From: Verrucomicrobiota bacterium
GTDB taxonomy: Bacteria > Verrucomicrobiota > Verrucomicrobiia > Limisphaerales > UBA11358
NCBI GenBank assembly: GCA_021324235.1
Contig: JAJPJM010000118.1
Coordinates: 1-37,130 of the forward strand
DNA: 37,130 bases
Direction: 5' to 3'
Below the pieces are notes generated by a model. The model made no database searches. It saw only the letters and a list, made by a program, of their open reading frames with translations, and was not told the DNA's origin. Made by a program: the position numbers and the translations under genes. This document shows, piece after piece, positions 1 to 37,130 of the stretch (positions are counted from its first letter, which is position 1; every line of letters starts with the position of its first letter).

Positions 1-1736
1 AAGTTGCCGTGCGGCGGCGGCGTGGGCGTCTGCCATTCGAGCGTGGTTGAATGCCACGGATTATCGCCCACCTTTTCGCCGTGGTTGATGCTCCAGAACA
101 AATTGAGGATGAACGGGATTTGCGCAATGCCCAGCGCCACCGCCGCCCAAAGAATCCACGAGTGAAGTTCCATGATCGTGCCCGGCAGCGCGCCAATCGC
201 ATCCGGCACGCGCGCAGCGGAATAATTCGCGCCGCCGTCGGCCATGCGCCGCAACATGCCCTTGATGCCCTGCGCGAACATCGGCATGAAAACGAGGTTC
301 ATGAAAACCAGGGAACCCCAGAAGTGCACGTGTCCCCAAAATTCATTCATTTTCCGCCCCGTCATCTTCGGGAACCAATAATAGATGCCGGCGAACAGCG
401 CAAAAATTGTCCCCGGCGCAACGACGTAATGGAAGTGGGCGATGACGTAATACGTGTCGTGCAGATAAACGTCGCTGGCGTTGAAGCCGAGCGGCAGGCC
501 CGTCAGGCCGCCAATGCCGAACATCGGCAGAAACGCCAGCGCGAACAGCATCGGCGTGTTGAAACGAATCGAGCCGCCCCAAAGCGAAATAAACAGGCAG
601 GTCAGAATAATGACCGACGGAATGGAGATGATCATCGTCGTGGCCTGAAAGAACGCGGAAATCTTGGTGCCCATGCCGGTCAGATACATGTGGTGCGCCC
701 AGACGATGAACGACAGGAAACCGATGGCGAGCACCGAATACACGAGCGATTTATAACCCCAGATCGGTTTGCGGGTGTTGTTGGCAATGATTTCACAAAC
801 AATGCCCATCCCCGGCAGAATCAACACGTACACCTCCGGGTGACCCAGAAACCAAAACAGATGCTGCCACAACAACGGGCTGCCGCCGCCGCTGATGTGG
901 GCCAGTTGGCCGCCCACGGCCAGACCCGTCGGCAGAAAGAAACTGGTGTGCAAGGCATTGTCCATCAATTGCATCACCGCCGCCGCCTCCAGTGGTGGGA
1001 AGGCAAGCAACAGCAGAAACGCCGTCACGAATTGCGCCCACACAAAAAACGGCAGCCGCATCCACGTCATGCCCGGCGCGCGCAATTGAATGATGGTCGC
1101 AATGAAATTCACCGCGCCCAGCAGTGACGACGTGATGAGCAGCACCATGCCGATGATCCAGAACAACTGGCCTTCGGTGGGGATGGACGTCGCCAGCGGC
1201 GAATAGGAAGTCCAGCCCGCCTGCGCCGCGCCCCCGGGAATAAAAAAGCTGACCAGCATCACCAGGCCGCCAAGCACATAGGCCTGGTAGCTCGCCATGT
1301 TCACGCGCGGAAATGCCATGTCCGGCGCGCCAATCATCAACGGCACGACGTAATTGCCGAACGCAGCGAACGCCAGCGGCACGATCGCCAGGAACACCAT
1401 GATCGTGCCGTGCATCGCACCGAAGGAGTTGTAAAGTTCGGGCGACATCACTCCGTTGGCGGCAGGCTGGCCGAGCACCCTGGCCAAAACCGGCCCCATA
1501 ACGGGAATCGGTGAACCCGGGTGCGCGATCTGCCAGCGCATCATCAACATCAGGAAAAAGCCGAACAGCATGAAACACAGCGCCGTAAAGCCGTATTGAA
1601 TGCCGATGATTTTGTGGTCGGTCGAAAAAATGTATTTGCGCCCGAAGCCGATGTCCTCGTGATGCCCGTGGGCGCCGGACTCGTGGGTCGCCTTGTGCCC
1701 GCGGTGCGGTGGAAATTCATGAACAATCGTTTCCAT
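1..1736 (-). CDS. ctaD: Cytochrome c oxidase subunit I (3' end cut by window edge)
   Basis: Haem-copper oxidase subunit I, the membrane core that reduces oxygen and pumps protons. The ORF track omits it because the frame has no stop inside the window; I translated it from the reverse strand (METIVHEFPPHRG...). Visible family motifs are MHGTIMVF (haem a ligand), GAPDMAFPRVN (D-channel Asp and Asn), GHPEVYVLILPG (CuB His, Glu and Tyr), the VWAHHMY His pair, TGMGTK (K-channel) and HFHYV (haem ligands). Having both D- and K-channel residues makes it a type A1 oxidase. The last readable residues, LEWQTPTPPPHGN, are the usual end of the conserved domain, so only a short tail is missing. The start ATG lies 1 nt after the ctaB stop, with AAGG upstream, so it is probably translationally coupled. 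Track ORFs such as 51..1127(+) and 793..1578(-) are shadows of this gene. Confidence 0.96.
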   Translation of the reverse strand, partial: METIVHEFPPHRGHKATHESGAHGHHEDIGFGRKYIFSTDHKIIGIQYGFTALCFMLFGFFLMLMMRWQIAHPGSPIPVMGPVLARVLGQPAANGVMSPELYNSFGAMHGTIMVFLAIVPLAFAAFGNYVVPLMIGAPDMAFPRVNMASYQAYVLGGLVMLVSFFIPGGAAQAGWTSYSPLATSIPTEGQLFWIIGMVLLITSSLLGAVNFIATIIQLRAPGMTWMRLPFFVWAQFVTAFLLLLAFPPLEAAAVMQLMDNALHTSFFLPTGLAVGGQLAHISGGGSPLLWQHLFWFLGHPEVYVLILPGMGIVCEIIANNTRKPIWGYKSLVYSVLAIGFLSFIVWAHHMYLTGMGTKISAFFQATTMIISIPSVIILTCLFISLWGGSIRFNTPMLFALAFLPMFGIGGLTGLPLGFNASDVYLHDTYYVIAHFHYVVAPGTIFALFAGIYYWFPKMTGRKMNEFWGHVHFWGSLVFMNLVFMPMFAQGIKGMLRRMADGGANYSAARVPDAIGALPGTIMELHSWILWAAVALGIAQIPFILNLFWSINHGEKVGDNPWHSTTLEWQTPTPPPHGN

Positions 1737-1737
1737 G

Positions 1738-2655
1738 TTATTTTACCTTGTCCAAAACCATCACCGCCAATAACAGCGGCAGATAAAGAATCGAGGCCAG
1801 AAACAATTGACGTGCCCGTGCCAGAGTCAGTTGCCGCGAAAACTGAATGGCGCACCACACGTAACCCGCACCCAAAATCAGGGCACCCGCGAGGTAAACC
1901 GGTCCCGCCAGCTTGAACGCGAACGGACATAACGCCACCACCAGCAACGCCAGCGTGTGGCTCACGGCCTGTTGCCCCGTGCGATGGCCGTCCGGGTCGA
2001 TCGCCGGCAACATTTTGAAACCGGCGCGCGCATATTCATCGCGGTATATCCAGGCGATGGCCATGAAATGGGGAATCTGCCAGAACGCCAGAATTGCGAA
2101 CAACGCCCAGCCTTCGCCGTTCAATTCGCCGCGCGCGGCCGTCCAGCCCATCAATGGCGGCAGGGCGCCGGGTACCGCACCGACGAGTGTATTGAGCCAC
2201 GTCAAACGCTTCAGCGGCGTGTAGATGAACAAATAACTGATGAGCGTGACGGCGCCGATGACACACGTGAGCAGATTCACCCCCAGCGCGAGATAAACCA
2301 ATCCGGTCACGGCGCAAACGCCTCCAAAGAGCATTACGGTGGTGGGCTGCAGGCGGCCCGACGGCAGCGGCCGGTTTTGCGTACGACGCATTCTGGCATC
2401 GTACTCACGTTCCAGTAATTGGTTCAGTGCCGCGGCGCCCGCGGCGACCAGCGCCGTGGCCGCCAGGGTATTGAGCATGAGCGGCAGGTTCATCGGGCCG
2501 CGCCATCCGACATAAAAACCGACGAGCGTCGTCAGCAGCACGAGCGTCGTCAACCGCGCCTTGACCAAATCGGCGAAGACGGCCGCCCAACCTTTCTCCA
2601 CCATCCCAACACCGGATGCCGGAGCGCTTAATATTTCCACCGAGGCTTCTTTCAT
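1738..2655 (-). CDS. ctaB: Protohaem IX farnesyltransferase (haem O synthase)
   Basis: UbiA-family membrane prenyltransferase that adds a farnesyl group to haem B, giving haem O for the a-type oxidase encoded next to it (also called cyoE). The two Asp-rich UbiA signatures are visible: LEREYDARMRRTQNRPLPSG and, later, YRDEYARAGFKMLP. The rest is mostly hydrophobic and fits the roughly nine membrane segments of the family. The track start at 2754 would overlap ctaA by nearly 100 bases. I use the internal ATG at 2655 (MKEASVEIL), which sits 1 nt after the ctaA stop and gives a 305-residue protein of normal length. ctaD begins 1 nt after its stop, so ctaA, ctaB and ctaD are almost certainly one transcript. 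Confidence 0.95.
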   Translation of the reverse strand: MKEASVEILSAPASGVGMVEKGWAAVFADLVKARLTTLVLLTTLVGFYVGWRGPMNLPLMLNTLAATALVAAGAAALNQLLEREYDARMRRTQNRPLPSGRLQPTTVMLFGGVCAVTGLVYLALGVNLLTCVIGAVTLISYLFIYTPLKRLTWLNTLVGAVPGALPPLMGWTAARGELNGEGWALFAILAFWQIPHFMAIAWIYRDEYARAGFKMLPAIDPDGHRTGQQAVSHTLALLVVALCPFAFKLAGPVYLAGALILGAGYVWCAIQFSRQLTLARARQLFLASILYLPLLLAVMVLDKVK

Positions 2656-2656
2656 T

Positions 2657-3919
2657 TCACTTGTTTGCGGCCATGGCCGGAGCGCCTCCAAACGCGCCGG
2701 ATATTGTCGCGGCAGGCGCAATTTCAGGTAATGCCGCCGAACGGCGGAAAGCAATAGCGCACCAGAGCGCGCCTGTCACGAGCGAAAGCGCGCCACCCAG
2801 CACGTGGGCGGTCGCCACATCCGCCGCCTTGTTCGACCAGATCGTCGCCGCCCCGAGAAGGATTTGCGCCAGAATCAACCCCAGCCAGAACCATGCGAGT
2901 TTTGCCAGTGAATCGGTCTTCCCCAGTTGCCGGCGCGCCTGCCACGCACAGGTCACGGTTAAAAAGAAAATCGCCAGCGCGACGAGGCGATGGATCATCT
3001 GCAAAATAATCTGGGGAGCCGTGATCGCATTTTCCGCGATCACGTTCATGCGATGTTCATTGTAACTTTGGACGGCGGCCGGGCTGGTGTCCGGCCAGAT
3101 CTTTCCATAAGCGAGCGGGAAATCGGGGATGGCCAGGCCGGCGTGCTGCTGGCGCATGGTGGCACCGATGATCAATTGGCAGAAAATCAAAACTGTGGTG
3201 AACAAAACCAGCGTTCGCAGGTTCGTTTCGACCGGACGCGTCACCCCGTGCGCGCCCACGGCGGGCAGAGCAGCGCCCGCCCGATCGGGTCGCAGGTTTT
3301 GCCACCAGCGGCTCGTGAACAGGGCGATGGCGGCGGTCAAAACGAAGAACGATTGTCCGGCAATCGCGTGAAAAATGCCGAGCTGGGCGTCCGCCAGGAC
3401 CACCCGCAGACCGCCGAGCACCCCCTGCACCACCACCAGCAGGAACGCGGCCACACCAAGCCAGCGCATCCATCTCACTGAACGTTCACAGGACGGCCAG
3501 AAGAAACTTGCGACGTAAGAAATAAAACCTGTCGCGCCATAAAGAACGCCATCAAGCCAGCGATTTGGGAACAAAATTTCGCTGGCAATTCCGAGGATCG
3601 GCAGAATTAATCCCATCCAGCGCATGAACGGACGTGCGTTTCTCCCAAAAAGCCAAAGAGCAAGAATGGTCGTCATCAACCCGACGCCGGAGGCCATCAG
3701 CCGGTGGGTGTGTTCATAGAAGATGCCGCCGATCCACTTGGACGGTGGAAATAAAAACATGTTGTAGCCGTAGCTGTTCGGCCAGTCGGGCACCGACATG
3801 CCGGCCTCGTGACTGGTGACCAGACCGCCCGCGCCGAGCAGCAAAAAGGTGAACAGTGCCGTCAGTACGGCGAACCAATGCAGCGGCCGATTTAGCTTTA
3901 CCAACACGTTTTCAGACAT
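2657..3919 (-). CDS. ctaA: Haem A synthase, CtaA/COX15 family
   Basis: Integral membrane enzyme that oxidises the C8 methyl of haem O to give haem A. It shows the two-fold repeat of the family: the first half has GLVTSHEAGMSVPDWP and EHTHRLMASGVG, the second half AGLAIPDFPLAYG and MIHRLVALAIF. Haem-ligand histidines are visible in EHTHR, IFHAIAGQ, MIHRL and TAHVLGGA. The protein has about 420 residues and eight likely membrane spans. The track start at 3949 is a GTG; the ATG at 3919 (MSENVLVKLNRP) fits the family N-terminus better and leaves 52 nt after the cupredoxin-like gene. It feeds its product to the adjacent ctaD oxidase. Confidence 0.95.
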   Translation of the reverse strand: MSENVLVKLNRPLHWFAVLTALFTFLLLGAGGLVTSHEAGMSVPDWPNSYGYNMFLFPPSKWIGGIFYEHTHRLMASGVGLMTTILALWLFGRNARPFMRWMGLILPILGIASEILFPNRWLDGVLYGATGFISYVASFFWPSCERSVRWMRWLGVAAFLLVVVQGVLGGLRVVLADAQLGIFHAIAGQSFFVLTAAIALFTSRWWQNLRPDRAGAALPAVGAHGVTRPVETNLRTLVLFTTVLIFCQLIIGATMRQQHAGLAIPDFPLAYGKIWPDTSPAAVQSYNEHRMNVIAENAITAPQIILQMIHRLVALAIFFLTVTCAWQARRQLGKTDSLAKLAWFWLGLILAQILLGAATIWSNKAADVATAHVLGGALSLVTGALWCAIAFRRSAALPEIAPAATISGAFGGAPAMAANK

Positions 3920-3971
3920 TTTTGCAAAAGAGGGCCAACCCCGGCACACCGGAGCCGCCGCGATTTCCGGT

Positions 3972-4673
3972 TTATTTCACGTCAAACGTGAAATTCACAG
4001 TCACATCGCTGTCTTTGACTTCCACGTCCTTGGTCAGAGTGCCGAGTTTGCGGTGATCGGCCTCCACAGTGTATTTGCCCGCGGGTACGTTCTTGATGAC
4101 GAATTTGCCTTCCTTGTCACTGATGCAGTAGTACGGGCTGTCAAACACGCTCACCCAGGCAAACATCCACGGATGCACGTCGCATTTGAATTTCATAAAC
4201 ATCTCCGGCTGCGAAAAGGTGAAATCCAGGTCCGGGCCACCGGGCATTTGCACCTGGTTGGACTCCGGATTACCGGCCACGGCGGGCACACAATGAACAT
4301 TGTGAATGCACGTGTCGGAATTTTTAACCACCAGTTTTTGGCCCGTTTGCATCGCCAGAATCTGAGGCTGATACAGGCAACCTTTTTGATCCATCACCAC
4401 CGGCGGCTGATTCGCACCGGTGGATTTGCCGGTAACCCCCTTCAAGGAAACGATCGCGTCGGCCAGTTCATGATTCGGTCCGACGACATAAAAATGTGTT
4501 GTGGGGGGCGTGGTATACATCGCGCTGCAGGTGGAATCATTCATGAGCGGCGTGTAGGGCACTTCCGGCGGCGGCGTGCCATTGAGGGTAATGGTGCCAA
4601 TAATGTCCGCCGCCCGCAAAGCGGACAGGCCGGTAAGCACCGCCAGCAAAAGAACTAACGAGAATTTTTTCAT
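3972..4673 (-). CDS. Secreted cupredoxin-like protein with carboxypeptidase-regulatory-like fold
   Basis: First gene of the oxidase operon. It starts with a signal peptide (MKKFSLVLLLAVLTGLSALRA) and is about 233 residues long. The middle part holds a possible copper site: CIHNVHC followed about 50 residues later by KCDVHPWM, the Cys-x2-His-x2-Met spacing of type 1 cupredoxins. The last 45 residues (KEGKFVIKNVPAGKYTVEADH) look like a carboxypeptidase-regulatory beta-sandwich end. I use the ATG at 4673; the track start at 4718 adds 15 residues before an obvious signal peptide. Its position suggests periplasmic electron transfer or copper handling for the oxidase, but that is inference. It could instead be a structural Ig-like protein with a fortuitous metal site. 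Confidence 0.8.
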   Translation of the reverse strand: MKKFSLVLLLAVLTGLSALRAADIIGTITLNGTPPPEVPYTPLMNDSTCSAMYTTPPTTHFYVVGPNHELADAIVSLKGVTGKSTGANQPPVVMDQKGCLYQPQILAMQTGQKLVVKNSDTCIHNVHCVPAVAGNPESNQVQMPGGPDLDFTFSQPEMFMKFKCDVHPWMFAWVSVFDSPYYCISDKEGKFVIKNVPAGKYTVEADHRKLGTLTKDVEVKDSDVTVNFTFDVK

Positions 4674-4799
4674 ACTTTTTTGGCTTTCGAAGCGCAAGAA
4701 CCAGTCACAACCTAGCAACCTTGCGTGGAGTCGGCAAGAATTATGTGAAAAATTTCACAAGCGCTCATCATCAGCATTAACCCTTTGATTGGATGGCGA

Positions 4800-5288
4800 T
4801 TAACCGACGGTGTTCAAATCCGCGAGCATCCGCGCCATGGCCAGGGCCGTCTGCGCCGCTTCCGCCCCGCGGTTGTGTTTGGGATCGAGACAGCGTGCGT
4901 CCGCTTGCGCCTCGTTTTCCAAAAGGAGCACTTCGTGAATGACGGGGATTTCGTGGGCGAGCTGGATCTCCATGAGCGCGCGGCTGACCGCTTCGCCGAT
5001 GTGCGCCGCGTGGACCGTTTCGCCGCGTAAAATCACACCCAGACAAATGATGGCCGAAAGTGCGGATTGCGGTTCCATTTGGGAGACGCGGGCCAGTCGT
5101 TTGACCACGAGAGGGATTTCATACGCGCCCGGCACATGAAAGATCCGGACCCCCGAGAAGGCGCGCTGCAACTCCGCCTTGGCCGCTTGCACCATGGCGT
5201 CCACATAATGCGCATTATAGCGGGAGGCGACGATGGCAAAGCTCCCGCCACGCGCTTGACCCTTCTTCTGCTGAATCTGTCGAAGCAT
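4800..5288 (-). CDS. ribH: 6,7-dimethyl-8-ribityllumazine synthase
   Basis: Condenses 5-amino-6-ribitylaminouracil with 3,4-dihydroxy-2-butanone 4-phosphate to give the direct precursor of riboflavin, in the cytoplasm. Family motifs are VPGAYEIPLVVKRLA, GVILRGETVHAAHIGEAVS (phosphate binding and the catalytic His region) and NRGAEAAQTAL near the C-terminus. At 162 residues it has the usual length. The stretch after the catalytic His reads AAHIG where many relatives have a tyrosine-containing form, a modest deviation. ribBA, which makes its second substrate, lies upstream beyond an intervening signalling gene, so the two riboflavin genes are co-oriented but not adjacent. Confidence 0.95.
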   Translation of the reverse strand: MLRQIQQKKGQARGGSFAIVASRYNAHYVDAMVQAAKAELQRAFSGVRIFHVPGAYEIPLVVKRLARVSQMEPQSALSAIICLGVILRGETVHAAHIGEAVSRALMEIQLAHEIPVIHEVLLLENEAQADARCLDPKHNRGAEAAQTALAMARMLADLNTVG

Positions 5289-5342
5289 TCCGGGAGTTTA
5301 ACTACAAAGGAACCCGCTTGGACACAAAATTCAAAACCCCGG

Positions 5343-6629
5343 CTACTTCCTGGTATCATCCACGGACTTCCACTTGCCATCGTAAGCGGCCACCACCACA
5401 ACGTCATTGCCCAGGCCGGCCGGCTTATCGTCCGGCGCCGGCTTGTTTGCAGGTGTGTTGGCCGCCGGATTGGGCCCGGCGGCCGGTGGTTTCACCGCGC
5501 CTTCAACCGGCTTTTTCCGGATCAAAACCGTTTCTTCATCGCAGATGCGCGCGGCATCCATCAGCAACAATTCCCATCGCTCCTGGATGGTGCGCTGCGG
5601 CGGGGGCTTGAAAGGTTTTACCTGAAACTCGCCGCCTTTGAGCGAAAGCAACCGATAAAAGGCCTGGACCCCGACCAGCGTTCCCACGGCCGCATGCGTC
5701 ACCGCGCCGGCCTCAATATAAATCTGGCCGCGCAACTGCCGGTTGCGGATTTCCAGGATCGAGGAATGGCGCCCGATACATTCCATCTGGATGACCTCCT
5801 GCATCCCCACCTGTCGCAGCGCACCGCTGAAACCTTCCCGATGCGCCCATGACATCAGGTCGTTCAGAAGGTTGAAAACGACCTTGATGCCGTCGGCGGA
5901 AACCGGTTTCTCGATAAAAAGTTCGGCCCCATTTGAGAGGCAGGCGGCGCGGTTGCCTTCCGTGGCATTACCGGTCATGACGGCGATTTTGAGGCCCGGA
6001 TAACGCTGGTTGATGATGCCGAGCAATTGAATGCCGTCCACCACCGGTATTCCAATGTCCAGTACGGCCAGTTCGATCGGACTTTCCTGCAGGATGGCCA
6101 GCGCCCGGTCAGCCGTGGCGGCGCAATGAATTTCCCAGGCATTGTTGGCAAAGACGGTACACAACTTACTGAAAGTCTCCAGAAAGGCCAGACTGTCGTC
6201 CACGAACAGGATGTGGTGCTTTTTGATCGAATCACTGTCGGTTTCAGCCTTGGCCGCCGTGACCGGTTTCTGAACCGGAAACGGCGTCAGGGCCGCCGCG
6301 GGTGCGTCGGTTCGGGCCGACGGGGACGGGGGCGACGGCGTGGCGGAAAGTTCCAGGCGTAATTCGACGTGGCCAAGGCGCAACACCTGTCCCGGTTTCA
6401 ACACCGCCTCGGCAATTTTCCTGTCCTGGACAAACGTGCCGTTGGTGGAAAGCAGGTCGCGGACGACCAGTTCATGGCCCTGCAACCGGACTTCACAATG
6501 CCGGCCGGAAATCGACGCTTCGACGATCTGGAAGGTATTGCCATCCGCGCGCCCGATGGTTGCCCAGCCTCCGCTCAATTCATGGGACAAGCCGCCCAGC
6601 GCCGGTGAAACCACAACAAGTTTGGCCAT
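5343..6629 (-). CDS. FHA - response receiver - PATAN (DUF4388) signalling protein
   Basis: Three modules in one 428-residue cytoplasmic protein. Residues about 1-95 form an FHA phosphothreonine-binding domain (IGRADGNTF, ISGRHCEV, DLLSTNGTFVQD). After a Pro/Ala-rich linker, residues about 137-255 form a receiver domain with VDDS, the phospho-acceptor Asp in LAVLDIGIP, a conserved Thr (VMTGN) and Lys (IEKP). Residues about 265-360 match the PATAN/DUF4388 type (QEVIQMECIGRHSSILEI, GQIYIEAGAVTHAAVGTLVG). The tail is Pro/Ala-rich. The track start at 6815 adds 62 low-quality residues; the ATG at 6629 begins exactly at the FHA strand and has TAAGG just upstream. There is no DNA-binding output domain, so it probably acts through protein contacts. 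The partner kinase is unknown; the histidine kinase at 8222 is a nearby candidate. Confidence 0.88.
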   Translation of the reverse strand: MAKLVVVSPALGGLSHELSGGWATIGRADGNTFQIVEASISGRHCEVRLQGHELVVRDLLSTNGTFVQDRKIAEAVLKPGQVLRLGHVELRLELSATPSPPSPSARTDAPAAALTPFPVQKPVTAAKAETDSDSIKKHHILFVDDSLAFLETFSKLCTVFANNAWEIHCAATADRALAILQESPIELAVLDIGIPVVDGIQLLGIINQRYPGLKIAVMTGNATEGNRAACLSNGAELFIEKPVSADGIKVVFNLLNDLMSWAHREGFSGALRQVGMQEVIQMECIGRHSSILEIRNRQLRGQIYIEAGAVTHAAVGTLVGVQAFYRLLSLKGGEFQVKPFKPPPQRTIQERWELLLMDAARICDEETVLIRKKPVEGAVKPPAAGPNPAANTPANKPAPDDKPAGLGNDVVVVAAYDGKWKSVDDTRK

Positions 6630-6830
6630 AAACCTTACAGACTGACCCGGAGTCTGAATTATCAGGCCAAGCCGGGCAAATAAAAAGTCGGGTTGGGAAC
6701 GCCGGGGCGGGCTGACAAATGTTTCGCCACCGGGCGAGCCGTTCCGGCTTTGAATGGTTTTTGCATGATCAAGGCAGTTTACGATCTGTGATCGTAGGAC
6801 CAATGGGCACATCAATCTTCAATCGTAAAT

Positions 6831-8030
6831 TCAAAGCAAGTGCCCCATCTTCTGCCGTTTGGTTTTCAAATACTTCTCATTGTGCGGGTTGGGCTTCACC
6901 CGAATCGGCACCTGTTCGACGATTTTCAGTCCATAGCCTTCCAGCCCGACGATTTTCTTCGGATTGTTCGTCAGCAGGCGGATGGTTTTCAGTCCGAGGT
7001 CAACGAGGATTTGCGCGCCGAGGCCATATTCGCGCAGGTCCATTTCATAGCCGAGCTTCTGGTTCGCCTCGACGGTGTCATAGCCCTGTTCCTGCAGCTT
7101 GTAGGCCTTGATTTTCGGCGCGAGGCCGATGCCGCGGCCCTCCTGCCGCATATAGACAATCACGCCCCGCCCTGCCCCGGTCACCTGCCGCATGGCCTGA
7201 TGCAGTTGCGACCCGCAATCGCAACGGCGCGAACCGAACACGTCGCCGGTCAGGCATTCGCTGTGAACGCGCACAAAAACCTTTTCCCGGCCGGCCACAT
7301 CGCCGTGAACGAGCGCCAGGTGATGCTGGCCGTCCAGCTTGGAGCGATATAAATGCAAATCGAAATCGCCGTAATCGGTCGGCAACTTCACGACTTCGAC
7401 GTGCTCAACCAATTTTTCACGTGTGCGGCGGTACTCAATCAAGTCGGCAATGGTGCAAATTTTCAGGCGATGTTTTTTGGCGAAATGACGCAACTGCGAC
7501 AATCGCGCCATGGTGCCGTCATCGTTCAGGATTTCACAAAGCACGCCGATGGGTCGCAATCCGGCGAGTCGCACGAGATCCACCGCCGCCTCGGTATGAC
7601 CGGCGCGCTGCAGGACACCGCCCGGCCGCGCCCGCAGGGGGAAAACATGGCCAGGCTGGACCAAATCATCGGGCACGGCCGTCGGCGCCGCCATGATTTG
7701 AATGGTCCGGGCGCGGTCGGCGGCGCTGATGCCGGTGGTGATGCCGCGCGCGGCGTCCACGCTCACCTGAAAATCGGTGCGAAAATTTTCGCGGTTTTGA
7801 TGCACCATGCGGTCAATGCCCAGTTGCTGCAGCCGTTCTACGTTCGTCGGCACGCAAATCAGGCCACGGCCGTGTTTGGCCATGAAATTCACCGCGGCGG
7901 GCGTGACGAACTGTCCGGCCAGGATTAAATCCCCCTCATTCTCGCGATCGGCATCGTCCACAACGATAACCAGTTTGCCGCGGCGGATGTCGGCGATGAT
8001 GGATTCGATGCTGTCAAAAGTATTTTTCAT
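6831..8030 (-). CDS. ribBA: Bifunctional 3,4-dihydroxy-2-butanone-4-phosphate synthase / GTP cyclohydrolase II
   Basis: Catalyses both entry reactions of riboflavin synthesis. The N-terminal half is the RibB domain (VVDDADRENEGDLILAGQF, RPGGVLQRAGHTEAAVDL). The C-terminal half is the RibA domain with the zinc-binding Cys set in SECLTGDVFGSRRCDCGSQ and the RQEGRGIGL loop. It is 399 residues, normal for the fusion. The ATG at 8030 (MKNTFDSIE) is used; the track start at 8108 adds 26 Arg-rich residues with no family match. I looked for an FMN riboswitch in the 191 bases upstream and did not recognise one by eye. It is divergent from the histidine kinase at 8222. Confidence 0.96.
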   Translation of the reverse strand: MKNTFDSIESIIADIRRGKLVIVVDDADRENEGDLILAGQFVTPAAVNFMAKHGRGLICVPTNVERLQQLGIDRMVHQNRENFRTDFQVSVDAARGITTGISAADRARTIQIMAAPTAVPDDLVQPGHVFPLRARPGGVLQRAGHTEAAVDLVRLAGLRPIGVLCEILNDDGTMARLSQLRHFAKKHRLKICTIADLIEYRRTREKLVEHVEVVKLPTDYGDFDLHLYRSKLDGQHHLALVHGDVAGREKVFVRVHSECLTGDVFGSRRCDCGSQLHQAMRQVTGAGRGVIVYMRQEGRGIGLAPKIKAYKLQEQGYDTVEANQKLGYEMDLREYGLGAQILVDLGLKTIRLLTNNPKKIVGLEGYGLKIVEQVPIRVKPNPHNEKYLKTKRQKMGHLL

Positions 8031-8221
8031 TTGGCGGGGACCAGCGTAATCCCGGAAAGCCCGGACGTCAGCCGCAAAACGTCGCCGTTTTCGCAGATGC
8101 GAAGGCACGATTTTAGCTTTTTTTGTTTGTCGCCGCGCAATCGCGATTTAATATGGCGCGACCATTGGGTTTGGAATCAACAAAGGCAGGGGCAACGGGC
8201 GCCAGAAGGTTGTTTTGATTT

Positions 8222-9337
8222 ATGCCACCCGGCAGCTCAATTCAGAAAAAAAGCGGACTTCCGACCGGAAACCCGGCGAGTCTATTGCAGGAGTGTCTTG
8301 CGTATGGTGTGTTGGTGGCAGGTGCGCGCGGGCGCATTGTCGCGTGCACACCCGAGGCGGCTGCGCTTCTGCGCCTGCCGGCGGCGCGATTGCAAAAGGC
8401 GCCGTTGAAGTCCCTGCCCGCCCCGTTCCCCAAACTCATTCGCGATGCCGCCAAGAACGGCCGGCTGGTGACCAACCGGGAGATTCGACTAAAAACCTCA
8501 CGCCGTGACGCCATCACGCTGCGGGCCAGTATTTTGCCCGTGCAAGGCCGCGGGCAATCGCAGGTGGTCGTGGTGCTCAACAACCAGGCTTCCGTGCCGG
8601 TTTTCGAGCAAAACATGCGGCGCCTCGACCGGCTGGCCAGCCTCGGCACGCTTTCCGCCAGCATGGCGCACGAAATCAAAAATGGCATGGTCGCGATCAA
8701 AACGTTCATCGATTTGCTGATGCAACGGGGCCAGGACACGGAACTGACCGAGGTCGTCAGCCGCGAATTGCAGCGTATCAACGCGATTGTCACGCAAATG
8801 ATGCGGTTCGCGGCACCCAAGGGAACCACGTTCGCCACCGTCCGGGTGCATGAGTTACTGGACCATTCGCTGCGTCTGCTGCACCACCAAATCGCCGGAA
8901 AACTGATTTCCCTCCAGCGCCATTACCAGGCTGAGACGGACGCGGTGCGCGGAGACGACGTGCAATTGCAACAAGCTTTCATGAATCTGCTGCTGAATGC
9001 GCTTGAGGCGATGGACACCAAAGGCGCGCTGACCGTCGCCACGGAGACCATGGAAGGCAAACGGGGAGCGCGATGGATGCGGATTCACATCCAGGACACC
9101 GGCGCGGGTATTGCCCGGGAAAATCTGGAGCGCCTGTTTGAACCGTTCTTCACCACCAAAAGGAACGGCACGGGACTGGGTCTGGCCATCAGCCAGCGCA
9201 TCGCGCACGAACATCGCGGTGTCATCCAGGTGCAGAGTGAAATCAACCAGGGCTCCACGTTCAGCTTCTTGATTCCGGTGCTTCCTTCCAGGCCTCCGCT
9301 CTCGAAACCGGCAACCGAAACAGTGGATGCCAGGTAG
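8222..9337 (+). CDS. PAS-containing sensor histidine kinase, NtrB-like
   Basis: A soluble two-component kinase of 371 residues with no membrane segment. Residues about 18-125 look like a degenerate PAS domain (LQECLAYGVLVAGARGRIVA). The dimerisation/phosphoacceptor helix has SASMAHEIKN with His150, and the ATPase domain has the N box NLLLNALEAMD, the G1 box DTGAGI and FEPFFTTKRNGTGLGLAIS. The overall form resembles NtrB and HydH-type kinases that activate sigma-54 regulators. No response regulator is adjacent on the same strand. The FHA-receiver protein at 5343-6629 is the only receiver in the window, and pairing them is speculative. The open frame begins at this ATG. Confidence 0.93.
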   Translation: MPPGSSIQKKSGLPTGNPASLLQECLAYGVLVAGARGRIVACTPEAAALLRLPAARLQKAPLKSLPAPFPKLIRDAAKNGRLVTNREIRLKTSRRDAITLRASILPVQGRGQSQVVVVLNNQASVPVFEQNMRRLDRLASLGTLSASMAHEIKNGMVAIKTFIDLLMQRGQDTELTEVVSRELQRINAIVTQMMRFAAPKGTTFATVRVHELLDHSLRLLHHQIAGKLISLQRHYQAETDAVRGDDVQLQQAFMNLLLNALEAMDTKGALTVATETMEGKRGARWMRIHIQDTGAGIARENLERLFEPFFTTKRNGTGLGLAISQRIAHEHRGVIQVQSEINQGSTFSFLIPVLPSRPPLSKPATETVDAR

Positions 9338-9399
9338 CGGGCGGAAAACAGCGGCAATTTTAATCCCGCCGGGCCATGACAACCGGGAGTACCACCAAC

Positions 9400-9427
9400 A
9401 AAAAAGCCCCGCACCTGCGTGCGGGGC
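9400..9427 (-). terminator. Rho-independent terminator of the PEP-CTERM gene
   Basis: A perfect 9-bp stem, GCCCCGCAC / GTGCGGGGC, with a 4-nt loop. Read on the minus strand it is followed by six T residues. It lies 36 bases past the stop of the PEP-CTERM gene. It also faces the end of the plus-strand kinase gene, but the T run is only on the minus side. Confidence 0.9.
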
Positions 9428-9463
9428 ATGAAAAACAAACTTATCCCAAGGTTTGTTAACGTG

Positions 9464-10210
9464 TCAGGCTTTACGACGGCGAATCAGCAAACCTGTAAGA
9501 CCAATGCCAGCTCCCATCAGCGCCATAATGGCCGGCTCGGGCACCGGGGCGCCCGACAGAACCACGTTGTTCAAAAATTGGTCCGTTGGGGCGCCGCCAC
9601 CGTTATTGAAGGTAAAGATCAACTGCACATAACTCTCACCACCGGCTTGAATCGCAGGCAGAAGGCTTGAATAGTTATATGATATAGTTTCCGACCGCAC
9701 TGAACCACTCGGCCCGAAATAATAATTGGGCTCTCCACTCGAGTTGTTATCAGTGCCCTGAAGATCAACCGATGTCGTACTCGCCCACGACACGTTGTTG
9801 TAGCCATAACCCGGGGCATTGATCGTCAACGCATAAATCTGTGAATATCCCGTCGTCGATGCAGAAGCTGGAACAGCGAACGTGAACGACAACGTAGTAT
9901 TGTTGTTGAAAGCTGCCAAGTCAGCCGGGATAGTGGGTAAATTTAGCGCTAATTGCTGGCCATAACCTGATGACTGTATTTGAAGACTTTGAGAATAACC
10001 GGTCACGCCAGCAGCGACAAAACTGTATATGCTAGTGTTGGAGGGATCTGTAATCGGATTGTTGTTGGATGGATTATACCACCCTTCAGCCTGGCCAGTT
10101 TGCCAGTTACCAATTACAACTTGCGCTTGTGCTACCGGGGCGGCAAACACTGCCAGTGCAGTTAAAGCCAAACAGCTGATTCCAGTTTTGTGAAGGTAAG
10201 TCATTTTCAT
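9464..10210 (-). CDS. PEP-CTERM sorting-domain secreted protein
   Basis: Secreted protein of 248 residues, no known enzymatic domain. It begins with a signal peptide (about residues 1-29, ending AAPVAQAQ). The body is rich in Asn, Ser, Gly and Tyr with little charge and likely forms a beta-sandwich. It ends with the classic exosortase signal: VPEPAIMALMGAGIGLTGLL followed by RRRKA. Such proteins are cut and sorted at the outer surface by an exosortase (EpsH/Xrt family), often with exopolysaccharide; no exosortase is in this window. It is a single-gene unit with a candidate promoter upstream and a strong terminator downstream. An ATG two codons in (10204) is an equally possible start. Confidence 0.9.
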   Translation of the reverse strand: MKMTYLHKTGISCLALTALAVFAAPVAQAQVVIGNWQTGQAEGWYNPSNNNPITDPSNTSIYSFVAAGVTGYSQSLQIQSSGYGQQLALNLPTIPADLAAFNNNTTLSFTFAVPASASTTGYSQIYALTINAPGYGYNNVSWASTTSVDLQGTDNNSSGEPNYYFGPSGSVRSETISYNYSSLLPAIQAGGESYVQLIFTFNNGGGAPTDQFLNNVVLSGAPVPEPAIMALMGAGIGLTGLLIRRRKA

Positions 10211-10603
10211 AAGTCTTAAGTCTTTTAGTCTATTCAGGGTACCAACGATGCCTTATATTATCAATATAGCCGCCGGAATGCAATGGATAATACTATGAAA
10301 TAAACGGGGATTTTATCGTTCCTTGCCATCCCTCAAATACATATTTGTCTTTGTTTTACAACAACTTGCAATCGTTCGTCTCACTCCAAAATGACTTCCC
10401 GGGGCCATTTATTAGTTACTAATGCCGGTTTATAATAGATTCCAATTGTTCTAATGAAGGCTGCATGACAAATTGGTCTGCAAAGTCCCGCATGGTTTGT
10501 CAGGCAGCGCGGCAAATCTCCGGCGGTTCAAAATAATGAGGACGGACACGGCTTAATCTTACTTTTTTGTTTTGTCAAAGTTCAAAATGTCTAAACATAT
10601 CCC
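10211..10603. other. AT-rich divergent intergenic region
   Basis: 393 bases between the PEP-CTERM gene (minus) and the XynE-like esterase (plus). It is clearly more AT-rich than the neighbouring genes. It holds a plausible minus-strand promoter near 10255-10283. I see no open frame worth calling and no clear promoter for the plus-strand esterase. Confidence 0.7.
10255..10283 (-). promoter_or_regulatory. Candidate sigma-70-type promoter for the PEP-CTERM gene
   Basis: On the minus strand TTGCAT is followed after 17 bases by TAATAT, about 45 bases upstream of the start codon. GATAAT overlaps it with a 15-base spacing. The box quality is moderate and rests on sequence likeness alone. Confidence 0.4.
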
Positions 10604-11842
10604 ATGACAAAGAACATCCTACGTGCCGCATCCATCATACGGACGGCTTCATGCCTGGCAGTGATCTTATTCTGCGCACGACCGGTTCTTGCCGCACCGG
10701 ATCAAGGCGGCCATTGGGTGGGCACTTGGGGAACATCGCCACAGTTAACGGAACCTAGAAACCTGCCGCCGCGGCCAGGCTTGACCAGCAACACGCTGCG
10801 CCAAATCGTACAGGTATCCATTGGTGGGGAAAAATTGCGCGTGCGGTTCTCCAACGCGTTTGGCACGAGTTCCGTCGCGATACGTTCGGCGCAGGTGGCC
10901 CGGTCGGCCGGTGGCAGCGCAATCCAGACAAACAGCGAAATGGTACTGGCGTTTCAAGGCAAACCTTCCGTGACGATTCCGGCGGGGGAATCCGTGTTGT
11001 CGGATGCTTTTGATTTTGACCTGGCACCCTTATCCGACCTGACGGTGACAATCCATTTCGATGACACTTCGGAAGCAGTCACCGGACATCCGGGTTCACG
11101 GACAACGTCGTATTTGCAGGCTGGCGATGCGGTTTCAGCGGTGGAGCTGCCGACGGCGGCCCGGACGCAGCACTGGTATATTTTGGATGGTATCGACGTG
11201 GAGGCGGACAATTCGAGTGCGGCCACGGTCACCCTGGGCGATTCGATTACCGATGGCAGGGGCTCGGGAACAGACAAAAACGACCGCTGGCCGGATGATC
11301 TGGCGCGCCGTTTGCAGGCGGACCAAAACACAGTCCACATTTCGGTGTTGAACGAGGGCATCGGTGGAAATTGTGTCTTGCGCGGCGGCTTGGGACCGAC
11401 GGCGTTGTCACGTTTCAATCGGGACGTGCTGTCACAAAGCGGCGTGCGTTGGCTGATTATACTTGAGGGCGTCAACGACATTGGGGGGAGCCGCAGTCCC
11501 GAAGCGTCGGCGTCAGTGGCGACAAATTTAATCGCCGCGTATGAGCAGATGATTGACAAGGCTCATGCCGGGAAGATTAAAGTGTACGGGGCGACCATCA
11601 CGCCCTTTGGAGGATCGTTTTATGACAGCCCGGCCCACGAAACGGCACGGCAGGCGATCAATGATTGGATCCGAACCAGTGGCCGGTTTGACGCGGTCGT
11701 TGATTTCGACGCAGCCGTACGCGACCCCCAAAAACCCTCACATCTGATGCCGGCGGCGGACAGCGGCGATCATCTGCACCCGAATGAAGCTGGCTATCGA
11801 ATGATGGCGGATGCGATCAATTTGAAATTGTTTGAGAAATGA
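10604..11842 (+). CDS. Secreted SGNH/GDSL esterase, XynE-like
   Basis: Probable extracellular carbohydrate esterase of 412 residues. A signal peptide (to about residue 30, ARPVLAAP) is followed by a beta-rich region (about 35-200) starting HWVGTWGTSPQ, then the SGNH hydrolase domain. Catalytic blocks are all present: VTLGDSITDG with Ser214, NEGIGGN (Gly), EGVNDIGG (Asn) and DHLHPNEAGY (Asp/His). This layout matches the XynE-like subfamily first noted in a Prevotella xylanase cluster, whose members remove acyl or aryl ester groups. It heads a row of three plus-strand esterase genes, supporting a role in deacylating xylan; the exact substrate is inferred. No strong ribosome site is seen before the ATG. 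Confidence 0.87.
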   Translation: MTKNILRAASIIRTASCLAVILFCARPVLAAPDQGGHWVGTWGTSPQLTEPRNLPPRPGLTSNTLRQIVQVSIGGEKLRVRFSNAFGTSSVAIRSAQVARSAGGSAIQTNSEMVLAFQGKPSVTIPAGESVLSDAFDFDLAPLSDLTVTIHFDDTSEAVTGHPGSRTTSYLQAGDAVSAVELPTAARTQHWYILDGIDVEADNSSAATVTLGDSITDGRGSGTDKNDRWPDDLARRLQADQNTVHISVLNEGIGGNCVLRGGLGPTALSRFNRDVLSQSGVRWLIILEGVNDIGGSRSPEASASVATNLIAAYEQMIDKAHAGKIKVYGATITPFGGSFYDSPAHETARQAINDWIRTSGRFDAVVDFDAAVRDPQKPSHLMPAADSGDHLHPNEAGYRMMADAINLKLFEK

Positions 11843-11898
11843 CAGCTTGAAACCGTGGCGTGTCTTGCTTATTTAAAAACAGCCAAACCTGCCAGATT

Positions 11899-13347
11899 AT
11901 GCAACTGAGAAATGTATTTGTTCCCGCCCTGGCGGCATTGACCGCGGCGAACTTTTGCCACGCGGAGCCGTCGGCTGCGCCAGCCACGGCCACAAACCTG
12001 CCGCCGCCAATGAATTGGACCGCCGGGCAGGACCATCAAAACATGATGGAGCAACTGGGTATCAAAACGCTGCGACCCGGCGCCGACGGCATGAATCCCA
12101 AGGCGGCAAATTATCAGAACACCGACGAAGCCAGGGCCAATCCTTATCCCAACCTGCCCGACCCGCTCACGTTGAATGACGGCAAAAGGGTGACCACGCC
12201 CGAAATGTGGTGGCAGCAGCGGCGGCCGGAAATCGTCGAGGACTTTGACCGGGAAGTCTATGGCCGGGTCCCGAAAAATGCGCCCAAAGTGACCTGGGAA
12301 ATCACCAGCGTTACCCGGACCAATAATGGCGCCATTCCGGTCATCACCAAACAACTCACCGGCCACGTGGACAACTCTGCCTATCCGCTCATCAGCGTCA
12401 ACATTCAGTTGACGTTGACCACCCCCGCCAACGCGACGGGCCCGGTGCCCGTGATGCTGGAATTTGGTTTCGATTTCAGCCGTTTCCTGCGCGGGACGAA
12501 TCGATTCGGCGGAACGAACGCTTTCCGCCGCTTTCCCGGGTTTAACGGACCCAACTGGCAACAGCTGGTTTTGTCCAACGGCTGGGGTTATGCGATTATT
12601 GTTCCGACCAGTTACCAAGCCGACGACGGCGCCGGCTTGACGCGCGGCATCATTGGTTTGTGCAACCGGGGCCAGCCGCGCAAACCGGATGATTGGGGCG
12701 CGTTGCGCGCGTGGGCCTGGGGCGCGAGTCGCGCGCTGGATTATTTTGAAACCGATCCGGCGGTGGACGCAAAGCAGGTCGGCATCGAAGGCCTTTCGCG
12801 TTACGGCAAGGCGACCCTGGTTACAATGGCTTACGACCCGCGTTTCGCCATTGCGCTGGTGGGTTCCTCCGGCGAAGGCGGGGCAAAACTTTCCCGCCGC
12901 AACTGGGGCGAATTGGTGGAAAATCTGACCGGCACCGGGGAGTATCATTGGATGGCGGGCAATTTTCTCAAATACGGGGGCCCGTTGACACCCGGCGATT
13001 TACCCGTGGACGCGCATGAATTGATTGCCCTGTGTGCACCGCGACCCGTGTTCATCAGCTATGGCGCCACCTCGGGCAGCCCCGGCGCGGAAGGCACGTG
13101 GGTGGATCAACACGGTAGTTTCATGGCCACCGTCGCCGCCGAACCGGTTTACCGATTGCTGGCGAAGAAAGGATTGGAGGTTCACGGCAATTATCTCACC
13201 GCTCCGATGCCGCCGGTCAATACCGCGCTGACCAACGGCGATCTGGCCTGGCGGCAGCACGACGGCGGACACACTGACGCGCCCAATTGGCCGGCATTCC
13301 TGCAATGGGCAGACCGTTACATCCATGGTCCGCCACCCACAAAATGA
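11899..13347 (+). CDS. CE15 4-O-methyl-glucuronoyl methylesterase (glucuronoyl esterase)
   Basis: Secreted alpha/beta-hydrolase that cleaves ester links between (methyl)glucuronate on xylan and lignin alcohols. The track frame starts at a GTG (11860); I use the ATG at 11899 because it begins a normal signal peptide (MQLRNVFVPALAALTAANFCHA). The 482-residue protein carries the CE15 nucleophile motif GLSRYGKATL (Ser300), SSGEGGAKLSRR with a likely catalytic or assisting Glu326, and HDGGHTDAPNWPAF with His458. VEDFDREVYGRVP near the N-terminus is also typical of the bacterial branch. It sits 56 bases after the XynE-like esterase and 74 before the CE20-like enzyme, consistent with one transcript. 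The antisense ORF 11869..12948(-) is a shadow. Confidence 0.9.
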   Translation: MQLRNVFVPALAALTAANFCHAEPSAAPATATNLPPPMNWTAGQDHQNMMEQLGIKTLRPGADGMNPKAANYQNTDEARANPYPNLPDPLTLNDGKRVTTPEMWWQQRRPEIVEDFDREVYGRVPKNAPKVTWEITSVTRTNNGAIPVITKQLTGHVDNSAYPLISVNIQLTLTTPANATGPVPVMLEFGFDFSRFLRGTNRFGGTNAFRRFPGFNGPNWQQLVLSNGWGYAIIVPTSYQADDGAGLTRGIIGLCNRGQPRKPDDWGALRAWAWGASRALDYFETDPAVDAKQVGIEGLSRYGKATLVTMAYDPRFAIALVGSSGEGGAKLSRRNWGELVENLTGTGEYHWMAGNFLKYGGPLTPGDLPVDAHELIALCAPRPVFISYGATSGSPGAEGTWVDQHGSFMATVAAEPVYRLLAKKGLEVHGNYLTAPMPPVNTALTNGDLAWRQHDGGHTDAPNWPAFLQWADRYIHGPPPTK

Positions 13348-13421
13348 CCCAGGCACAATGGTTTCCAGGTTCCGATTCTAAAAGGATTGTTGGATTTTAA
13401 GAAACATTTCATCATCAAACC

Positions 13422-15380
13422 ATGCAAATCAAACGTTGCTGCCTGTGCCTCTTTGCGTTTATGGCGTTGCTCCCGGCGACGGCGGCGGAACTGCCGTTTG
13501 TCAGTCCGATGTTCAGTGACAACATGGTGCTCCAGCGGGGAAAACCAAACCCGATCTGGGGTTGGGTAAAGCCGGGAGAAGTCGTCAAAGTGGAAATTGC
13601 CGGGCATACGGCGAAAGCCGTGGCAGATGCGGATGGCCGCTGGCAGGCAGAAATTCAACCGCCTGCGCCCGGAGGACATTACACGATCAAAATCGTCGGG
13701 CCGGACCGGACCGTCGAATTTCATGAAGTCCTGGTGGGCGACGTCTGGTTGTGTGGCGGCCAATCCAACATGGAGCTGGGCATCGGGCTGGTGAATAATG
13801 CCGCGGAAGAAATCGCGTCAGCGAACCATCCTGAAATCCGGCTATTCCTGCTGAACCACAAAGTTTCCTATTCGCCCGCATCGGTCCCCGATGGCACCTG
13901 GAAGATTTGCTCGCCGCAAACGATTACCGAAGGTGGTTGGCAGGGTTTTTCCGCCGTCGCCTATTTTTTTGGACGCCGGGTGCAGCAGGACATTCACGTG
14001 CCGGTTGGTTTGATTGAGGATTGCTGGGGCGGCACGCCGGTGGAGAGTTGGACGAGTCCGGCAGTGCTGCACAAAGTCGGCGGCTATGATCCAAAACTGG
14101 CGGAAATCGAACGCCTCAGCACCAAACCCGGACCGCAATACGGCAGTTTCCTGATGCATTGGCTCGATGAATACGACATGGGGATCAGCAACAAATGGGA
14201 AGCTGCGGATATGAACGATTCCCCCTGGCAAACGGTTCAGATTCCAGGCGCCTTTGGAGAAATGGGCCTGGCCGATGTGCCGTGTATCTGCTGGTTCCGT
14301 AAAGAAGTCACCCTGCCCAACCCCTTGCCCACCGGCAAGGCCACAATTTACCTGGGGTCGATCGAAAAGATGGACACCACCTACATCAACGGCCATTGGG
14401 TCGGAGAGAGTTCCTGGGTGGAAAATCCGCGGGCCTATGACATAACCGGCGGAATTCTCAAGCCGGGCACGAACCTCGTTGTGATACGGGTTTTTAAGTG
14501 GGAATCAAAAAATGGCTTCCTGTCCGGGCCGGACGTGATGCGATTGGAATTGGGCGACAAAACTGCCATTCCGCTGGCCGGTGATTGGAAAGGCAAACTC
14601 AGTTGCAACGCCAAACCGCCCCACCCGATGCCATTGGATTTTGAAAATTATCCGACCATGCCGGCCGTGCTTAATCTGGAAATGATTGACCCGGTGGCGC
14701 CGCTGGCGATCAAAGGAGCGATCTGGTATCAAGGCGAGGCGAACTTCACGCAGGCCTACCGATACCGGACACTGCTCCCGGCCATGATTGGCGACTGGCG
14801 AAATCTGTTTGGCCAGGGGGACTTCCCATTTTACATCGTCAGCCTGCCCGCCTTCATGCAACGTCGCAGCGAACCCGGCACCGATGGTTGGACGGAGTTG
14901 CGTGAGGCACAGGCGTTGACCGCCCAAAACGTCCCGCATTGCGGCCTGGCCGTCACGGTGGATACGGGGGATGCTGATAACATTCACCCGAAAAACAAAG
15001 TCCCGGTAGGCGAGCGCCTGGCCTACTGTGCGTTGGCCGAAACCTACGGCGAAAAGATTCCTTATCAAGGTCCCACCTTTACTTCGATGAAACCCCTGCC
15101 CGGCGCGCTAAAACTCAATCTCACCCATACCGACGGCGGGCTGGTCGTTCAGGGTGACAAGCTGGGGGAATTTTCCGTTGCCGGAAAAGACCGCCAATGG
15201 CACTGGGCCACTGCCAGGATTGACGGTGACGCGGTTGTGGTTTCGTCACCCGAGGTGCCCGACCCGGTCGCAGCCCGTTACGCCTGGCAGGCGAATCCGC
15301 TGGCCACGCTTTACAATGGAGCCGGGCTGCCGGCCGTGCCGTTCCGCACGGATGATTGGCCGGAAAGTACCGGGAATTAA
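13422..15380 (+). CDS. Secreted acetylesterase, sialate-O-acetylesterase-like (CE20-type architecture)
   Basis: A 652-residue secreted SGNH esterase usually annotated 'sialate O-acetylesterase'. A signal peptide (about 1-22) is followed by an N-terminal beta-domain (FSDNMVLQRGKPNPIWGW), then the SGNH core with CGGQSNMELG (Ser115), GAIWYQGEAN and DADNIHPKNK (Asp/His). Between the core halves, residues about 250-380 form a jelly-roll-like insertion resembling a GH2 sugar-binding domain (WFRKEVTLP, IYLGSIEKMDTTYINGHWVG). This interrupted arrangement is the one described for CE20 xyloglucan/xylan acetylesterases. In this locus, removal of acetyl groups from xylan or xylo-oligosaccharides is the likely role; sialate is unlikely. 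It is the last gene of the plus-strand esterase row and converges on the GH30 gene with 44 bases between. Confidence 0.86.
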   Translation: MQIKRCCLCLFAFMALLPATAAELPFVSPMFSDNMVLQRGKPNPIWGWVKPGEVVKVEIAGHTAKAVADADGRWQAEIQPPAPGGHYTIKIVGPDRTVEFHEVLVGDVWLCGGQSNMELGIGLVNNAAEEIASANHPEIRLFLLNHKVSYSPASVPDGTWKICSPQTITEGGWQGFSAVAYFFGRRVQQDIHVPVGLIEDCWGGTPVESWTSPAVLHKVGGYDPKLAEIERLSTKPGPQYGSFLMHWLDEYDMGISNKWEAADMNDSPWQTVQIPGAFGEMGLADVPCICWFRKEVTLPNPLPTGKATIYLGSIEKMDTTYINGHWVGESSWVENPRAYDITGGILKPGTNLVVIRVFKWESKNGFLSGPDVMRLELGDKTAIPLAGDWKGKLSCNAKPPHPMPLDFENYPTMPAVLNLEMIDPVAPLAIKGAIWYQGEANFTQAYRYRTLLPAMIGDWRNLFGQGDFPFYIVSLPAFMQRRSEPGTDGWTELREAQALTAQNVPHCGLAVTVDTGDADNIHPKNKVPVGERLAYCALAETYGEKIPYQGPTFTSMKPLPGALKLNLTHTDGGLVVQGDKLGEFSVAGKDRQWHWATARIDGDAVVVSSPEVPDPVAARYAWQANPLATLYNGAGLPAVPFRTDDWPESTGN

Positions 15381-15424
15381 AATCCTTCCAACGAGTCGGC
15401 CGGATCGGTGCCACATCACCGGCA

Positions 15425-15975
15425 TCACGGACTGCTGACCTGGTAAAAGGCCGGGCTGACCGAAGCCGTTGTGTCCGTGTACGAGAGCGGACCGCCCGAC
15501 GCTCCACCCGCAGGATAACCCGTGGCGATCACCGGCCATGGGCTGGCAAAGCCGTCCAGAACATTGGTCCTGAAGACCGAATAGGTTGCCCCGGCGGTTG
15601 AATTCCAGGTCAGGATGAACGCCGGCGTGCCAGGATCATATGCAACGTTGGAAATGGTGATGTTGGTCGAGGCCACATAACCCTGTCCCGCAAATGTCAC
15701 CACACTCAGGGCCGGCAGCGCATAAGTAAAGGACGCGTTAGCGACACTGACCGCGGGCTGGCTGGCCAGGGAAAGATTGCTGGAGGTAATCCACGGCGTC
15801 ACCGAACCGGCGGTAAAATTCGTCAGATTAAAAGTTTGGGTCACGACGGTTGAATTTGGATTGATGGCGACGATGGCAAAGTTTCCGGAATTGGTGTCTT
15901 TGTAAGCGCTGATCAAGGCGGCGCTGCCGGTGTTGGCGGCGTCAATGCGATAATAACCCGGGCGCACAAAGCGGC
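15425..15975 (-). repeat. Duplicated GH30 3' segment, copy A
   Basis: The 3' third of the first GH30 gene matches copy B (17133-17690) at the DNA level. Two exact runs found by eye are 43 bases (15786-15828 = 17491-17533) and 35 bases (15673-15707 = 17378-17412), with many shorter ones. The limits are approximate. Confidence 0.85.
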
Positions 15976-17059
15976 TGAACTGGCCGAAAGCAAACAAACG
16001 CTTGGTGATGGAGCCGTTGTTGTCCAGCAGCCCCGAGTTGCCATTCGCGGTGCTGGAAGCCATCAGCCACCAGTAATGGTAGGCGTTGGCCTGCGCCACG
16101 GTCATAAACAGGTGTATCCGCTGGGCATAGTAGATGCCATTGGCGATGCTGCTGTCGCTGCCGGAAAGAATGGCGACTTCGGTTTCCCAGAGCGCCTTCC
16201 CATAACTATTTTTGGTCAACGTCGCCGGCCCATTGACGCCGTCATAATTATGGTCCGCCACAATGCCCACATCTGCCGCGACATTTGGATCCGACATGGC
16301 AGTGGCGGCAAGACCGTGTGGATCCTGCCAGTTTTGACTCTCCGGAAGCATGATCATGGTTGAAGTCAGGTTTTGGGCCAGCAAAGCATTATAAAGATTG
16401 GTTGCAAAATCATGAATCTGGGAACCGGTCCACTGACATGCCTCGTAGTTGGTCACACCGGCATCCGGCTCGTTCTGGATCGAAATGGCGTAGATGTTGA
16501 TGCTGAAAAGGGTCTTCATGATCCTGACATAATTGGCCAACTGGCTGGCATAGGCCAGATTTGTCGCGTTGTTACCACTTCCGAGATAACTGCCGCCGTT
16601 GATTCCGCCGCCGGTGGCATGCTTGGCATCGTAGATGTCGTTGGTACTCTTAAACCCGGCTGCGGGCGTCCACGGGGTACTCCATACTTTGGCCCCAAGC
16701 GTCTGCGCATCCTTCATGATGGTGGTTTCACCCGTGCCCAGCGCTACCGTCGAAGCCGTCGAGTTGGCATAATTGATATGGTTGCGCAGCAGGGAAAGGC
16801 CGATCCCATTGTCGATCGTCGTGGTCCCCAACCGATCCGTGTAAAGGATGCCATTGTTGGTGGAAAAAAACAGATTGGCCTCCGTCGTGGTCCAGGTGGT
16901 CTGCCAGGCAGAAGACGCGCCAAAGCCGTCAATCCGTTGATGCACGTTGTTCCAGTTTACGGTGCAGGTTTGCGCATGGGCTGCCATGAACGCCGTAAAC
17001 GTTATTAACGCCGGCAGAATCATCACCATGCCGGCAAACAATTTTCGAACATTTTTCAC
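15425..17059 (-). CDS. Secreted GH30 xylanase (first copy)
   Basis: Glycoside hydrolase family 30 enzyme of 544 residues, probably a glucurono(arabino)xylan endo-xylanase. The start is a GTG giving a basic signal peptide that ends near AAHAQ; no ATG lies before it in frame, though ATG at residue 11 is an alternative. The catalytic barrel begins HQRIDGFGASSAW. The acid/base is Glu197 in AISIQNEPDA and the nucleophile Glu294 in ALWETEVA. The GH30 side beta-sandwich follows (NFAIVAINPN ... SVVTFAGQGY), then a 75-residue terminal module ending AFYQVSSP. From about SRFVRPGYYRID to the end it is nearly the same as the next gene, while the barrel is quite different. Glucuronate specificity is inferred from context (GH115, CE15); I could not place the recognising Arg. 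Confidence 0.88.
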   Translation of the reverse strand: MKNVRKLFAGMVMILPALITFTAFMAAHAQTCTVNWNNVHQRIDGFGASSAWQTTWTTTEANLFFSTNNGILYTDRLGTTTIDNGIGLSLLRNHINYANSTASTVALGTGETTIMKDAQTLGAKVWSTPWTPAAGFKSTNDIYDAKHATGGGINGGSYLGSGNNATNLAYASQLANYVRIMKTLFSINIYAISIQNEPDAGVTNYEACQWTGSQIHDFATNLYNALLAQNLTSTMIMLPESQNWQDPHGLAATAMSDPNVAADVGIVADHNYDGVNGPATLTKNSYGKALWETEVAILSGSDSSIANGIYYAQRIHLFMTVAQANAYHYWWLMASSTANGNSGLLDNNGSITKRLFAFGQFSRFVRPGYYRIDAANTGSAALISAYKDTNSGNFAIVAINPNSTVVTQTFNLTNFTAGSVTPWITSSNLSLASQPAVSVANASFTYALPALSVVTFAGQGYVASTNITISNVAYDPGTPAFILTWNSTAGATYSVFRTNVLDGFASPWPVIATGYPAGGASGGPLSYTDTTASVSPAFYQVSSP

Positions 17060-17132
17060 TATATAGAACGCCGTTCATGGCTCGATTAAGGACACGGCAC
17101 GAGCACGGCTCCGGGGGGCGGTGTTAATTGAA

Positions 17133-17690
17133 TCACGGGCTGCTCACCCGATAAAACGCCGGGCTCACGGTGGCGGTGGTGTCCGTGTATGAGAGTGGAC
17201 CGCCCGTCGCCCCACCCGCAGGATAACCCGTGCCAATCAGCGGCCATGGGCTGACGGAGCCGCCCAAAATATTTGTCCTGAGCACGGAATAGGTCGCCCC
17301 CGCTGTCGAATTCCAGGTAAGAACAAAGGATCCATTCGGAATATAGGTGGTACTGGAAATAGTAATGTTGGTTGACACCACATAACCCTGTCCCGCAAAT
17401 GTCACCACACTCCAAGCCGGCAGCGTATAAGTGAAGGACGCGTTAGTAACGTTGACCGGTGTCTGGACGGCCAAAGAAAGATTGCTGGAAGTAATCCACG
17501 GCGTCACCGAACCGGCGGTAAAATTCGTCAGATCAAAAGTCTGGGTCATGGCGGTCAAATTGGTATTGACGGCGACGATGGCAAAATTTCCAGAATGGGT
17601 GTCTTTGTAAGCGCTGATCGAAGCCGCAGCCGGATTGCTGTTGGTCACGTCAATTCGATACCAACCCGGGTGTACGAACCGGCTCCACTG
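17133..17690 (-). repeat. Duplicated GH30 3' segment, copy B
   Basis: Partner of copy A at 15425-15975, same orientation, about 1.7 kb away. It covers the side beta-sandwich and terminal module. Similarity falls off sharply once the barrel is entered. Confidence 0.85.
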
Positions 17691-18644
17691 AGCCATGACA
17701 AATCCGCGTATTTGAGGCGCTCCGGATGCATTGACAAGTCCGTTGGCATCGCCCAGGCATTTCCACCAGATATAGGCGCTAAAGTTGCCAATTGTCAGGC
17801 AATCGTGAATCTGTTGAGCCGTGGTGATGGCTGTACTGATGGTTTGGTCATTTACGAGAAACTCTGTCATCCATGTCGGCTTGCTATGGTTGTGGGCATT
17901 GGGATAGTCCACAATGGGAACTGCGTTAGTGCCGGATCCGTAAAGATGCTCGCCGATGTAGGTCACATTGCCGACGGCCACGGGATCGTTGAGGGTTGGA
18001 TCGGACATGGCCTGGTTGTACGATGCGGATTCCGGCATGATGACCGGCGCGTTGGTAATCAACCCGGCAACGTTATGACAGAAGGTCTGGAGTTGTGTAG
18101 GGGTCCAACCACACCCTTCATAAGTGGTAGGCACAAAATCCGGTTCATTCTGGAGTGATATGGCTTTGAGCGGCGCTCCGTTTGCCGCCATATAGCCGGC
18201 AAAGTAATTCAGGTAATTTGCATAATTCGTGTACTGCGACGCCAGTAACGAGCCGCCGATGATACTGTTGGTGGTTTTCATTCCCGCCGGCGGCGTCCAG
18301 GGCGTTGCCAAAACTCCGGCGCCGCGCGCGACGGCTCCCTGGCCGTCCTGGAGTGCGGCAGCCCAATTGGTTGTCGGGTCGATGCGGATACGGAGAAGCG
18401 TAAGTCCCAGTTGATTGGTATTATTGGTGCCGAACAGGGTGTCCATATTGGGACTGGTGACCGGATCGAGCGTGCCCGGATTCAAAAACACCACGCCGCC
18501 GCCGAAGCCATCAATTCGCTGATGCAAATTATTCCAATCCACGACGCCCACGCCAGCGGCACAACACCGCGCGACGACGAACCAGAAAAGCATGACAGGC
18601 GACATCCACCGGCAAAACCAAGCATTACTGACGATCGTTTTCAT
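17133..18644 (-). CDS. Secreted GH30 glucuronoxylanase-like enzyme (second copy)
   Basis: A 503-residue GH30 protein directly upstream of the first copy on the same strand (73 bases apart). The signal peptide is unusual, with Trp/Cys near its end (MLFWFVVARCCAAG). The barrel starts HQRIDGFGGGVVF. The acid/base is Glu167 in AISLQNEPDF and the nucleophile Glu261 in PTWMTEFLV; both contexts resemble subfamily 8 glucuronoxylanases, which need a methylglucuronate branch. The C-terminal beta-sandwich and the terminal module (TWNSTAGATYSVLRTN ... AFYRVSSP) are nearly identical to copy A. A good ribosome site, AGGAGT, sits 5 bases before the ATG. The pair probably arose by tandem duplication with divergence of the barrel, giving two cutting preferences. 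Confidence 0.9.
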   Translation of the reverse strand: MKTIVSNAWFCRWMSPVMLFWFVVARCCAAGVGVVDWNNLHQRIDGFGGGVVFLNPGTLDPVTSPNMDTLFGTNNTNQLGLTLLRIRIDPTTNWAAALQDGQGAVARGAGVLATPWTPPAGMKTTNSIIGGSLLASQYTNYANYLNYFAGYMAANGAPLKAISLQNEPDFVPTTYEGCGWTPTQLQTFCHNVAGLITNAPVIMPESASYNQAMSDPTLNDPVAVGNVTYIGEHLYGSGTNAVPIVDYPNAHNHSKPTWMTEFLVNDQTISTAITTAQQIHDCLTIGNFSAYIWWKCLGDANGLVNASGAPQIRGFVMAQWSRFVHPGWYRIDVTNSNPAAASISAYKDTHSGNFAIVAVNTNLTAMTQTFDLTNFTAGSVTPWITSSNLSLAVQTPVNVTNASFTYTLPAWSVVTFAGQGYVVSTNITISSTTYIPNGSFVLTWNSTAGATYSVLRTNILGGSVSPWPLIGTGYPAGGATGGPLSYTDTTATVSPAFYRVSSP

Positions 18645-18738
18645 TTTTAACTCCTGCCATATGTTCCCGGAGAAGAAGCATGGGTGCTTCCATGGGAGAA
18701 TTCAGCATTAAAAAGATCGGCGATTTATTCGATAAACT

Positions 18739-18777
18739 AAAAGGCCGACGGACAATACAACATACTGTCCGTCGGCC
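18739..18777 (-). terminator. Strong hairpin terminator after the LamG-domain gene
   Basis: A perfect 12-bp stem, GGCCGACGGACA / TGTCCGTCGGCC, with an 11-nt loop, followed on the minus strand by TTTT. It lies about 50 bases past the stop of the LamG-type gene and before the GH30 pair, so the GH30 genes probably have their own promoter. Confidence 0.85.
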
Positions 18778-18825
18778 ATGTTATTTAACATCTATTATCT
18801 ATTGCGGTTTCTATCCGCGCATTAA

Positions 18826-21351
18826 TTACGGCCAAGTAATGCGATAGTACGCCGCATTGGCACTGCCCACCGTGCTATCGGTGAAGCTCGTGGTCGCCCC
18901 GCCAGTCGGCAAGCCATTCGTCAGAGTGACCCACGTGGGCGTGGCCAGATTAAACGTACGTTGCACCGAGTAGGTGTTGGTCTGGAACATCGAGCCAAGC
19001 GAATTCCAATTGATGCTTACGCTTACACCATTGGTCGTGACCGAGCGAGCAACGGAGTTCAGGTTGAACAACCTGGGGATCGTTGAATCGTAACCATTCG
19101 CGCTCAAATAGAAGTCATCCAATAAGAGCATGTTGTTGGTTTCGAAGAAGGCGCCATTTGCCGCCGTCGTGATGTCTTCGTTGGCGACACCCATGAACAC
19201 CTTGTCCAAGTAGGGCGTCGGCGTATCCACGGCCGGATTGGCACCGTCATAGTCTCGATCTCCATGGAAACCCGAAAACAGGAGCGTCCGGGTGGGATCA
19301 CCCTGCTTTTGCAGCCAAACTGCATACACCGGTTCCTGAACCGTGTTGCTAGTGCCAGAGATGATTGCGATATGAGTGTTGTCATTCGAAACATCCATCC
19401 AGCAATAATAGGTCACATTGGTCTGCAAGCCATTCGCATTAACCGAAGTCACATAGGAATACGAATTGGTGACCGAAGTACCGCCGTAATCCGCAGCCTG
19501 CAAGTCAAAAGGCATGTTGGGCCCAAAGGCGCCGCTGGGATCATAGTGGACGATTCGCACGGCCGGGCCGTACGTTCCAGCACCGCCCGGAGGCGAGGTG
19601 CCACCGAGAGGGCCAGTGCTGCCAAAACCATAATCGCTCAAGCCCAATGCGAAATCCAATCCGCTGTAAAGTGGAATACTTGCATAACTTCCGGGATCGG
19701 TAAGCGAGAACCGGAAGAACAGCGTGGTTGTCTGATACGGAGGAATGGTCAGATGACCCAACTGTCCGTACGCCAGCGCGCCGGGTGAATCATGACCAAT
19801 CGAAATGCTATTATCAGTCTTGTAACCGCTCTTTGGCGACAGAACCTTGTTGCCATTCACTGTCACCACGTTAAACCGGTCCATGGTCCCCTGATAATAA
19901 CCTTGCACACCCACCCAGTCATTGCCTTGGATTCCCTGGGTGGTATTTCCAAACACGCCATCGAACCGTTGGATCAAATTCCAGTCCGACGGAACGCCAG
20001 CGAAGGTTTGAACAGTAACCGAGGCTTGCTGATCCGCCGCGATGCCATTATGGGCCACCAGCGTAAATGTGTAGCTGGCGTTGTTACCCAAGGTCACAGT
20101 TGTTGAACCAACAGAGGTCGCACTCACATCGCCTACTCCACCACTGATGACAATGCCACCGGGGGTGTTATTGGCGCCCGTTACGTTCCAATTTAGGGTG
20201 ACTGTGTGATTTTTCCCGATTTCAGCCAGGCCCGCAGTGAAGCTGCCAATTATGACGACGTTCGTATTGACTGACAGGGCGAACACTCCATTGGTGTTCA
20301 TTCCGTTGGTCATGACGAATTGTATTTCGTTGGTGTTCAGAACGCGGTTCCAGTATCCAATGTCGCTAACCTGCTCGACCAGACCGCCGGAGAAAGCGTT
20401 GTTGCGAATGAAACCACCAAAAGCGGTGTCCCCACTCTTGCACATGTTCGACATCCATCGCACAAAACCATTCGGAGGTGGATTGGACGAACCGACAAAC
20501 GGATAAATGTTGGTCGTGTAATAGGTGTTCGTCACATTTAGCGGCGGGCCGATGGCAGGGTTACCCTCATGATCGGTGTACGGGCCGCCACTTTGCAAAC
20601 CCGGATCATAATTGCCATCCACGAACACATGAAAATCGCCGTTGGTGTCAATGGTGGTTGTGAGCATGTGCCAATTGCCGTCCAGCACCGGATTGGCGAC
20701 GGAAGTATTTTGGCTGCCTTGATTATATTCATACGCCACGTTCGGAAGCTGATAAGTACCATCATCCAACTGCTGGCAGGCAACCCCGTTGGGGTCAGTC
20801 GCCTGACCTGCGGGATCGTCCCGGAAGAAATAATTTGCTTGACCATTGCCGGGTTTGCCGCTGACCGAGTAAAACGGCTGGCTGTCCCCGTTATTGGCGC
20901 ATTCCGCGAAAATTCGCAGTTCGCCGGCGATGTTAGAAGCGTTGGCCTTGACCCAGAAGTTCATAGTCGCGCCGCGCTGGTCGATGAAGGGCAGAAAATC
21001 ACCCGAACCATCCAACGGATTCTGTCCGGTGGTGCGATAGTAGATGAGCGTGGTGCCCGGGGATTGGTTGAAATTGAAGGCCAAGCCGGCCGGTTCAATG
21101 CCTGGATGGCTCGCGGCCACGATGTTGGCGGCGGTCATTCCGGACAAGGTCATATCACGCCGGTTGATATAATCGGGCGTGGCATTGGTATTGCCGGGTG
21201 CAAGCCCGTTCAGTGGGTAGTAGTCAACCAGGCCGTTGGTTATCTGCTGGAAGGTAACCTGCGCCTGACTGGTGTTTATGAAAGCGGCCAATGCCGCCAA
21301 CAGAGCTGCCAGCATAACGGCAGAGGGATGTTTTTGAGTTGGGTTTTTCAT
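18826..21351 (-). CDS. Large secreted LamG-type (concanavalin-like) protein
   Basis: An 841-residue secreted protein of unknown function. A signal peptide (to about residue 30, INTSQAQ) is followed by a LamG/concanavalin-like region (about 35-355: GLVDYYPLNG, ATMNFWVKAN, GNWHMLTTTIDTNGDFHVFVDG). Residues about 360-455 look like an Ig-like domain (HTVTLNWNVTG, NASYTFTLVAHN). A second beta-rich region (about 460-760) begins WNLIQRFDGVFG and could be another jelly roll. The last 75 residues (TYSVQRTFNL ... AAYYRITWP) are the same kind of terminal module as in both GH30 proteins. No catalytic motif is seen. A polysaccharide-binding or surface-attachment role in xylan use is plausible. It is flanked by its own terminator and by a pseudopilin gene upstream. 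Confidence 0.8.
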   Translation of the reverse strand: MKNPTQKHPSAVMLAALLAALAAFINTSQAQVTFQQITNGLVDYYPLNGLAPGNTNATPDYINRRDMTLSGMTAANIVAASHPGIEPAGLAFNFNQSPGTTLIYYRTTGQNPLDGSGDFLPFIDQRGATMNFWVKANASNIAGELRIFAECANNGDSQPFYSVSGKPGNGQANYFFRDDPAGQATDPNGVACQQLDDGTYQLPNVAYEYNQGSQNTSVANPVLDGNWHMLTTTIDTNGDFHVFVDGNYDPGLQSGGPYTDHEGNPAIGPPLNVTNTYYTTNIYPFVGSSNPPPNGFVRWMSNMCKSGDTAFGGFIRNNAFSGGLVEQVSDIGYWNRVLNTNEIQFVMTNGMNTNGVFALSVNTNVVIIGSFTAGLAEIGKNHTVTLNWNVTGANNTPGGIVISGGVGDVSATSVGSTTVTLGNNASYTFTLVAHNGIAADQQASVTVQTFAGVPSDWNLIQRFDGVFGNTTQGIQGNDWVGVQGYYQGTMDRFNVVTVNGNKVLSPKSGYKTDNSISIGHDSPGALAYGQLGHLTIPPYQTTTLFFRFSLTDPGSYASIPLYSGLDFALGLSDYGFGSTGPLGGTSPPGGAGTYGPAVRIVHYDPSGAFGPNMPFDLQAADYGGTSVTNSYSYVTSVNANGLQTNVTYYCWMDVSNDNTHIAIISGTSNTVQEPVYAVWLQKQGDPTRTLLFSGFHGDRDYDGANPAVDTPTPYLDKVFMGVANEDITTAANGAFFETNNMLLLDDFYLSANGYDSTIPRLFNLNSVARSVTTNGVSVSINWNSLGSMFQTNTYSVQRTFNLATPTWVTLTNGLPTGGATTSFTDSTVGSANAAYYRITWP

Positions 21352-21426
21352 GTTTTTATGTGTTTTGGGTTTGAGCGAAAGTTTAAACAGGGAAAAAATA
21401 GGGAATCAGGTTGGTGCGTAATAATT

Positions 21427-22365
21427 TTAATAAAACCAATAGTTTCCGCCTTGAAAATACGCACTCTTCACCTGGCCCAAGCTATGGCTTATCACGTGCC
21501 CGTCGGCAAATCCCAGATTGATCGGGTTAAACGAACCGCTGTTGAAGTGGCCCGTATCGGGGGAAATATTGTTCGGATCCGGCGACCCCGCCAGCTTCGA
21601 ATGCAAGCCGCCCGCCTGGCCCGACCCGGCGGTGTCACTGATGAACGGAACCATCGGCACCGCCTTATCCGTCATCTTGGTCGCCCAGCCATAAATGGCG
21701 CAAGTGGGGTACTGTTGCTTGAGCCAACTCGGCCAGAGGGCATAAATCTGCTTGGAGTAATCCGTCGGAAATATCGGCTGGCCAGGTGTGTAAACCAATA
21801 AATTCTGGCGTGGCACCCAATAATTGTAGCCGCCAGTCCAGCTAATCTCTTGCGGGAAATTCCTGGCAAAATATGAAATCACATTGGTGATATTCATCGG
21901 GTCGGCCAGCGGGTTCGGAGCCGGGTATGTTTGTTGCACCCAGGTTGCATACGCGGAAAACCCGGCCGGACGGACGGGGTCAAACCACATGGGCACGTTC
22001 AAATTATACGGCTTCAGCAATTCCGGCATCTGCGTGCCTATGTCCCAGGCATACGAGCCGCCGCCGGCTGGATTGGAACCCGGTTCTTTGCATGGCAGGT
22101 ACTCCTGGTTATCTCCCGAGTACAGGTTGGCTACGATTCCCCACTGCCTGAGATTTGAAGTGCAATTGATCATCCTGGCGCGGAACTTGGCGCTGGCCAA
22201 GGCCGGCAGGAGCATGGCCGCCAATATGGCAATAATGGCAATGACCACCAGAAGCTCAATCAGCGTAAAAGCGTTTTTGCCCTTACATTCGGGGCGCCCC
22301 GAATGCACACCGACCGCCTTGTTGCTTTCGGCAGACGAGATGGAAAAAGACTCTGGCTGGGTCAT
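21427..22365 (-). CDS. Type II secretion/pilin-like pseudopilin with prepilin cleavage motif
   Basis: A pseudopilin of about 312 residues. After a leader of about 31 residues comes the prepilin peptidase site and hydrophobic helix, [20 protein letters not shown], with the conserved Glu at position 5 after cleavage. The globular part is rich in Pro, Trp and Tyr and ends with [11 protein letters not shown], the C-terminal motif common in the very large verrucomicrobial and planctomycete pseudopilin families. The track start at 22578 would overlap the AraC gene. The ATGs at 22365 and 22434 are both possible; I chose 22365 because the leader is already long, with moderate confidence. It lies 75 bases before the LamG-type gene on the same strand. 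Whether it assembles into a secretion pseudopilus is unknown. Confidence 0.82.
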
Positions 22366-22459
22366 ATCTTGTGGATTTCTCTCTAATATAACATTTTGAG
22401 CTCTTTTGGGAATGGACAATGCTATGATTTTCATTGAATTTAATTTTGATTGTATTTTT

Positions 22460-22969
22460 TTATTCGAATTGAATGCGTCTCGAGTTCCTTTTTGCCTGAG
22501 GGCCGGCGGGTAAATCTGCGCCGTCCGGACCGGCTCCGGATTTGCAGGCCCTTGTTTGACGGTATTCGGTGGGCGCAAGCTGGTTCACGGATTTAAAAAC
22601 ACGTGAAAAATAGAACGGATCATCGTAACCCAGCGCCGCGGCGACTTCCTTGACGTTCAAGGACGTGCTTTCGAACAGCCGGCATGCCTGTTGCATGCGC
22701 AAGTGAATGAAATAATCAATGGGCGGACATCCCATCCAGCGTTTGAACAACGCTGAATAGTGCGAGGGGGAAAAGTTCACGGCCGCGGCCAGGGTGGCCA
22801 CCTGCAGCGGCTGGTTCAGGTGCTCTAACATGTAGGAAATACTCTGTTCGATTTTCCGCGCGGTGCGCGAGCCGGCGCTATCGCCCGCAACCGGCCCATC
22901 GTGTTCAACAAGAACGCCAACCCACCGATGGCCGTTGGTTGGCAGCCGCTCAATTCCATTACTTTTCAT
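22460..22969 (-). CDS. Short AraC-family transcriptional regulator (DNA-binding domain only)
   Basis: A 169-residue protein that is mostly an AraC/XylS DNA-binding domain (about 35-138): [24 protein letters not shown] is the first helix-turn-helix and [21 protein letters not shown] the second. Usual family members carry an N-terminal sugar-sensing cupin or other sensor and are near 290 residues; here only about 35 residues precede the domain. An in-frame TGA lies two codons before the ATG, so no upstream extension is possible without a frameshift, and I saw no remnant sensor in the 470 bases upstream. It is the only transcription factor in the xylan region and is a candidate local regulator, perhaps working with a separate sensor. 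Confidence 0.9.
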
Positions 22970-23442
22970 CGTTCACTTGCAATCTTACGTTGTGATTAGT
23001 TCGACCGGCGAACAAATTTGGCAATAAAAGTCATCGTCACGTTTTAAAATTATATTATCGGGGCGCAGAAAAATGTTAAGTTTCTGCAGAACCATCGCAA
23101 TGGTACCACGCAGCCGGGATTGAGCCTCGGACCCGGCTGGCACAATCCGGGTGATGGATTGAGCGGCAGGTGTTCGAGTGTAGACTTAAATTCATCTCTC
23201 GTGCCGCATCAGACTGGGAGTCGCCGGCGACTCCTTCACCGCGTCGGCTTGAAAGGCGAGCCGGCTTATAACACTCTGATTGACCGTTACTCTCTGTCCT
23301 CATATCCGCAACATCTACGTTCACTTTTCTCCGTCCCATCAACTGGTGGCCACATGAAATCTGTTCAAATCAAATTTACGCACGGAGTATCACTATTACA
23401 TACACGATTGCCGGACTGTTTGCAACCAGACATTAGACATTA
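22970..23442. other. Intergenic region with a perfect palindrome
   Basis: 473 bases between the AraC-type gene and the end of the mannonate dehydratase gene. The short ORFs here (23120..23482 plus, 23076..23342 minus) have no recognisable domain or plausible composition, and I do not call them genes. The region is mixed in base composition and includes the 18-bp palindrome listed separately. Confidence 0.6.
23217..23234. repeat. 18-bp perfect inverted repeat GGAGTCGCCGGCGACTCC
   Basis: Two 9-base arms with no spacer. It is not followed by a T run on either strand, so it is not an ordinary terminator. It could be an operator for a dimeric regulator, or chance in GC-rich DNA. Confidence 0.5.
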
Positions 23443-24513
23443 TCAGTTTGCTGTCAACAATAATAACGCGGCGCGCAGGTAGCCCAGCGCGTAGGCCATG
23501 CCCGCGTGCCACGGCGCCGCACAATTCATCTGTGGCGTGTGGTCGGGTATGATGACGCCGTTGAAATTATTCTGCTTCAAAATACGCAGCACGCGAACCG
23601 TGTCCACGTCCCCGTCATCAATAAATGTTTCGCGGTAAAACGGTGCTTTGCCCCGGACATTCCGGAGGTGCATGTAGGCCACCCTGCCCTGCCGGCTGTA
23701 GCTGTCCACCGCATGGTAAACGTCGCCTTCGTTCATCTCCGCCAGCGTGCCCACGCAAAATTCAAAGGCGTTGGCCGGGCTGGGATTCAAATCAACCACC
23801 TTCTGATAAAGCCGCGGTTGATAAACCAATCGTGGCTGGCCGCGCATCGTTGGCATCGGCGGATCGTCCGGATGCAGGGCGAGCTTTACGTTCGCTTCCT
23901 CGGCCACCGGCAATACTTCCCGGAGGAAATTTCCCAACCGCCGCCAGAGCTCATCCTGCGTAATTGGCGGCACGAAAGCTTTCGGCGCGTTGGGATCATA
24001 AACCATGTTCCAGACCATGCCGTTGGGCATCGGTTCCTCGAGCGGGCCTTCCATGCCCACCGACATGGCCGCGCCGCGCGCGTAGGGACCGGTGGTGCGT
24101 CCACAAACCCCGGCGATGCTGAAGTTGTAACCCATGATGGGAATGCCCGCCTGGCCGAGATTGCGGATGATCGTTTTTACATTTTCGATCTGCCGATTTC
24201 TTTTCGGACCGTCGAGCAGCACGTCGTGCCAGTGGGCAGGGTCGAAATTTTCGATGGCTTCGAGTTTCAATCCCTCCGCTTCAACGGCCTGGCGCAATTC
24301 GCACAATTCTTCGGCGCTCCATAATTTTTCAGGGTCGCCGGCCAGTCCCCAGCCCTGCTCCGTGCCGGTCGGCTGGTTGCCGTTGGGATTGTGCGCGCCG
24401 CCTTTGAAATAATCCACGAGGTGGGCCACGATGTGCGTGGCGCCGGCCTGCCGGGCGAATTGGAAATTTTCGCGCGTCAGCATGTGACGGTACAAGCCCA
24501 GTCCGAGTTTCAT
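23443..24513 (-). CDS. uxuA: Mannonate dehydratase, UxuA family
   Basis: Dehydrates D-mannonate to 2-keto-3-deoxygluconate in the cytoplasm, the step after reduction of fructuronate in glucuronate breakdown. At 356 residues it matches the shorter bacterial forms. Visible conserved elements include IENFDPAHWHDVLLDG, MGYNFSIAGVCGR, the metal-site stretch ALHPDDPPMPTMRG, AYMHLRNVRG, FIDDGDVD and GVIIPDHTPQM. There is no signal peptide. Its presence beside GH115 and CE15 genes suggests it handles glucuronate released from xylan, though xylan usually carries the 4-O-methyl form and no demethylating enzyme is seen here. Uronate isomerase and fructuronate reductase are not in the window. It is divergent from the GH115 gene across 324 bases. 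Confidence 0.93.
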   Translation of the reverse strand: MKLGLGLYRHMLTRENFQFARQAGATHIVAHLVDYFKGGAHNPNGNQPTGTEQGWGLAGDPEKLWSAEELCELRQAVEAEGLKLEAIENFDPAHWHDVLLDGPKRNRQIENVKTIIRNLGQAGIPIMGYNFSIAGVCGRTTGPYARGAAMSVGMEGPLEEPMPNGMVWNMVYDPNAPKAFVPPITQDELWRRLGNFLREVLPVAEEANVKLALHPDDPPMPTMRGQPRLVYQPRLYQKVVDLNPSPANAFEFCVGTLAEMNEGDVYHAVDSYSRQGRVAYMHLRNVRGKAPFYRETFIDDGDVDTVRVLRILKQNNFNGVIIPDHTPQMNCAAPWHAGMAYALGYLRAALLLLTAN

Positions 24514-24837
24514 ACAGGTTCAAAAATAACGGCGGCGGAAGAGTCCCATGATCACCAAATGGAAAAACGCTTTTGCCAGGCCATGCCGCAGGCCGTTCAC
24601 CGGTTCAAAATATCTTTGCCATTTAAAACCCGGTCACTTCAAGAATGAAATATCAAATCCGGGCGTTCTGCGTAAAATCATGGTTTCATCCATTCCCCGA
24701 TACGATATGCTCCCGACGTGAGACGGGCGCTAAAAATCGCGCACCCGACAAGGCCGTGAGGGACAAATCAACGGTGTGCCGGTGAACTCTGGCGGGTCTG
24801 AATACTGCGCCAACAAGAACAAAGAACGGAACGCTCC
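24514..24837. other. Divergent regulatory region between uxuA and the GH115 gene
   Basis: 324 bases between divergently transcribed uronate-related genes, so at least two promoters are expected. By eye I found no convincing -35/-10 pair and no strong inverted repeat. A GGA-containing ribosome site lies shortly before the GH115 ATG. Confidence 0.55.
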
Positions 24838-27819
24838 ATGAATTTTCAAATGACCACCCATTCTCAATTGAACCGGTCAACGTGCAAAATCTCCTGGCTG
24901 CTGGGTTTTTGCCTACTGGCTTTTGTCCGTCAAAGTTTCGCCCTCGTCGAACCGCAATATGTGGAGAACATCGCCGACCCCGGCGATTTCTGCGTGGTGC
25001 AAGGAAACGTAACGGCCCCGGTTTACGTGGATCCCAATGACTACGCGGGGGTGATCATCGCGGCCGACAATCTTTGTGCGGATGTTCGTCGGGTGACCGG
25101 TCTAACGCCGGCGATGGTTCATACCGAAGCGGCATTGGGAACCAACGCAATCATCATCGGCACCCTCGGTAAGAGCCGGATCATTGATCGGTTGATCCAG
25201 GCCGGGAAAATCGATGTCTCATCCATCACGGACAAGTGGGAATCGTATTTCACCCAGGTCGTGCCGGATCCCCTGCCGGGGGTCGCCAGCGGCCTCGTGA
25301 TTGTCGGCAGTGACCGGCGCGGGACGATTTACGGCATTTATGATTTGTCCGCGGAGATGGGGGTATCGCCTTGGCACTGGTGGGCAGACGTGCCGGTGCC
25401 GCACCAGGACACGATTTTTGTCAAGGCCGGGAAATACGAACAGGGACCGCCCGCCGTCAAATATCGCGGCATTTTTCTGAATGATGAAGCGCCGGATTTG
25501 ACGCGTTGGATTCAGGAAAAATTCGGCAGCGCGCCCGGATACAGCGGCGCGGCCAATTACGGCCCGGCCTTTTACACCAATTTGTTTGAAGTGATGCTGC
25601 GTTTAAAGGCCAACTACCTCTGGCCGGCGATGTGGAACAACGCGTTCAACGAAGATGACACCAACAATCCGCGGCTGGCCGACGAATATGGAATTGTGAT
25701 GGGCACGTCGCACCAGGAGCCGATGATGCGCGCGCAAAAAGAATGGGACCGGAAATATTCAAGGGAATATGGCAGTTGGAATTACGCCCGCATTCCCAAC
25801 GTGGTCTCGAATTTCTGGCGCGAAGGCATTGAGCGTAATAAAAATTACGAAAATCTCATCACCATCGGCTTGCGGGGCGCGAACGACACACCGATGGCCG
25901 AAGGCGGCCCGGAAGCGAACATGGTGTTGCTCGAAAAAATCGTGGACGACCAGCGAAAAATCATTGCCGATGTGGTCAATCCCGACGTCGCTCAAGTGCC
26001 GCAGGTGTGGTGTCTCTACAAGGAAGTGATGGATTATTACAACGCCGGAATGCGCGTGCCCGACGACGTAACGCTGTTGTGGGCGGAAGATAATTGGGGC
26101 AACGTCCGCCGTCTGCCGACCGCCGAGGAACGCAAGCGCGGCGGCGGCGCGGGAGTTTATTATCATTTTGATTATCACGGCGGACCACGGAGTTATCAAT
26201 GGATCAACGCCAATCCCATTCCCAAAATCTGGGATCAACTGTCGCTGGCCAAACAATACGGCGCGGACCGGGTTTGGATTGTCAACGTCGGCCATTTCAA
26301 AGGCTACGAATTTCCGACGGAATACTTTTTGAGCCTCGCCTGGAATTCCGGCCGCTGGACCAATGACAACCTGGATGAATTTACCCGATTGTGGGCCGCG
26401 CGCCAATTCGGGCCGGAATACGCGAACGACATCGCCGACATCATTTCCAAATACACAAAATACAATGGACGGCGAAAACCGGAATTGCTGGATGCGACGA
26501 CTTACAGCCTGGTGAATTATCAGGAATTCGAAAAGGTCGTGAAGGATTACGACGCGGTCGCCGCGCAAGCGCAGGACATCTCCGACCGACTGCCGGAATC
26601 GGAACGCGCCGCCTTTTATGAACTGGTTTTGTTTCCCGCCAAAGCCTCCGCGCAACTGAATGAAATGTATCTGGCGGCGGCGAAGAACGAATTATACGCG
26701 AGCCAGGGTCGCGCGAGCGCGAATGACTTCGCCGAGCAAACGCGGTCGCTGTTCGCCGCCGAAACCAACCTGATGGATTATTTCAACCACGATTTTCTGG
26801 ATGGCAAATGGGATCATTTCATGGATCAAACGGTCATCGGCTACACCAGTTGGAACGATCCGCCGCGCAACAGTCTGCACGCGGTCAGGCTGAGGAACAT
26901 TGAGGTGCCGGACGCGGCGGCGATGGGCGTGGCGGTGGAAGGTTCGAGCGCGGCGTTCACCAACGGGGAAACCACCCTGCCGCCCTTCGACGCCTTTAAT
27001 CGGCAACAACATTACATTGACGTGTTCAACCAGGGCAAAGCGAGTTTTAACTTCACGGCCACCCCGGGCGAGCCGTGGATTTCCGTGAGCGAAACGGGCG
27101 GGACAATTGAAAAAGACAAACGGCTGTGGGTGAGCATCGATTGGGACAAAGCGCCGAAAAATGCGGCGAGTGGAACCGTAAACATTTCCGGCGCGGGCGG
27201 TGAGGTTGCCGTCAAGGTCAATGCCTTTAATCCGACGGAAATCACCCGAAATACGCTTAATGGTTTTGTTGAAGGCGAAGGCGTTGTGGCCATCGAGCCG
27301 GAACATTACACCCGGCGGACCGAAGCCGGAAAAAACCGCTGGATTAAAATTGAAGATTACGGACGCACGCTTTCGGGAATGCGCGCCACGGGCCCGGTGG
27401 ACGCACCCGGCGCCATCCCGCAGAAAGATTCGCCCTCGCTGGAATATACGATGTATTTGTTCAGCACGGGAGCGGTGGACGTGGTCACGGTTACCTCGCC
27501 CATTTTAAATTTCGCGCCCGACCGCGGAGTACGGTTCGCGGTTTCCCTTGATGATGATGCCCCGCAAACCGTCACGCTGGTTCCCAAGAATTACAACGCC
27601 GGCAACGGAAACCGTGACTGGGAAAATTCCGTCCGGGACAATGCGCGCTTTGCCCATGCCGACTTTACGATTGGAAAGCCGGGTTACCACACGCTGAAAT
27701 TCTGGATGGTGGATCCGGGCGTCGTGCTGCAGAAAATCATCGTGGACTGCGGCGGTCTGAAGCCGAGCTATCTCGGGCCGCCGGAAAGTTATCATAATAC
27801 GGTTTCGCCAACCCAATGA
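24838..27819 (+). CDS. Secreted GH115 xylan alpha-1,2-glucuronidase
   Basis: Removes (4-O-methyl)glucuronate side chains from xylan, including internal ones. The protein has 993 residues: a signal peptide (about 1-36, ending RQSFAL), a small N-terminal domain, the catalytic (beta/alpha)8 region and C-terminal beta domains. GH115 family landmarks are GSDRRGTIYGIYDLSAEMG, SPWHWWADVP, KYRGIFLNDEAPDL, LKANYLWPAMWNN, GTSHQEPMMRAQ, LLWAEDNWGNVRRLP and YYHFDYHGGPRSYQW. Residues about 820-990 (VEGEGVVAIEPEHYTRR ... FWMVDPGVVLQKIIVDCGG) form the usual GH115 C-terminal domain. Its stop overlaps the start of the GH8 gene by 4 bases (ATGA), so the two are probably translated together. Confidence 0.95.
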   Translation: MNFQMTTHSQLNRSTCKISWLLGFCLLAFVRQSFALVEPQYVENIADPGDFCVVQGNVTAPVYVDPNDYAGVIIAADNLCADVRRVTGLTPAMVHTEAALGTNAIIIGTLGKSRIIDRLIQAGKIDVSSITDKWESYFTQVVPDPLPGVASGLVIVGSDRRGTIYGIYDLSAEMGVSPWHWWADVPVPHQDTIFVKAGKYEQGPPAVKYRGIFLNDEAPDLTRWIQEKFGSAPGYSGAANYGPAFYTNLFEVMLRLKANYLWPAMWNNAFNEDDTNNPRLADEYGIVMGTSHQEPMMRAQKEWDRKYSREYGSWNYARIPNVVSNFWREGIERNKNYENLITIGLRGANDTPMAEGGPEANMVLLEKIVDDQRKIIADVVNPDVAQVPQVWCLYKEVMDYYNAGMRVPDDVTLLWAEDNWGNVRRLPTAEERKRGGGAGVYYHFDYHGGPRSYQWINANPIPKIWDQLSLAKQYGADRVWIVNVGHFKGYEFPTEYFLSLAWNSGRWTNDNLDEFTRLWAARQFGPEYANDIADIISKYTKYNGRRKPELLDATTYSLVNYQEFEKVVKDYDAVAAQAQDISDRLPESERAAFYELVLFPAKASAQLNEMYLAAAKNELYASQGRASANDFAEQTRSLFAAETNLMDYFNHDFLDGKWDHFMDQTVIGYTSWNDPPRNSLHAVRLRNIEVPDAAAMGVAVEGSSAAFTNGETTLPPFDAFNRQQHYIDVFNQGKASFNFTATPGEPWISVSETGGTIEKDKRLWVSIDWDKAPKNAASGTVNISGAGGEVAVKVNAFNPTEITRNTLNGFVEGEGVVAIEPEHYTRRTEAGKNRWIKIEDYGRTLSGMRATGPVDAPGAIPQKDSPSLEYTMYLFSTGAVDVVTVTSPILNFAPDRGVRFAVSLDDDAPQTVTLVPKNYNAGNGNRDWENSVRDNARFAHADFTIGKPGYHTLKFWMVDPGVVLQKIIVDCGGLKPSYLGPPESYHNTVSPTQ

Positions 27820-29102
27820 CCATGAACCAGCCGGTTACGCTTGCCGCGGCCCTCGCCTTGTCGCTTTCCCTGACGGCCTGTCGCAGCCTTGATTCAAAGA
27901 CCGCCAGCAACAGCTCCGGCGCTTTTGCCACCGGCCATTACCGCAACCTGTTTGCCGAAGACGGTCATCCGCCGGAACAGGTTAAGGCAAAAGTTGATGC
28001 CGGCTTCCAACAGTTGTTCCACGGCGACCCGGACACGCAGGCGGTTTATTTTCCCGCCGGAACGAACGCCAACGGCCCGCTGGCTTTTGTGGAAGACATC
28101 GCCAACCATGACGTGCGTTCTGAAGGCATGTCCTACGGCATGATGATAGCCGTGCAGTTAAACCGGAAAGCCGAATTTGACGCCATTTGGAACTGGGCCA
28201 TGACCCACATGTACCACGATTCGACCAACAGTCCGGCCTATGGTTATTTCTCGTGGTCCGTCAAAAGCAATGGAACGCCAAATGACGAAATGCCTGCGCC
28301 GGATGGCGAACAATATTTTGCGATGTCGCTTTATTTCGCTTCCGGTCGCTGGGGAAACGGCCCGGGCATCTACCATTATCGGGCCGCGGCCGACCGCTTG
28401 CTGGACGATATGAAAAACCGCGCACTCCTCACCGGCGCGACCATCACGGGAGTAAAAACCGTCGGCGCCTTGTTTGATCCAAATTCCAGAATGGCGCGCT
28501 TTACTCCCGACACCAACAGCTGGAATCACACCGATCCTTCTTATCAATTGCCCGGATTTTACGAATTATGGGCGCTTTGGGGTCCCCAACAAGACCGGGA
28601 ATTCTGGTCCCAGGCAGCGTCGGCGAGCCGGGAATTTTTTCAGCTCGCCGCAAATCCGGTCACCGGGTTGACGCCGGATTACGCCAATTTCGACGGCACA
28701 CCCTGGGCGGCGCCATGGAAAGCCAGCAGCACCAATTTCGAATATGACTCATGGCGCAGCGCGATGAACTGGTCGGTGGACTGGGCGTGGTGGGCCAGGG
28801 ACGACCGGGAAAGACAACGGAGCGATCGTCTCCAAGCGTTTTTCGATTCCCGAGGGATGGACGCCTACGGCGACCTGTATACCGTGGACGGCAGACCATT
28901 GGGCAACGATCATTCGGCAGGATTAGTGGCCATGAACGCGGTGGCCAGTCTCGCGGCCACGAATTCCCGCGCCAAACCATTTGTGGAAGCCTTGTGGAAC
29001 ACGCCGGTCCCGTCCGGCTCATGGCGTTACTACGATGGCATGTTGTACCTGCTGGGAATGCTTCATGACAGCGGCGCGTTCCGCATCTGGGCGCCAAAGT
29101 AG
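27816..29102 (+). CDS. GH8 reducing-end xylose-releasing exo-oligoxylanase, predicted lipoprotein
   Basis: Family GH8 enzyme of 428 residues that resembles Rex, which releases xylose from the reducing end of xylo-oligosaccharides by inversion. The general acid is Glu103 in RSEGMSYGMMIAVQ and the likely base Asp311 in FEYDSWRSAMNW. PDGEQYFAMSLYFASGRWG and DPSYQLPGFYELWA are further family blocks. The N-terminus has a lipobox, LSLTAC with Cys22, so it is probably a membrane-anchored lipoprotein, whereas the described Rex enzymes are intracellular. The 4-base overlap with GH115 suggests coupling and a shared oligosaccharide substrate. An ATG two codons in is an alternative start. GH8 also includes endo-acting enzymes, so the exo mode is inferred. 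Confidence 0.9.
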   Translation: MTMNQPVTLAAALALSLSLTACRSLDSKTASNSSGAFATGHYRNLFAEDGHPPEQVKAKVDAGFQQLFHGDPDTQAVYFPAGTNANGPLAFVEDIANHDVRSEGMSYGMMIAVQLNRKAEFDAIWNWAMTHMYHDSTNSPAYGYFSWSVKSNGTPNDEMPAPDGEQYFAMSLYFASGRWGNGPGIYHYRAAADRLLDDMKNRALLTGATITGVKTVGALFDPNSRMARFTPDTNSWNHTDPSYQLPGFYELWALWGPQQDREFWSQAASASREFFQLAANPVTGLTPDYANFDGTPWAAPWKASSTNFEYDSWRSAMNWSVDWAWWARDDRERQRSDRLQAFFDSRGMDAYGDLYTVDGRPLGNDHSAGLVAMNAVASLAATNSRAKPFVEALWNTPVPSGSWRYYDGMLYLLGMLHDSGAFRIWAPK

Positions 29103-29165
29103 ATAAATCCTTGCATAAAAAAATCTTATAACAAACGAAACGTTGCAGTTGGTCCGATAATTATG

Positions 29166-29195
29166 TTGACACTCCCAGACACCGGAGCCTAGAGT
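29166..29195 (+). promoter_or_regulatory. Candidate promoter for the GH3-GH116-kinase operon
   Basis: A perfect TTGACA (29166-29171) is followed after 18 bases by TAGAGT (29190-29195), about 130 bases before the GH3 start. The -10 box is only 4 of 6 to consensus. The 224-base gap before GH3 shows no other strong signal. Confidence 0.3.
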
Positions 29196-29326
29196 CCGCT
29201 GAAATTAAAACCGAACCGGAAAGTTCCGAAGCGCCTCTTGTCGTTACGTTGATCCGGACGGACCTGGCGACCGCGATTGGTGCGCACAGGCCGAAGTCAT
29301 AAAATAATTCTTAAAAGCACATTACT

Positions 29327-31174
29327 ATGTCCAAAGAAAGAGATTCCTTTGTTTCTGCGAAGTTGGCAAAAATGAGCCTGCTGGAAAAATGCGGCCAACT
29401 TCTCACTTTTACCTGGCGCGGGGCCATTCCGACGCCTTCCGGCATCGAACAGATCACCAAACTGCACGCCGGCGGCCTTTGCCTGGAACCCTATGCGCTG
29501 GAGACCTGCAAGAACCTGTATTGGGGCCGTTCCCAGGTGGATCCCAACTTCAAAAAGCCGAAAGACTATTTCGATATCGCGCACACCTACTTCGATGATC
29601 ATAACTACGGTGTGAGCGTGACGCCGGAAGAGTTGACGGTCGCGCTCAATAAAATGCAGGAAATCGCCCTGAACCGGCCCTCCGGCATCCCTCTGCACGT
29701 GACGATTGACATGGAAGGTGATTTCAAGAACGACTACAGTGCCGGCCACGTCCTGCAATTCCCGCCGCCCATGGGCATGACCGCCATTGGCGACCTCGAG
29801 ATCGCGTACAAAGTCGCGAACCTCTGCGCGAAGCAGTGCGCCGCCATGGGCGTCACCCAGTTCTATCACCCCGTCTGCGACGTCAATATCAACCCGCTCA
29901 ATCCTGAAATCGGCGTGCGCTCCTTCGGAGACGATCCGAAGGTTTGCGCGAAGTTCGTGGCAGCGACCATTAAGGGTTATCAGGATGCGAACGTGGTCGC
30001 CACGATCAAGCACTTCGCCGGCCGCGGCGATTCGTCCACCGACGCACACGACACGCTGGACGTCTGCCGCGGCGACCTGAAGCGGATGCGCGAAGTCGAA
30101 TTGGTTACCTTTCAGGCGGGCGTTGATGCCGGGGCCAAGGCACTGATGACGGCCCATACCATCTACCCGGCGTTCGACAAGGAATATCCGGCGACGCTGT
30201 CGAAGAAGATTCTCACGGACCTGCTCCGCGGCGAGATGGGCTTCAAGGGTGTGATCGTTTCGGACGCGATCGGCATGGCCGCGATTCTGAAGAAGTGGCC
30301 ACTGCCGCTGGCGTGCGCCATGGCGGTCAAGGCCGGTGTCGATACGATCCTGCTCAAGGCCGACGACGAATCACGCGCCCAGTGCCTGTTCGGCATCAAG
30401 AGCGCTGTCGAACGCGGCGAGCTTTCCGAAGAGCGCGTCAATGACGCGGTCCGCCGGTTGTTGTGCATGAAGTACGACCAGGGCCTGTTCGAAAAGGCGG
30501 GCAAAATGGATCCGAAGAAGACCGCGGCCGTCGTCAGGGACCAGAAGAACATTGATTTCTCCGTGGAAGTGGCGCAGAAGGCGTTGCTGGTCGTACGCGA
30601 CGACAAGAAGCTGTTGCCGCTCAAGAAGGACAAGAAGCTTTTGGTGATTGAGCAGCTCATTCCCTATCCGTTCCTGGGAAAGGATCTGTACAGCCATCCG
30701 CACATGTTCTGCGAACAGATGACCAAGTACTCCATCAACCTGATCCTGGACGACACCGGCTTTCATGCCAGCGACGAGGATGTGGCAGAAGCGTTGAAGC
30801 TGGCCAAAGAGGTGGACATGGTCGTCATAACGAACTATTACGCCCGCATTGAGAAACGCGGCAACAATCAGCACCTGGTGAAGGCATTGAAAGATGCCGG
30901 ACACACGGTGGTGGTCGTAACCAACTTCCCGTATCGCAAGGGCACAACCACGGAGGCCGATGCTGTCATCTGCAACTTCTCAGGCTCGCCCGATTCAATC
31001 CGTGCCGCCGCAGATCTGCTGTGGGGCGCCATCAAGCCTTGCCAGACGACGAAGATGCCGATTGATCTGAGCGCCGAAAAGAACCTTCCGGACCAGGCGC
31101 CGGCAGCGGCTCCGAAGGCCCCCGCGAAACCAGCAGGCAAGAAGAAAGCCTTTGCGTACGGAGGCAAGTGCTAG
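29327..31174 (+). CDS. Cytoplasmic GH3 glycosidase/phosphorylase with NagZ-type Asp-His dyad
   Basis: A 615-residue family GH3 protein without a signal peptide. The barrel has IKHFAGRGDSSTDAHDTLD, the NagZ-type loop in which Asp239 and His241 would form the acid/base dyad, and the nucleophile Asp313 in VIVSDAIGMAAI. The second domain (about 400-585, from VVRDDKKLLPLKKDKKLLVI) is the alpha/beta sandwich seen in two-domain relatives such as Bacillus NagZ. Standard GH3 beta-xylosidases and beta-glucosidases lack this dyad; family members with it act as beta-N-acetylglucosaminidases or as phosphorylases. The tail is odd: an Ala/Pro/Lys-rich stretch ending KKKAFAYGGKC. Lysine codons are mostly AAG after the first third, unlike GH115/GH8. 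It is followed by GH116 after 36 bases. Confidence 0.88.
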   Translation: MSKERDSFVSAKLAKMSLLEKCGQLLTFTWRGAIPTPSGIEQITKLHAGGLCLEPYALETCKNLYWGRSQVDPNFKKPKDYFDIAHTYFDDHNYGVSVTPEELTVALNKMQEIALNRPSGIPLHVTIDMEGDFKNDYSAGHVLQFPPPMGMTAIGDLEIAYKVANLCAKQCAAMGVTQFYHPVCDVNINPLNPEIGVRSFGDDPKVCAKFVAATIKGYQDANVVATIKHFAGRGDSSTDAHDTLDVCRGDLKRMREVELVTFQAGVDAGAKALMTAHTIYPAFDKEYPATLSKKILTDLLRGEMGFKGVIVSDAIGMAAILKKWPLPLACAMAVKAGVDTILLKADDESRAQCLFGIKSAVERGELSEERVNDAVRRLLCMKYDQGLFEKAGKMDPKKTAAVVRDQKNIDFSVEVAQKALLVVRDDKKLLPLKKDKKLLVIEQLIPYPFLGKDLYSHPHMFCEQMTKYSINLILDDTGFHASDEDVAEALKLAKEVDMVVITNYYARIEKRGNNQHLVKALKDAGHTVVVVTNFPYRKGTTTEADAVICNFSGSPDSIRAAADLLWGAIKPCQTTKMPIDLSAEKNLPDQAPAAAPKAPAKPAGKKKAFAYGGKC

Positions 31175-31210
31175 GCCAGGCAATTTGACTGGGCAACTGA
31201 TAGGGGAAAA

Positions 31211-33763
31211 ATGCCGAAACCCGCTGCATTTGACATCCGTGATATTTACACCATCACGGGAACCGAGGTGGCCACCATCTATGAAAAGAACAAGATGGCG
31301 GTCCACTTTCAGGGGATGTCCAAAACCCTGCAGTTTCCACAAACCGTGGCATTGCAAGGAGCGCCGACGTGCTCCATCGGCATTTCCCCCCATGGTCTCT
31401 ACAACCGGCTGAACGACGCGGGCCGGCTCATCATGCTGAACCAAAAGACGGTCCAGTTTGGTTCGGCGCCCTTCGTGCGCATTGGCGACAAGCTCACGAT
31501 GCTTACGCAGGCAAAGCCGGGAGCCTCCGAGCTTCCCGAGGACGTCCCGGCAATCAAGAATTACTATCCTCCCGCGATTGACGAAAAGAACGTCTCCCTC
31601 ACCATCGCCACGCCCTCGATGGAGATGGCTTTCAAAATTGGAAAAGTGACGGTTACCCGCCGGCTCATATCACCGCTGCTTTCGGGCAATGAGCAGACGC
31701 TGATGCCGATTGGCGTTGAAGAGTTTGAAGTCCAAAATGCCTCGAACCAATCCCAGACCATCACCCTGGTCGTTCCCAAGCCATCCCTGGTCAATCTCCA
31801 GGAAAAGGAACTCAAACCAACCGACCAGGACAGCGTCTATATTTCCTCCGCGCCCGTCCATGGCCACGTGCATGAGGCGTTCGAGTCCAACGGCGTTCGC
31901 GGCATCGTCATGGGCAGCACCGAAAGCCCCAACCGGATGGTGCTGGCCGTTGCGGAAACGCCCGGAGTGGCGATTGACGTTCAGCCTTATTTCTGCCTGA
32001 ACCGGCTCGTCCAGGATTTGCTGCTCAACGGCGATGGCAGCTTCTTTGAAAAACGGAAGCCCATTCTCCGCAGCGATTACGGTTCGGCCATCAGCCTCAC
32101 CTTCACCGTCAAAGCCAAAGCAACCCGGAAAATCGCCATTGCGGTGGCGCTGGACTTTCCCGAGCAGGTTTATATCGACGGCACAAAGTTCGAACGGAAG
32201 TACGTTCGGAATTTCAAGGATGCCGGGTCGCGGGCGATGGATCTGGCCAGGCTCGCTCTGGACAGCTATCCGCAGTGGTGGGAAAAAACCGTTGCGATTC
32301 AAAAGCGAATCTTTGATTCGATTCAGGCCAGCGCCTCCTATAAAGGCGACCGGGCCGGCGCCCTGCGCCTGACCCGGCTGATTCTGAACGAACTCCATTT
32401 CCCGCTTTCCAACGCCATCGTCTGGGTCGAGGACGAAAAGAACGGCGAGCGCGCCCGGTTTCTGGAATGTTTCGACTACGCCTACATTGATCCCTCGGAC
32501 GTGGATTGGTATTCCATGGTGCTGTTGATGCTCTTCCCGCGAGTGGAAAAGGACCTGTGCCAGGGTTTCGTGGATTCGATTTTGGCCGAGGACCCGACGC
32601 CCCGTTTTTACCACCAACACGCGTCGTTCATCGAAGCCAGAAAGCACTACCTGGAACACCCCGAGGAATACGAAGGCGTCTCGATGACGCAAATCCGCGA
32701 TGCCTTCAAGACCAAGGGCAGCGTCGCCCACGACCTGGGCGCCATGCCCAAGGGCCATCCCCTGCGCAACGTGAGTGATTACGCCTGGTACAACAACAAC
32801 TATTGGGTGGACCTGTTCCCCAAGTTGATGATGCGGGTGTTGCGCAACGTGAAATTCACGGGTGATATTGATTTCCTCAGGCAGAATTGGAAAACGCTCA
32901 AATTCGGCCTGGAGTCCCTGCTTCAGCTCGATTTCGATGACGACGGCCTGCCCGAAGGCTATCCCGATGAGGTGAAAAACACCTTCGACAATCTGGTCCT
33001 CTTTGGCGCTGATGCCTATGACGCCACGCAATTCCTCGGCGGCTGCCAGGCCATGATCAAAATGGCGCAAATGCTCAAGGACAAAGAGGGCGAAGCGCAC
33101 ATCAAAAAAGTTTTCAACAAGGGCTGGAACAGTTTCGAGCAGCTGTGGCGGGATGGGAAGAATCAGCGCGGCGAGAAGCTTCAATACTACGTTACCTGTT
33201 ACGATCCCAAGACCGGAAACAAGAACACCGATGTCTGGACCAACCAGCTCGATGCCTTGTGGTATCTGATCTCCATCGGCGAAGAGCCTTTCATTCCCGA
33301 GGACCGCGCCAGGCAGATCCTGAAGACCATCTATCGGAACAACCGTTCCTTCATGGGCTGGGCCATGTGCAAAACTGAGAATGGCAAACCGGTCGAATCA
33401 GACCAGGGGAAGGACGTCTATACGACTTCCAACTATGTCCTGGCCCAGTTGCTCGATTACTATGGCATGGTCAAGGAAAGCAAGGACGTTTACCAGCACA
33501 TGGACCGGGTCGTCTTTGATTACGGCAATTCGATGATCACCGCCGACAACCTCCGGGCTGAATTGGAGAAGGAAATGGGAGAATCGAAACCCGGACCTCA
33601 TTACATCGTCGCCGCCTATCCCCGGCCCGGGGCCGTCTGGACTCATCTGGTCATGAACCACGTCAAGGACCTGCAGGCCAAAACCAAATCCGGGACCATC
33701 GAGTCGAAGGATTTGATGCCGTTCTTCCCGGGGTTGCTGAGCGGCCCGGAAAAAGCGAAATAA
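31211..33763 (+). CDS. Cytoplasmic GH116 glycosidase (clan GH-O)
   Basis: An 850-residue protein without a signal peptide. Residues about 1-340 are a beta-sandwich and about 350-830 an (alpha/alpha)6 barrel. The barrel carries ARFLECFDYAYIDPSDVDW, aligning with the GH116 nucleophile block (Glu419), then GSVAHDLGAMPKGHP, FDDDGLPEGYPDEV and KNTFDNLVLFGADAYDATQ with the probable acid/base Asp593. GH116 covers beta-glucosidases, beta-xylosidases, glucosylceramidases and an archaeal enzyme with beta-N-acetylglucosaminidase activity, so the substrate is open. AGGGG 5 bases before the ATG is one of the few strong ribosome sites here. It sits between the GH3 and PfkB genes (36 and 37 bases), suggesting one operon acting on imported glycosides. 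Sequence divergence from typical GH116 makes the family call strong but the activity uncertain. Confidence 0.82.
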   Translation: MPKPAAFDIRDIYTITGTEVATIYEKNKMAVHFQGMSKTLQFPQTVALQGAPTCSIGISPHGLYNRLNDAGRLIMLNQKTVQFGSAPFVRIGDKLTMLTQAKPGASELPEDVPAIKNYYPPAIDEKNVSLTIATPSMEMAFKIGKVTVTRRLISPLLSGNEQTLMPIGVEEFEVQNASNQSQTITLVVPKPSLVNLQEKELKPTDQDSVYISSAPVHGHVHEAFESNGVRGIVMGSTESPNRMVLAVAETPGVAIDVQPYFCLNRLVQDLLLNGDGSFFEKRKPILRSDYGSAISLTFTVKAKATRKIAIAVALDFPEQVYIDGTKFERKYVRNFKDAGSRAMDLARLALDSYPQWWEKTVAIQKRIFDSIQASASYKGDRAGALRLTRLILNELHFPLSNAIVWVEDEKNGERARFLECFDYAYIDPSDVDWYSMVLLMLFPRVEKDLCQGFVDSILAEDPTPRFYHQHASFIEARKHYLEHPEEYEGVSMTQIRDAFKTKGSVAHDLGAMPKGHPLRNVSDYAWYNNNYWVDLFPKLMMRVLRNVKFTGDIDFLRQNWKTLKFGLESLLQLDFDDDGLPEGYPDEVKNTFDNLVLFGADAYDATQFLGGCQAMIKMAQMLKDKEGEAHIKKVFNKGWNSFEQLWRDGKNQRGEKLQYYVTCYDPKTGNKNTDVWTNQLDALWYLISIGEEPFIPEDRARQILKTIYRNNRSFMGWAMCKTENGKPVESDQGKDVYTTSNYVLAQLLDYYGMVKESKDVYQHMDRVVFDYGNSMITADNLRAELEKEMGESKPGPHYIVAAYPRPGAVWTHLVMNHVKDLQAKTKSGTIESKDLMPFFPGLLSGPEKAK

Positions 33764-33800
33764 CAGCGCAACCATCGGCACGTTTCAGGCAACCATCAAC

Positions 33801-34694
33801 ATGTCCAAGCATTACGATATCACGTTCGTCGGCCACATGTGCTATGACGAGATCATTCCCTTTGGGGGAAAGCCTCACATTGCTCCGGGAAGCGCGGTCT
33901 TGTGCGGCGCCATGGTCGCCGGCCGCATCGGAAAGAAAGTGGCCGCCGTGGTAAAGATGGCTAAAAAAGACGAAAATATCCTGCAGGCCATGAAGGATGT
34001 CGGTGTGGATACCTACCTCATTCCGAGTGCGGAGACAACCTTCTCGAGGGTTTTACACGAGTCCGCAAACGTCGATGAGCGCAAATTGACCCTGGTCAAA
34101 TCCGCCGGTCTTATTTCAATAAACGATGTCCCCGCCCTCAACTCGAAATGCGTTCACCTGGCCGGGATTTCGGACACCGAATTCGACATGGCGCTCATGC
34201 AGGGCCTGAAATCCAGGGGCTACAGCCTTTCGACCGATATGCAGAGCTTTGTCCGCCACGTGACGCCCGTGACGCACGACATTGAGTTTAGTGATGTCGC
34301 CAACAAAAAGGAAATCGCGGCCATGATGGACAAGCTCAAGCTGGACGTCGTGGAAGCCCGCATCCTGACCGGCACTGAAGATCTGGAAAAGGCCGGCGTT
34401 ATCGTTGAATCGTGGGGTTGCCCTGAAATCCTGATTACGCATTCCCAGGGCGTCTTGGCACGGGTAAAAGGCAGGACGTACTACGAGAAATTTTCCAACA
34501 GCAACGTTTCGGGCCGGACCGGCCGCGGCGACACAACCTTTGCCGCGTACCTTTCGTGGCGGTTGAATCATGACGTGGCGGAATCCCTGAGATTCGCCGC
34601 GGCACTGGTTTCCATAAAAATGGAAACGCCGGGACCCTTCAAGGGAACGCTCGAAGACGTCGCCCGGCGTTTAAAGGAAAAGCATTCCTCGTAG
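33801..34694 (+). CDS. PfkB-family sugar kinase
   Basis: A 297-residue ribokinase-like kinase of the PfkB family. The C-terminal signature is SGRTGRGDTTFAAYLSWRL, a variant of the anion-hole GAGD motif with Asp244 as catalytic base. The N-terminal substrate region (FGGKPHIAPGSAVLCGAMVAGRIG) keeps the Gly-rich form but not the usual Asn-Ala motif, so the sugar cannot be assigned. It is the third gene of the GH3-GH116 unit and would phosphorylate the monosaccharide they release. PfkB members act on ribose, fructose, 2-keto-3-deoxygluconate, adenosine and others; a KDG kinase role downstream of UxuA is one alternative, but the sequence shows nothing to prove it. Confidence 0.87.
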   Translation: MSKHYDITFVGHMCYDEIIPFGGKPHIAPGSAVLCGAMVAGRIGKKVAAVVKMAKKDENILQAMKDVGVDTYLIPSAETTFSRVLHESANVDERKLTLVKSAGLISINDVPALNSKCVHLAGISDTEFDMALMQGLKSRGYSLSTDMQSFVRHVTPVTHDIEFSDVANKKEIAAMMDKLKLDVVEARILTGTEDLEKAGVIVESWGCPEILITHSQGVLARVKGRTYYEKFSNSNVSGRTGRGDTTFAAYLSWRLNHDVAESLRFAAALVSIKMETPGPFKGTLEDVARRLKEKHSS

Positions 34695-35038
34695 GCCCTG
34701 CATCCGCCCGGCGGCAGGCGGTTTCAACCATCTCTCTTAACGCGGAGTTCGCAGCGAGGCTTGCGCCCCCAATCCGCGTGCATTGGTGAATTTCGCGTCA
34801 ACTTACTCCCTTCCTGGCAAGGGCATCGTATTAGGAACCTCCAGGACTGCCCCGGTCAGGCGATTTGACCGTTTTGGCCTTGTCCTTGCTTGTGGCTTTC
34901 AGTAGAAAGCGCACCCAATAAGAGCCGTGAACCAGATTAATAAGCATTTTTTCGATGCCTTGAGCCGCGCTGGCGAGGGCGAAGGAGGACGGCTTCCGCT
35001 CTGGTACTGAACGATTGATGGATGGGGTTGCGGCGAAT
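34695..35038. other. Intergenic region between the kinase and GH52 genes
   Basis: 344 bases. Just after the kinase stop, CCGCC...GGCGG could form a weak hairpin, not a clear terminator. On the minus strand a frame without stops runs from about 35042 down to a TAA at 34831, with an ATG at 34947 (38 codons). It matches nothing I recognise and may be a remnant or chance. Confidence 0.5.
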
Positions 35039-37130
35039 ATGAATCAAAAACTAGAGTCTTTTACCGGTAATATCAGTTTCAACGCCCAGCATTCGCCGAT
35101 GGGTGCTTTCATGAGCTTCACCTGCGGCAACTTCGGCACGCGAGGGGGCGTTGGACTACAGATCGGCCAGCCAGGCAATCAGGATATTTACATCGGCGTC
35201 AAAGACGGCGACCGCAAAAGCGACGCCGTGCCACGATGCCTGCCGTTTTATCAAGGCAACGCGCGCGATGCGGTCAGTGCCTTTCTCGTCGAAGCCGGAC
35301 CGGAACAGCAAAATATCAAGGAAAAGGTGCAGGCGTTCCGCGCGGAACAGATCAAGCGCTTCTATGGTTGGGGCACCGATCGGTGGCAGACGGACGAACT
35401 GGGGTTCAGCATCTACACGCCTTTCGGCGCCATTCCCGATCCCCAGACCACGACACCGCGGCACATGCGCGACGCACTGCTGCCGGCGATCACGGCGCGG
35501 CTGACGCTGGACAACCGTCAAGGCAAGGGCACCAAGACGGCGTTTTTTGCGCTGCATTTTCACGACCCCGGCGCACGGCCGCTGGATCTGGGATCCAACT
35601 CGCGACTCCGCCTCGCGTTCGCCTACCGGCGGGACTTTGGGGTCGCCGCGGAATTGCGCGAATCCGGCAGCGAAGCGGTTCCCGCGGAGAAACCATTTCT
35701 CTTCCAGCAGTGGACGGTGGACGGTGGTTTGCGCGACATCAATCCGGTTCACATGCTGGGAAGCGCCGTCGGCATCGGGTTTGAAGTTCCGGCGGGGAAA
35801 GCATACGAGCTGGTCATCGCCATCGGCACCTATCTGGATCACATTGTGACGACGGGCCTGGAGGGAAAGTACCTTTACGTGCATCATTTCGGCAGTCTTG
35901 GCGAGGTGTTGTCCAAGGCACTGGAACGCGCCGATGAACTGCGCGCCACCGCCGAAGCGCGCGACGGGGAGTTGCTCGCCTCCGGACTCACCGCGGACCA
36001 ACAGTTCCTCATCGCACATTCGACCCGCAGCTACTACGGCAGCACGCAATTGCTCGAGGTTGGCGGGGAGCCATTCTTCATCGTCAACGAAGGCGAATAC
36101 TGCATGATGAACACGCTGGACCTGAGCATCGACCACGTGTTCTGGGAGTTGAAGCAAAACCCCTGGGTGGTGAGGAACCTGCTCGACAATTTCGTCCGCC
36201 ATTTCAGCTACATCGATGAAGTGAAGCGCGAGCGGGGCAACGATTCGCGCCGTTCACCGGGAGGAATCAGTTTCGCCCACGACATGGGCGTCCACAACAA
36301 TTTCTCGCCCCCCGGTACCAGCAGTTATGAATTGAAAAACCTGACCGGCTGTTTCAGCTATATGACGGCCGAGCAACTGTGCAACTGGAGCCTGCTGGCC
36401 GCAACTTACGTGCTGAAAAGCGGGGACCTGCCCTGGGCGCGGCTGAATCAGCATGTGCTGGCCGCCTGCGTGAGCAGTCTCGTGAACCGCGGCGGCGAAA
36501 CTGGCTACGTCCACTATGACTCATCCCGCTGTGAAAAAGGCGCCGAGATCACCACCTATGATTCGCTGGACAACTCCCTGGCCCAGACACGAAACAACGT
36601 TTACATGGCCGTCAAATGCTGGGCCAGTTATCTCGGCCTGGCCCTGGTGCTTGAAAAGCTCCAGGTTCCCAGCGCCAAAACCGCCCGGGATGAAATGAGG
36701 CGGATTGAGCAGGATCTGCAGCGACGCCCGAACGGCGAGGGCGTCTTCCCCGCCGTCTTTGAAGAGGACAACCCCGGCTATGTCTCGCGCATTCTGCCTG
36801 CGTGCGAGGGTCTTGTTTATCCACTCGTGTGGGGCGTACGTGATGAGCCCTCGGCCTTGTATGAGGTGCTTAAGAAGCACACGCAGGCGCTGCTGCTGGA
36901 CCCACAGCGGCGGAACCTGTTCCCCGACGGCGGCATCAAGCTCTCTTCCACTTCGAATAATTCCTGGATGAGCAAAATTTGCATCGTGATGCACGTGGCG
37001 CGGCGTGTGTCCGGGCTGGATCAGGACGAGCAAGTCAGGCAGATCTTCACAGCCGCCGATGCGGCCCATGTCAAATGGCAGACCGATGGCAGCAGTTACT
37101 GGGCCTGCTGCGACCAAATCGTCAGCGGCA
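35039..37130 (+). CDS. GH52 beta-xylosidase (3' end cut by window edge)
   Basis: Releases xylose from xylo-oligosaccharides with retention. The track omits it because it has no stop in the window. I read 697 codons from ATG 35039 (MNQKLESFTGNISFNAQHSP); an in-frame ATG seven codons earlier is an alternative. The match to Geobacillus XynB2-type GH52 enzymes is extensive: FNAQHSPMGAFMSFTCG at the start, FIVNEGEYCMMNTLDLSID (nucleophile Glu, residue 351 or 353), GGISFAHDMGVHNNFSPP, EITTYDSLDNSLAQTRNN with acid/base Asp508, and LFPDGGIKLSSTSNNSW. There is no signal peptide, so it is cytoplasmic. The family is about 700 residues, so only a short tail is missing. The antisense ORF 35156..36202(-) is a shadow. 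Confidence 0.95.
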   Translation, partial: MNQKLESFTGNISFNAQHSPMGAFMSFTCGNFGTRGGVGLQIGQPGNQDIYIGVKDGDRKSDAVPRCLPFYQGNARDAVSAFLVEAGPEQQNIKEKVQAFRAEQIKRFYGWGTDRWQTDELGFSIYTPFGAIPDPQTTTPRHMRDALLPAITARLTLDNRQGKGTKTAFFALHFHDPGARPLDLGSNSRLRLAFAYRRDFGVAAELRESGSEAVPAEKPFLFQQWTVDGGLRDINPVHMLGSAVGIGFEVPAGKAYELVIAIGTYLDHIVTTGLEGKYLYVHHFGSLGEVLSKALERADELRATAEARDGELLASGLTADQQFLIAHSTRSYYGSTQLLEVGGEPFFIVNEGEYCMMNTLDLSIDHVFWELKQNPWVVRNLLDNFVRHFSYIDEVKRERGNDSRRSPGGISFAHDMGVHNNFSPPGTSSYELKNLTGCFSYMTAEQLCNWSLLAATYVLKSGDLPWARLNQHVLAACVSSLVNRGGETGYVHYDSSRCEKGAEITTYDSLDNSLAQTRNNVYMAVKCWASYLGLALVLEKLQVPSAKTARDEMRRIEQDLQRRPNGEGVFPAVFEEDNPGYVSRILPACEGLVYPLVWGVRDEPSALYEVLKKHTQALLLDPQRRNLFPDGGIKLSSTSNNSWMSKICIVMHVARRVSGLDQDEQVRQIFTAADAAHVKWQTDGSSYWACCDQIVSG

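Follow-up and report, generated by a model that had tools for sequence, protein, structure and literature searches.

A homologous module that terminates three exported proteins encoded in the 37,130-nucleotide stretch of Verrucomicrobiota DNA analysed here (the window) is real, recurs across the phylum, is strictly C-terminal and derives from the fibronectin type III (FN3) domain. Judging from its sequence and distribution, the module appears, on balance, to be a sorting or anchoring domain of Verrucomicrobiota. The tail occupies the very end of about 60 exported proteins of this bacterium, and of many more across the phylum, and is therefore probably an uncatalogued sorting signal.

Three Tailed Proteins in a Xylan Locus

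The window includes a glucuronoxylan-use locus that encodes GDSL and glucuronoyl esterases, a SASA esterase, two GH30 XynC-like xylanases, a LamG-like protein, a prepilin-like protein, UxuA, GH115, GH8, GH3, GH116, PfkB and GH52. According to an earlier note on this DNA, both GH30 proteins and the LamG-like protein share a C-terminal module of about 75 residues that the esterases, GH115 and GH8 of the locus lack. Both statements hold: the three tails align over about 75 residues, and a whole-genome profile search yields exactly three places on this contig, none of them in another window protein. The respective features are as follows.

15425..17059, minus strand: GH30 a (glucuronoarabinoxylan endoxylanase XynC-like), 544 aa, signal peptide, C-terminal module (NCBIfam NF052681, E=6e-46)
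15428..15655, minus strand: FYR module of GH30 a, end AFYQVSSP-stop (profile A2, E=9.5e-20)
15428..15916, minus strand: C-terminal segment of GH30 a (GH30 beta-sandwich and module), homogenised with GH30 b (identity comparison)
17133..18644, minus strand: GH30 b (XynC-like), 503 aa, signal peptide, C-terminal module (NCBIfam NF052681, E=4e-83)
17136..17363, minus strand: FYR module of GH30 b, end AFYRVSSP-stop (profile match and AF2 model)
17136..17621, minus strand: corresponding homogenised segment of GH30 b (identity comparison)
18826..21351, minus strand: LamG-like exported protein, 841 aa, signal peptide, C-terminal module (ORF and Pfam search)
18829..19059, minus strand: FYR module of the LamG-like protein, end AYYRITWP-stop (profile match and AF2 model)

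The stop follows the YR or YQ at a distance of four residues (FYQVSSP-stop, FYRVSSP-stop, YYRITWP-stop), not within three as previously stated. GH30 a scores slightly below the cut-off of Pfam Glyco_hydr_30_2. The designation "LamG-type" is poorly supported: a Pfam search of the window protein gives no family, and its paralogue on contig C141, which is 79% identical and also carries the module, reaches Laminin_G_3 only below the cut-off.

Identity between the tandem GH30s is about 40% in the catalytic parts and about 80% at the amino acid level (70–89% at the nucleotide level) in the last ~165 residues, which suggests that gene conversion or recombination homogenised the C-terminal thirds of the two genes. 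Because of this homogenisation, the GH30 pair represents one event and one observation; the LamG-like tail, 36% identical to a GH30 tail over 70 aa (E = 1e-6), is the independent one among the three.

Within the locus, the endo-acting GH30s are tailed, and the GH115 and esterases with signal peptides, as well as a lipoprotein-like GH8, are without the module. A prepilin-type protein (21427-22578, minus strand) adjoins the tailed genes. A GH30 from another family (genome G104) ends in a similar tail that follows other inserted domains, and GH30 relatives elsewhere are without the tail; given this variation, the module is optional. One GH30 (L170), from a genome with no module matches (G029), terminates in a repeated domain of another kind (..LVEVYNAR), which may constitute a further terminal class.

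The Module in the Source Genome and across the Phylum

Used as queries against the 3.1 Mb source genome, the three window tails hit 24 places, of which the real ones almost all form the extreme end of an ORF. A profile built from 20 tails gave 73 matches, for 71 of which the stop is in view. The distance to the stop is at most 7 residues in 62 of these 71, compared with about 1.6 expected by random placement; the other nine lie inside the protein, and in three of these cases the protein has a terminal copy as well. Thus, the module is not found equally often inside proteins, and the C-terminal bias anticipated in the earlier note is borne out. The consensus of the module terminus is FYR-V-x-x-P-stop, with FYR or a similar triplet 4–5 aa before the stop in 52 of the 62 terminal modules; the last residue is proline in 36 and glutamine in 13 of the 62. 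The composition is poor in Lys and Cys.

The carriers are exported rather than cytoplasmic, again as had been expected: at least 47 of the 53 readable N-termini resemble signal peptides, with 47 passing a crude test for a hydrophobic core and another four recognised by eye, and none of the 53 contains a lipobox. The cargo includes enzymes (GH13, GH18, GH43+CBM6, GH57, GH64, astacin, cyclophilin) along with a multihaem cytochrome and kelch, beta-helix, LRR, RCC1 and Ig/MBG proteins, and is mutually unrelated apart from the module. Hence the claim of a tail common to unrelated proteins stands genome-wide, with the reservation that the two GH30 tails of the window are not independent. Glutamine is frequent just after the predicted signal-peptide cleavage site of the tailed proteins in this genome (a crude rule counts 14 of 46, and inspection by eye more), which recalls the "Q-rule" of Bacteroidetes.

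Two peptide patterns, scanned against 84,980 species, produced 13 confirmed relatives, all from Verrucomicrobiota and 12 of them strictly C-terminal. These named relatives also point to Verrucomicrobiota as the phylum of the window itself. Among 145 genomes drawn from the phylum, 51 have module matches, with counts that reach 41 per genome. When the best locus was taken from each of 28 other genomes of the phylum, 27 of the 28 proved strictly C-terminal, and 15 of these 27 modules end in proline.

Relationship to Fibronectin Type III Domains

The tails match no family in Pfam and NCBIfam, and specifically show no direct match to PF00041. The module profile, in contrast, matches a solved FN3-like protein (PDB 3mpc, E=5e-6), and profile-profile comparison with the FN3 domains of the same genome gives 84% probability (E=7e-6). 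The module aligns with FN3 columns 12–68 of 82, so that the alignment ends before the FG loop and strand G. AlphaFold models of two of the modules are all-beta, with a last strand that runs to the C-terminus: seven strands for GH30 b (pLDDT 84.7), the last one ending one residue before the C-terminus, and six for the LamG-like protein (pLDDT 80.9), with the last strand at positions 79–83 of 85. The best structural matches in Foldseek are FN3/Ig folds (TM 0.60–0.67, with E-values that are not significant). The profile also partially matches chitosan/glucan-binding modules in PDB (E 1e-4). The module accordingly is a distant FN3 relative that ends after strand F and is devoid of strand G. An ordinary FN3 domain without C-terminal bias, which would have refuted the reading of the earlier note, is rejected: the eight ordinary domains of the source genome all lie inside their proteins (0 of 8 terminal) and as a rule extend into strand G.

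Exchange with PEP-CTERM and the Search for Machinery

With regard to function, the most telling observation is a natural swap on contig C158 (G000:C158:6853-9500, loci L095 and L190). The bodies of two adjacent paralogues (C158:6853 and C158:7812) are 45% identical over 245 aa (E=2e-65) and diverge exactly at the junction, after which one protein ends in PEP-CTERM and the other in the FYR module. This is the one exact case in which the module is interchangeable with a known sorting signal among homologues. A further pair with homologous bodies (G000:C84:17154 and C84:24161) consists of a PEP-CTERM protein and a long protein with the FYR module, with an inexact junction.

PEP-CTERM combines a short PEP motif, a transmembrane helix and a basic cluster (PMC1569441); none of these was found in the tail sequences. 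The source genome has about 19 PEP-CTERM matches side by side with the module. One PEP-CTERM protein lies within the window (9464-10210, minus strand). The genome also encodes an exosortase (G000:C77:5055-5663, E=1.5e-28), an enzyme present in 50 of the 51 tail genomes versus 51 of the 94 others (Fisher 3e-9, phylogeny ignored). This association is explained at least in part by the separate PEP-CTERM proteins and is confounded by phylogeny, so that exosortase was rejected as the tail machinery.

No export machinery for the tails was found among the type IX secretion system (T9SS), GspG of the type II system (T2SS), H-X9-DG prepilins and exosortase. The tails do not match the T9SS tail models TIGR04183/PF18962, and TIGR04183 never exceeded the cut-off in nine tail-rich genomes, although the same model yielded 24 matches in a plasmid of Persicobacter (Bacteroidota) as a positive control; identity with the T9SS tail is rejected accordingly. 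SprA was detected in none of the 145 genomes in a search run without a positive control. A Bacteroidota GH30 for which a T9SS tail was expected turned out to resemble a lipoprotein and to have no such tail. Genomes outside the FCB group are stated to lack T9SS genes (PMC11285876). GspG shows a weak association (41 of 51 tail genomes versus 57 of 94 others), and in several tail-rich genomes (at least 37 tails; e.g., G069, G100 and G120) no GspG reaches the strict threshold of E<=1e-25, which argues against T2SS as the sole machine. Some tailless families of the phylum have enormous numbers of H-X9-DG pseudopilins or prepilins; these proteins do not follow the tails well and were likewise dismissed as a partner.

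Possible Functions of the Module

The earlier note suggested sorting, anchoring or secretion, and such a role is one that we also infer, with strong support from the terminal position, the cargo, the signal peptides, the recurrence in the phylum and the PEP-CTERM swap; the failure to find machinery, the nine internal matches among 71 and the restriction to a single exact swap count against it. Under the mechanism that we propose, the module would be an incomplete FN3-like beta-sandwich comprising strands A to F without G, the last strand bearing [FY]-[FY]-R and the stop lying 4–5 residues further on, often at a proline. The Sec signal peptide would take the tailed proteins across the inner membrane, where the folded terminal module may be recognised by a periplasmic or outer-membrane component, perhaps by strand augmentation at the open edge of strand F. 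This putative receptor would then export the cargo or fix it on the cell surface or matrix. More tentatively, the module might be the cargo signal of an undescribed outer-membrane export or anchoring system of Verrucomicrobiota that handles dozens of extracellular proteins per genome, a possibility that falls short of being probable.

The main rival to a sorting or anchoring role, rather unlikely in our estimate, is a passive C-terminal cap. In this view, the tail would be a small domain of FN3 origin that makes extracellular enzymes more stable and shields their C-terminus against tail-specific proteases and carboxypeptidases; the terminal Pro or Gln would contribute, and no receptor would be involved. 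The Lys- and Cys-poor composition, the terminal proline (36 of 62 and 15 of 27), the FN3-like fold and the failure to find machinery are compatible with a cap, which however leaves unexplained the module's exact substitution for PEP-CTERM in a paralogue, the absence of lipoproteins among the carriers and the equally exported enzymes of the same locus that are without the module.

The numerous CAZymes among the cargo and the partial match to chitosan/glucan-binding modules (E 1e-4) could alternatively indicate a glycan- or matrix-binding module (CBM/FN3-like), last in the protein by chance, through which enzymes and adhesins attach to polysaccharide or to exopolysaccharide made by the cell itself. 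This is improbable because CBMs normally reside at either end of proteins or inside them, the cargo also includes cyclophilin, astacin, cytochromes, LRR and RCC1 proteins, and the chitosan-binding match covers only part of a fold whose best structural matches are FN3/Ig.

Strand-exchange docking, in which modules or partners would complete each other's sandwich in place of strand G and so build surface polymers, as in the donor-strand complementation of pilins, fits the alignment that stops at column 68 and the predicted last strand that reaches the C-terminus. It is nonetheless very improbable, as the AF2 monomer is confident without a partner strand and no donor strand was identified. Finally, a chance resemblance or plain paralogy among three adjacent genes, to which the two GH30 paralogues with their homogenised C-termini might point, is virtually eliminated by the genome-wide search: 73 matches sit on unrelated proteins, and 51 of 145 genomes of the phylum have the module as well.

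The sorting or anchoring role, if correct, bears on the biology of major polysaccharide degraders, as Verrucomicrobiota are. In the literature searched, the module is not described, and neither is any such C-terminal signal or a dedicated export route for the extracellular enzymes of Verrucomicrobiota. Recognisable tails on about 60 proteins in one genome directly mark candidates for surface or secreted proteins, and their distribution provides a phylogenetic profile for hunting the machinery; partial phylogenetic profiling was used for PEP-CTERM/EpsH (PMC1569441).

Comparison with Known Systems

The module shares with FN3 (PF00041) profile-profile homology, the 3mpc match and the fold, but is without the FG loop and strand G, is confined to C-termini and is missed by the Pfam model. 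Like PEP-CTERM, it recurs as a homologous C-terminal domain among numerous exported proteins that are otherwise unrelated and occurs at the same junction in a paralogue, and it differs in being a folded domain without a transmembrane helix. The many-to-one logic of a C-terminal signal is also that of GlyGly-CTERM/rhombosortase, where the signal is a membrane-anchoring C-terminal segment rather than a beta domain; homologues are known in which GlyGly-CTERM stands in place of another sorting signal, e.g., PEP-CTERM (PMC3237569).

In its logic, the module resembles the C-terminal domain of T9SS (TIGR04183/Por_Secre_tail), which similarly consists of ~70–80 residues with an Ig-like all-beta fold and conserved C-terminal residues and occupies a strictly C-terminal position on dozens of otherwise unrelated proteins per genome that have signal peptides, CAZymes and peptidases among them. 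It is, however, not a member of that family: the sequence family is different, and the module is FN3-like, not the seven-stranded, 3+4 domain of T9SS (PMC11285876). The possible export or anchoring system of Verrucomicrobiota would be functionally parallel, yet unrelated, to T9SS.
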